From the NCBI GenBank assembly GCA_039566865.1, contig CM076947.1:18167501-18231500 (forward strand): a stretch of 64,000 nt of DNA, given 5' to 3'. A program made the translations under genes and the position numbers. Positions 1-64,000 of the stretch are shown here, one piece after another (positions within the stretch are counted from its first letter, which is position 1; each line of letters opens with the position of its first letter). The notes below the pieces were generated by a model. That model ran no database searches and was not told the origin of the DNA. It was given only the letters and a program-made list of their open reading frames with translations. The stretch is from Aurelia coerulea. Its lineage: Eukaryota > Cnidaria > Scyphozoa > Semaeostomeae > Ulmaridae.

Positions 1-1160
1 ACTTTTCAACCTCAAACAACCATAAAAAGTATCATTAGCCACAGCAAACAGCAAATATTCAAGTGCCACAATTTGATCGATATGATCGATTTGTTATGCT
101 CAGATCATTTATCGCTCGAAAATTCTTCAAATGATGAAGAAACAGAATCATCGTTTGAAAATGACCAGCATTTATTCTTCATAGCCAAAGCTCTGCTTCT
201 TTGCACTCTAATTTTCAATCATCTCAAGGCTTGATCCTGTTTCGCTGTCGGTTGGTGATCAATGAAATTAGAGGATAGAATCAGTTAAGTATCGATGTTT
301 TTAGAACCACAATGTAAACAAGATTAGATCCTCTCAACTTTTGCAAAATCTAAAATAATCTATGCTTTTCTTTTTGTCTACAAAGGGCTTTTCAATTATT
401 CGAAGATCTTTTCATGCCTAGTTCCTGGTATCCCCGTAATATGCTTCTTGAATCATGAGGTCACTCTTTTCTCCAAACTTTGAAGGAAGTTTCAAGGTAA
501 AGTGAATATCAAGTTGTGTTAATAAACAAAAAAAATATTGTCAAATTGCCCTGTGTGCTGAAAAGCAGTTCATTTCGGAAAGGCCATGATAATCCGTACA
601 CTTAGCAGATTTCTTTCATATTGATCATTTAATCTCTAGCTGGGCCCCCCGAAGGCTCCCCGGGCTAAGCTCCCACATTATACTCGGTAATTTTCGTACG
701 AGTTTTCGGCAACCTGTTTATCGCATGATATACGGTTTATTTAAAGTACTTGGTCAGAAAACAACGTAAATCGATCGTAAAACATCGATCAAATATCTGA
801 AGACTGAACTACCCAGATGGTAGGGAGGCCCTTGAAAATGCCTTTGGAAATGATAAGTGATCAGACTCTTTTAACATTGCTTTTATCAACTCAGAAACCC
901 TTGCCCTTTGGTATCAAATTAAGTCTTTCTGCTGCTAAACAGTAACAGACAGTCCTTTGTCTCTTCCAGTTCCATTTCAAAACACTTTTAATCTCGTCAA
1001 CTGCCGTCGATCGACTTGGGCCCTGGAAAGAATAGCGAAAATCGAAGTATATTGCGCCGCCATTATGGATATTTAATTATGCGGGCCCGTAGTGCTTTGC
1101 AAACTACTCTCGCCATAGAGATATCCTCTGTCTCCATTGAACACGTTCGTCCACAGGTAA
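1..1160. other. No gene recognised
   Basis: All frames are broken by frequent stops and no protein-like stretch is visible. A short G/C-rich inverted patch near 640-670 resembles the end of a small DNA transposon, but I found no partner end. Confidence 0.5.
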
Positions 1161-1956
1161 GACAATCTCATGAATCTAAAAGAGGATAAATGCCATTTAA
1201 TTTTCGGTGCAAAAGAAAATGAAGTATCCATCAAAATAGGAGGTGCTTGTTTGAAAGAATCTACAGAGGAGAATCTTCTTGGAATAAAATTTAATTGATC
1301 ATTTTCTTTCAAGCAACATGTCAAAACTCTATGTAAGAAAGCCAGCCAGCCAAAAACTTCATACTCTAAACCGAATATCCTGTTACATGGACACAGAAAA
1401 ACTGCAGCAGCTAATGCGTGCTTTCATATTATCCCATTTTAGCTATTGTCCACTTTTTTGGATGTTCTGCGATAGAACCTTGAATCAAAGAATAAATGAC
1501 GTCCACGAGAGGGCTTTGCGCATCGCACAACAAGATTACGAACATGACTTTGGTTTTCTCCTGCAGCAGACTAATTCAGTGCCCATCCATATACGAAAAC
1601 TGCAGTTGCTGATGACTGAGATTTGTAAAACAAAAATAGATCTAAATCCAACTTTTATGAAGGATATTTTCACGCAAAAAAAACACTGGCTAAGAATTAA
1701 GGCATGGGACCGACGCACAGCTTCCAAAAGTACGCACTACGTCCTTTTGAATCGAGACTGTAGCCTTCCTAGGAAATAGAATGTGGCAGTTGCTACCATA
1801 CGAGATTAAAGACTCCAGCACCCTTCCAATTTTTAAAAAGAAAATAAGGTGCTGGAATGGTGGTAAATGCAACTGTAGGCTTTGTAAAACATATGCACCA
1901 CAGTTTGGTTCATAACAGGATAGATATTGAAGTTCCTGTAATTAGAATCATTGTAC

Positions 1957-2112
1957 ATATATTATATTATATTATATTATATTATATTATATTATATTAT
2001 ATTATATTATATTATATTATATTATATTATATTATATCATATCATATTATATTATATCATATCATATTATATCATATTATATTATATTATATTACATTAT
2101 ATTATATATATT
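1957..2112. repeat. (TATAT)n pentanucleotide microsatellite
   Basis: About 150 bp of period-5 AT repeat with a few T-to-C interruptions toward the right. It lies inside the LINE 3' UTR and is absent at the same place in the second LINE copy, so it expanded after insertion. Confidence 0.9.
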
Positions 2113-2208
2113 ATTTCTAGAAAGGTTTCTAAATTATGTAAATAAGTAGGCCTTAATTAGCTATAACTTTAGCTATTGTTTTGCTCAGCCTAATTTGTAA
2201 CTAAATAA

Positions 2209-2304
<96 letters not shown>
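2209..2304. repeat. (ATG)32 microsatellite at the LINE 3' end
   Basis: Thirty-two uninterrupted ATG triplets directly follow the LINE 3' UTR. The second LINE copy ends in the same triplet (ATC on the plus strand at 51352-51373), so this is the element's own tail, later expanded. Confidence 0.9.
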
Positions 2305-2305
<1 letters not shown>

Positions 2306-2330
2306 GCATTGTCTCAAATTCATATTCCCT

Positions 2331-2640
2331 TGATCATTTGTTCACAATAACACACGATTTTCTGTTCCCAAGTTCATTCTTGAAGGAGAAGCCGTCTGAT
2401 GTCAATTTCGTGTTCCATTGATCATTAGTTCACAATAACACATGTTCCTGAATTCCGGTAGTCCCAAATATCATTATCTCAACTTCGTGTTCCCTTGATC
2501 ATTAGTTCACAACAACACATGTTCCTGCATTCCGGTAGTCCCAAATATCATTATCTCAAATTCGTATTCCCTTGATCATTTGTTCACAATAACACACAAT
2601 TTTATGTCCCAAGATCATTCTTGGAGGAGAAGCCAATTTC
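2331..2640 (+). repeat. Four degenerate ~77-88 bp tandem repeats upstream of the helicase gene
   Basis: The core 'tgatcattwgttcacaayaa' begins at 2331, 2419, 2496 and 2573, so the spacing is 88, 77 and 77 bp. The two middle units also share a 'tccggtagtcccaaatatca' segment; the outer units share 'ggagaagcc' at their ends. The block lies between the LINE tail and the helicase gene. It could be the left end or 5' regulatory region of the helicase-recombinase element. Confidence 0.7.
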
Positions 2641-2717
2641 GTTAGTGATGGTAGGAACCATGTTCCATTGTTCCTCTTTCCTTTGGGAATCATCATAGCT
2701 TTAAAGGGAAGCCAAAC

Positions 2718-5689
2718 ATGTTTGGCTTCTCAGTTGATCGGTTTCTCAATAAAGTCAACATGCTACGAAATCCAGGCGAGCTTTCCTTGCTAAATCGATT
2801 ACCGGCAAAGCGGCTGTCATCGAAGAGGATACGCAATTCACTCAGAGTGAACATTTTGCCTCTGGTGAGTACTACAAAAAGCTTATTTTCGCTTTTGCTA
2901 TTCTTTTAGTCTTTAGTCTGACGATTTGCTGTGGCCAATTTAGCTGTAGCTCCTGGACTGGATTTCTTTTTCAAAGCCTTACATTTCCTTTCATCTTTTT
3001 ATAAAAATAGGTGATGAACAACACTGCTGCTATGAGTTGCCGTGCGATATGGCGGGCAGATGATAGAAACCTTGCGAAAGACCTCATCGTATCCAAACGC
3101 ATGTCCATGGATGATGCACTGGCACAAAAAAAAGGGATCCATTTCTTTATATCTGCACTAACTGGCACGAACACCAATGCTAGAGAATCAAGACAGGGCG
3201 AACAAAATCCGGAAGCGACCGAAAAAGAAGAGCTAACACAAGCTGGGCAGTCGATTGAAGCTACAGAGAACAGCGACAAAGAAATGCTGTCTGACAAGTC
3301 AGAAGCTGAAGATGAAGAAGAGAAACCGCTGATAGTTACCTCATTTTTTAACCCTGGAGTGGCATACTTTGTGGCCTACAGTCCCTTAGAAGACTGCAGC
3401 GTTGAGTCGATAGTACGATTGCTTCACAACGAAGACACCGAAGCAAATGTTAAAAGCATCAACACACATGTGTCATTTGCAGAGGAAGAAAAGGCCACAG
3501 CAAGATTGGCAAAAGAACTTTCCGTGGTTGTGAAAGATCACAAGAACTTTGCTGTGCAACAACTGGCATCTGATTCAGCACGCTTCTGCTATACTAAGAA
3601 AATAGCCTCCATTGCAACTCATTGGACAAGAGATAAAGTGGAACGGGCATTTGAGAATGGTGAGACACCAACCCAAATGGCAAAGAAGTATCAAACACAT
3701 GTGCGGATAGTTGTTGTCAATCCAAATGTATTAGAAGACGTGAGGCGAGCAGCTCTCCAGTTGGACAAAGATGGTCTTCAATTTCGGTTGGTAGAACTTG
3801 TAAAAGAGAATGCAACAGCGCCTATGGTCGCCCAGCCAAGTTCTGACCTATTTATGACGATTGAAAGGCTAAACCGTGCCATGCAGAAATTCCAGCATAT
3901 CCTGTACAAAGGCAGCGTATATGGCATGCCGAAAGCAGCCAGATTTACCTATGTTGAGATGATGACAGTGGAGAAATACCTAAACAAGATGCTTGCAAGT
4001 AAAGTCATGAGGGAAGGTATTGGAAAGCACATGGGAAATCTGATAAAGATGATGTCAACAGATGCATGCGAGATCTTCAAGCAGATGACAATTGATTTCA
4101 ATTTGATTGAGGTTAAGGATGGTATGTTCTTTGACATTCGCAAGCGTAAATTCATCGAATGTCCATTGGGGCCGGAGCAGAAAGGCACCATTTCTCCACG
4201 CATGTTCATAGATTTCGATAGCAAATTGGAAAGTGATGCAAAGTATTTCAAGGAGGGAATCATGAATTCATTTGAGGAGGATCAGGAACGTGCCATGTTT
4301 CTCAACAAATTTTACCAGTGCCTAATGGCACACAAGATGCCCCATAAAATCAGGAAGCTGGTGGTCTTTGGACCAAAAGATTCTGGCAAAACCAGCTGGC
4401 TGAATGTTTTGTTGGGAGTCATCCCTTCAAAAAGGGTAGCAGCAATCACCAGCGAGAAGCAATTTGCTGCGTCTATGATTGACGAGAACACGGAGCTAGT
4501 CTTCATGGATGAATGGTCAGAAAATACCCTAAATTCTGACATGGCAAAAACTGTGCTGCAAGGCGGAATGATGGTGAAGTCAATAAAACACCAATCTCCG
4601 TCAATTGTCGACAACTCCAGTCCCTTCTACATAACAACAAATTGCGTACCACATTTCGGAATCGAGGAGGAGAACGTTCGAAGACGTATCACTTGTTTCG
4701 AAACAGAGTCCTTGCCATCTACTGTAGTCGGGGCAGACAAATGGATGCGCAAAAACTCCATGGCGTGCATTCGCTGGATGGCCAGTGAGATTACGAAGTA
4801 TCGGGACTTCATAGAACCGGAAGAGCTGTGGTACGAGGAACAAATTCAAAAAGAGAGTGAAGATCCCGACTTTGCAAACGGTGGAGGTAAAGACCTCCTC
4901 GATATAAAGACACTAGAAGACCTACAAGAAGCAGATGTGTCATCAGGTGTAAGAATCATTGCTGCTGAAGAGCCGAATTACATCGCTCCGGTATGCTTCA
5001 TTCATCCGGACCTGCAAGCAGACGCAGTGGAAATTTCAAATCAGGCATCAACTGAGCTGGAAGAGGAGGATCGTCTCCTTGGTCTGCTTGACAATTTGCA
5101 AGAAACGTCTGTCACAGACAACAGCAATACAGCAATCCACCAAGTACAGTCAAATTTGTTGCAGCAAACAAATGATTTACCGACGACATCCAATGAGGAA
5201 GTTGCAACAAGGTATGTAAGTAGCTGCCAGTATCAACCATTAAGCGAAGGAGAAGAATCTGATGATGAGATACCATGTGCACAGCCAGAACAAACTGCAG
5301 AGTTAAACAGCTACAGTTTTTACCGGCAAGTAAAATGCCAGCTCGAAAATTCCTTCTTTGAAAAACGTCCCCTCACCTATACACACAAATGTATAGCAAA
5401 AGCAAGACTGGAACGAGAAGAGATGCCATCACACATTGCAGAAAGTTGGCGCCTCGTTATGGGTGAGTTCGGCAACATCAACAGTGAAGAGTTCTTTGAT
5501 AAATATCCCCACATAATCGATGTGATACAGAATCTTCGGGAAAAAATAGGTATACGTTTAGTAAGGAGTAGCCCTGCCAGCCAAGGTGAGCCGGTGTTTG
5601 TTGCTGCAAGAAGATTAAGGGAAACAAAACGCTCGCTAGAAGACATAGCAGAAACCTCCCAGCCAAAGAAGACAAAGCACAAAAATTGA
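2718..5689 (+). CDS. Superfamily 3 (SF3) replicative DNA helicase, virus/replicon type
   Basis: Likely an ATP-dependent hexameric helicase that melts and unwinds DNA at a replication origin. Two exons are proposed: 2718-2864 (49 codons) and 3011-5689. Numbering residues from the codon at 3011, Walker A is GPKDSGKT at 454-461, Walker B is LVFMDE ending at D500-E501, motif C is PFYITTN at 538-544, and the arginine-finger stretch NVRRR is at 555-559. This order and spacing is that of papillomavirus E1, polyomavirus large T and parvovirus NS1 helicases. About 450 residues precede the ATPase, with an acidic linker at about 55-105. The 290-residue tail ends in a basic, nuclear-signal-like KKTKHK. 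I see no HUH nickase motif. The reading frame is intact. The gene is convergent with the tyrosine recombinase gene at 7455-9269, with an iteron-like array between them. The SF3 call is firm; the family is not resolved. Confidence 0.82.
2865..3010 (+). other. Predicted 146-bp GT-AG intron in the helicase gene
   Basis: The donor is CTG|GTGAGT at 2865. The acceptor is a T-rich tract ending TAAAAATAG at 3010. Removing it joins two open phases exactly (147 nt of exon 1 is 49 codons), and it removes the in-frame TAG just before 3011. The codon at 3011 is GTG, so without splicing translation would start at the ATG at 3014. A competing model uses an acceptor at 3059 and a different exon 1 frame (protein-like text around 2770-2864), but that frame has no ATG in view and the acceptor is poor. 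Confidence 0.6.
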
Positions 5690-5723
5690 CTCTTTTGAGT
5701 AAACACCGATGAGTGACAACAAA

Positions 5724-5729
5724 ATTAAA
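5724..5729 (+). terminator. Possible poly(A) signal ATTAAA for the helicase gene
   Basis: ATTAAA lies 35 nt after the helicase stop codon. It is the common variant of AATAAA; no canonical hexamer occurs between the stop and the tandem array. Confidence 0.35.
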
Positions 5730-5825
5730 CATTTGTTGCGTTAAATATACATATGATTGTATTCCGTCCATAATTGTTATGATTGTATTCGCATTTCTGA
5801 AAGAATTCAGAAAAACAGCTGTCTA

Positions 5826-7308
5826 CAGTTCATGATGTGTGAATTCTCTTCCATGTCACATAATTTAACGGCAAAGGCAAATGACCAAGTGTTTTGGCGC
5901 GCAATTTGAAATATATTTGAATACTTTTATGCTGTCCATGAAACCGTTGGCTTTGGTTGGGCTCATTCCAGTTGAAGCCAATGGTGAGCCAATGGTAGAA
6001 CAATAGAGAACAAAAGAAGCCCACTGAGCCCACGGTTTTATGGATGAAAGTTATTTTCCTGCACTTCCTATTAATCAACTGCGGAGGCAGATCATTACGT
6101 CATTTGGCGCTGGTGTCAAAGGCATGCTAAAATGAGCAAGTGTTTTGGCGCGCAATTTGAAATATATTTGAATACTTCTATGCTGTCCATGAAACCGTTG
6201 GCTTTGGTTGGGCTCATTCCAGTTGAAGCCAATGGTGAGCCAATGGTAGAACAATAGAGAACAAAAGAAGCCCACTGAGCCCACGGTTTTATGGATGAAA
6301 GTTATTTTCCTGCACTTCCTATTAATCAACTGCGGAGGCAGATCATTACGTCATTTGGCGCTGGTGTCAAAGGCATGCTAAAATGACCAAGTGTTTTGGC
6401 GCGCAATTTGAAATATTTTTGAATACTTCTATGCTGTCCATGAAACCGTTGGCTTTGGTTGGGCTCATTCCAGTTGAAGCCAATGGTGAGCCAATGGTAG
6501 AACAATAGAGAACAAAAGAAGCCCACTGAGCCCACGGTTTTATGGATGAAAGTTATTTTCCTGCACTTCCTATTAATCAACTGCGGAGGCAGATCATTAC
6601 GTCATTTGGCGCTGGTGTCAAAGGCATGCTAAAATGAGCAAGTGTTTTGGCGCGCAATTTGAAATATTTTTGAATACTTCTATGCTGTCCATGAAACCGT
6701 TGGCTTTGGTTGGGCTCATTCCAGTTGAAGCCAATGGTGAGCCAATGGTAGAACAATAGAGAACAAAAGAAGCCCACTGAGCCCACGGTTTTATGGATGA
6801 AAGTTATTTTCCTGCACTTCCTATTAATCAACTGCGGAGGCAGATCATTACGTCATTTGGCGCTGGTGTCAAAGGCATGCTAAAATGAGCAAGTGTTTTG
6901 GCGCGCAATTTGAAATATTTTTGAATACTTCTATGCTGTCCATGAAACCGTTGGCTTTGGTTGGGCTCATTCCAGTTGAAGCCAATGGTGAGCCAATGGT
7001 AGAACAATAGAGAACAAAAGAAGCCCACTGAGCCCACGGTTTTATGGATGAAAGTTATTTTCCTGCACTTCCTATTAATCAACTGCGGAGGCAGATCATT
7101 ACGTCATTTGGCGCTGGTGTCAAAGGCATGCTAAAATGACCAAGTGTTTTGGCGCGCAATTTGAAATATTTTTGAATACTTCTATGCTGTCCATGAAACC
7201 GTTGGCTTTGGTTGGGCTCATTCCAGTTGAAGCCAATGGTGAGCCAATGGTAGAACAATAGAGAACAAAAGAAGCCCACTGAGCCCACGGTTTTATGGAT
7301 GAAAGTAA
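5826..7308 (+). repeat. Array A: six ~251-bp tandem units, iteron-like
   Basis: Units begin with 'aactgcggaggcagatcatt' at 6077, 6328, 6579, 6830 and 7081 (251-bp period), preceded by a unit with a diverged left end. Units are almost identical and differ at a few positions such as gagcaag/gaccaag and atatattt/atattttt. In the unit at 6077 there are paired direct repeats GCCAATGG (6228 and 6239) and GCCCAC (6270 and 6279), each pair separated by TGA. A TGAGCC core occurs three times (inverted at 6211-6216, direct at 6236 and 6276). There is a GCATGC palindrome at 6122. Short open frames within each unit on the minus strand are by-products of the repeat. The array is homologous and inverted to array B at 9524-10962. 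Confidence 0.92.
6095..6152 (+). promoter_or_regulatory. CRE-like and E2F-like sites in each array A unit (example unit)
   Basis: In this unit a bZIP/CRE-like TTACGTCA (6095-6102) is followed by TTTGGCGC (6103-6110) and TTTTGGCGCG (6143-6152), both matching the E2F consensus TTTSGCGC. CCAAT boxes lie at 6229 and 6240. Array B keeps the CRE core (TGACGT), the second E2F site and a CCAAT box although the rest has diverged. Function is inferred from motif match only. Confidence 0.4.
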
Positions 7309-7454
7309 TTTTAGAACTTCAAAAGAATTCTCCCTGCAAAATCACATCGGAACAGGGCATTACAAATAAACAAGAGTCAAATTTGAAATTGCTTTCAATT
7401 CATCAATGTTCAACTTTTAAAATTTCCAATTGTCAACAGCAATTATTTAAATAA

Positions 7455-9269
7455 TTAGAAAAGATTTCGTCCAGTATCTCTTTTATATAAGTCCTGAAAC
7501 TGGGTTGTCCTTGCTCTTCGCAATAGGGCGTTTCTTGTACGTCCTTCCGCAAAATTCAAGCTTGTATCTGAAAGAATCTTTACCCATTTTCCAAGACCAT
7601 GCTTCTTGATTCCTTTTAGTAACTGATTATCCTCGAATGCACTAAACAAGACCATGCAGTCGGTAGCTGATTTAGCACCTGACTTTGGTATTTTAGGATT
7701 TCTCGACCTCGTGCTGCTGCAGATGCCTTGTGCATCCACACCATTCTGCTCAGCCTCTTTGTCCAAAAGTGCGGTCTGTGCAGTGTGGATGTCTTCCGTG
7801 TCCAAATTTCCCTCTGTCTCGTAGCTTGTGGCCAAAGTTTCCAAAGATTTATCCATGCTCCTTCCTTGCTCACCACGCAGTTTCTTTAGGCAGTCGTTAC
7901 CTCTCTCAGCCACGTCGCGAGAGCGCTTTTTCCGGTAATGGATCTTTGCAACGTTTGATGTGTGTTTCTGGTCCTGGGATACGATGTCTCGTTCTTCTGC
8001 ATCCAAAACATCAGTGCTCTCTGTTTCTATGATTTGTCTGTAGCGTGTTGGGTGCACATACTTTCCAATAGCGTCATGAACGAGAATTCCCATAGCTTGG
8101 TCTAATTTGAGGAACTGCCCACCGCTTCTGTTTACAAGAAGAAAGTCGCAATGGGGATTTAGGTGTGGCCGGACGTACTCAATGTAGTCGCTCAGTATTT
8201 TCATGCTTATGTCATCTATGACAAGGGAGTCAAACGTATACTTCCCGGCTGTTTTGAACGTCTTCTGATCTACAAAACCTCCATTTGCGGCAGCTGATGT
8301 AACCATGGATACTGTGAGGAACTGATACGTCATGGGCCGGGTTCCTTTCACCCTCAAGAAAAGATACGTTGCAATGAATCTCGTTGCAAATGTCAATTGT
8401 GACGGGGTAATATTGATCGATCCCTCCTTGCAGTCTTTCAATAGGTTCTTGTACCGTTCAATGTGAAATGGTATCACTTGTTGCAGTTCCGTCATCGTCG
8501 CCCAGTGCCCTTTTCTCCGCAAGGTATCTATATCAAGCTCTTCACTCCAGCGAACTCTCATTTTCTTTGCAACACATTTACGAGCTCTTTTTAGCAGCGC
8601 CACTGCCACACTGAAATTATTGAGGCTATTGCTGTCGATACCTTTGAATTTCCGATATTCTACCATTTCCAGTAAAGCGTTTATGTAGCTGACATGTCCG
8701 GCGTGTCCGATACTTTCATCTTTCGTTATGTGATCTAAGAAGTTAGCAAGAAATTCCATTGAGCCTAGATAATAGTCAATTTTTTCACTTGTAAGTCTAT
8801 CGGTAGGATTCTCCGACAGACAATAACGTAGGAATTTTAGGGCACGTGATGATATCTGATTTGCATGCGCCTCGGTGCGTCCTCCACCACTGCAACTACA
8901 CATCCAGCGTATGAAATGCTCAGAAAATGCAATATCCTCACAGACAGCTCCATTACTGCTCAACTGACTTGAGTTGCCATTTACCAGACTGTCTTCCTGG
9001 TCTTTGCCTTTTTCACAAACCACATCACTTGGGTATTTATCGAAGTAATAGAACCAAGGGTGGATTGTCTGAATATGTTTTCTGCATCCTCTCTCGCTAC
9101 GGAATCCTTCATGATCACACTCGCTGACTGGGCAAGGACACACCCCATCCTTATCCTTTTTCAAGTGCAATCGCCTCTTTATCTTTGCAGCGCCTTGTAA
9201 GGCTTTCCAGTTCTTAGTCTTGTCGGCCATCTGCCATCGCTGATATTTAGGCACAACTAGGTCATTCAT
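7455..9269 (-). CDS. Tyrosine recombinase with N-terminal C2H2 finger and C-terminal Myb/telobox domain
   Basis: 604 residues, intact. It probably cuts and rejoins DNA through a phosphotyrosine, moving the element into and out of the genome. A C2H2 finger C46-x4-C51-x13-H65-x4-H70 lies in a basic N-terminus. The catalytic domain spans about 270-450. Candidate catalytic residues are R311 in KGTRPMTY, K343, H406-x-x-R409 in HPTR, H436, and the nucleophile Y445 in KIHYRKK. The nine-residue H-to-Y spacing equals that of Cre and lambda integrase. A Myb/SANT helix set, LFSAFEDNQLLKGIKKHG to about 592, ends the protein and resembles telobox DNA-binding domains. YR plus a DNA-binding tail recalls Crypton transposons, but Cryptons have no helicase gene. 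The gene lies between two inverted tandem arrays and faces the SF3 helicase gene. Start: the first ATG is in weak context and very close to a TATA box, so M14 (MADKTKNW) may be the true start. Confidence 0.78.
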   Translation of the reverse strand: MNDLVVPKYQRWQMADKTKNWKALQGAAKIKRRLHLKKDKDGVCPCPVSECDHEGFRSERGCRKHIQTIHPWFYYFDKYPSDVVCEKGKDQEDSLVNGNSSQLSSNGAVCEDIAFSEHFIRWMCSCSGGGRTEAHANQISSRALKFLRYCLSENPTDRLTSEKIDYYLGSMEFLANFLDHITKDESIGHAGHVSYINALLEMVEYRKFKGIDSNSLNNFSVAVALLKRARKCVAKKMRVRWSEELDIDTLRRKGHWATMTELQQVIPFHIERYKNLLKDCKEGSINITPSQLTFATRFIATYLFLRVKGTRPMTYQFLTVSMVTSAAANGGFVDQKTFKTAGKYTFDSLVIDDISMKILSDYIEYVRPHLNPHCDFLLVNRSGGQFLKLDQAMGILVHDAIGKYVHPTRYRQIIETESTDVLDAEERDIVSQDQKHTSNVAKIHYRKKRSRDVAERGNDCLKKLRGEQGRSMDKSLETLATSYETEGNLDTEDIHTAQTALLDKEAEQNGVDAQGICSSTRSRNPKIPKSGAKSATDCMVLFSAFEDNQLLKGIKKHGLGKWVKILSDTSLNFAEGRTRNALLRRARTTQFQDLYKRDTGRNLF

Positions 9270-9284
9270 GGATCAAACCCATTC

Positions 9285-9293
9285 CTTTTATAC
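9285..9293 (-). promoter_or_regulatory. TATA box TATAAAAGG upstream of the recombinase gene
   Basis: On the minus strand TATAAAAGG begins 24 nt before the first ATG at 9269. Initiation about 30 nt downstream would fall at or just past that ATG, which favours the second in-frame ATG at about 9230. Array B starts some 230 bp further upstream and could act as its enhancer. Confidence 0.5.
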
Positions 9294-9523
9294 ATTATTC
9301 AGCCCCGAGGGGTACAGAATATTAGAACAGCGTGAATGTTGGAACTTGAGAACGAATCTGATTCCTTCCCACGAGAGTAGCTTGTTGAAAAACAAAGACT
9401 CCCTTGAGCATACTACAAATACTACTTCAAAAGTATCTCATCTCCCGTGGGTATTGAATGGGAATGCTTCCAATCAGACATGACCATTCACACGATCGAA
9501 AACATTCTCTTATAAAATACTTT

Positions 9524-10962
9524 GGCATTTTAGCATGCCTAAGTGACGTATGATTTGCCTCCGCAGTTAATACGAAATGTAGGAATGCTACCCCGTAACT
9601 AAAATTACTTTTATCCCTACAACCGTGGGCTCAGTGGGCTTCTTTTGTTCTCTATTGTTCTACCATTGGCTCACTGTTGGCTTCCATTGTAATGAGCCCA
9701 TGCAAAGCCAACCAGTTCATGGACTGTATACATGTGTTCAAAATGATTTGAAACTACGCGCCAAAATACTTTGTCATTTTAGCATGCCTAAGTGACGTAT
9801 GATTTGCCTCCGCAGTTCATACGAAATGTAGGAATGCTACCCCGTAACTAAAATTACTTTTATCCCTACAACCGTGGGCTCAGTGGGCTTCTTTTGTTCT
9901 CTATTGTTCTACCATTGGCTCACTGTTGGCTTCCATTGTAATGAGCCCATGCAAAGCCAACCAGTTCATGGACTGTATACATGTGTTCAAAATGATTTGA
10001 AACTACGCGCCAAAATACTTTGTCATTTTAGCATGCCTAAGTGACGTATGATTTGCCTCCGCAGTTCATACGAAATGTAGGAATGCTACCCCGTATCTAA
10101 AATTACTTTTATCCCTACAACCGTGGGCTCAGTGGGCTTCTTTTGTTCTCTATTGTTCTACCATTGGCTCACTGTTGGCTTCCATTGTAATGAGCCCATG
10201 CAAAGCCAACCAGTTCATGGACTGTATACATGTGTTCAAAATGATTTGAAACTACGCGCCAAAATACTTTGTCATTTTAGCATGCCTAAGTGACGTATGA
10301 TTTGCCTCCGCAGTTCATACGAAATGTAGGAATGCTACCCCGTATCTAAAATTACTTTTATCCCTACAACCGTGGGCTCAGTGGGCTTCTTTTGTTCTCT
10401 ATTGTTCTACCATTGGCTCACTGTTGGCTTCCATTGTAATGAGCCCATGCAAAGCCAACCAGTTCATGGACTGTATACATGTGTTCAAAATGATTTGAAA
10501 CTACGCGCCAAAATACTTTGTCATTTTAGCATGCCTAAGTGACGTATGATTTGCCTCCGCAGTTCATACGAAATGTAGGAATGCTACCCCGTATCTAAAA
10601 TTACTTTTATCCCTACAACCGTGGGCTCAGTGGGCTTCTTTTGTTCTCTATTGTTCTACCATTGGCTCACTGTTGGCTTCCATTGTAATGAGCCCATGCA
10701 AAGCCAACCAGTTCATGGACTGTATACATGTGTTCAAAATGATTTGAAACTACGCGCCAAAGTACTTCGTCATTTTAGCATGCCTAAGTGACGTATGATT
10801 TGCCTCCGCAGTTCATACGAAATGTAGGAATGCTACCCCGTATCTAAAATTACTTTCATCCTTACAACCGTGGGCTCAGTGGGCTTCTTTTGTTCTCTAT
10901 TGTTCTACCATTGGCTCACTGTTGGCTTCCATTGTAATGAGCCCACGCAAAGCCAACGATTG
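9524..10962 (-). repeat. Array B: ~249-bp tandem units, inverted homologue of array A
   Basis: The marker 'gcctccgcagtt' recurs at 9557, 9806, 10055, 10304, 10553 and 10802, a strict 249-bp period. Read on the minus strand each unit follows array A in order: GGAGGCAAATCATACGTCA, the GCATGCTAAAATGA block, TTTTGGCGCG, and three TGAGCC cores in the same orientations. The shared segment around 'gaacaatagagaacaaaag' is the most conserved part. Units within B are almost identical but clearly diverged from A, so each array has been homogenised separately. The array lies upstream of the recombinase gene. Confidence 0.92.
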
Positions 10963-12330
<1,368 letters not shown>

Positions 12331-12499
12331 AGTAAAAACCCGCATATAAGAACCTTACATTTTGAAATCACTCTGTTTAGGTTCTTATGCATATGATACT
12401 ATTCTTGAAAACAGGATGCAAGGTTCTTAATGAGAGCACCTGGCTGTCAGAAATTGAACCTGATTAATCGTGAAGTTTTTCTCATATCGTATAGATCAT

Positions 12500-13208
12500 C
12501 AGTGGCGGACTGGCTACCATTCAACCCACCGGGAAAAGCAACCAAAAGGGCGCCAATAGGTGGTCACGCTGCTTAACTTTGGGGTTAGTGAACGGGCCCC
12601 GAAAAACTGTGTGTGGAAGAGAATCAGTTTTATTCAAAACTATCTCATAACATCTTTTTAAATCCCTCACCATGGACTCTGGAATGGCCTAAAAATGGGG
12701 TCCGGGCAGCGGCGTGGCCAGGGTAAATTAAGTGGAGGAGTTACTGAAATGAGGGGTTCTGGGGGCGAAGCCCCCAGGAAAATTTTCGGGGCCACGCCCT
12801 TTACTTTGGCTCAGAATGCCAGTGCTAAAATGGAAGATTTGACATTTCTCGGAAAATTTTTACCCAACCTATACCCAGATATCTTCTCTTCGGTTTTAAA
12901 GGAATCTCGAGGACCATTTACAATGTCGGAAAATGCCCCATTATGAATAATAAAGGCTTCTTTATACACAATTTGCTTTTGAGAAGAAGAAGATTCTCAT
13001 CTAAATAGACTGCATTTGCATTTGGAATACATGAAAAATATGTATTACTTTCCGACAGGTCAATTGATGGCTGTAATCATTTTTAGTTCTGTACGATGAT
13101 TGTTTTGCCTTTGCCTTTTAAAATAACAATTTCTTAAAAAAAAACAAACTTGAGGCAAAGGGCGCACCGGGAAATTTCCCGGTGTCCCGGTGGGCCAGTC
13201 CGCTTCTG
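12500..13208. mobile_element. Non-autonomous hAT-type element with 8-bp TSD
   Basis: The ends CAGTGGCGGACTGGC and GCCAGTCCGCTTCTG are inverted repeats. They are flanked by a perfect 8-bp duplication TAGATCAT (12492-12499 and 13209-13216), the hAT signature. Inside (12710-12800) is a second element-like patch with GGGGGCGAAGCCCCC followed by 'ggaaaatttt', also found near 17410. No transposase. Confidence 0.85.
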
Positions 13209-13216
13209 TAGATCAT

Positions 13217-14687
13217 CAACACTCTTCAGCTATTTCATTCAAACTTGTTGATTGCATTATTGTCGGGAAACGATATGCACCTATTCCGAGGAAACTCGTG
13301 CGTTTCTCCGTGCAGTGGATTGAAGCTCATATCATGTGCCTGTCAGAGCTCTAACCCCTAAAACGCTACTGGTACCGCTAAGGGGGGGGGGGCACATAAG
13401 TTTCCTTGGACAAAGCGTTTCTCGTATCCCGGGAAAATTTATCTTAGCAAACCGGCTGTTCGAGTTAATGCTTCTGGGCTTAAGCTAAATCATTACAGGA
13501 TCAAAATTCAACCATCTATTCTCAGACTGCTCAATAATAAATTAAACTAGATTGAAGCCTAAATATTTCATTATATTTCATATCCAAACTTTTACTCCCA
13601 AACATCTGGAGAGTAGATTGCTTTAAAAAAATTCGGGAAATCTCAAGCAGTTTTTTGTCCTCGTTGCGTTTTATGAAGGTAGGTAAAATTTAGGAAAATC
13701 TTCACGGGTTTCTTTTGCCTCCTTCGCTTTTTAGCCGTCTGATTGGTCCGTGAAAATGAGGCTTTGGCGGTTTCGACCATGGGCCACGAGCAATCGGCTA
13801 TGTACGACGAATGATTCCTATGCTCCTGAGATCTATTAGATTCGATTTTCAGACCTTTACTTCAAATATGCTCAATGAGCGGAGCTCCTGCATGCACGTC
13901 GTCAAGGCAATGAAACAAAGTGTCAACCCAGTTTTTGTGTTGCTCATCCGGAGATTCCCCTCCATCACGATGATGCAGAAAGGCGTACTAATCTCTCTGG
14001 CTTTGCCTTCAACATGAAGATGCGATGTTAGGACTAATAACTCCATCTTCAGATTAATGATTTCTTCCTACGATATGCCAAACTGTAAGTTGAAATGTCT
14101 AGCATGTACCTAGAATGAATAGAAATTGCCAGATAACGAACTTTTTTGTCTGCGTTCAATCAAACGCCGGAACTTTTTTTTGGGACACCCGGTATTTCAT
14201 ATTTGATGCAACTTCTCTTGCAGGAGCAAGTCAGTGATTGATTTCCGTATTATTTCCCCAAGAGGATGCGAGCTGCCAGTCAGCCATTTTTAGTTTCATT
14301 TCGATCTGGCGAAAACCATGGAACGATTTCCTACAGATCGAGTGATGTCATTTTGACGTCGAGCACCGGTCAGCCCCGCTATTTGATAGACTTATGACAA
14401 TGAGTCCTTGTTTTCGCTCCATTACCCCCTCCCCCCCACACTACCCATTCCGCTTCAACGAAGGACTCATAATCAAACATACATTATTTTGAGACTAATT
14501 CCCGCAAGCCAGCTGCTCCATGCGAAAAGGTGGAATCTAGAATGGCATAAGTGAAAAGCCGGACTACCGGAATACGACAATGGATATGAAGCAGTGCACT
14601 TATTACATTTGTTGTACTTTCATTCATTGACAGAGTGACTCGAGAATCGACTTCAACTTTAATTCAATTCAATATATTCAATTTAAT
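13217..14687. other. No gene recognised
   Basis: No protein-like frame. There is a G9-10 run at about 13381 and a C-rich run near 14430; nothing else I can name. Confidence 0.5.
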
Positions 14688-14689
14688 AG

Positions 14690-15051
14690 ACCGGGACCAA
14701 CCTCGTTCCCAAGGGTATCTGTTGTTTTTAATAGGAGGCTAGACCTCAACAGATACCCTTAGGACCGGTTTACAAATTTTGTCAATTTTGATCGGAGGTC
14801 CTTTCGAATCCCATCTTCGACATTTTCGAATTATAGATTCCATGGTTCGAACAGCACTCATTGTATCCAGAGCCATTCAAATGTTCTTTATTTCGACTGA
14901 ACGCCAGGGCTTCAAAGGTGAGAAACTTCTTTTGTTCCGAAAAGAGCCAATCAAATAGCAAAATAACCTAACAGGCTCCAGGGTCAATGTAGGCGTTGAA
15001 GTTTATGGAAAACCTTCATTGTCACTGGGTACGAGGTTGGACCGGGACTAA
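14690..15051. mobile_element. MITE-like inverted repeat element
   Basis: 'gaccgggaccaacctcgtt' near 14691 is mirrored by 'acgaggttggaccgggac' near 15031. An inner hairpin pairs 'aagggtatctgttg' (about 14720) with 'caacagataccctta' (about 14748). No coding sequence; target duplication not clear. Confidence 0.6.
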
Positions 15052-15788
15052 AGTAGTTAATATACTATGAAGTTTTCGTCACTTTGAAGCACTTTCGTCT
15101 CGTCATAAAATTGTTTGGAAGACAAGAATAGCAAGAGTTGGAAGTTGAGGCAATGAGGAGAAGGATTTTGTTATTAATTTATTGGATACTTGTTTGTTTG
15201 CATACACTAAACAAATGGAGTGTGAATTGATAAGCATTTATGGGAACCTCGGTAAGTTTTGATTTGTATTCTTTGTCTTCACAAACTTTGTCTTCATTCC
15301 TTGACCAAACTAGGCCAACCCGACCAAGGATTTTGGAAATCGATGACATGCTGTTCTTGAATGTCAAGTTTTATTCTTTATCTGCTCGATTTTTGCTGTT
15401 TTCCAAGTATTTATCATATGTTTATACCATAAAAACGCTTGCATCAACTTCAAACTGGCATAATTTCATAAATATTTGGAATATCAGGAAAGTTCGCGAG
15501 GAAAATATGCTCCTAGGCTTGCTGAATACGTGCAAGGAAAAATATTTTCAAAATTTTGTAACAAATTTTACACCGGGCTTTTTTAGAAGGAAGGGGTAAA
15601 AACCGGCCAAAAGGGGGCGTTTCCCGTCATGTGACCACATATTCTCCAACGGCATTGGCCTTCAAGGTGTGAAAATTTTTAGGGTGTGTCTGGCCGTCAG
15701 CCAATCAAAGAAATGGAGCCTTTGCTATGCAAATTAGTGTGTGATGAACCTCTAAGTGATGCTACTTTTGTCAATGGACCGTGGATAG
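15052..15788. other. No gene recognised
   Basis: AT-rich. The longest open frame (15240-15599) has no recognisable domain and an unconvincing composition. Confidence 0.45.
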
Positions 15789-16133
15789 CAGGGACCGCGC
15801 AGCCATTGGGCTAGGGGGGGCTAAAGCCTCCCCCCACTTTTTCAAAGATAGGTCTGAAAATTTTCACAAATATGGAATTTGCAATATTTTCATACACGCA
15901 ACTGCTGCATTTGCTGAGAGACCTTCTCAATGGCTAGATGTCTCAAAACCTGACTTCATTCAACTATGAAGCAAGCAAATGTCAACAATCTAGCAATATT
16001 GAACTTTCATAAACAACGAGCAAACACAATGTCCCCCTTGGACATTGCTAACGATTTCGTTAAAAATTAGAATTTTTTGCTCGCTTCGCTCCCCGTTCAG
16101 CCCCCCCATTTTGAAACCGCTGCGCGGTCCCTG
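15789..16133. mobile_element. MITE with perfect 15-bp terminal inverted repeats
   Basis: CAGGGACCGCGCAGC at 15789-15803 is exactly inverted at 16119-16133. The ends are followed by G/C-run hairpins typical of small hAT-related elements. The right end abuts the truncated BEL/Pao pol reading frame, so BEL sequence is lost or displaced on the left. No clear target duplication. Confidence 0.75.
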
Positions 16134-17310
16134 TCTGGACCTCTGAAAGGTAAGACCTTGAATTCTACTGAAAATGTCAATGTGAATTTTGTACCTTTGT
16201 CTTCATTGCCTGCAAAGACTGACAAACAGAGGATTGATGAGGAAGTAAACAAATTGTGGGATTTGGATTCCATTGGAATTAGGCCAGAGAATGCAGTGCA
16301 TGTGCAGGTCATTGACAACATATATTTCACAGGAAAAAGGTATTCTGTGGGTCTTCCATGGAAAGCTGGACACAAAGCTCTTCCTACAAACTATAAGAAC
16401 AGCCTGATGAGATTGAAGAGTTTGGGTAAGAAACTCAGAAAATATCGTCAAACTCTTGATAAATATAATGATATACATACTGAGCAGGTTGCCTCTGGAA
16501 TAATAGAGCAGGTGACAGAGCTGGAACCAGCCGAGAGGACATTTTATCTGCCACACATGGCAGTGATAAGAGCTGAAGCAGAAACTACCAAGGTGAGAAT
16601 TGTTTATGACGCATCTTGTAGAGATAGGAAAACAGGAACCTCACTCAATGATTGTCTCCATGTGGGGCCACCTTTGACACCCCTCATATTTGACATACTT
16701 CTTCGTTTCAGAGAACACAGAATTGCATTGGTAGGAGACATTGAGAAGGCTTTTTTAAACATTGAGGTTCACCCTGTTGATCGCGATTGCTTGAGATTTT
16801 TGTGGTTTAAAGATTGTAGGTCAGAAGATTCTGAGATTATTGTGCTGCGATTCCGTAGGGTGGCATTTAGAGTAAATTCCTCGCCTTTCCTATTAAACGC
16901 AGTACTCCGCGACCATATTGAGACATACAAGGCATCTGACCCTGAATTTACATCTACATTGATTGAATCTTTCTATGTTGATGATTTCGTTTCAGGTTGT
17001 AGGAATGCAGATGAAGCCTTTACCCTGTACCAAAAAGCAAGTGACAGAATGAGAGAAGGGGGATTTAGGCTCAGGAAATGGAAAACAAATGATACTGAGT
17101 TAGCTGAAAAGATTGAAAAAAGTGAGAGTGAGAAAGTAGAAATGAAACAGAAACAAGAATCAGATGAGAGCTCTTATGCAAAGGAAACATTAGGCCAAAA
17201 TAACAACACAGAGGGAAAATGTAAGATCCTAGGAATGGCTTCGGATAACAAAGAGGACACATTAGAGTTTGATCTTACCAAGGTAACAAAAGATGCAAAC
17301 ACAGAAAGAC
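16134..17310 (+). pseudogene. pol: BEL/Pao LTR retrotransposon pol, reverse transcriptase part
   Basis: An open frame of about 390 codons carries the BEL/Pao reverse transcriptase. It has a spacer with EEVNKLWDLDSIGI, then VRIVYDASCRD, LVGDIEKAFLNI with the first catalytic Asp (about 16735), and FYVDDF at about 16972 as the catalytic box (YVDD). The frame is open on the left up to the MITE at 15789-16133, so gag and protease are missing. On the right it runs into an inserted DNA element after LEFDLTKVTKDAN. The RT-to-RNase H connection is absent; pol resumes at about 20360. The element is dead. The BEL/Pao assignment rests on the RT text and on the BEL-type integrase further on. Confidence 0.85.
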
Positions 17311-17311
17311 C

Positions 17312-19313
17312 CAGGAGCGGATCCAGGGAAAAATCTGACTATAGCTGAAGGTGCTATGCGCCGAAGGCGCATCGGCGTAGGGGAGGTATGCGCCGAAGGC
17401 GCAGGGTATTGGGGGTCCGGGGGCGAAGCCCCCGGAAAAATTTTTGGGACCACGCCCTTCTGCATAAGGGGAAACGCCCTTATTTAAAGAGAAACCTCGT
17501 GGAAACGCCCTAAATAGTACTTATCCAAAAAGAATCTAAAGTCTCCTTAAAATGAGAATATCTCGTAAAACCCAATACGGTGTCTTAAATATCATAAAAA
17601 TATTTAAGACACCATACATGACTGACAAGGACTCATCACCAACCAGAGCAAAAGGTTTAAAGTGCCTTTCCAGAGAATCAAGACTCCAGGACGCTTGCTC
17701 TTATCAGACAAAATGTTTAATGTACTACACGTTTTTTATAAGAAACTATCTATTATATAAAAAACCAGCACTAATATGGCCAACATTTTGAGAAACTCCA
17801 GCACTATTGTCTGAGAAGTCCTGAGAAACATTTGTGAGTTAAATGCAAGAATGTTATGCCAAATATGTTGTTGAACTTTTAATATGAACTAAACGTACAT
17901 TTTTCGAGCAACATCTCAAAGTGAAGTTATAGCTGATGGCAATCAAGAATCAAACGTATCAAAAAGAGAGAAATAGGGTGGGTGGAGGATGGGTGTTTAC
18001 TATTTCCTCGTCAAGTTGTGTTAGGCCATGCATTCAATCATTCACACTGATCTAGGTTCCGTCCTTTAGCTTCTCTCCCGTCAAAGTCTCGATCTGATAT
18101 AAAACTTGCCTGCAACGAAACTGCCCCCAGTGTTCATTTGCAAAGCTTTGAATCAAATTCGTCCAGTTCCCCAACATATTCCCATTCAAAACTACCGTGG
18201 TCTAATGACAAAAGAGCCTTTCAGAATATTTGTTCACTCCATCACCCTTACAATGGTTTAATCAAGATCAGTGACAATGTAGAGAATACGGCCTATTAGA
18301 CCAAAGCATTGAACATAATAGCCCATTGCATGAGGATCCCCGCAGAACAATATCCCTTTGTTAGGGTCCTTTTGTCACAATTCTGTATGAAATTCATCCC
18401 AAGAGAAAACGTGACACATACATATTTCATTGACTCGATGGTAAAAATTGTTCAATGCTGCTCTGAGTTGATGAAGTGAAAGAATGAGGAGGAAAGAAAA
18501 TTAGCAATTGGAAAGCTGTGTAGCATACCGAATAGGGCAAAAGTTTTGAGGAGCCATTTCCAACTGCATCTTTGGGAACTGCAGTGCAGAAAGATCACAT
18601 TCCCTGGGCTGGGCTTAGGCCTAGCCTACGAACGTCTTGAGGACTCCTGCTTGCAAGCAAAATAGAATCCTTACTTCTCTATTCGGCTTTTCTCTCTTCC
18701 TCGGACAGCGTTGCTCTATGCTTCACTATTTCTTCAATCTCAAGTAAGGTTTCGTTCATTTTGAAAGGCTATTAGCAACGACGGCTTCTCACAGCTTCAT
18801 GTTGACCTCAAGTTCTCGAATAAAACAAAGTGCAGCTCTGGAGGCCAAAGTCCACTGTTGCTCCCGCCAAAATCGAGCATCAGTCAACTCTAACTCTGAT
18901 TGGCTATCACCCACATTTTCAAATTTCACTGTTGCTCCCGCTAAAATTTGCCTACAGAAGACCATAGCTGATTGAGCGTGGGATCGCAGTAATCTGCGGA
19001 CCACTATTGCTCGGAATGTCAGCCTTTGTTAAACCTCCTATCGACGGACAGAACAAAGGTAAATATCAAGCAAAGTGGTCTACCAAATATGCGTTCTCCT
19101 TCGCAGTAGTTCTTAACATCAAAGCTTAGTATACGGGGTATAAAGCCTAGTTTTAACTGCTGGAATCGACGTATTGCGACTTTAACGATGAGATGAATTC
19201 ATGGAAGGAAAATCTCTAAATTGAACAACTATATACACAAAAAATTATTACTATTGTTTTGAAAATCTGACTGTTGCTTGAGCATCAATAGCAATAGTCT
19301 GGATCCGCCTCTG
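17312..19313. mobile_element. DNA transposon insertion (hAT-like ends) within the BEL/Pao element
   Basis: CAGGAGCGGATCCAG at the left is inverted, with two mismatches, as CTGGATCCGCCTCTG ending at 19313. The left subterminal part has tandem 'gcgccgaaggcgc' hairpins and a GGGGGCGAAGCCCCC block shared with the element at 12500-13208. No transposase and no obvious 8-bp duplication; the interior may contain further insertions. Confidence 0.55.
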
Positions 19314-19540
19314 GCCAAGTAGTGGCGCAAAAATCCCCGTTTTTGGCCCACTAGTTTGGGCCCTTTTTGTTCAACTTATTTTGTCGTTTTACCCCTTTAG
19401 TGAAATTATGAGAGACATGGTCACTCTGCGTTAGATGCACCTTTCTGTTTGAGCATTCTAGACGTATTAGATAGAACTTGCTGTACAATTTATAGAAGGG
19501 TCATCCTTGGGTCTTCCATTCTCCAACACTGGCAAAAAGT

Positions 19541-19620
19541 GCTGTGGCGCAGTAGTGCAGTCAGAACATTCAGGTGGACAGGGCTCGATCCCACGTAGGG
19601 CCCCACCACTTGAACGTCAT
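19541..19620 (+). repeat. tRNA-derived SINE fragment
   Basis: Pol III-type internal promoter: an A-box-like TGGCGCAGTAGTG and a B-box-like GGCTCGATCCC about 35 bp later, then 'ccccaccact'. It matches the SINE at 26700-26850. Confidence 0.6.
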
Positions 19621-20360
19621 GACAAGGAAGGGTTGCATATTGGATTAGCTCTTCTTTGTTTCTACAATCACAGAGCTTGGCTTTGTGCTAAGAACCGTAA
19701 CTTCACCTTCTAACTACTCAGTTCTGGGCTGTTCTAAATAACGAAATGGGGAGTTCTAAAACCTCAGTTTTTGGATATTTTACTCGAAAGTTTGCGGTCC
19801 TCAAAAAATTTCCCAACATTCTCTGCAATGCTTGTTTGAGAAAATTTCGCACCATGAACCAAATTCTTTTCTCTAAATGCTGATAATGCAATGCTAATGG
19901 TATTTCACACAGTGCGGAGCCCATTCAAGTGTGGGCAAGGTTGGCAGGGGAGCGCTCTCCTCAGGTCTCACAAAGATAGCTCTTTGAATTCTACAAAATC
20001 CTTTAAGAAAGTAGCACAGGGGCAATAAGCAATTACAAACTTCTCCCTAACCGATTTGAAGCATATCTAAGTAACAGAAACCAAAATTTTTCGCTTGCAT
20101 GTTTACAAAGTTTTCCGTTTTCTACCAATGAGTTTCACTTCTATTTCATTGGATCACTTCTATGAAAGATGTTTGAGGAAATCCTCATCAAGAATTTATA
20201 AATGAAATGAAATTTGCCAGTTCAAAATTTTCCGTATGATGATCCCTGAATAGCACATGGTCACGCTGTATGCTGTATTCGTATATTTGCACCATCTTTT
20301 TTGCCGCGGAAAATGGGCCCTAGTGGTTAGTTTGGCCCACTAGTCAAATTTCCTTAAAAG
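19621..20360. other. No gene recognised
   Basis: Sequence between the SINE and the resumption of BEL/Pao pol. 'ggcccactagt' occurs near both 19348 and 20333 and may mark the ends of another insertion (about 19320-20345). Confidence 0.4.
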
Positions 20361-20363
20361 ATG

Positions 20364-20998
20364 CCCTGGCTTGTAGACACTGTATGCAAAGCCATGAGTT
20401 CTCAAATCAAAATTGATTGTGTTAGATATTGGCTAGACAGTAAAACTGCCCTGTACTGGGTATATAACAATGGCGAATGGAAACAGTGGGTACAGTTCAG
20501 AATGGCAGAGATTTTGAGATTATCAAAGAAGGAAGAGTGGGGACATGTAGGGGGGAAGGAAAACCCTGCAGATTTAGGCTCCCGGAGAGTTACCGCTATT
20601 CAGCTGAAGAATAGTGATCTGTGGTGGAAAGGTCCACAATGGCTTAGGAAAGGCAAACATTGTTGGCCCAAAGGATTAATCCTAGACAATTCAGAAGAAG
20701 TGAAGAGTGAGAAAAAGAAAGTGAATGTAATGATTGCAGTGACAGAAAGACCTGTAGGAGTGAGCCAAGTGATAGACATCAACAAGTACAGCACACTAAG
20801 AAAGCTTCTCAGAGTTACAGCTTGGGTGATGAGATTTGTAGAGAATGTGAAGGCTAGAAGGGATGGAAAGAACTTGAATGGGGAAAGTTTGAATGCAAAA
20901 GAAATCATGAGTGCTGAAAAATTGTGGATTAAGGATGTTCAGTCAACACTGACACAAAATTCATCATTCAAAAGACACAGAATCATCTTGGAATTGTG
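20364..20998 (+). pseudogene. pol: BEL/Pao pol, RNase H and linker part
   Basis: The frame carries YWLDSKTALYWV followed by GGKENPADLGSRR, the C-terminal half of the BEL/Pao RNase H region. A basic linker leads to the integrase. It ends at a TGA (20996-20998), directly followed by the integrase zinc-finger frame, so this stop is a decay mutation. The sequence joining it to the RT part at 17310 is missing. Confidence 0.8.
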
Positions 20999-22365
20999 AA
21001 AATGGATGGTACTCTGGTATGTAAGGGAAGGTTAGAAAGATCAGATTTGAGTTCAGAGGCCAAATACCCCATCTATCTCCCAAAAGATCATAGGTTTACA
21101 GAACTTGTCGTGGAAGATTGCCATCTTAGAGTTTTTCATTGCATGGTCAAAGCTACCTTGGCAGAACTCAGATCCAGATTCTGGGTCTCCAAGGGTAGAC
21201 AGTTCGTGAAAAAAGTACTAAAATGTTGTTTTATTTGCAGGAAACTCGAAGGAAAACCATTTCATTCACCACCAACAGCAGCAATGCCAGAATACAGAGT
21301 GACGCAAGCTGCACCGTTCAGCAATGTTGGCATTGATTTCGCCGGACCACTGTATGTCAAAGAGAAACGTGGTGAGTTAAAGAAAGTTTACATTTGTTTG
21401 TTTGTTTGTTGTATGACACGAGCTTTACACAAGATCTTTCAGCGCCTACATTTCTAAATTGTTTGCGCCAGCTTTGTGCTAGGAGAGGTACACCAGGTAT
21501 TATCAATTCTGATAATGCAAAGACTTTTAAGTCAAGTTCCAAGCTTTTGAAGAAGTTCTTTAAAGATCAGAGTGTGAAAGATTTCCTTGATTCAAGAAGA
21601 CTGCAATGGAAGTTCAACATAGAGTTGAGTCCGTGGCAAGGAGGCCATTCCGAACGTATGGTAAGAAGTGTAAAAAGGTGTTTGAAGAAAGTTCTTGGCA
21701 ATGCCAGAATTTCCTTTGACGAGCTTAACACCGTATTATCTGAAGTTGAATGCATTTTAAACTCACGGCCACTTTCGAACATGTCGGATGAGGCAGATGG
21801 AGAAGTTTTGACTCCATCTCACTTGTTAGTTGGACGTAGATTGTTGACTTTGCCTACAGGAGTAGAAACTAATTTGAAACTTGATGAGTCTGATAATCAG
21901 TATGCTATTTCCAAACGTTTCTTGCACCTAAAGTGATTGTTGAGTCATTTTTGGAATAGGTGGAGACGTGAGTATCTTAATGATTTGAGAGAGACTCACA
22001 AATTGAGCAACAACAAATCAGTTGACATCAATCCAGGAGATGTTGTTTTGGTACATGGAGATAGCGCAAAGAGAGCACAATGGAAAGTTGCTATTGTTGA
22101 AGATCTGATCAGAGGAAAAGACAATGAGGTACGCGGTGCACGAATTCGCAAAGCTGGAAAGGGTAAGAATGAAATTATGAATCGCCCTGTACAGAAATTG
22201 ATTCCTTTAAAGTGTGCAGTAAGAGATGGTCAGAAAAGAAAGAATGGAGAGGAGAGTAAAAAGAGAGATGAGGAAATGGTGGAGGATTTGCCTGTGCGCA
22301 AGCGTCCCGAGAGGGCGGCTGCTAAGGATGCGCGTCTTAAGACCCGGTTCATGCTTGACTCCTAG
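20999..22365 (+). pseudogene. pol: BEL/Pao pol, integrase and C-terminal part
   Basis: The DDE integrase domain is present in pieces. First comes an HHCC-type finger (CHLRVFH ... CCFICRK) and the first catalytic Asp in NVGIDFAGP (about 21330). A frameshift lies near 21410-21430. Then come the second Asp in INSDNAK (about 21508), the Glu in GGHSERMVRS (about 21646), and the BEL-type ILNSRPLS and LTPSHLLVGR. A stop at 21934-21936 splits off the C-terminus (WNRWRREYL, then the SH3-like NPGDVVLVHGD). The frame ends at 22365, twenty bases before the 3' LTR. Confidence 0.85.
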
Positions 22366-22384
22366 AGAGCCAAGAAGGGGGGAG

Positions 22385-22805
22385 TGTTGGGGTATCCGCG
22401 CACCCATGTAGTTTTATGATCTGCACTTTTATCAGTTGTTAGATCAACACGCAGTTATGATGACAAGAACACTACAGGACTAATTATGATATTCTATTAG
22501 TTATATAAAAAATATGTTTTGACGTCATGCATCCTTATGTGATTGGGTAATTTTAAAAGGTTGCCAGATAACCACCATTAGGGTGCAGTAGTATGGAAAA
22601 GTCACGTGGAAATATTTGAGAAGTCAGTCAAAAGTTGAGATTGAATGAGGTCGCATGGTTGTTAAAAAATTTCGTCTTCTTCATTGAGTGAAACATCTTC
22701 GGTTCAACGAATAACCTTCAGAACTAGCTAGACTGGAGAGGAATCTCCAACATAGCGCCATGAAGGTACTTTGTAGAAATAAAGAAATCAACTCAAAATT
22801 AGCCA
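22385..22805 (+). mobile_element. Probable 3' LTR of the BEL/Pao element
   Basis: A purine tract 'aagaaggggggag' immediately precedes TGTTGGGG, the expected order of polypurine tract then LTR. A sequence of about 420 bp follows to '...attagcca' as the possible TG...CA end. No 5' LTR remains to fix the border, so the right end is approximate. Confidence 0.55.
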
Positions 22806-24373
22806 TTCATTATTAATGATTATGCCAGCATTTTCTTTGTATGATTATGATATGATCAAGAAAAAGCGGAAAACATGTCGGAAAATTGGCCAGAATCAGA
22901 CGCAGGCTAGGTAAAATGCGATAAATCAAATTTGGAGCACAATTTCCATTCAAATATCAGAAATATGATAAAATACACGAAATAACACTGGTTTGCAAAG
23001 TAAATTTGCAAAGTACTTCAATTTTGCTACTTTTTCACAGGCAGCCCCAATAAAAAGTAGTAAGAAAGCAAACGAAATGCTGCTTCTGCGAGTGAGATAC
23101 GGCAAAAGCGGCATCTGTGGAGGAGCAATCTGTGCTTTTTTCACGATTAACGGTAAAATTAATCTTATGAATACTAAGAAACTAAACAAGGAGTCTTGTT
23201 CGCGCAGAATTAGGCCCAAAGTTAAGAAATCGAAATATAAAGTTCAGAGCCCAGGGGAGCGACTCGGTAGTTTAAGGTGAAGTGCCCGTACAAAATTCGT
23301 GACGACGTAAACAATTTGCCAAAATTATTTGAGAGCTTAGTCTACTTAGCCCTTTTGCAAAAGTGTTCATAATGGATTAAATTTGATTCTGCAATAGGGT
23401 TTACAAGAAGTCTGAAACATAGATTTTTTGTTTTTAATGTTGAAAAAGCGTTTCATAAGGATAGGAGAATTTCGTTTTTATTCAATCAGCGAATTTGTTA
23501 TGATCCGCCTTGGCCAATCAGATCGCTAGAAATAACAATGGAAAGTGCGGGCGTCAGCGTTTTTCTTCAAAAGTAAACAAACGGAGCTGTGGGAGCTGTG
23601 GGCCCAAAACCACTATCCTTTCGAAGGGCGTGATGCAGTCCTTTTTCAGCGAATTTGATGGGGTTTCGAACTTTTTTGTGATGAACAGGACTTTTTCTTG
23701 AATCTTACCAGATATATTTTTGATATCTGCAGCGGTTCGCCCAAAATCAAAGCAGCGAAGCGGGGGTTTCCCTAACGGCTTACTACGCCTCATGACACAC
23801 AAAGCAAAGTGAACAGGGCAACCGACGGCACGAAAATGCAGTTGTCAGATGAAGAATGAAAGCAAATTGGGACATCTCGGATCAGATACCTATTTTGTTG
23901 GAGCTGATGATCTATTTTAGGAAGACTTCTCAACGAGCCTGCTACAGATTTTATCGTTATCACTATTTGGGTTTGGTTCATCTTCAAATTGACCGATTGC
24001 CTTCCGCTGTTCCTTGGTCTCATGGCTTCATGCATAGACTACAATCTTGGCCAAAATACTTGGGACAAATCAAAAAATTGCACTACTTCGGTCTTTGATT
24101 ACGTGCCCCCCGCTCCCCCCTTCTCAAAGTTGCTTGAATCAAACACCTTTCGACCTTCTCAACATTGAAGTAGGGGGAAGGGGGGATTAGGAGACTCTAA
24201 ACGTATGTTTTCCCCTCGATATTTTAGGAAACATCATGAAGACACTGAAATTTGCCTGTGTCCCAGCTTTTTTTGGCCAGGATTGTAGTATATTTCGACT
24301 TGGATATCAGGTACCTGCTCCAAAGGGCTTGGGCTATGTCGGCGACGGTTCTTTCACGACATAACTGAAGCGA
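22806..24373. other. No gene recognised
   Basis: AT-rich with several short open frames and no recognisable domain. G/C runs occur near 24110 and 24175. Confidence 0.45.
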
Positions 24374-24557
24374 GAGCTTTTACCCGTGTGACTGCTTGTT
24401 GCGTAGAAAGAGACGGAATAAACCAATTCTAAGCTTTAAATACCTTGCTTGAGCCTCAAGAGGCTACACACATAGCTAAGCAGATCCCGTGGGGGTAAAG
24501 AATGGAGTTTCCATGCGTTATTTTGAGATTTCAGAGTGACCCCTTGGGTGAGAATAG
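24374..24557 (+). repeat. ~185-bp dispersed repeat, copy 1
   Basis: From 'gtgtgactgcttgttgcgta' to 'accccttgggtgagaatag' this is almost identical to 39822-40006, in the same orientation. The nature of the repeat is unknown; no A or B box is visible. Confidence 0.75.
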
Positions 24558-24596
24558 AAGGGAGATTCTCTCTCCAACCCAGACCTCGAATCCAAC

Positions 24597-25867
24597 AAGT
24601 TGTATTCATTTTCCGGTCGATGAATATTGACCTTCGTTAAAACATTGATAGAATTCGCTACAATTAAGATATAAGGATAAAAATCTCAGCGATTATGGAT
24701 ATTGCCCTAAGAAATAACCCAAACATTTTCCCTTCTTTTACATATCAAAATTGCAGGCGATTTTCAGAGATCTCTGTCAGAAATGTCCATTTGGGCTTAA
24801 GCTTCTCACCGAATAAACCTCATACGTTGGCCCCAATAAGGCTTAGTTTGTATTCTAGAGCTAAACGATTCACTTACCAATGACTCGAGCATCATTTTGA
24901 CTTCATTTTCAATTTGATGTTTTCAAATTTTGTTCAAAATCATCCAATCTTGAGCAATTTCTTCAAATTTGTTTCGTTCCGTCTTTCTCTGCAAGCGCAA
25001 GTAACTTGCTCAAATGTCGCACTGCAAGGTTATTAAGATACAAAGTAACGTACGTTATTTGACACAGTTGATACACTCATGAACAGATTTGGCACGTCTG
25101 TCTTTCTCAATTCATTCTGAAACAAAAGGGATAACACACTTTTTGGCTGTTTGGTACATTAATGAATAGATTTTACACAAAACAGCAAAGCAAGAGACAG
25201 TTTTGAAAGCAGCTTTGTCGAATCTATTCTTGAATCAATGCAATCAATCACAAGGAACAAAGCTGTAAACGTGCAGCACAAAAAGCAATTTGTCTGTTGT
25301 TTTGTGTAAAATCCATTCATTAATGACCCAAACAGCCAAAAAGTGTTTGTTACTTTTGTTTCCATTTGAATGAATTGAGAAAGACAGACGTGCCAAATCT
25401 GTTCATTAGTGCATCAACTGTGTCAAATCACGTACGTTACTTTGTATCACAATAACCTAGCGATTGTGACATTCGAACATGTTACTTGCGAAACAAATTT
25501 GCAGAAATTGCTCAAGATTGGATGTTTTTGAACAAAATTTGGAGACATTAAATTGAAAATGAATTCAAATTGATGCTGGAGTCATTGGTAAGTGAATCGT
25601 TTAGCTCAAGAATACAAACTAAGCCTTATTGGGGCCAACGTATGAGGTTTAATCGGTGAGAAGCTTAGGCCCTTAGGACATTTCTGACAGAGATCGCTGA
25701 AAATTGCCGACGATTTTGATATGTAAATGGAGGGAAAGTATTTGGGTTATTTCTTAGGGCAATATCCATAATCGCTGAGATTTTTATCCATATATCTTAA
25801 TTGTAGCGAATTTTATCAATGTTTTAACGAAGGTCATTATTCGTCGACCGGAAAATGAATACAACTT
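24597..25867. mobile_element. Long inverted repeat (foldback element), ~1.27 kb
   Basis: Arms of about 600 bp: 'aagttgtattcattttccgg' at 24597 is mirrored by 'ccggaaaatgaatacaactt' ending at 25867, and pairing continues to within ~30 bp of the centre near 25230. The arms are diverged by scattered substitutions. No coding capacity. Confidence 0.85.
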
Positions 25868-26699
25868 CGGCTCCAAATGAGATATTTGTCTGAGCACGCT
25901 AAAAACTGCAGAGGGACATCCCTTCTACCGATTTTTCAAAAAAAAACTTCAGACAAGACAGCCATGCGATCAACTGTCAATAGACATCATTTACTTGAGA
26001 TTCCTTACTGGCAATTACCTAATTTTTGGAATTGTGCTTTAACTCGCATCTTCCCTTGCAAAATCCGTCCTTATGGGGGGGGGGGGCAGATAACTGCTCG
26101 TGAATGGTAATGAGTAACGACCCCCCTCCCCCTCTAACGTTGGCAGACTATTATTCTGAGCTGCACTCACTTAACGTCATTAACAGCTAGTTTATTTGAT
26201 AATTTTCAGAGACGCAATTTTCAATACTTTCCCAACGCTGTGATTCTGGAAAATAAGCAAGGACGCTTTGAAGGAGCAATAGGCCTAAGTTCACAGTTCT
26301 TTGGGGAGAAGGGCGCGACATGATTTGAAGAGAAGGAAGGACAGAAAACACGCAAAATGACACGGTAGTGGTGGAAAAATTTGGTAAGAAGGATGCCTCT
26401 TTAATATGTATGTTTTTCATCTTCATCCACCAAGTACTGCTTGCCTTCTAAAATGAAGGTTCTGACAAGAAGACTGGGTTGATATTGGTAGTAAAACTAG
26501 TAAACTAACTAGAGATATTTATTGGTAAAGCCTTGGCTTCAATTTTCGGCGGTAATGCAGTTTGACACACCCTGTTCAGACCGTTTTTGTACCTACAACT
26601 TTATCATTGTATGTCTAGGGAGGTACTCAACTCCTTAGAAGCTTTCCAAACAAATTGGAGCATTAAAACAAAAGTGATTGTTTTTGTTCCGATAGTGTT
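25868..26699. other. No gene recognised
   Basis: Holds a G12 run at about 26077 and C-rich stretches; no protein-like frame. Confidence 0.45.
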
Positions 26700-26850
26700 G
26701 ATCTGAAGGTGTTGGTTGTGTTGTAGTGCAGTGGTGTAATCCTCAGACTTTGCAGTTAGAACATCCAGGCGGACAGGGTTCGATACCTGGTAGAGCCCCA
26801 CCACTTGGGCATCACGAAAAGGGGTCTATGTATGTATGTATGTATGTATC
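26700..26850 (+). repeat. tRNA-derived SINE with (TATG)n tail
   Basis: An A-box-like TAGTGCAGTGG and a B box GGTTCGATACC (about 26780) are followed by 'agccccaccacttggg' and a (TATG)n tail at about 26828-26849. Same family as 19541-19620. Confidence 0.7.
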
Positions 26851-26944
26851 AATTTGCCACAAATAATGAAAAGATTTACAGTATAGTTTGTTTAAGAGCT
26901 AAAAATAGATACATATAGTTACAATTTTTACATAAATTAAATAA

Positions 26945-27065
26945 ATACCTATAAAAGAGGGGTACTTCGGGGTTTGCGGTATAGGGGGTAAATTTTGTGC
27001 GGTATTGCGGTAATGACGGGAAAAGCTTGCGGTATTGCGGTATCGAGCTTTCACAGCGCAGTATG
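26945..27065 (-). repeat. GCGGTATT minisatellite patch
   Basis: Repeated 'gcggtattgcggta' units next to 'aggggtacttcgg'. An inverted relative lies at 35040-35160, so this is part of a dispersed repeat. Confidence 0.6.
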
Positions 27066-27294
27066 CGGTATTATACGAATAGTAACATCCAAACTCCATG
27101 TAATGCCATTTTCCTGTTGAAGAACAACGCATCTTCAAGACGAATTGATAGAGGAAAGAAAAACGAAGGAGAGGGAGGTCCCTTATCCCTCTCTCCTTTT
27201 GCCTGCTACCCCTGCTCAACCTTGAAAAGGTACCTGCGGAGGAGAGCACGCAACATTTTTATCTGAAGAAAAAGAATCAACATATTTGCACGAA

Positions 27295-28720
27295 TCAAAA
27301 CTTTAGATGTGGGAAAATCACCCCTATTTTCAATCCGACAATGTTGGACAACTGTACGCTCTTCACGGTAATTCCTGCTCTATCAAAAGTTATCTGATCA
27401 TTTATAATCAACTGTCCCAGTACCTTGAATCGAATGGCCTGTTGTGCCCACATCAGTTTGGGTTTAGACAAAGGAGATCTACGCAACATACAGTTACCAA
27501 ACTGTCAGAGAAGTTTAGAAAGTACGTTGAAAAAGGGCTACTTAGGGGTGCTGTCTATATTGACCTCCGTAAAGCCTTTGACAAAGTACATCATGCAACC
27601 TTGCTGGAAAAATTGCCAAGTTATGGTATAGATGATGTAAAATTACAATGGATAGGTGATTATCTCTTTAATAGGAAACAATAAGAAATCTTTGATAACA
27701 CCAGCTCATGGGAAGAAAGCGTTACATGTGATGTACCACAAGGATCCATCCTGGGGTCCCTTCTCTTTGGGCTGATAATCAACGACATCCATATTCCGCT
27801 CACTGATGCTGGCATTACACTATATGCCGATGATACCGTTTATATTGTGCAAGAAAGAACTCAAATGAAATAGAACATTTACTTAAAGGACAAGTCCGGG
27901 GTTGGTATGATTGATGATAGAATACCAGATAATACTGCTATGAATGATGTATGATACTTTTTTCCACTATTTTTCGCCTTCTTCTTGTGAAATTACGTAT
28001 TCAAATAAGCAATTTGAGCGAAGTGACGTCATATCACGCAAACGAAAACGAGGCTGTGTGATTGTTTTTAGCCTCTTTATCATTGCAAGCCTCTTTATCT
28101 TGTTCTTGTGCCATTTTCAATGCATGAGCACACGATAAAGAGGCTAGCAGCGATTAAGAAGCGAAAAAATATCGCACAGCCTCGTTTTCGTTCGCACGAT
28201 ATGACGTCACTTCGCTCAAATTGCTTATTTGAATACGTAATTTCACAAGGAGAAGGCGAGAAATAGTGGGAAAAGTATCATACACCATTCATAGTAGTAT
28301 TATCTTGTATTTTATCATCAATCATACCAACCCCGGACTTGTCCTTTAACAGCGAACTGCAAAACGTTGCAGACTGGCTTGATGAAAATAACTTGTTCAT
28401 TAACTTGAAAAAGGTAAAACTGAATTTGTACTATATGGATCACATCAAACGTTGTCCAAACAGCCAAACGTGGACATCAAAATCTACAATCAAACTATTC
28501 ATGAGGTACTTGTGTATGATTTTGTCTCATCATGAGACAAAATCATACAAGTCTTGGTGTAGATTTGGATAACCATCTGAACCCCTTAATCGATATTTGG
28601 AAAATTTGTACAAAAAAGCATCAGCCAGAGTAAACTTTTTATCTCGTATTCGCGAAAAAGTCAGCCCTTATGCAGCAGAATCGATATTCAAAACAATGAT
28701 ATGTTCTACCGGGTAAACCA
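27295..28720 (+). pseudogene. Non-LTR retrotransposon reverse transcriptase (second LINE family), split by a MITE
   Basis: RT text runs from about 27400. It has PHQFGFRQRRSTQHTV, AVYIDLRKAFDKVHH with the first catalytic Asp, a stop near 27682, DVPQGSILG, and LYADDTVYIV at about 27821 as the catalytic box. A 449-bp MITE then interrupts the frame at a TTAA. After it the RT resumes with NVADWLDENNLFINL, and later ASARVNFLSRI near 28620. Frameshifts and stops are common and both ends are missing. The family differs from the LINE at 1161 and 51352; RTE- or CR1-related clades are possible. Confidence 0.8.
27897..28345. mobile_element. 449-bp foldback MITE inserted at TTAA
   Basis: 'aggacaagtccggggttggt' is inverted at 28326-28345, and pairing runs through most of the element. 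TTAA flanks both sides (27893-27896 and 28346-28349). Dropping the element and one TTAA restores the interrupted RT frame, which proves the borders. Each arm contains the palindrome TGACGTCA. TTAA targeting suggests piggyBac-type mobilisation. Confidence 0.88.
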
Positions 28721-29035
28721 GAGAAAGTTCCCACTTTTGAAAATTCATAGGATCAAGAGTGCTGGATGGATTGGAATGAATCAATATTTGCTCGACAGCC
28801 AAGAGATCAAAGTATTTTTATGATTTTTCTCGCCTTGTTATAAGCATTGGAAAAGTGGTAATTTCAAATTTAGAAAAAATTTGTGGTTGCAAAATGACTG
28901 AAGAAAAGGCCAAAAAAACGTGATCAAATTATAAAGGACTACAACATAGAAAAAGTAATTTCTCATGGGTGAGAGATATCGTCTGCGCATTTATTTCCAA
29001 GGGATTGAAAATCTCTAGTATCTGTTTGAGAATCT

Positions 29036-29335
29036 TATATTTATCATGAGTGGGCTACCACAATTCGAGAATTAAAATGTGCCCCTGCCTGGGATCGAAC
29101 CCGGGGTCTTCGTGTCAAAAGTTTCTCCAACATTCCACTGCGCCACTCAAGCGCAATGAAATGTTGGAGAAATCTGAAGTCATTCAGATCCCTGGGTCTT
29201 ACACCACGACAGAAGCCATTTTTTGTTTTTTCGTGTTTCGGCATTAAGCCTTCATCAGAGCCATGCATACGTATATAGAATCATTCGGCATCAGCTGACA
29301 CGGTGAAAAATATATTTATCATGAGTGGGCTACCA
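29036..29335 (-). mobile_element. SINE insertion with 25-bp flanking duplication
   Basis: Direct repeats of 25 bp containing 'atcatgagtgggctacca' stand at 29036-29060 and 29311-29335. On the minus strand the left part of the insert carries TGGCGCAGTGG (A box) and GGTTCGATCCC (B box), tRNA-like. The remaining ~150 bp is an unrelated body. Part of the duplication could belong to the SINE end instead. Confidence 0.6.
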
Positions 29336-29849
29336 TGATGTTTGAGAATCTTATTAGTCCGGCCTCTGACGTCGACGATTTCAACAGTCGGAGGCCAAAA
29401 GGTCTAACTAGTGATTTTGATAGAGTTTGACCTCCTGATAATGAAAAAAAGAGTCTTAACATTCGGAAGTGGTACACAAAGCCAGAGCGCGGCCCCAAAG
29501 TTCCCCCTACTGTTGAAAAATTACAACAGTCAGTGGCCAAACTTGATTTCTTTACCAAATGCATCAAAACATTGTAACAAAACCATTTCCAGTCATTTAA
29601 GACGATTAAGGTGGGACAGTCACCATTTAAGACACCCCCAAAGTTACCCCTCGATGTTGGAGTAATTCAACAGTCATCGTCCAAACCGCATCCTTGTTTC
29701 AAATTCAAGTTAATGATCCCGTCAAACCATTTCCATTGATTTAAGACGATTAAGGTGGGACAAATGTCATTCAAGATGTCCCAAAAGTTACCCCTATGTA
29801 TTAAAGTAAGTCAACAGTCATTGGCCAAGCCCCAAGCCTCAAGCTCTAC

Positions 29850-31770
29850 TAGAGGTCAGCTTCCAAAAAAATTGCTGGAAACTGCTGGTTATCGTGTATG
29901 CAGCGGCGATATGTATAAAGATATCCGACCCAGCCGAATGTGCCGAGATGACAAAGATTTGGCAGCATTAACAAAGTCAATTGAAAGTGCATGGAATCCA
30001 TTCAATGAGAACCTAGCACATGCTGTTTGACCTAAAAACCGGAAAAGAGGCCTCTCCTGAGACTATGCAATGTCTTCTTAGTCTCACTAGCAGAGGAAGG
30101 GAAGCAAGGGATACCTTTGTCAAAGAATTCAAAGAAGAAGCTGCACGATTTGAAGAACCAATCAAACGAATGAAAATTCAAAACTTTGCAACAGAGAGTT
30201 TCAAGAAAGATAATAGATCAAGGGCAGCTGCAAAAGTGGTCGAGACATGGGGAAGAAGAGACTTGTTTGGTCGTCTGCTGTATCTGGCTTCAAAGGCCCA
30301 GATTGACCTGGAGGCAGTATTCAGCTATCCTCTCACGCCAACTTCTCAGTCATTATCTCATATCGATGGCTCCATCAGAAAAACAGAGAGATCGGTACTC
30401 ATGAGAGAATTAGAGGAGAAAATGAATAGTCGCCCTCCTGATAAAGTGAAAAATGTAATAGACGATGGACGATGGCATATTTCCCTTGCACACTTTGCCG
30501 ACACAGTTACCAAGCACCCTCCGTGGAGTTGCCCAAAACATCTTGACAATGGTAATGCGGATGGCTGTTGAAAGAGTAGATTTGGTTTTTGACACATACA
30601 AATCTCCCTCGATTAAAGACATAGAACGTCAAACTTAAGGTGAAAGTAGCGCCAGATGGTTTGTCTTTGGTCCCGGTCAAAAGACGCCAAAAGACTTCAG
30701 GAATCTATTGCGTTCTGGTGAATTTAAAACAGGCTTCACAAAATTTCTAGCCGATGACTTCAAAGATGAGTCACATGCCCCGCTGCTGTCAGGGAAGGAG
30801 CTGTATTGTGCAGTTGATAACAAATGCACAAGTATTCTTCGGATGGCGAATGTATGTTCTCAGATGATTTACAGGAACTGGCTGGAAACCACGAGGAGGC
30901 TGATACGAGGATTGCTTTTCATGCAAAGCATTCAAGTCAACTCGGGACTGAAAATATTGTGGTAAGGGCCAATGAAACTGATGTCCTTGTTATCTTGCTG
31001 GCAAACAAATAATCCTTTTCAGGCAGTCATCTCTGGTTAGAAGTAGGTGTATCTTCAAATAATTCAAGAAGATACATCGATGTGTCAAAACTGGCTCAAA
31101 ATCTTGGTAATTCTGTCCATGCACCTCCTGGGTTGCATGCTTTCACAGGCTGTGACTATATTTCATCAATTTATCGGCAGGGTAAGAAGAAACCTTTCAA
31201 AATTGCTAGGAAAGACAATCAATGTATGGATGCTTTGACTGCCCTTGGGAGACAACCTATGTCTGAAACAGCCAAGGAAAGGATAGAGGAGTTCACTTGC
31301 AGGATATATGGCCACAAGGGATTAAAGGATATCAACAAAGCACGTTTCCTTACTCTTTGCCAGAAGCACAAACCAGCAAAGAGGAGTAATCCATTCGAGG
31401 GAATCAGGTCAATCGATCCATCGACTTTTCCACAGAAGAGTGCTTATAAACAACAAAGTCAGCGATCAAATTATGTTGCAAGAATTTGGCAGGTAGCAAC
31501 ATCCACTAATCCATCTATGGGTATGGAAGCAACTGATAAAGAGACTGGAAAATGGCCGATTCATTGTAAATTGGTTTGAGGGAGAGCAAGTTCCTAACGA
31601 AGAAGAGCTCCTTTGTGAAGACGAGATTGCAGAATTAGATGGTGACGAGGATAGGTCTGAAAGAGAGCCTATTGTCTGAAATTCCGCCCGCTCGGAAAAC
31701 TATACTGACTGGAAATTAGCCTTAATGTTGAAGATGAAGAGTCAGATACTTCTGATTTTGAGGACTATTA
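29850..31770 (+). pseudogene. Broken PIN/FEN-like nuclease-domain gene of a repeated invertebrate family
   Basis: Fragments in several frames follow each other: 29850-30030, 30020-30571, about 30700-31010, and 31082-31579, with an acidic tail (NVEDEESDTSDFEDY) ending near 31770. Recognisable stretches are YPLTPTSQSLSHIDGSI, EADTRIAFHAKH (about 30894), NETDVLVILLA (about 30970) and LHAFTGCDYISSIY (about 31135). Acidic residues in the EADTR, TDVLV and GCD blocks fit the metal site of a PIN/FEN-type nuclease. I know this layout from large uncharacterised families in invertebrate genomes, but no established name. Several frameshifts or stops make this copy non-functional. Its place between terminal inverted repeats suggests it is the element's own gene or captured cargo. 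Confidence 0.6.
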
Positions 31771-32784
31771 GAATTGATAAGGACTGATTTTGAGGACTAT
31801 AAGGATTGATTTTGTTAATGAAAACTCAGTGGGATTGCTTTTGTTGATTGTAATTAAGATTGTTATTTTCTGTTATGTTTTACCAACATGAATTTCCAGG
31901 GGAGCAGTGGATTGTTTAAAGTTTAGGAGGGAAGCAAGATTACTCATTTTACTTAAAACTGAGGTTGCCTTTCCCTTTCAGCAAAATATCAGAGAGTTGT
32001 TAGACAAATGCATGCAATTTCGAATGTCCGGAATCCCCCTATTTCCAGCGACTGCGAATGAGACCATTGAATTTTGATGAACATTGCTTGAAAAACCATA
32101 ACGGAGCATACCAAAGGCTTTTTCCAAACAAACATGCTCATGGTCTGATAACGAGCGACATGCTTAGAAATGAGCAAATCAGTTTACCCTGCTTTTGCTA
32201 TGATTTAAACTGAACCAAAGCAAGATTATAGATTACCCAGAATCAACGCTTTGGGGAATTTAACATTGTCTTAAATCGTCATACTGCTTGACCTCCATTT
32301 TAGTCCAGGATAGCGCTCGGCCTAATGAAAATTATAGGTAATTCAAATCAATGCGTTGGAGAATTTAATATTGTCTCAAATGGCAACGGTCCTACTCTGA
32401 TCGTCTTAAATGAACATAAATGATTTAAAGGAACTTCTACCCCCAATTGGATACAAGAATGGGGCTTGGCCAATGACTGTTGACTTACTTTAATACATAG
32501 GGGTAACATTTGGGACATCTTAAATGACGTTTGTCCCACCTTGATCGTCTTAAATCAATGGAGATGGTTTGACGGGATCATTAACTTGAATTTGAAACAA
32601 GAATGCGGTTTGGCCGATGACTGTTGAATTACTCTAACATCGAGGGGTAACTTTGGGGGGGGGGGCGTCTTGAATGGTGACTGTCCCACCTTAATCGTCT
32701 TAAATGACCGGAAATGCTTTTATTACAATGTTTTGACGCATTTGGTCAAGAAATCAAGTTTGGCCACGGCTATCTTTAAAACAG

Positions 32785-33140
32785 GGAACGGGGAACGGGG
32801 AACGGGGAACTTTAAAATGGGGAACTTTAAAACGGGGAACTTTAAAACAGGGAACGGGGAACGGGGAACGGGGAACTTTAAAACGGGGAACTTTAAAACA
32901 GGGAACGGGGAACGGGGAACTTTAAAATGGGGAACTTTAAAACGGGGAACGGGGAACGGGGAACTTTAAAATGGGGAACTTTAAAACGGGGAACGGGGAA
33001 CGGGGAACAGAGAACTTTAAAATGGGGAACTTTAAAACGGGGAACTTTAAAACAGGGAAAGGGGAACGTTAAAATGGGGAGCTTTAAAACGGGGAACTTT
33101 AAAATGGGGAACGGGGAACTTTAAAACGGGGAACATTGGG
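32785..33140 (+). repeat. GGGGAAC(TTTAAAA) minisatellite, left arm
   Basis: Alternating 'ggggaac' and 'ggggaactttaaaac' units. Open frames rich in G, N, F, K and T are by-products. A further short block in the same orientation is at 33405-33535. Confidence 0.9.
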
Positions 33141-33540
33141 AATTACCATAGTTATGTACCTTTTCTTCGTGGCACAGACATACATATATGTTTATAGGAA
33201 ACTAAGAATTTCGGCCAGTACTGGAAGTTTCTTAAAATTATCAGATTTTTAATACTCGGGAGTTTCATACGAGTTTCTTTGGGGTTCCATAACAATCTTC
33301 ATGTTCACCACCTGTGCCCATGAATATTCATACGTTTCAAAACAGAGTCATTGAAGTCTTTCCAATGTTTAGACTTCAATCAGGTACCTTTCAAGTGGCT
33401 ATCTTTAAAATGGGGAACTTTAAAACAGGGAACGGGGAACTTTAAAACGGGGAACTTTAAATTGGGGAACTTTAAAACGGGGAACAGGGAACTTTAAAAT
33501 GGGGAACTTTCAAACGGGGAACGGGGAACGGGACGTTTTT

Positions 33541-34080
33541 CTTACAAGAAACTGCCTATTTTCTATAAGAATCTCAATTCTCGGATCACCAAAAATCAAG
33601 AAACTCCACTACTGGGAAAAAGGAAATCCTTGACATCTTTTTGTTTTATTTTCACTTGTTTCCTGTTTGACATTACTCAGAAGGTCTTGGATAAATAATT
33701 ATAAATTAAATGAAATGAAAGCAAGAAAAAGACTCTAGATTATTGGACAATTTTATCTGATGCTATGAAACTGAACAAAACTCTGAACGGAACTAGCTTC
33801 TAATAAAAACAAAGTAAACAACAGATAATTGTTGAATGTTTGAATGTATGTAGCTATTGAATGGTTCTTGAAATTATCAAATTTTGAGTACTCTACTTTA
33901 AGATTTTCCTATGTTTAGACATTACTCAAGCACCTTCTGAGTAATTTCAACAGGAAACAAGTGAAAATAAAACAAAAAGATGTCAAGGATTTCCTTTTTC
34001 CCAATAGTGGAGTTTCTTAATTTTTGGTGATCCGAGAGTTGAGATTCTTATAGAAAATAGGCAGTTTCTTGTAATAAAAT
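33541..34080. repeat. Inverted repeat between the minisatellite arms
   Basis: About 150 bp at 33541-33690 ('aagaaactgcctattttcta', 'ccttgacatctttttgtttt') is mirrored at 33930-34080. Related sequence occurs at 50580-51100, so this is a dispersed foldback family. Confidence 0.75.
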
Positions 34081-34164
34081 ACGTGTGAATTCAAATATAA
34101 ATACCACAATAAGGATACCTTGCTCGTTTCAAATCTGAGGATGGTGCGTTCAGGCAAAGAAGCC

Positions 34165-34497
34165 CAAGTTCCCCATTTTAAAGTTCCCCACCTTAAATTA
34201 CCCCGTTTTAAAGGTCCCTGTTTTAAAGTTCCCCGTTTTAAAGTTCCCCATTTTAAAGTTCCCCGTTTTAAAGTTCCCCATTCCCCATTTTAAAGTTCCC
34301 CGTTTTAAAGCTCCCCATTTTAACGTTCCCCGTTCCCCTTTCCCTGTTTTAAAGTTCCCCGTTTTAAAGTTCCCCATTTTAAAGTTCCCTGTTCCCCGTT
34401 CCCCGTTCCCCGTTCCCCGTTCCCCGTTCCCCGTTCCCTGTTTTAAAGTTCCCCGTTTTAAAGTTCCCCATTTTAAAGTTCCCCGTTCCCCGTTCCC
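34165..34497 (-). repeat. GGGGAAC minisatellite, right (inverted) arm
   Basis: The same units as 32785-33140 but on the other strand ('gttccccgttttaaagttcc'), so the two blocks form a palindrome centred near 33.8 kb. Confidence 0.9.
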
Positions 34498-35039
34498 TAT
34501 CAAAATCACTAGTTAGACCTTTTGGCCTCCGACTGTTGAAATCTTCGACGTCAGAGGCCGGACTATAAGGTGCAGCGCTCGTGTGCATCGTTCTAGATTA
34601 GGAGAGTCCTAACGATTTGATCAAGTGTTTTAGGCCCTTTTCAATCATTTTGAAAACATGAAACTTTTGTAAAGTTGAATTTACATATATTTGCAGTGCT
34701 CGTAAGAAGATGAGAAAAATCACAAAAATACTTTGATCTTTTGGCTTCTAATTGAAATTTGAATCATTCAAATCCATGAAAAACTTGTTGTGCTACGAAT
34801 TTTCGAATGTGGGAACTTTTTTCTGGCTCAGCCGGAAGATATTCATAATTTCTGCCGTCAATGCAGTTTTACTGAAAGCACATCAATGAAACTTTTCCCG
34901 TCGTTCTTACGTCACATTTTGGTCTGTAAAACATCTAACTACGATCTAATAGACGAAACTACAAATTTTGATGAAGGAAGGTGGATTTAGGTCGGAATCA
35001 AACTGCCACAGACCGGTATACTGTATTAACAGCGCTATT

Positions 35040-35160
35040 TTTAATTTTCTAGCGTTTGCGGTATTTTGCTATTTTTTGGTGCGGTATTGCGGTATTTGGT
35101 GTCTTTTTCGTGCGGTATTGCGGTATTGGGACCCCACCGAAGTACCCCTCATAAAGCACC
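35040..35160 (+). repeat. GCGGTATT patch, inverted relative of 26945-27065
   Basis: Units of 'gcggtattgcggtat' followed by 'accgaagtacccctcataaa', the complement of the left edge of the 26945 copy. Confidence 0.6.
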
Positions 35161-35169
35161 CCTAATGGT

Positions 35170-35530
35170 AGTGCCCATACAGGAAAAGCTGGGGAAATCC
35201 TGGGAATTTTCTGGGCCAATTCTCAGGTTTCCCGGGAAAAACTGGAGCTGGTGAAATGAGTAAAATGGCCCAGACTGAAGGTGAAAATGTGTTGAGAATT
35301 TCCCGGGAGATCCCGGGTAAGCTGGGAAAGCAGGGATCCCAGAAATGCAAGGAATTCCGGGAAAAACTGGTTTTGGGGAAATGAGTAAAATTCCTGGGAA
35401 ACCTTGGCCCAGACTGAAGGTGAAAATGTGTCGAAAATTCCCGGGAAACCCCAGGTAAGCTGGGAAAGCAGGGATCCCAGAAATCCAAGGAATTCCTGGA
35501 AAAGCTTGGCTAAAGGAAGGAAACTTCCTG
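35170..35530. repeat. CCCGGGAAA-rich ~135-bp tandem repeats
   Basis: 'cagactgaaggtgaaaatgtg' recurs at about 35271 and 35411, followed each time by 'gctgggaaagcagggatccc'. Roughly two and a half units, G-rich on the plus strand. Confidence 0.65.
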
Positions 35531-35559
35531 GGAAAGCTGGGGAAGTTTGGTATCATCGT

Positions 35560-37040
35560 TGATTAGATACCCTCAACGATTTCTTGACTTGAAATAACTA
35601 TAGGCAATGATGCTTGAAAAAGTGCTGAAAGAAATTACAGGAAGGGCAGGAAAATATCAAACTCACGGTCAGAAGTAATGAGGGTGGTAATTTTTGGGGG
35701 GGGGGGGGTCAGGATCACGAATCACGGGAATAAAATGTTCAATTTCACGTTTCACGTTTAAAGATATAGCGTTTTCACGTTTTACGGAAAAATGTATTAT
35801 TACGTGTTCTAGGAACTAAACAGTGATTTAGAGACAGTTAATATGTGGGCATGGCAATGGAAAATGCAGTTTAATGGGAGAGCTGGTTTTCCAGAGTCAT
35901 ATCAAGGAAGCTATCTTAAAGGCAAGACGAGGAATTGGATTAATACGCTAGGGACGTTCTTAATCAAATGATGCAGCTTCACGCGTAAGATGACCCCACT
36001 AAAGATGTCTCAAACCTGTTAAAACAATGGAAAACTCTTCAAAACAACAAGAAAGGCGGACGAACATCTACTATCACCTATACACTTTTCGAGCCAACTT
36101 GAACAAATTATCCTTTCGCCACCCCTTTCACCAATGTCAATGATTGGTTGAGCTGACAAGAGCGATTCGGCAACCTTTGTCTGGCATTACAACACTGCTT
36201 ATGGGGAAAGGGGAGAGCAGAGGCAAAAACCGACAATCTTAGGGTGGCTCAACCATTGTTTAGTGATTGTAGGCAATTTTTAAGGGCCAAGGTTGCGAGG
36301 CAGAAATTTGGCATGCAGATAATGTATTTCTGATTTAGATAGGACAGATAGGATTTAGAAAGGAGAATTCAAATTCTTTCAAAGTTCTGCTCTCAAAGAT
36401 CGCATAAAAATGCCCCCTGATGCTCAAACCACTTTGTATATTTTAGCTAAGTTTGCCCAGAAAATTGCGACGTTGGATTATATGCCCAAATTATCTGTCT
36501 CTGTTTTCATGTTCTATATAAGTATGCTGTGCGAGCGCAACGAGCAGAAAATTTTGGCACAGAAAAGAAGAAAATGCCGGTTCCAAAGTAATGAAATCAA
36601 TGATTTGAGAAAAATTGGATGAAATATAGGGCACAATTGCTGTTTTTATGGAAAATGGCAAGTCTGGAACACATAACAACCCCCTAGTTACGCCCCTAAG
36701 GCTCATTCCCTTCCATCATAGCAAACTATTTTCAAGCCAGTCGGGACGATTTTGGTATTAGGGAGCTGCAAGTGGAGGAAGCAAGTTTGGAGGTCTGGGG
36801 CTTGTCCTGGGAGAATTTTGAGACCATTCCTATGACAGTGGATCGCCGGAAAACGACCCTCGTGTAAAATTTCTGCACTATTTGATTGATGCACATCATC
36901 ACCAACGAAAGTCTTTTTTACGGGCATTTCAAAACTATAAGTTATATCAGCCAAAAATCAATGCGCTATTCAAGCTGCTTTCTCGTCTCGGAGCATTTCA
37001 AGGAACAAATATTTGAAAGCTATTAAGGGGTTAAAAGACC
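35560..37040. other. No gene recognised
   Basis: A G14 run lies near 35696 and repeats of 'tttcacgttt' follow. 'cccctagttacgccccta' at about 36681 resembles a DNA-transposon end, but no partner was found. Confidence 0.45.
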
Positions 37041-38750
37041 CCACCAAGCCCTCTGCACTGTGATCTATTAGGCCCTTTTTATCTAATATTGCTAAAAAAT
37101 AAAGTTCTGAATTCCAGCTAGATTTTGGGCTGGCGTCATGGAGCATAACCTAGGGGTTAATGTGACCATTTGTTGCAAGCATGACCTGTAGAGGCATGGC
37201 ACTGTTTTAATCGCAGTTTACAATTCCTTGTTTCTAGGCTCAGCCTTTAACGATCTCTTTCAGTCCAGTCTTATTCTGATTCTCTAAATGCGTGCTTCAA
37301 GGCAATAAGCATGTTTGAATATTTTGCCTTTTTGTGACCGTTTTTAGACAATAGACGATTACACTAAAGATGGCGGCGAGGAACTTTTTACCAAAATGCA
37401 TCGCGTTCTTTAATCGAATTCCTACAGAATCGTTAAAGATTCGTAATTAGAACGCATTGCATCTTGGTAAAAAGTTCCTCACCGCCATCGTTAGCGTAAT
37501 CGTCTGTTGAACAATAGTACTTTTCTGAAAAATGTCAGTCTTCAAAAATCCATTGTAAAATTAAAAGCTAAAGACAAACAATATTTGTTTCGTTATGCTT
37601 TTCAAACCAATTTCAAAAATTAGAAGCAGCTTTGTTGCAAGTTTCTACCATAGGCTCGTGCCAATGTGTGCCAAAAAATTTTGAGGGCAAGCTTCATTTC
37701 ACAAGTTTTGTACATAATTTTTACGTTATTGCATTAACCCTATGTGACCTGGGGGGGGGGGGGCGGATTCCGCCCCCCCCCCCCCCTAGTACATTTTTGT
37801 TTACACCGTTTTCCACACATGCAGCAGGCCTCTGATACTTCGTAAGTTTAACTTTGTATCATAGAGCAATAAAATTGCAACAATTTGGACATTCTATTTT
37901 TAGCCTTGTTTCTATGGTTACCAATTTTTCATACTGCACTCTGTGAAAAACATACTTTGTATCTCTTTTAATCATGTTTAATTGGTCCAATTAAGTCTAA
38001 ATTAAGAATTTATATATATTTTGATCTATATCTTTCATTTCTTTATGAAAAATAAAGTTTCATGACCTTTTAGCAACCTTTTATTTATATGACGTCATAT
38101 GACATCATAATGATCATCATGCTCTAGCAACAACAACAACATCGCTAATTGGATTATGATTTCAAATTTTCATTGTTTACATAATGAACTACCTTTGTGC
38201 CAAGTTTGGCTGCCATATCTCTTATGACAACAGAGATAAACAGGGGGGGGGGGGCGGAATCCGCCCCCCAGGCATTGAGTGTTTCAAATCACCCAGGTCA
38301 GATAGGGTTAAAGAGCAGAGTGAAACATATATTTTCTATCTTTAGCTTTGAATTTACAGTTGATTTTATGACGCACACATTTTTCAGAAAAATACCATTG
38401 TTCAATTGTCTAAAAACGGTCACAAAAAGGCAAACTATTCAAACATGCTTAACATTGCCTTGAAGTACACAGGATCGGTGAAGTCTGAGCCTAGAAAAAC
38501 AACCAATTGTAGGCCGCCATCAAAACAGTACCATGCCTCTACAGGTTATGTAAAAAAAGTTCTGATTTAGACCTAACTTTAAAGATCAATATCTCTGCTT
38601 TCTGTGGCCTGATCTTGAAACTGTTTTGCGGCAAATTAACCCCTATGTTATGGTGTATGTCTCAAGCCCAAAATCAATCAGGAATCTAAAACTTCCAATT
38701 TTGGTATAAATTCGATGCCCTGGATCACAGTGCTTTGGCTCTGACGGGCC
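37041..38750. mobile_element. Long inverted repeat (foldback element), ~1.7 kb
   Basis: Left-arm text 'gcactgtgatc', 'gattttgggct', 'taggggttaa', 'aggcatggcactgtttt' and 'gcatgtttgaatattttgcc' recurs in reverse order and complement between 38280 and 38740. Both arms contain a G-run/C-run palindrome (37752-37785 and 38244-38268). A smaller MITE is nested at 37344-37512. Confidence 0.75.
37344..37512. mobile_element. Nested ~165-bp foldback MITE
   Basis: 'caatagacgattacactaaa' at the left is mirrored by 'gcgtaatcgtctgttg' at the right, and 'aggaactttttaccaa' by 'ttggtaaaaagttcct'. The other arm of the host foldback lacks it, so it inserted later. Confidence 0.8.
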
Positions 38751-38953
38751 TGCATTATCCTTTTTGGAGGGTCTGGAATACGGGCTAGCATTGAGCACCT
38801 AAAAAATGAATGGGGCCTGCTGGACCATAGAGACAAAGTAACACCTATTGGTCAATAGTAACCTATTCTCATCCAATTAGTCACTCTCCCTCTCAAATCA
38901 ACTAAGATACCCGAGTGCGAAGGAAGATCGCTATTTGAGAGGAATTGTGACTA

Positions 38954-39732
38954 ATGGACAATTTTCACTTCACTTTTCTAGGCTTAAAGGCCTATTGTCC
39001 CCAGTTAATGTCCCTTTTTGCCTTTAAGCCCATGACACACATAAGAAAAAATAAATTCAAGTTCAAATTCAAGAACAACTTTAAGGATACCATAAATCCG
39101 ATGTGCCCTACGAACGATGGTATTGAGGATACGGAACACTTTTTGTTGCTTTGCCCTTCCCTTGCAGTACCACGTAGAGACCTTCTCGCTGGAGTTTCTG
39201 CTTTAATACGACCATATGGACATACCGATCTCCAAAATAGTCTTCTAATGCAGATTTTATTGTATGGTGATAAAAATTTCCCAGATGAAGTTAATAAAGA
39301 TATACTCCTGCTAACGCTTAAATTCATCCACAAATCTGGTCGATTTGATTAGAAAATGTCAAACTCCGTTATAAGTCATAAAACCACAGCCACCATCTCC
39401 CATGTCCCATGTTCCTTTTTCCCTTTCTTTTATTTTTAGTCGTGTATTTTTAAAGTCTACCTCAAATTAGATGCCACGCAGTAGTTGCGATGATACCTAA
39501 ACCACCCTTCTTAAATTCGAATTGATCGCAGACATTTCTCGTGGCATGTAATTTGAGACAGACTATAGTAGTTTATTTTTAACCTCTGTGTCTATGGCCC
39601 CGGGGTAGTCATAGTCTTTTGCTCCTCGGGGTATCGTCCGAGTAGTATTGTAAAGTAATTTTGTAAGTAGCGTAGCTTGTATTTATGTATTGTAACTTTT
39701 TAATGGATATAAAAAAAATAAAAAAAAAAATA
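38954..39732 (+). pseudogene. 3' end of a poly(A)-tailed LINE (zinc-binding C-terminus)
   Basis: An open frame (to 39352) contains MCPTNDGIEDTEHFLLLCP, the cysteine/histidine motif common at the C-terminus of CR1/jockey-type LINE ORF2 proteins. RT is absent. A ~350-bp 3' UTR follows and ends in an A-rich tract (39709-39732). A 5'-truncated insertion of a third LINE family. Confidence 0.7.
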
Positions 39733-39821
39733 GGAAAACTGCAAATACTGTAATAGTTGAAAAGTGAAGTGGAAATGGCCACTGTTGGCGGAAAGAACCG
39801 TCGCCGAGGGAGGAGAGGTGG

Positions 39822-40006
39822 GTCGCTTTTACACGTGTGACTGCTTGTTGCGTAGAAAGAGACGGAATAAACCAATTCTAAGCTTTAAATACCTTGCTTG
39901 AGCCTCAAGGGGCTGCACACATAGCTAAGCAGATCCCGTGGGGGTAAAGAATGGAGTTTCCATGCGTTATTTTGAGATTTCAGAGTGACCCCTTGGGTGA
40001 GAATAG
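39822..40006 (+). repeat. ~185-bp dispersed repeat, copy 2
   Basis: Near-identical to 24374-24557. Upstream, 'gaaagaaccgtcgccgaggg' versus 'cggcgacggttctttc' shows a related but inverted flank at the first copy. Confidence 0.75.
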
Positions 40007-42118
40007 CTGAGCGTTAACGCTATTCTGAATTTTGCTGACAAACTGCTGACGGCCCTTTGTTATCGCACAATAGTGCTAAAGTCATTAGCAGTGAAGACCA
40101 AAGGCTTCTTAATCCTTGCATTATCCTTGGGAATTTCTTTGGTTTAATTTCAATAGCGATTAAATCACAACTTTTGTTTCATGATTGAAAAGAAGTTGAT
40201 ATTGGTCATGAGCGCGCTATTTATGCGGACTCAGTGCCTTTTACGGTAAACAATGTTTATTCATGTTCATGTTCATTCATTCAATTTAAATCACACTACC
40301 TACAATCAACTGATGCAACTACAAAACAAAATACAATATATAAATATAAAGGTATTACAATATACAAAAACATACAAATCTAGTAGGTAGTATAATTCTT
40401 TAAAGGAGGAGCTCTCTCAGTAGCTAAAGTAATCGAGGAGAGAGTCCCCCCTTGTTGTCGTGCTTAGTATATTCAAAAAAGTCTAAATTCATGAAAAACT
40501 AATTTTTGGCAAGATGGATTTTTTGAAAATGCAAAACTGTAAACGCTGTAATTAAGTGTAGAGATGGACTGACAAAGGCCTTATGCTAAGAAGTACGAAA
40601 GCATTTCAAATAGACAGGTAATTTTCCTGTAACCATCCAGCAACCCACCCAGCCCCCAACCCCTCAAAGCCAAAGGCCAGGCAGGCGGCCAGACAGCCAC
40701 AGGAAACTCCCCGTCTGAAAGAAGTACTGTCACATGGAAGCCAGACAGAACAGAGCAAAGAGCCTGGTATGGACAGGAGAGATCTTGTGTACAGACTCAT
40801 AAACAAACGAAACTAATTTAAGCTCAAAGAGATCATGAAGAGTTTCGCTTTTAAGAAACAACGAAGAGAGATTCGCTTTTACGACAGAAAACTTTTAAAC
40901 ATAGCCAGAAGAAAAATATTTTCTTATGTCTAGTTTTTAAGGCAGTTAGATGGCCATAAAGTTGCTGTAAAGAGATTTTACACGAACGATATTTTTACGG
41001 GCCCCTTCGAGGCCCGGACCCGGGACCTTTTACCCCCTTTACCCCCCTCTCGACGGTCCTGCTCTTAGGCCAACAGGAAAAGCAAAACAGAAAGTGAACT
41101 CGAGTATAAATGAGAGCAAATAACGCATCAATAAAGCAAAAGGTTCTTGAAATGCTTCACGGAAGAACTGCACTTGCTAGGCGCCTTGAATGAAAGGCTT
41201 GCATACGTCAGGAATAGTTACAATGACGCGCGGCAAGCAAGTCTTCGAGTCACAAAGTCCGAAATCTACACGCTTGTTTGAAACATTTTTTCAATTCCCA
41301 ATATCCATTAATTTACAATAGCTATCAAGTATAATTTGAAAGAAATGATAAAACAACCGAGAGTCTTTGTGTTAATAAAAATGAAATTAAACTTGCGCAA
41401 TCATTAAATGACCGCTCGTGCGATAGATTGTACGTAATCCATTTCCAAATTCCCTAGTCATTTCGAAGAGCACTCCCTTTGTTCTGCCAAGGTAAATCTG
41501 TAGGAAATTTGATCACTGTTTTTCGATCTTTTTGGGCATTCTGCATGCCAAAAAATTTCAGGAAATCGTTAATATATCGATAAATTGGCATCCGAAAAAT
41601 GTACAAAAAATGACCCAGAATAATATAGGGTATTGACAAAAGATTAACGCAAAAATAACTAAAATTGGCCTAGTGTGTGATTTGTCCTGGCCTGTTGAAA
41701 GTGGGAACTTTTTTCCGGCTCACCCGGTATTATATCTAATGTCAGGGTAAAAACGGTAGCATTTTGAATTTTGATCATGTTGTTTAAAATTTCTTTTCTG
41801 GTGACCCTCAACCTATTTCAAAACATCTTTTTTTGTTAATAGAATTTAATTGAACATAAAACCACCATTATACACAGATACATGTACAAATAAAAACAGA
41901 ACAATCCAGTGAAAGCAACTTGAAAATACCTCTCAGAATTAAAATACAGTTATATAGCTACAGAAAATATCCTGCATTAATACTGTGTACTTGATGCTAA
42001 AAATGTTCTGTAATTGTTCTTTCTTTCAAGCCTCTCAGAGATTTAGCAGCCAGGAGGCACTGGAGGCACTTGCCACTCTTTCATGAGATTTTACAACAAA
42101 CAAATCTCATGAGAGTGC
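40007..42118. other. No gene recognised
   Basis: AT-rich. The stretch near 40255-40290 ('ttcattcattcaatttaaat') looks like the 3' end of a minus-strand retroelement, without coding support. Confidence 0.4.
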
Positions 42119-42124
42119 TTTATT
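42119..42124 (-). terminator. AATAAA poly(A) signal
   Basis: On the minus strand AATAAA lies 93 nt downstream of the stop codon of the candidate terminal exon at 42217-42351. Confidence 0.45.
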
Positions 42125-42216
42125 ATTTTAGGACGTACCTCTTTAGCTTAATGAAAAACTCCCTTGATGTGTTGTGCCCCCCAAGCTCGAGATGCATCCT
42201 ACAGCCCTGGAACCTC

Positions 42217-42351
42217 TTATTTGTAACTGTTACATCTGCTGTATAGTCCAATCCTGTTGTATAAATCATCAAAGCTAGCCACGTTGGATGGGTCAAGGAT
42301 ATTCGGCCAAATTCTCACGGTATATGTTGTATGCATTGAAGGTGCATGGAT
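42217..42351 (-). CDS. Candidate 3'-terminal exon of an unidentified gene
   Basis: On the minus strand a textbook acceptor (T-rich tract ending GTCTTGCAG) is followed by 44 open codons and TAA. The peptide includes RIWPNILDPSNVASFDDLYN, which reads like real protein. An AATAAA lies 93 nt after the stop. The exon begins in phase 0. I do not recognise the protein. Upstream exons would lie to the right, where the foldback element at 42773-45956 now sits; none was found. It could belong to a host gene or to an old retroelement, since a second frame over 42120-42260 is also open. Confidence 0.4.
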   Translation of the reverse strand: MHAPSMHTTYTVRIWPNILDPSNVASFDDLYNRIGLYSRCNSYK

Positions 42352-42772
42352 CTGCAAGACAAAAACAATAAACCATTTTGCAAAGAATGGTCACCCCTTT
42401 CACATGAATCCCTTCTCAAGGATGCCAAGAATTGGTTGGACAAGGCAGAACAATAGAAAATAACATCTTAAGTTAATTTTTGAGATGACAGTGCTCAGCT
42501 CTGATAGGCACAGAAACTTGAATTATATCGCCGTCCGCATTCGATTGAAGCTTGGGGGGGGGGGGGGCAGTTATCCTTATGCCCCCTCTCCAGCATTCCT
42601 GACCCCCTTCATATAAAATGGAGTTAAAACTAGCATGCCACGTTGCCCTCAGCAATGCATCAAACAATTCACACATGTTTTTGCACCAAAAGGTAAATTG
42701 AGTAAATTTCTGACTGTTAATTTAAGGATTCGTCACTTCCTGTATTCTGGCTGCCCAGGCATAGACGTAAAT

Positions 42773-45700
42773 AGCATAGCCGTCAAATCTTTTCTTTTGT
42801 GCAAAGCTCCCGTGGGGTTCTGACTCACGCTCTGATCAGATCGCATTTTCTCCTATGATTGACCAATCAGATGCCGTCGTTGTGCTTACTTCCGCGTTTT
42901 GCAGCAAAACTTAGGCCATTTTCGGCCGTTTTGACCACTCTCCGGAAAAAATCATTGCACGATCGGATAAATCGAATTTCGTCAAAATTTCAATTGGAGA
43001 AGATTCTCAATGCTTTGGACCATAAGTGTTTTCGGTATGGCTTTGCGATCACTAAAAATAGCAAAATTGTGGCATTTCTAAGCTCAATGCAGTCATTCAT
43101 CGGTTACAGACTCTATGATTAGCAAAAAGAAGAGTAGAAAAATGAAAACCTGAAGAAGAACTAGTGCATACACACACCTCAGATGGATTTAATAACAAAC
43201 ATCCACTTTTTCTGCCGCGATCTACAGCGAGTTTCACCAGCAAATAACACAGTCAACAAAAATAGGCGCGAGAACTTGAATTATCAGCTACATGCCATCG
43301 TCGAGTGAGAACAACATCCGATTCCAATGAACAGAAACATGAATAAATCAACGGTGAATAACGAATACATGAACATGCTGAAGATTACGGGAGTAGCTGT
43401 ACGTCCACTCTGGCCCAGAAAGAACAATTTCGTGATGTCTTTTTCGATAAACCATCTATGGATAAACCGTGCCACCATTCCTTTATCCAACTGCGGCTAT
43501 CGTTGCCAGATGGAAACCGGCAATAACATTACCAAAACGATGTACGAATTGATTGGTCACATCCCATCTTTTATTGCAAGAAAAATGTCTGTCGTCTTAT
43601 GGTCTAGCAGGCTAGCAGCTTCATGAAACAGAACTGAAATGCTAGGTTTAGTGTTCTTACGAATACGAATAACAGGAAGAAATGTACATCTTATTTTCAT
43701 AACGAGTAAAAAAGATCGATCTTTTCGACATTTGAAATACTATTTATAGAAACTCCTCATGTCAATTTCACATTTTGGGCGGATATCATAAAAGATATTT
43801 TATCTTTTAGAAGTCCTTCGTTAGAAAATCACCCCTTCACAGTCAAGCAACACAGTAGCATCAAAGCAAAGTTGGGCAGTTTGCGAACTCATTGCCCATT
43901 CATGGAAGAACAACCCTATTTTTTGTAAGATTCTACAACTTTCATCCAATAAAGAAAGCTCCTAAAAATTCTCATTTTCTTAGTACGAAATGTTTCGTAA
44001 GAGTTTCTTAAAAGTTCCCTCAAATTTCTATCGGTGGTGTAGGATCTCTGGGATCTAATGTGCCTTCGATAAAATTGTGCGGCAAATTATGAAATCATGC
44101 CACAGTGTAGATCACGTACGAAGTCTCATGTAAGAAATTACTAAATGAAAAGTGAAATCAATTTGTTCCAGTATCAAAGATTTTATATTCTAGGTGACCT
44201 GAGAGTTCAGTTTCTCGAAATTTTTCCTATGATAGCGGACCTCTATCAATGCAACTGCATACACTTTTTCTGCAAGAAACTGCTTGAAGGAAACCGTTGC
44301 TGCCTCTTCCATAAATTAAGAAACTCTATTAGAAGCGATGAAAGGTCATTTCAAATTTAAGGAACTTTTTCAAAGTAAGTTATGAGTTGCAAAAAATGCT
44401 TTCAACCAGAAATTGCATTACCAACTCAACTATTACTAAAAAGTAATAGTTTTTGTTATTATTTCGTTTTTTAACAATTCATTGGTTCAAAATGTGGTTC
44501 TGAATGAACGTCGACAAACTGTCAGTTGGAATTTTGAAAATTTGGGAACCTTACAAGAAACTTTTCTATTAGAATCAAGCCTAAAGTATATATAACATTT
44601 TGGAAACTGAAACAAATTAATTTCACTTTTCGTTTGGTAACTTCTTACATGAGATTTCGTATGTGATCTGCACTGTGGCATGATTTCATAATTTGCCGCA
44701 CAATTTTTATCTAAGGCACAGGAGATCCCAGAGATCCTACACCACCGATAGAAAGTTGAGGGAACTTTTAAGAAACTCTTACGAAACATTTTGTACTCAG
44801 AAAATGAGAATTTTGAGGAGCTTTCTTTATTGGATGGAAGTTGTAGAATGCCCAACTTTGCTTTGATGCTACTGTGTTGCTTGACTGTGAAGGGATGATT
44901 TTCTAAAACGAAGGACTTCTAAAAGATAAAATATCTTTTATGATATCCGCCCAAAATGTGAAATTGACATGAGGAGTTTCTATAAATAGTATTTCAAATG
45001 TCGAAAAGATCGATCTTTTTTACTCGTTATCAAAATAAGATGTACATTTCTTCTTGTCATTCGTATTCGTAAGAACACTAAACCTAGCATTTCAGTTCTG
45101 TTTCATGAAGCTGCTAGCCTGCTAGACCATAAGACGATAGACATTTTCCTTGCAAGAAAAGATGGGATGTGACCGATCAATTCGTACATCGTTTTGGTAA
45201 TGTTATTGCCGGTTTCCATCTGGCAACGATAGCCGCAGTTGGATAAAGGAATGGTGACACGGTTTATCCATAGATGGTTTATCGAAAAAGACATCACGAA
45301 ATTGTTCTTTCTGGGCCAGAGTGGACGTACAGCTACTCCCGTAATCTTCAGCATGTTCATGTATTCGTTATTCACGGTTGATTTATTCATATTTCTGTTC
45401 ATTGGAATCGGATGTTGTTCTCACTGGACGATGGCATGTAGCTGATAATTCAAGTCCTCGCGCCTATTTTTGTTGACTGTGTTATTTGCTGGTGAAACTC
45501 GCTGTAGATCGCGGCAGAAAAAGTGGATGTTTGTTATTAAATCCATCTGAGGTGTGTGTATGCACTAGTTCTTCTTCAGGTTTTCATTTTTCTACTCTTC
45601 TTTTTGCTAATCATAGAGTCTGTAACCGATGAATGACTGCATTGAGCTTAGAAATGCCACAATTCTGCTATTTTTAGTGATCGCAAAGCCATACCGAAAA

Positions 45701-45956
45701 AACTTATGGTCCAAAGCATTGAGAATCTTCTCCAATTGAAATTTTGACGAAATTCGATTTATCCGATCGTGCAATGATTTTTTCCGGAGAGTGGTCAAAA
45801 CGGCCGAAAATGGCCTAAGTTTTGCTGCAAAACGCGGAAGTAAGCACAACGACGGCATCTGATTGGTCAATCATAGGAGAAAATGCGATCTGATCAGCGC
45901 GTGAGTCAGAACCCCACGGGAGCTTTGCACAAAAGAAAAGATTTGACGGCTATGCT
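42773..45956. mobile_element. 3.18-kb palindromic Mutator/foldback-type element with 9-bp TSD
   Basis: The ends AGCATAGCCGTCAAATC and GATTTGACGGCTATGCT are flanked by a perfect 9-bp duplication GACGTAAAT (42764-42772, 45957-45965). Arms of about 1.4 kb are nearly identical and inverted. Paired small open frames (42859-43122 with 45607-45870; 43327-43626 with 45103-45402) are mirror images and probably not genes. A loop of about 400 bp lies near 44.2-44.6 kb. No transposase. Confidence 0.88.
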
Positions 45957-45965
45957 GACGTAAAT

Positions 45966-47615
45966 AGTTGGATTATATTGTAAAATGTTATGACAATAAG
46001 TGCGAAATCTCCTTGCACACGATGTATCAGGTACTCAAGTATTTGCCTCCTATGACACATGAGCATTTGCCCCGTTTGTGATTGTTGAAGGACAAAGCAT
46101 TTCCTTGCCCAAATGGTTGTCGATGTAAACATAACCTTCCCCTAAAAAGATGAATTTTCGACGTTTAACGTAAAAAACAGTGCATATACCGACACTGGCA
46201 CACTGTTACTGAAAACATTGCAAGTGCATTGGCAAAGTCTGGTGATGTGGCACGGTGCCGATTTGGAGAAATAAACACCTCAAAATTGGCAATTTCAGCT
46301 GACGACCGTTGAACCATTTTACACTGAAGTTTGATAAATAACAATTTACCTGCCTTGTCAACCACTCACGAATGTGAGCTTCTGGATATCAATTGTCCAG
46401 AGTTAGTTTAATCAACATAAACATATGCCAGACTTCCAGCTTGAGTCATTCAATGCGAGTAAGATATGGAAGGAATGGTTCTTTCTGGTACTTCCCTAAC
46501 ATGGTTCTAAAGTAGTGTCCAAAACAACCTTGAAAACGTTGCAACATAAAAAACAATGGATATCCCACCTGATAGGCCATGTTCCTGACATCCTTGGCAA
46601 AGACTCCGGTAAAGTTCTTGATGTGGTACGGTGTAGTTTTGGAGAAGTATTCGTCAATAGGAAACTGCGTGTGAATTAGGCCATTTTTTCATGGCCACAA
46701 AAAGTCTTGAAATAATGCCTTTTATTCAAAAAATATCGACGATCGATGTATCTCAAGCATCACCAACCTTTCCTCTATCAAAATCCAATTGTCGATTTAT
46801 GTGGGTGCTTACGTGCTCACGTTGGAATGCAAAAAGCCGCTGCCCCACCCACTTAGGCCCGCTGTCTCGCTGATTTTAAGGTAACTCTGCTTTCCGCTCC
46901 AGTGAACAGCCAGATGCCGTTTCGCAATACCTTTCTCCTCAGAAAACAGTTAATTTCTCCAATATCATTCGGCCTATCGAAGCAGTAAAAAGGATGCTGT
47001 TCAGTATAGTCTGGGCAATCGAAAGATGTACAAATCTCCATTTTGAATGGAAGCCTCCTGAAGAAAACCGGAAATCAACAACTCCAAAGACTCCAAATAT
47101 TTCATTCAAGGATGCTGAACAACATTGGAGAAAAGTTATTTATTTGACTTTCGCCTGTATTTTATTGACGTAAATGAATCAAAACGAAAGCGCCGCTTTA
47201 CGAAATTACTGTGACAGCTAAAGTACCTTGATAAAGTTATTCTCAACAAAAATAACTTACGACGAACAAGGCGATATGAATAGAAAGTAAGGATATTGAG
47301 TCAGCAACCCATTATTGCACTTTATTTGCATTTGAAAGTCCCAGACTTGACTATTTCTGAAAGTTTAAAAACAGGCCTAAAACTCGCAGAATGCGTTGGG
47401 TGGGCGCTTCAGGACGATGGTGCTCTAGGATGGATGCATTTTTAGGCACACAAATGACTCCTTTATTGATTTTTTGATTCATAATTCATGACTTATACTT
47501 CTGCAAATGCAGATACATCATTTTGGGCACCTAGTAGATTGACAATAGCTTGGACCTAATCTTCAGTCACATTCATGCTTCAAGTTTTTTATTGATTTTT
47601 ATCTTTTTATCTCAG
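45966..47615. other. No gene recognised
   Basis: AT-rich; short open frames only, without motif or splice support. It may be intron or intergenic sequence next to the exon at 47616. Confidence 0.4.
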
Positions 47616-47835
47616 GATAAGGTTTATTGCCCTGGCAACATGAGTAATAGGAATACAAATGAAGCTGTGTCAACTGGGGATTCATTGGGTTTAGGTGCTG
47701 AAAATCCACGAGTAAGACTGAGATCAAATCAGAATTTGAGCAGGAGGAGCGAAGGGATTATTTTTGGGGATGATTTTCAAGTCACTGCAGATCAAGAAGA
47801 AGCTGATAAAGACCTGGTGAAACAAGTTTATCATG
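47616..47835 (+). CDS. Exon of an unidentified gene (probable first coding exon)
   Basis: An acceptor TTTTTATCTCAG ends at 47615 and a donor ATG|GTAGGT starts at 47836. The 220-nt exon is open throughout. An ATG at 47640 in good context (A at -3) would start a protein beginning MSNRNTNEAVSTGDSLGLGA. That makes this the first coding exon, with 24 nt of 5' UTR, leaving in phase 1. The peptide is hydrophilic and then acidic (DQEEADKDL), with no domain I recognise. No partner exon was found downstream before the repeat-rich region, so the gene may continue beyond long introns or be a fragment. Confidence 0.5.
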
Positions 47836-48728
47836 GTAGGTTTGACACATTTGATAACTTTTTCAATCTTGAAATCAAAAGCAGAAAGTTGTAGTCGGCT
47901 GTCTAAAACATTCTTGCACTTTTAGTAAGCAAAGAAGAATGATGTTTTAAACCACCAATAAGCTCATTTGTTTACTTCTTCATTTGCCAATCAACACGCA
48001 GAAAAGACAACAGAGAATCAGCTAAAATGATTTTTAATAGTTCCGAAAACGAGGACCAATTCTAGGACCCTTAACTGTGAAGGAAAACACTCCCACAAAA
48101 GGCTGGCGTTGCACGTGATAATTCCCTTTTCCGAGGAAATTCTTGAATTTTTATGCAGAAAAGAGACTCTTCTAAAATCCTGCCGCTTCGCTTCTCATAA
48201 TATTTCTGAAAACAGGAGATATTTTGCGATTTAGGTAATTTCAATGCGCTTAGGCCCTTTTTCAAAGAACATTTGCGGCGCAAAGTGGGCCTTGACAACC
48301 CACATTTCACGTTTCTATTGAATTTTCCTCTTCTAAACTTTGAATCTTCCTCGCCTTTTATCTGCCGATAAATAATGTGCACCCTAGACTCCTATTTTTG
48401 CGTTGCGCAGCGGATGGAAGTTCTCCGCCCGCGCTATTTTTAGACTCCTCCTGACTCCTGGCATTCTTTCATCTTGTTCTTTACCAAACTGGAGATGACC
48501 TGCATATCAATCACGCATCTCAATGAATGAATTTATGACATTCAACCGCCGTTTGTCTGATCCATCGAACTTGTCAGGGAATTTTTTCTGCTCAAACAGA
48601 AACACTCCTCTATTTGAATGTTGCGCTTTACAAAGAAACCCAACTAAAATTTAATAATAAATCAAGTTCTAGGGGAATTTCCTCTTGCCCTCGTCATGGA
48701 TTTGAGTCCACTTCCTTGCTGTCGATGC
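47836..48728. other. No gene recognised
   Basis: Intron-like AT-rich sequence; short open frames without motifs. Confidence 0.4.
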
Positions 48729-49110
48729 TCAATAAGATGGCGGTGCAGCATGTGGCCACCGGCAAATTATATTCACCAACGCTGAAAGTTCTCTCTCTGT
48801 ATTTTTGGTATCGTCGATGGCTTCAACTGTAAAGTCATTGGCATTGCTGGATTCATCCTCTTCCGCTTCTCTTTCATCATCTGACATATCATCGCCATTT
48901 TCCTCATCATCATCGGAGCGCACAACAGCAGAATTGGCTTTTGCTGCCAACGTGTCGATTCTCTTCTTCAAGTGTTCCTTGCAAACATGGCATTCACTGA
49001 CGTAACGTATGGAAGGTTGCATTGCAGATGAAAGGAATGGCCACAGGAGAAGATACGCCATAGAGGACTCATCGATACGCAGTTGTTCTTGTTCTTATTC
49101 TTATGTCCAT
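48729..49110 (-). pseudogene. RING-like fragment with acidic tail, frameshifted
   Basis: On the minus strand FSCGHSFHLQC (about 49050) and, in the neighbouring frame, SECHVCKEHLKKR (about 48990) together give the second half of a RING-H2 pattern (C-x-H-x2-H-x2-C ... C-x2-C). A one-base shift near 49016 separates them. A strongly acidic stretch follows (SDDDEENGDDMSDDEREAEE), then a stop at 48729. The first cysteine pair of a RING is not visible and no splice site is clear upstream. It may be a processed or decayed copy of an E3 ligase-like gene, or part of a mobile element. Confidence 0.4.
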
Positions 49111-49859
49111 ATTTAAAGTTGGTATTTACAATACTAATGAAAAACATAAATAAACTTAAACCAAAATCACAAATAACAGAAAATAGTAAATAAAAACACA
49201 ACTGTTAAAAACCACACGTTTTGATTATAAAAATCTTCCTCAGTGGAAAAACATACTAATTCAAACCAACTACTTACAAACAAAAACAATATCTATATAT
49301 ATATATACTTTATACAAAATTAGCGCCATATTTTGCAGGTGCATTTGTCTCCAGCTTAGTGTTTGATCCTCTTTTTGAAAACCAAACATGTTGGCTCACT
49401 TTTGACACTGTCATCGAGGGTGTTCCAGACGAAACTCCCTCTAAAGGACAGTGAGTCTTGCCCAAAACCCTGTGTCTTTTATTGTGGCAGTTTACATAGA
49501 TTTTGTATCCATAGATTGTAAGTTACAGCATAGCCTCCAAATCTTTTCTTTTGTCCGAAGTTTCCCGGGGACGCTGACTCATCCTCTGATCAGATTGCGT
49601 TTTCTCCTAAAACTGACCAATCAGGTGCCGTCATTTCATTACTTCCGCGTTTCGCAGCTAGATTTAGGCCATTTTGGGTGACCCCCAATAAAAAATATTG
49701 CACGCTCGAATAAATCGAATTTTTTGAAAATTTCAACGCGAAAAGGAAGCTTATACATAGGACCACAAGTGTTCATGTAACCCCCTTGCCATCACCTAGG
49801 ATTGAAAAATTACGGCGATTTGAATGTTTGTCTTTGGTATTTTTTCAAACAGGTAGCCG

Positions 49860-51351
49860 CATCCTACTCACCCTCCCCCCAAAATTGGTTTTTTAGCAAA
49901 ATCATCAAAAATATGCATATTTCCATGAATAATTCTTCCGAAATTTCCGAAATTTGCGCTTTACTTCGCCTTGACTTGCGAATTTGCGACACCTCCAAAC
50001 TCTGTCCTTCTTCCCTGGATGACAACGTATGCCTCTCTCTTGTCTGGACCCAACATAGCAGGAAAAGGCGGGAAAAGAAATCTTTAACGGTGGCGGTGTC
50101 GTCATGTTTTTGTTGGCAAAATCATTTATCGTCTCAAATGTTTCTTTAAAAATGGGGAAAGGAAGAGAATAATCTCGTTTAAATGCAATGCATGCTGACT
50201 GGAAGAGCTTGACAACAGTTTTATTAAAATCTAAAAGCGCGTCTTGGACTTGGCAACATCTTCTTCAAAGCATTCACATCATATCATCGAAAGAAACACG
50301 CCATCAACAAATATTTGCATTGACTGCCTGATGATATGTCTCGACAAGAGAGAATATACAAGACTTTTGCCAACTAAAATCAAGAGTCTACCCCTGTATC
50401 AAAAGGTTTGTTGGAGTTGTAAAAACAAAATAAATTTCACAGACAACAATTACCAACAATTGCATTACATGTATTCTTTTTGTAAGAAGCTGCTTTAAGA
50501 AACGCAACCTTTAGATCGCCAAATATTATTAGAAACTGTTGTACACATACTTTTTTATAAGAAGCTAAGAATTGGGTCAGTGCTGAAAGAGGTTCCATAA
50601 CAATCTTCATGTTCCTTACTTGTGCCCTCGTGAACATTTCAAAACAAGGTTTTTGAAGCCTTTCCAATGCTAAGCATTACAGGAAACAAGTGAAAATATA
50701 ATAAAGATATGTCAAGGATTTCCTTAATCTTTATAAAAATAAATTGTTTCTTAAGTTATATTTTCCCAGTGCTGGAGTTTTGCAATTTTTTGGCGATCTG
50801 AGAGTTGAGTTTTTTACCTTTTCTTATAAAAAAATGCGTGTTCTGGGAAGAAACTATTTATTATGATAGAGGAAGTCCTTGGGATATTTTTACTTTATTT
50901 TCACTTGGTTATTGTATCATGTTGCTCGGAAGGGGCTCGGAAGGTACTTGAGAAAAGTCAAACATTAGAAAGGCTTCAAAAACATTGTCTCGAAATGTTT
51001 ACGGGGCACAGGTAGTAAACATGAAGATATGTCTAAACATTGGAAAGGCTTCAAAAACCTTTGTTTTGAAATGTTCACGGGGGCACAGGTAAACTTTGAG
51101 TAGCAGCTACTCAAAATCTGATGATAAATGCCCTGACTGCAATACGAATTAGAAGGAAAACTTACTTCATCGTGATCTTGATCGCTCCTGCTGCAATGCC
51201 GTCGTCTTCTTTGAGAATTGTTTGCAATGCTGTCAGTTTGGTTTCACTCACACTCATCCCAAGCGCAGGAATTAAAAATATTGGCAGTTGTTTCGATACT
51301 TTGCTTCAACCTCAATGGTAATCAACAATCTTCTTATAGATTTTTGAACAA
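49860..51351. other. Interior of the TIR element: dispersed foldback sequence, no gene
   Basis: 50580-51100 contains an imperfect inverted repeat: 'aaggcttcaaaaac' near 50960 and 51043, its complement near 50650. It is related to 33180-34080. No protein-like frame with a motif. Confidence 0.5.
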
Positions 51352-52912
51352 ACATCATCATCATCATCATCATTAATTTATTTACAAAGTAGGCTGAAAA
51401 CAAAACCATAGCTAAAATTACAGCTAATTAAGGCCTACTTATTTACAAAATTTACAATCTAATCTAAAAATAATATGTATATGTATAATTACAGTAATTT
51501 CACTAACTATCCTGTTATGAACCCAACCTGTTGTACATATGTTTTGCAAAGCCTACAGTTGCATTTATCACCATTCCAGCACCGTATTTGCTTTTTGAAA
51601 ATTTGAAGGGTGCTGGAGTCTTTTATTTCGTGTGGTAGCAGCTGCCACATCCTATTTCCAAGGAAAGCTACAGACTCGATTCCAAAGGACGTAGTGCGTA
51701 CTTTTGGAAGCAGCGCGTCGGTCCCATGCCTCAAGGCGTAGCCAGTGTTCCGCTGCGTGAAAATATCCTTCATAAAAGTTGGACTTAGATCTAATTTTGT
51801 TTTAAAAATCTCAGTCATAAGCAACTGTAGGTTTCTTATATGGATGGGTACTGAATTTGTTTGCTCCAGGAGAAAACCAAAATCATGTTCGTAATCTTTC
51901 TGTGCAATGCGCAAAGCCCTTTCGTGAACGTGATTTATTCTTTGATTCAAGGTTCTATCGCAGAACATCCAAACAAGTGGACAATAGCTAAAATGGGATA
52001 ATATGAAAGCACGCATTAGTTGCTGCAGTTTTTCTGTGTCCATGTAACAGGATATTCGGTTAAGAGCATGAAGTTTTTGGCTGGCTTTCTTACATAGAGA
52101 TTTGACATGTTGTTTGAAGGAAAGAGATCGATCAAATTTTATGCCAAGAAGATTCTCCTCTGTAGATTCTTTCAAACAAGCGCCTCCTATTTTGATGGAT
52201 ACTTCATTGTCCTTTGCACCGAAAATCATTAAATGGCATTTATCCTCATTTAGCTTCATGAGATTGTTCGGAAACCACTCAGTTAACTTAAGGGCATCAT
52301 TTTCTAAATGCGCAATTACATTATCGATACGCATAAATCGTTGTATCGTCCGCATAGTTACATATTTCGGTCTCCTCTAGGAACAGGAACAAGTCATTCA
52401 GGTATATGTTGAACAAGAGGGGGCCTAGGACAGAACCTTGCGGTACACCTAGGGTGGTCTTTGTCCACGTGCTGAATGAACCATTGACCTTTACCCTTTG
52501 TTTCCTGTCGACGAGATAGCTATGGATGAACTGCAATGCAGATCTACTGAAACCGTATGCATTCAATTTTGCAATCAATAATTCGTGATTTAGACAATCA
52601 AAGGCTTTCGAAAGGTCCGTCAGGACGGCCCCTGCGACGCCTCCGCTGTCCAACGACTTTTTGCAGGTTTCAACTAAACGTAGAAGTGCATGCTGTGTAC
52701 CATAGCCCTCTCGAAATCCACAGAGGAGTGGAGACAAGAAACATTGGACAAAGGGCAGCATTTGATCTTGCATCAACCTTTCGTATATCTTTGATGCTGA
52801 TGGCAAAACTGTAATAGGTCGGTAGTTTTTCTTCGAAAAGGCATCCTCTTTTTGAAGAGTGAGCTTAAATCTCCAGCTTTCAATTCTTTGGGAAAAGTAC
52901 CCTTGGATAAAC
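51352..52912 (-). mobile_element. Non-LTR retrotransposon, copy 2 (RT domain to 3' tail)
   Basis: On the minus strand the reverse transcriptase runs from about 52910 (PKELKAGDLSSLF). A frameshift lies near 52845. Then come PSASKIYERLM, HALLRLVETCKKSLDSG, LTDLSKAFDCLNHELL with the first catalytic Asp, TLGVPQGSVLGPLLFNIYLN, and the catalytic NYADDT (about 52345). A second frameshift just after the YADD box moves into a 282-codon frame (to 51507) with LNEDKCHLMIFG, KLHALNRISCYMD and a C-terminal C-x-C-x2-C (CNCRLC). A ~130-bp 3' UTR ends in (ATC)n on the plus strand, i.e. a GAT-type tail. Same family as 1161-2304. Endonuclease and ORF1 are missing. Confidence 0.88.
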
Positions 52913-53310
52913 CACTACCTGTTTGAACAAATACCAAAGACAGACATTCAAATCGCCGTAATTTTTCAATCCTAGGTGATGGCAAGGGGGTTACATGAAC
53001 ACTTGTGGTCCTATGTATAAGCTTCCTTTTCCCGTTGAAATTTTCAAAAAATTCGATTTATTCGAGCGTGCAATATTTTTTTATTGGGGGGTACTCAAAA
53101 TGGCCTAAATCTAGCTGCGAAACGCGGAAGTAATGAAATGACGGCACCTGATTGGTCAATTTTAGGAGAAAACGCAATCTGATCAGAGGATGAGTCAGCG
53201 TCCCCGGGGAACTTCGGACAAAAGAAAAGATTTGGAGGCTATGCTGTAAGTTACATGTTTCTTTTCATGGAATTCCCATACAAGCGATGGATTAAGGTGA
53301 TTGATTAACT

Positions 53311-53632
53311 GTCATTTAATGGTTCCTTTGATAAAAATGAAACAGAAGGACAAAACCCCTCAAGATTTACAATGCTTCATTTGACTTCATTAAGGCCAAG
53401 ATCCACATAAACTCTCATTTGAGGTTTTGTCCGCGCGGTTCCGAAAACGAGTAGAAAAGTGACAAAAGGAATTTTTGCGCAAATTTGGCTAATTTTGCGA
53501 AACAGTCCGAAATAGCTAATTGCTAGAAAATTGGGCAGTAAGTGCAGCCGCCCGGAATTTGCTAGCACGAACAACAACAACAACTTTAAGGTCGGTGATT
53601 GGACTGAAATAAATACTTTATTATTTTTTCCG
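53311..53632 (-). repeat. Split direct repeat B2
   Basis: From 'catttaatggttcctttgat' to 'actttattattttttccg'; matches 54050-54371 with very few differences (for example 'cattaagg' versus 'cataaagg'). Confidence 0.85.
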
Positions 53633-53706
53633 GGCCAACGCACCTGTCACACGACCGACGGCCGTGGAAAGAAAAGAGGCAGAAAAGAAAGTGGCGGGTG
53701 GGTGGG

Positions 53707-53963
53707 GAACTTGAATCGCAGAACCACCTGCTGTCTCTGGCTGATGAAGATAGACAACGATAAACCAACACGTTTCACTTTTATACTAGCCACGAGAAAA
53801 AGGCAAAACTTCTGCTCCCAATGCACAAGACAGCAGGAAGTTACTCCTGAGAATAACAAACAATAATCAAAACAAACGGCTCATGAACTAACCGACTGGT
53901 GTAAAGAGCGGAACGGAAGGCCATATGCTACGACGGCATGACTAAATTCCTTCAAAATAAACA
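53707..53963 (-). repeat. Split direct repeat A2
   Basis: From 'gaacttgaatcgcagaacca' to 'ccttcaaaataaaca'; identical by eye to 58098-58354. About 75 bp separate it from B2 and about 86 bp from B1. Confidence 0.88.
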
Positions 53964-54049
53964 TGACATGTGCAGGGGCCTAGCCCCCCTCATACCACAC
54001 CATACAGACATCAAAGTTCCATTAACCGCGATAAAATTTCATTTGATCG

Positions 54050-54371
54050 CCATTTAATGGTTCCTTTGATAAAAATGAAACAGAAGGACAAAACCCCTCA
54101 AGATTTACAATGCTTCATTTGACTTCATAAAGGCCAAGATCCACATAAACTCTCATTTGAGGTTTTGTCCGCGCGGTTCCGAAAACGAGTAGAAAAGTGA
54201 CAAAAGGAATTTTTGCGCAAATTTGGCTAATTTTGCGAAACAGTCCGAAATAGCTAATTGCTAGAAAATTGGGCAGTAAGTGCAGCCGCCCGGAATTTGC
54301 TAGCACGAACAACAACAACAACTTTAAGGTCGGTGATTGGACTGAAATAAATACTTTATTATTTTTTCCGC
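54050..54371 (-). repeat. Split direct repeat B1
   Basis: The internal copy of the B repeat, next to A2; see B2 at 53311-53632. Confidence 0.85.
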
Positions 54372-54539
54372 CCAACACGAAGTGCCCCACCCAATCACCA
54401 CCTGAAGAGAAAAGGTAGAAAGCGGATAGCTGCAGGATAGACGCAAATAAAAATTGTGTTCATAAACAAAACAAAACCAAGACTAGGCAAACCCCCTGCC
54501 AGGAGTCAGATACTTTTGACATAACAAACATTAACACTT

Positions 54540-54826
54540 AATTTTTTGGCTCTCACCCGCGAGTTCACCAAGCCTTAACGGCTCTCACCCACGGGATCAC
54601 CAAGCCTTAACGGCTCTCGCTCAATGGGTCATCAAGCCATAACACTTTGAAACGTTTGGCGTTCACCCACCAGGGTATTAAACACCTTTGGCGTAACCAT
54701 CCTCATACTTTGAAACTTTGAAACTTTGAAGCATGACACTTTGAAACATTTGGCTTAACAAGGCCTTAATTAACTGAAATTTAGCTATTCATTTCTTTTT
54801 CTTTATATTATATCTATTATATCTAT

Positions 54827-54860
<34 letters not shown>

Positions 54861-55015
54861 ATTTTTTTTTATTATATATATTAGTATATATTATATAATA
54901 TTATTATTACAATATAATAATATAATATAATGATAATATAATCGAAACGTTTTTATCAAACAGTTCTATTTCTCTTTTTTATTTTCTGCTTATTCTGAAT
55001 TTGGGTTTAGGTCAT

Positions 55016-55057
<42 letters not shown>

Positions 55058-56110
55058 GTAATAATAATAATAATAATAATAACGTTGAAACGTTTGGCTA
55101 CACAAGCCTTCACACTGTTTAACGTTTGGCTACACAAGCCTTGACACTTTTTAACGTTTGGCTACACAAGCCTTGACACTTTTTAACGTTTGGCCACACA
55201 GGCCTTGACACTTTTTAACGTTTGGCCACACAGGCCTTGACACTTTTGGCTACACAAGCCTTAACACTTTGAAACGTTAGGCTACACAAGCCTTAAAACG
55301 TTTGGCCACACAGGCCTTGACACTTTTGGCTAAACAAGCCTTGACACTTTGAAACGTTTGGCCACACAGGCCTTGACACTTTTGGCTACACAAGCCTTGA
55401 CACTTGTTAACGTTTGGCCACACAGGCCTTGACACTTTTTAACGTCTGGCCACACAGGCCTTGACACCTTTGGCTACACAAGCCTTGACACTTTGAAACG
55501 TTAGGCTACACAAGCCTTGAAACGTTTGGCCACACAGGCCTTGACACTTTTGGCTACACAAGCCTTGACACTTTGAAACGTTTGGCCCAAAAAATCCTTA
55601 ACACTTTGAAACGTTTGGCCTAAAAAGCCTTAACACTTTTAAACGTTTGGCCTAAAAAGCCTTAACACTAGAAACGTTTGGCCCAAAAAGCCTTAACACT
55701 TTGAAAACGTTTGGCCTGAAAGCCTTAACACTTTGAAACGTTTGGTCTAAAAAAGCCTTAACACTTTGAAACGCTTGGTCTAAAAAGCCCTCACACTTCG
55801 AAACGCTCGGCCTAAAGCACATATGTCACATTAGCCATTGGTTAATACAACAAACAAGTTTTGAGTGGAATTCCATTGTCTCGTGAATTTTCCTTTCTGT
55901 TTCATGAATTTTCATTGCAATGAAAATTCAGCCTCGATCCTGTGCTTTGTAATAAACAAGAGAGAGAAAAGTATTGCATGAACCAATCAGCTTCATGACA
56001 TGCGCTCTCTAACAAGCCTTTACACTTCGAAACGCTTGGCTCAACTCGCCTTAACACTTTGAAACGTTTCTGGCTTTCACCCACCAGGGTACTAACACGT
56101 TTGGCTTTAA
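54540..56110. repeat. Hairpin minisatellite (GGCT...AGCC units, ~30-36 bp)
   Basis: Dozens of units of the form 'aacgtttggctacacaagcc' followed by 'ttgacacttt'. Each unit holds a short inverted repeat. In the best-ordered block (55096-55565) ten units have GGCT...AGCC and seven have GGCC...GGCC, none mixed. Flanking units have longer loops ('ggctctcacccacgggatca'). AT microsatellites, (TA)n near 54825-54860 and (AAT)n at 55017-55082, interrupt the left part. Confidence 0.9.
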
Positions 56111-56149
56111 AAAGCCTAAAACGACTTTATTATTTGCTTTAAATGTCTC

Positions 56150-56882
56150 CAATTTAAACTATCGCCTTGACAACCATTTTTAGAAAATATAACTGAGCTA
56201 CAAATACCTGCAGAACAAGAACGAAAACAACAACAACCACAACCAAAACCGACACACTTAAATAACTTGGGCCTAGGACTACCATAACTCATATAACTAT
56301 ATAAAATAAAGTAGTAAAGAAAACCCCGACATTTAAGAATTTTAGAAATTTTGGCTGATATTCAGAAACTACGGGAAGTTTTTTGAATTCGTTTTAAAGT
56401 TTCTGCTGAGCTTTACCAAAACAACCCAAAAGGGGAGAGGATGTAAATTTCGCAAACGTTTTGGATTCCATACGACTGCTCAAAGAACCTACAAAGCCGG
56501 CAAGAAGGGAAAGACTGAAAATCATCCGTAAATAAATTCGGCTAATGATTTACGCAGCCAACTGACTAACTAACTAACCAACCAACACAAATACGCAAAT
56601 AAACTCAAAACAAAACAACATTTCAAACTTGGTTATCAAATAGATTTTTGTTTTCTTGTTAAAACTCTAAATCACTTTCGATCCAGTTTCGATTTGCCCA
56701 AATCCTCGATATATCTGCTCCATTGGAAGGAATCCTACCCAACTCCAATCCAATTAAACCTACAAAGTATCAGGATGAAGATGTAGCTCCCAAATTGACA
56801 GCACATATAATAACTCAAAGGGGGTTATTTCCAAAGGCGTAGGTAATACCAAGGCAGAGTTAGAGAAACTGTCATCAGTTAG
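56150..56882 (-). other. Remnant between minisatellite and ORF1; possible start of ORF2
   Basis: On the minus strand, about 56700-56840, a decayed frame reads TPFELLYVLSIWELHLHPDT. This weakly recalls the N-terminal part of YR-retrotransposon RT proteins. Otherwise AT-rich sequence without genes. Confidence 0.3.
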
Positions 56883-58016
56883 TCACTTGTTTTTCTTCTT
56901 TCTTGGAGGACTCTTAGGTGAAGGGGACCTACTTCTGGACCTCCTTTGAAAGCTACCACGAGATGTTGAAACACGAGAACACTTGCTAGCAGTATGTGAG
57001 CCCTGACATAAACAGCAAACATGGCGGTATCTGCACGGGTCGAACCTGCAATCTCCTCGATTCCAAAAGACACAAATTCCTTGACTAGGTGATTCAATAT
57101 TGCTTACAAGGGACGATGAAATGATGACCTTATTGTTTTGATACATTGTGTTTCAGCTTTGTTGAGAACGAATCAACGGTGGGGCTCACGTTGTCATGCG
57201 CATCGCTGCTTTTGTTTCTTCCCTTGTTCTCAACGGTCAAGCTAATTTGCATATTACATAAGTGAAGTAAATCATTACTGCGCATGCGATCTGGAGCCCT
57301 TTTTGGGGGATTCCTTGAGGCTCACAACTTAGCCTGTTCGTATCCCCAACAAGAATCCATGCCTCGGCCCAGTCCTGAAAATTGCGAATTGGCTGCAACT
57401 CTGAATTTTTTTCGCATTTCAAAAGGCGCATTAACTGAGCCCCAACAGGTTCAACTGGGGGGAGTTTGTCCAAATTAGCTGGGCGCAAAAGGACCAAATC
57501 GACAAAAATGTTCTTCTTTACCATGTTTACAATGTAACCAGGTACAGGCGGCAGACTTTCAGCAACGGAAAAACCAGGCTGTGAAATTTGGCTGGTGACA
57601 AAAAGTTGAGGATTCAACGCAAAAAGTTCTTTAGGAATATTCCAATTAGCTAGGCTTGGGACACTGGTGGACTGAGCTGAGGCTGAGCTCGTGGTCGGCT
57701 GACCCTGGAGGCTTGACGACAGAAAAACATTAGATTGACTAAGGCCAACTGAAGCCACGGGCAAAAATGAAGGGGCAAAGTTTTGGCTAAAAGCAGATTG
57801 ACCTGAGCTCGTAGAAATAACGGATGCCTGTGAGCTTGTACCAGAGAACGATGTTGCATCTTGGTTTGAAACATTGACATCAGGCCCCCCCGAAGTCAAA
57901 AGACGCCCGACTGACTGCTGAATATTCGATATAGCTGATTCAAGAACACCCAATCTTGCACCCATTAAATCTCCACCTGTCAAATTCGAGTTAGTCGAAG
58001 TATCTTCATCAGACAT
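56883..58016 (-). pseudogene. YR-retrotransposon ORF1 (gag-like), interrupted
   Basis: On the minus strand the N-terminal 259-codon frame (58016-57237) starts MSDEDTSTNS. It has a heptad-like LGVLESAISNIQQSVGRLL, a long Ser/Gln/Ala-rich spacer, and a conserved-looking PPVPGYIVNMVKKNIFVDL ... FQDWAEAWILV. The frame is then broken by an insertion of about 130 bp (roughly 57157-57290), whose ends carry inverted 'gcatgcgc'-like and 'ttgagaac/gttctcaa' motifs. It resumes at 57146-56883 with a cysteine/histidine block FWNRGDCRFDPCRYRHVCCL followed by an Arg-Ser tail. That resembles the C-terminal zinc motif of DIRS/PAT/Ngaro ORF1 proteins, thought to be the nucleocapsid-like nucleic-acid binder. 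Its position between split direct repeats supports the call. Confidence 0.6.
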
Positions 58017-58097
58017 GATAAATATAACACGAGAGAAAATAATTCAAATCAGAAAGCTCTCACCAAAGCAGTTCAATGACACGTCACCGCACACAGC

Positions 58098-58354
58098 GAA
58101 CTTGAATCGCAGAACCACCTGCTGTCTCTGGCTGATGAAGATAGACAACGATAAACCAACACGTTTCACTTTTATACTAGCCACGAGAAAAAGGCAAAAC
58201 TTCTGCTCCCAATGCACAAGACAGCAGGAAGTTACTCCTGAGAATAACAAACAATAATCAAAACAAACGGCTCATGAACTAACCGACTGGTGTAAAGAGC
58301 GGAACGGAAGGCCATATGCTACGACGGCATGACTAAATTCCTTCAAAATAAACA
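58098..58354 (-). repeat. Split direct repeat A1 (5' end of the YR element)
   Basis: The terminal A repeat, starting about 80 bp upstream of ORF1. Identity with A2 at 53707-53963 implies recent origin or gene conversion. Confidence 0.88.
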
Positions 58355-58724
58355 CATTAATTTCTGTAAATTTCTAACATGTATACTAAAGCTGCCACTT
58401 CGAGTGAGCAATGTTTCAAAGGAACATTCTTGTCATATTTTCTTGGAAGAGAAATGACAAAATTCATACAAAAGGTTGGATATTTTTTCAAACATGATGT
58501 TGGCAAAATTGACCTGAGTGGGACAGATCGGTTGTTTGAGGTTTTCAGTCTAATGATTCTAAAAATCAGGCAATGAAGCACTCATTGTGAGACCATGAAT
58601 TTTCAGTAAAGATTTTTACTGATTATGTGTCTGCTGGTTTTCTTGATTGCAACTGATTGCGATACACTAGATATAATCAATGAAATCAACGAAGGGAAAT
58701 AAATGAAATTGTTAATGACCATGC
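58355..58724. other. No gene recognised
   Basis: Spacer between the YR retrotransposon and the Gypsy LTR; the open frames here have no motifs. Confidence 0.45.
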
Positions 58725-58849
58725 TGTTATATATCGAGCCGAGCGAGAGAGCTGTCTCAAGTCACGCTAAAGACCAACTTCGTAAGTAATCTCAAAAGGA
58801 GGCTAAGTCAACAGGACTTCAAACCTACGAACGAGGCTAATACGTTACA
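58725..58849 (-). mobile_element. Probable 3' LTR of the Ty3/Gypsy element (short, ~125 bp)
   Basis: On the minus strand a tract 'ttaagggggggggggg' leads directly into TGTAACGTATTAGCC, and the sequence ends GATATATAACA. This gives TG...CA ends after a polypurine tract and downstream of pol. The other LTR is outside the window. Confidence 0.55.
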
Positions 58850-59023
58850 CTTCCCCCCCCCCCTTAAATATGAAAAGCGTCCAACAGTTATCAAGTTTCC
58901 ACTTAAAGCTCTTCACTGTAATTCAACTAATATATCAAACTTAACTACAAGTGCTGGGTGGACTACCAACACTTAGAAACGGGCAGAAAAGCATTATTCT
59001 GGCTTTTGATTCTACCTGTTTTT

Positions 59024-59471
59024 CTACTGGAGTCCAAGTCTCTTTGGAGGTATTCTTATCCTTGCTGGATAGCGTCTTTCAGGAGTCTTTGCTGATGATA
59101 AATTCACCTCAGGAGTCTTTTCTATTCTCACCTCAGTAGACTTCTGAACTTCTGGCTCAATCTGTAACTCTACTTTCTCTGAAGTCTCTTTACTGGGCAA
59201 ATCTCTATGCTCGATAACTCTTTCATCGTGTGTTTTCTCTAATTCAATTGGAGGTAACACATCTGGAATAACAGGTAATTCCTCTGCTATCTCTTTTGGT
59301 GGAATCTCACTACTTAAGAGATGCTCTATATGCACAAATCTTATTCTTTGTCCACATTTAACCAAATAAGTTAGAGGTCCCTTTTTCTTTACAATGATTC
59401 CTGGGATCCATCTCTCCTTGCTATCTCAGTGATTTCTAACAAGCACCGATTGATTTACTCTGAGTTCACGA
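59024..59471 (-). pseudogene. pol: Ty3/Gypsy pol C-terminal part
   Basis: On the minus strand this continues the integrase C-terminal region after the inserted LTR element. KERWIPGIIVKKKGPLTYLV fits the GPY/F-like module that follows the Gypsy integrase core. An acidic tail then ends in RRYPARIRIPPKRLGLQ, typical of Gypsy pol C-termini. One stop near 59425 separates it from upstream sequence. Confidence 0.78.
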
Positions 59472-59475
59472 CTTT

Positions 59476-61832
59476 TGTGAGATGTGTGAGATTGCTAAAT
59501 GCTCAGCTATTTTGGTATTGTTCAGAAAATCATAGAAAAAAAAGAATATTCTATAGAGAGATGAGAGAATTCACTTAAGATCGGGAATCATGCAAGATTG
59601 TGATGCGTCTCGAGAAGTTAATTGTGTATTGACGAAATGATGAAATGATAGATTAGACAAAATCGAGATATCAGTCGTCGTTCACGGAACATGGAGACAT
59701 AAGACAAATAAGATAATTAGTCCACTAAGGGTAAAAGCTTACCGACTATCAATCACAATTTACGTACCAAAAATAGTTTATTGTCTGTTTGGTATAAATG
59801 TGCATGTGCTAGTTTTGACAGTGGAGTTCGTAGTTGGGGTACAATGGCAGGGACTTCGGTCGCCTCGCCGTATCCAAATCGTTGGGAAACAGCTACGGTG
59901 TGTAGGCCTATACATAGTAATATCACTATAATACATAAAGTTGAATCTCTCGTTTTCCTTGTTAAATCTGAACCATTGACGATGGACACCGCCATTTACG
60001 AACCCTGTGACACAGGTGTTACATTTGGTGCATTGGCGGGGAAGCCATAATTAGATAAATGGAGATAAATTCGTGCGACAGAGAAAGGAGATGGAAAAAC
60101 ACAGAAAGAACACAAGAGTATCGAGGCTGAAAGACTAAGAAAATCCCGCGTGGCAACGAAAGAAAGGAATATGAACGAACGAACGAACGAACGGAAGCAA
60201 CACAAATGAGACGAGAAGTAGAGAAGAACTGAACTTACTAGAGCCGCAGAGTTTAATAGTGGAATTTGGGTATCGCATATATATGGTGTTTTTGAGCTGG
60301 ATTATGTTGGGACTAAATTTGTGCACGCTTGGTTTGCTGTTGCTGTTGCTTGACTTTTAAAGACATGGAAAAGATTCGACACGAAGCTGCAAAGAAAGTT
60401 GTAAATATACGGAAAGGGACTAAGCTGGATGGACTGCTATTGAACGAGGTCTCTGAGAGTCATTAGTTAATATTTTATTTAATCCATTTCATAGTTTAGA
60501 TTAATTTGTCGCTGGTCGTTGCAGCATCGTTTACATTTCATAAGGGGGGCAGAGTACCCTGGGGTCTTTTGAGATGAAGTCTCGTACCCATTTGTAGCAA
60601 CGTGAAATGTCATCCTGTGTTGCAATCGTCAAGTTCGTATTCGCTGAAACTAGCTTGCTGAGTTATTAACTTTAACATGTAATCGGGGAAATAGGGTAAG
60701 GAACTTGTTTGGTTCTCTGTAAGCTGCAGATTACAGTGAATTAGGCACAGTGGAACGTAATTGCACTTTATTAGATATCAAAGTTATTGGTTTTTGATTC
60801 GTATGAAGTTTAAGTCGGCTAGGTAAGTGAGAGAATTTTAGTGTCTTGGAATTTTGAGTATCGTCAGAAAACTGTTGTATCCGTATCCGTAATAAAGAAG
60901 AACGCTCCCAGTATAGTAAGATTCGATTCCTGTTGTTAGGTTTGCCATATTACAGTGTACAATCACTTAGGTTGGGCAGCAAATAGGTAGATTGAAGATG
61001 GTTCGCGTATGCATTAGGTTAGAAGATTGTGGTGTCTTATGCGCATCGGATGGATCTGATCAATTCAACCGAAGGATCCACAAGTCTTTGAGTTTTGTAT
61101 CGATAGGTGGTTTGTTGAGTTACTTTTGAGTATACCACGCTGTCAGTAGTAGTTACTTATCTGCTATTTGTCCATTAGAAGCTTTGCCTTCTGGAGCCTA
61201 TTGGAATTTGTTAGGAAGTGTCGAAAATAGATTTGTTGGACCTATGAATTAAATGTTGAGGACAACATTTCTTGAAGCAGGGGAGTGTGTGAGATGTGTG
61301 AGATTGCTAAATGCTCAGCTATTTTGGTATTGTTCAGAAAATCATAGAAAAAAAGAATATTCTAGAGAGATGAGAGAATTCACTTAAGATTGGGAATCAT
61401 GCAAGATTGTGATGCGTCTCGAGAAGTTAATTGTGTATTGACGAAATGATGAAATGATAGATTAGACAAAATCGAGATATCAGTCGTCGTTCACGGAACA
61501 TGGAGACATAAGACAAATAAGATAATTAGTCCACTAAGGGTAAAAGCTTACCGACTATCAATCACAATTTACGTACCAAAAATAGTTTATTGTCTGTTTG
61601 GTATAAATGTGCATGTGTTAGTTTTGACAGTGGAGTTCGTAGTTGGGGTACAATGGCCGGGACTTCGGTCGCCTCGCCGTATCCAAATCGTTGGGAAACA
61701 GCTACGGTGTGTAGGCCTATACATAGTAATATCACTATAATACATAAAGTTGGATCTCTCGTTTTCCTTGTTAGATCTGAACCATTGACGATGGACACCG
61801 CCATTTACGAACCCTGTGACACAGGTGTTACA
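59476..61832. mobile_element. Non-autonomous LTR retrotransposon (TRIM/LARD-like) nested in Gypsy pol
   Basis: LTRs at 59476-60023 and 61288-61832 (about 547 bp) begin TGTGAGATGTGTGAG and end GACACAGGTGTTACA. They differ at only about ten positions by eye. The flanking duplication is CTTT, or ACTTT if the final A is shared (59471-59475, 61832-61836). The internal 1.26 kb has no gag or pol. A purine tract 'agcaggggag' precedes the right LTR, and 'tttggtgcattggcgggg' after the left LTR is the primer-binding region. A young insertion. Confidence 0.88.
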
Positions 61833-62941
61833 CTTTTCACCCCCTTTTTGTCATGATACTTTATCTGTTGATGCTGCTTCTCTTCTACAGCTCTAGCTAA
61901 ATTTGGTTTTACCAAACTTAAACGAGTACGCAATATTCTCTTCATGAATAACTCTGATGGAGCTTGCTTTGTGACGCTGTGTGGCGTGGAACGGTAAGTC
62001 AATAGAAAATCAGCTAATCTTCTTGACCAGGTAATTGAAGTATCATTTCTCTTATGATCTAGCCAGATCTTGTTTAATGCTTGCTTTACAGTCTGAACTG
62101 CTCGTTCTGCAGCACCATTACTTGCAGGGTGGTAAGGTGGAATGGGAGTGTGTTTTATTCCATTCTTCTTTAAGAACATGTCAAATTCTTCGGACACAAA
62201 TTGTGGACCATTATCGGAAACAAGTTCCTCTGGCAATCTATAGCTTGCAAACATGTACCTTAGCTTATCTATTGTCGCACCACTGGTGGTACTTGACATC
62301 TCGTGCACCTCTATCCATTTGGAATAGCTGTCTATGACAATCAAAAGCATCTTTTTGTCGAATGTTCCATAGTCAATATGGATTCTTTGCCAGGCTCTTG
62401 CTGGAAACTTCCAAGGATGCAATGGCGCATATGCTGGCTTATTTCGAAACATCTGACAGCTTTCACAACTTTTGAGATATTCTTCTATCTGTGAATCCAG
62501 ACTTGGCCACCAAATATAGCTTCTTGCATATACTTTGGTACGGCAGACACCTTGGTGTGTTTCATGCAGCTCTTCGAGCATTCTATTTCTATACTTTGGT
62601 GGAATAATCACCCTTGTACCCCACAACACACAACCCTGCTCTGCTGACAGTTCCAATTTGCGATTGAAATATTGCCTTAATTCTTCAGTGTCACAAACTT
62701 CTGGCCATCCATTCAAAACAAATGAAAGAACCCTTGACAAAAGTGGATCTTTCCCTGTTTCTTGCTGAACATCTCTGGCAGAGATCGACAAAGAATCAGT
62801 AAACTTAACTTGGCACACTGATGGCTCTTCTCCTTCCTTTGAATTTCCACCTGGTAATCTAGAAAGTGCATCAGCATTTGCATGATCACTAGATTTCTGT
62901 ACAACAATTTGTATTGATAAGCTGCAAGGATCAAAGCCCAT
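61833..62941 (-). pseudogene. pol: Ty3/Gypsy pol, integrase part
   Basis: A long minus-strand frame: a remnant of the RNase H end (SSDHANADALSRLPG), then the HHCC finger (HETHQGV ... CESCQMF). The DDE core follows with Asp in HIDYGTF (about 62375), Asp in VSDNGPQF (about 62210) and Glu in NGAAERAVQTVK (about 62105), and then RSTPHSVTKQAPSELFM. The three catalytic residues are intact. It stops where the LTR element at 59476-61832 has inserted. A frameshift near 62930 divides it from RNase H. Confidence 0.9.
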
Positions 62942-63630
62942 CGTTGCAATCTAGCTGCTGCTAGTGTTGGAATACCAGACTGTGCACCAAGAATAGAAGT
63001 TAGCGGTTTATGATCTGTCACCAAAGTAAATGTTCTCCCATAGAGATACTTGTGAAATTTCTTTACCCCAAAAATCATTGCTAAGGCTTCTTTCTCTAAC
63101 TGTGCATAATTTCTTTCACTTGAACTTAATGTTCTAGAAGCATATGCTATTGGTCTTTCTGAACCATCTTCCATCACATGTGATAGCACAGCTCCTACCC
63201 CATAACTAGATGCATCACAGTCCAGCTTTAGAGGTTTAGCTGTATGATAATGCACTAGTACCTTACTACTGCTTAGCTGTACTTTACAAGCATCAAATGC
63301 TTTCTGACATGCCTCTGACCATTTCCAAGCTACATCCTTCCTTAACAGCTCATGCAGAGGGCCTAAAATAGAGGCTAGACTTCTTTGGAACCTTCCATAA
63401 TAATTAATTAATCCAAGCCAGAATCTTAATCCTGTAACTTTTGCTGGAGCAGGGGCATCAATGATGGCCCTCACTTTCTCTTCAGTTGGATGCAGTCCTT
63501 CTTTGTCTATCTTGTACCCAAGGTATTTGACAGTAGACTTGAAGAATTCCCTTTTTACTGAGTTTAGCTTTAATGTTATGTCTTTCCAACCTCTGCAAAA
63601 CCTCTTATAAGACTCTCTTATGCTCCTCAA
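62930..63630 (-). pseudogene. pol: Ty3/Gypsy pol, RT connection and RNase H part
   Basis: KYLGYKIDKEGLHPTEEKVR is the RT thumb/connection. Then FDACKVQLSSSKVLVHY and the RNase H core LDCDASSYGVGAVLSH (first Asp), YASRTLSSSERNYAQLEKEA (Glu) and TLVTDHKPL (Asp). The correct frame ends near 62930, beyond which this frame is noise. A shift near 63610-63630 separates it from RT. Confidence 0.9.
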
Positions 63631-64000
63631 CAGACGTGGTTGTGATCAAAATATCATCTAAATAACACACAACATTCTTCACACCAGACAACACCCTGTC
63701 CATGACTGACTGAAATATGGCAGGGGCACTAGAGACACCAAAATTTAACCTCTCTATTCTGAATAACCCCTTGTGAGTATTGATGGTTAAGACATTTTTA
63801 GCATCTTCTTCAAGCTCTAACTGTTGATATGCATTGGACAAGTCCAATTTGCTGAAATAAACCCCTCCAGAAAGTGTTGCAAATATATCTTCAATGTTAG
63901 GCAATGGGTATTGGTCAACATCTAACACTGGATTCACTGAAACTTTATAGTCCCCACAAATTCTGACCCTACCATCAGTTTTTGGAACCACCACTATTGG
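63605..64000 (-). pseudogene. pol: Ty3/Gypsy pol, reverse transcriptase part (cut by window edge)
   Basis: VRICGDYKVSVNP, then FSKLDLSNAYQQLELEE with the first catalytic Asp, FGVSSAPAIFQSVMDRVLSG, and CYLDDILIT at about 63655 with the YLDD box. The N-terminal RT, protease and gag lie beyond the right edge. The frame is open inside the window. Confidence 0.9.

Follow-up and report, generated by a model that had tools for sequence, protein, structure and literature searches.

The window, a stretch of 64,000 nucleotides analysed as a whole, contains an SF3 helicase gene on the plus strand followed by a convergent tyrosine recombinase (YR) gene on the minus strand, the latter flanked by two tandem arrays of ~250-bp units that are inverted relative to each other. 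Each gene occurs once in the 64-kb window; the remaining mobile-element frames appear fragmentary when read by eye, in line with the original prediction that other mobile genes nearby are mostly broken. That prediction of an SF3 gene, a YR gene and an array at one locus is confirmed: the array on which the two genes were said to converge sits between them at 5879–7312, and a second, inverted array lies at 9514–10957. The limits first proposed, 2331 and 10962, are replaced by 2305 and 11423, the ends shared by copies of the same family (family 1). The features are listed below; family 2 is a related family described further on.

2209–2304, plus strand: left flank target tract, (ATG)32, the 3' tail of a LINE
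2305–11423, no strand assigned: whole element, 9119 bp, with ends at the same base among family-1 copies
2307–2610, plus strand: left subterminal repeats, four imperfect copies with spacings of 88, 77 and 77
2718–2864, plus strand: SF3 gene exon 1, 49 codons, joined in frame; similar exon in family 2
2865–3010, plus strand: predicted intron, 146 nt, GTGAGT...ATAG
3011–5689, plus strand: SF3 gene exon 2, 892-codon open frame; PPV_E1_C, E 9.4e-5; PHROG DNA primase, E 2.3e-6
3839–4840, plus strand: SF3 helicase domain, residues 277–610 of the exon-2 frame
5879–7312, plus strand: array 1, 251-bp unit x 5.7, six spaced-site modules on the plus strand
7455–9269, minus strand: YR gene, 604 aa
7488–7658, minus strand: TRF-type Myb domain, residues 538–594, C-terminal
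7833–8960, minus strand: YR core, residues 104–479, with R311, K339, H406, R409, H436 and Y445
9060–9134, minus strand: N-terminal Cys/His finger, C46, C51, H65 and H70
9514–10957, minus strand: array 2, 249-bp unit x 5.8, inverted relative to array 1, six modules on the minus strand
10958–11423, plus strand: right subterminal region and right end, from junction comparison of copies
11424–12095, plus strand: right flank target tract, (TGA/ATG)n, 672 bp

Apart from the two genes, open reading frames of at least 100 codons within 2305–11423 all lie antisense to those genes. None is a candidate for a major or minor capsid protein or a packaging ATPase, which agrees with the earlier observation that no capsid-like frame is visible. 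A terminal inverted repeat was considered and rejected: the ends read CATTGTC and CATTATC inward, and 35.5% of 20000 random pairs match as well. The subterminal regions share 42 7-mers, within the random range (control mean 31.6, 95% point 46). A GAACAATRG box, chosen post hoc, occurs 15 times inside the element (12 of them in the arrays) and three times outside.

The SF3 gene had been called intact from 2718 to 5689. The frame 3011–5689 is indeed open, whereas a start at 2718 requires the intron at 2865–3010. The SF3 gene of family 2 has a similar first exon with the same end point, followed by GTAAGC; the in-frame 49-codon exon and its family-2 match make the spliced gene model credible. Motif set, AAA+ fold and family profile all place the protein in SF3. 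Among 31 homologues, G459 and K460 are invariant (31/31 each), D500 is found in 27, E501 in 26, N544 in 28, R558 in 26 and R559 in 25, several of the misses being alignment gaps; from motif order we take these residues to represent Walker A, the acidic Walker B, the sensor asparagine and the arginine finger. The predicted structure is poor (mean pLDDT 56.5). The best 50 fold matches listed are all, as we class them, SF3-type helicases, the first being the SaPI5 primase-helicase. The E1-like profile prompted us to consider an inserted papillomavirus or parvovirus, which we rejected, the top fold matches being SaPI5 and D5-type helicases at about 10% identity. PDB searches gave no useful match with the single SF3 and YR sequences or with the SF3 profile.

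The YR gene is intact, as predicted, with a 604-codon open frame on the minus strand. Its finger residues are nearly invariant among 119 listed homologues (C46 and H70 in 119, C51 and H65 in 118), as are the putative catalytic residues (R311, K339 and R409 in 118, H406 in 115, H436 and Y445 in 119). The R-K-H-R-H-Y set is present in the right order, and its catalytic assignment is presumed from that order. The core-binding and catalytic fold of YRs is present; by Foldseek alone the match is weak, with a best E value of 0.012 and none at 0.001. None of the families that 23 YR members matched at E <= 1 is Pfam Phage_integrase, so this YR family is divergent and the fold decides its class. The YR profile matched the PDB only at Myb domains of TRF, CHD and similar proteins. 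Pooled dN/dS is 0.40 for SF3 (three copies) and 0.78 for YR (10 pairs from five copies, a sixth dropped for its length difference), with too few changes in either gene to show selection.

Eleven family-1 loci were found in the same genome, including the window, and all 11 carry SF3 and YR or remnants of both, in the order SF3 then YR; the count covers the loci found. Comparison of copies, proposed in the original prediction as a way to find shared ends, did find them: at every junction found, eight on the left and seven on the right, the copies end at the same base. ATG repeats, some imperfect, adjoin all 15 junctions. In the window, the left tract is the tail of a LINE, a second copy of which (52267–51353) also terminates in (ATG)n. 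A TGATGA reading is possible at either junction, the target itself being repetitive. Elsewhere ATG runs are rare: runs of at least five cover 36 bases, in two runs, in 93822 bases of other sequence, counted in 7 of the 11 stretches (C14, the first locus on C21, the second on C1 and C3 were left out). At the first C21 locus and the second C1 locus, ATG-rich sequence extends beyond the unit. At the level of genomic sequence, comparison of copies shows that SF3 and YR move together in a single 9.1-kb unit whose ends are fixed, which supports the earlier interpretation of a single mobile unit, and that this unit inserts into (ATG)n microsatellites. The pattern points to a recombinase that would be directed at ATG repeats.

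C14 carries two partial units in head-to-tail orientation, with 801 bp of 95% ATG sequence between them. Relative to the window copy, unit B diverges by 0.07% in the SF3 block and 0.23% in the YR block, and unit A by 1.2% and 0.6%, respectively. These different divergences indicate separate insertions, and the head-to-tail pair is compatible with a circular intermediate. In their SF3 blocks, five of the six copies that could be compared diverge from the window copy by no more than 1.2% and the sixth by 2.1%, suggesting recent activity.

The pairing extends beyond family 1. In family 2, with 35% SF3 identity (tblastn) and 43% YR identity to family 1, one locus has both genes open within ~7.8 kb, with a convergent YR gene, inverted repeats on either side of it, and layout and intron position as in family 1. 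No YR gene was seen within a flank of ~1.5 kb at six of eight divergent SF3 loci (L014 and L016–L020) or at any of eight more distant ones (L022–L029). The best matches to SF3 and YR in a related annotation, Seg5616.1 and Seg165.8, have different scaffold-style names. The same ~23-bp minisatellite flanks L015 on the left and the right; we claim no target for family 2 because this minisatellite was not seen at the left of L014 and L016. The left end of L018 also differs from that of L015.

The units of the two arrays are 76.6% identical over 265 columns and share a fully identical 54-bp block; a difference of ~23% implies that sequence is not freely exchanged between them. Within the units we defined, after inspecting both families, a module GGGCT-AGCC-AGCC-ACAATAG-AGCCC-AGCCC, which occurs at 12 places in the window, all within the arrays, and never in 3.2 Mb of single-base shuffles. 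The same module is kept in family-2 repeats: between families, AGCC sites fall at +17/+28/+59/+68 versus +17–18/+28–29/+59–60/+67–68, and the ACAATAG box at +41 (family 1) versus +51/52 (family 2). The full module is absent from the family-2 relatives L018 and L019. That family 2 retains module, layout and intron position suggests that the arrays are conserved for binding. The spacing of the sites, roughly one and three helical turns, next to an ACAATAG box resembles the origins of SF3 initiators, and the arrays of spaced AGCC/GGGCT sites, inverted relative to each other, are the most likely candidates for initiator binding.

SF3 and YR travelling as a unit, with copies lodged in ATG repeats, suggest a transposon able to copy itself as a free circle. 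We therefore favour, with a probability of roughly 0.7, a two-gene animal DNA transposon that behaves like an integrative plasmid, its YR moving a circle at ATG repeats and its SF3 protein starting replication. The YR would recombine a short core sequence within the ATG repeat, approximately TGATGA, excising a circle that it could integrate at ATG repeats elsewhere. On the circle, the initiator would bind the inverted arrays, and SF3 protein and host polymerases would initiate replication. Copy number would rise if the circle replicated before reintegrating; a conservative recombinase acting by itself would not raise it. We infer the circle, its replication and the identity of the array-binding protein.

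Chance proximity, under which SF3 genes would never be found beside this YR family and the two would have separate boundaries, is rejected because all 11 loci hold both genes or remnants and the outer boundaries are common to the copies; even with nested elements included, such an origin has a negligible probability. A YR-only element could lie nested in an SF3 element, the arrays around YR being its former terminal repeats, but the gene order is common to every locus and to family 2, the ends found are outer ends and the array edges are asymmetrical. It is unlikely, too, that the element is a YR transposon in which SF3 is cargo or has another role (for example regulation or defence), gaining copies by moving during host replication. 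The copy on C3, which has an open YR frame and an SF3 match of only 26 residues, would fit such an element, but it could also move in trans. Relatives in the protein database at E <= 1e-3, scored among the ~8000 best candidates per query, likewise number at least 756 for YR against at least 32 for SF3. Against a cargo role, SF3 helicases are replication proteins in known settings, and the pairing and its cis arrays persist at 35–43% identity. Descent from a Polinton-like virus (PLV) or another virus, with loss of the capsid genes and survival as a transposon, seems improbable. The sources, as far as available, report YR with SF3 in some virophages and PLVs (PMC4642659), PLVs from stony corals (PMC12220804) and endogenous nimaviruses whose YR genes accompany insertion into microsatellites (PMC10871703). 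Against this, every copy with ends found has identical ends enclosing two genes only, the family-2 locus has the same two in its ~7.8 kb, and the patterns used in IMG/VR gave 86 matches for SF3 and seven for YR, none confirmed as a relative. A viral ancestry much further back may lie behind the element.

A further possibility, which we hold tentatively, concerns the arrays alone and is compatible with the favoured reading: they may be bound by the recombinase, through its TRF-type Myb domain or finger, as arm sites or for autoregulation rather than as origins. The C-terminal domain of YR is TRF-like, TRF proteins bind the telomeric repeat GGGTTA, which differs from the array motif GGGCTA/GGGCTC by one or two bases; moreover, arrays flank YR in both families. 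However, the left end is 3.6 kb away from array 1, distant for arm sites, and the site spacing also resembles that of SF3-initiator origins.

To our knowledge, how eukaryotic YR transposons increase in copy number is not settled. Here both enzymes are available together with exact ends, a defined target and candidate origin sites, so that excision, replication and integration become separable for testing. It also bears on the relation of small SF3-helicase DNA viruses to plasmids and transposons. We give even odds to a broader proposal, that it represents a new class of animal transposon: an integrative plasmid that replicates itself, targets microsatellites and encodes its own SF3 initiator and YR, with multi-site origins in inverted orientation. 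Under this proposal such elements may be common among cnidarians and, lacking capsids, could plausibly be ancestral to SF3-bearing DNA viruses or derived from them.

Several known systems share parts of this design. Satellites of the SaPI type have an SF3-type primase-helicase, first among the fold matches listed, together with a YR integrase and an iteron-like origin; unlike the present element they are bacterial and packaged by a helper phage, and identity over the aligned fold is about 8–9%. The yeast 2-micron plasmid has a YR and inverted repeats on a replicating circle, without an SF3 gene and not integrated, whereas here the arrays differ by ~23% and an SF3 gene is present in an integrated element. 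The claim that no described family has this pairing stands in part: YR and SF3 helicase occur together, integrated in eukaryotic genomes, in some virophages and PLVs (PMC4642659, PMC12220804), according to the accessible parts of these sources, but those carry capsid genes and PLVs measure 14–40 kb, compared with two genes in 9.1 kb here; the literature within reach of our search held no capsid-free eukaryotic element pairing a YR with a replication initiator. Endogenous nimaviruses with a telomere-repeat YR resemble the element by description, their YR typically having a C2H2 domain and insertion being into a specific microsatellite (PMC10871703, as far as available); theirs are large virus genomes with a TAACC/GGTTA target. 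Cryptons of fungi, oomycetes and animals are alike in their YR-based mobility, proposed circle excision and integration, and lack of terminal inverted repeats (PMC3212892). They differ in that animal Cryptons are stated there to lack a C-terminal domain; the main text of that paper, in the portion available, does not use the word 'helicase'. A YR without a replication gene, the mark of a Crypton, does not describe these 11 loci, each of which has an SF3 gene or its remnant, and the element further differs in its finger, TRF-type Myb domain and inverted arrays.

The superfamily-3 helicase (SF3) gene and the tyrosine recombinase (YR) gene of the window lie in one element of 9119 bp (2305-11423), which is embedded in ATG repeats (left tract 96 bp, right tract 672 bp) and is laid out as follows:

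2307-2610: left subterminal region, four imperfect repeats
Between left subterminal region and array 1, plus strand: SF3 gene
5879-7312: array 1, tandem repeats between the SF3 and YR genes
9269-7455, minus strand: YR gene
9514-10957: array 2, inverted relative to array 1
Beyond array 2, to the element end at 11423: right subterminal region

Comparison of genomic copies for common ends, proposed in the original prediction, shows that the two genes are co-mobilised as a unit with fixed ends, as had been suspected. Searching the element's own genome (574 Mb in 294 contigs) for SF3 yielded at least 50 matches; 20 have no locus of their own, 15 of them being more pieces of the places named here and five lying at four other places. 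With the window copy on contig C5, close copies form a family of 11 loci (family 1; two each on C14, C1 and C21, one each on C18, C2, C9 and C3). Each of the 11 retains the two genes, whole or as remnants, in the order SF3, then convergent YR. The SF3 frame of 892 codons is intact in three loci, the window among them, and the YR frame of 604-605 codons in six. The left end, located in eight loci, always reads ATG|AGCATTGT, and the right end, located in seven, always reads GATAATGT|TGATGA.

Every located junction adjoins ATG repeats, which are partly imperfect and in one case just ten bases long; ATG runs of at least five cover 36 of 93822 bases of other sequence, counted in 7 of the 11 stretches. 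Up to 600 bp outside the tracts, loci match one another only twice: the window and C1 share 94 bp (78%) at a LINE-like tail, and C1 and C9 share 26 bp. On this comparison, the target of the family-1 element is the ATG repeat. Among the copies compared, the left end was not found in C14 unit A or the second loci of C21 and C1, nor the right end in C14 unit B, C2, the second C21 locus or C3; in C2 and C3 the stretch compared may have stopped short of it. At the second C1 locus (L046, L047), a right end with ATG repeats precedes the SF3 remnant and was therefore assigned to another partial unit there; this locus may hold another head-to-tail pair, now decayed.

The left 96-bp ATG tract of the window element is the 3' tail of a LINE, and a second LINE copy in the window (52267-51353) likewise ends with ATG repeats. 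Such (ATG)n tails may supply target sites. The two LINE copies (1162-2206 and 52267-51376) are 84-89% identical. Elsewhere in the window, we observed broken frames for reverse transcriptase and integrase that resemble retrotransposons as judged by eye (16071-22365 and 63645-61805), tandem arrays of AACGGGGAACTTTAA-type units that face each other in opposite orientation (32774-34487) and a minisatellite of about 730 bp with 24-32 bp units (GCCTTGACACTTTG...; 55085-55816).

Insertion has been recent and repeated. For each gene block, six loci were compared with the window copy, from which they diverge by 0.07-2.1% (SF3) and 0.14-1.1% (YR). C14 carries two units in head-to-tail order with an 801-bp spacer, 95% ATG, between them; in the alignment, unit A lacks its first ~350 bp and unit B its last ~370 bp. 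Unit B is nearly the window copy and unit A is not, so a second element inserted next to an older one that already occupied the tract. Comparison shows that entry next to an older copy in one ATG tract occurs. Unsplit arrays range from 3.7 to 8.7 units among copies; C1, C2 and C21 include arrays that are split or cut.

A second family pairs the same genes. At its locus L015 and continuation L051, an 856-codon SF3 frame and a 538-codon YR frame converge; their identity to the window is 35% (tblastn) and 43%, respectively. Inverted repeats (91% over 357 columns) lie one between the genes and the other beyond the YR start. The left end AACCGTAGGCG is common to three loci (L014, L015, L016), preceded by unrelated flanks. 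Two blocks of one and the same ~23-bp minisatellite flank the element (L015 908-1048; joined L015+L051 8840-9005), hinting at tandem-repeat targeting here too.

Results from the divergent SF3 loci point the other way. Among the eight of them, L014-L021, YR was seen at two, L015 and the L021 region (L048), where the two genes share a strand and have decayed; no YR was found within the ~1.5 kb flank at the other six (L014, L016-L020), nor at the eight more distant loci L022-L029. The L048 remnants (5220-5683 and 7125-7839) represent a decayed further lineage, in which one SF3 stretch is ~59% identical and pieces of YR lie close by. The same genome holds one more multi-copy group of SF3 genes, L022-L029, at 30-31% identity and with frames of 353-575 codons; L023-L029 resemble each other closely. 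This group may represent a separate replicating element that uses another partner.

Between the two families, alignment of the repeat units is weak: it scores 26, where shuffled sequence gives a 95% point of 23 and a maximum of 31. Both families carry GGGCT followed by AGCC at +17/18, +28/29, +59/60 and +67/68; among the AGCC sites lies an ACAATAG box, placed at +41 in family 1 and at +51/52 in family 2. A search pattern derived from the sites seen in both families occurs at 12 places in the window, all inside arrays 1 and 2 (six forward, six reverse), and at eight in family-2 loci (L014 one, L015 three, L016 two, L051 two); it is absent from L017-L020, L022, L023, L048 and 3.2 Mb of shuffled window. 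In family 1, arrays 1 and 2 have in common an identical 54-bp block that contains most of these sites, whereas their whole units are 76.6% identical. Retention of the sites in two families, together with this block, leads us to read the arrays as putative selected protein-binding arrays. They are the best candidates for binding sites of the SF3 protein; the TRF-like Myb of YR is a serious competitor as binder. For the YR family (P0001-P0120, among the matches listed), precomputed Pfam domains are Myb-type matches only, leaving the recombinase core unannotated, and large clusters lie on animal-like contigs.

Judged from the families, the element probably works as follows. YR would cut within the TGATGA core common to both ends and the target, yielding a circle; the SF3 protein would load on the DNA and initiate replication with host polymerases; and YR would integrate the circle at another ATG tract. 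Circle replication would account for the multiplication of an element with a conservative recombinase.

Among the literature matches listed, none was recognisable as describing a eukaryotic element that lacks a capsid and pairs SF3 with YR; most subscription papers, bioRxiv preprints in general and Repbase entries lay outside these matches, so the element may already bear a name. Microsatellite insertion is also described for YR-bearing endogenous nimaviruses (PMC10871703). The window element is not a Crypton (PMC3212892) if that name is kept for YR elements lacking a replication gene. Nor is it a Polinton-like virus (PMC4642659, PMC12220804), because neither a capsid nor a packaging gene is visible in it, in agreement with the original prediction, in which no capsid-like frame was seen. 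By the scheme above, it would work like an integrative plasmid or phage satellite.
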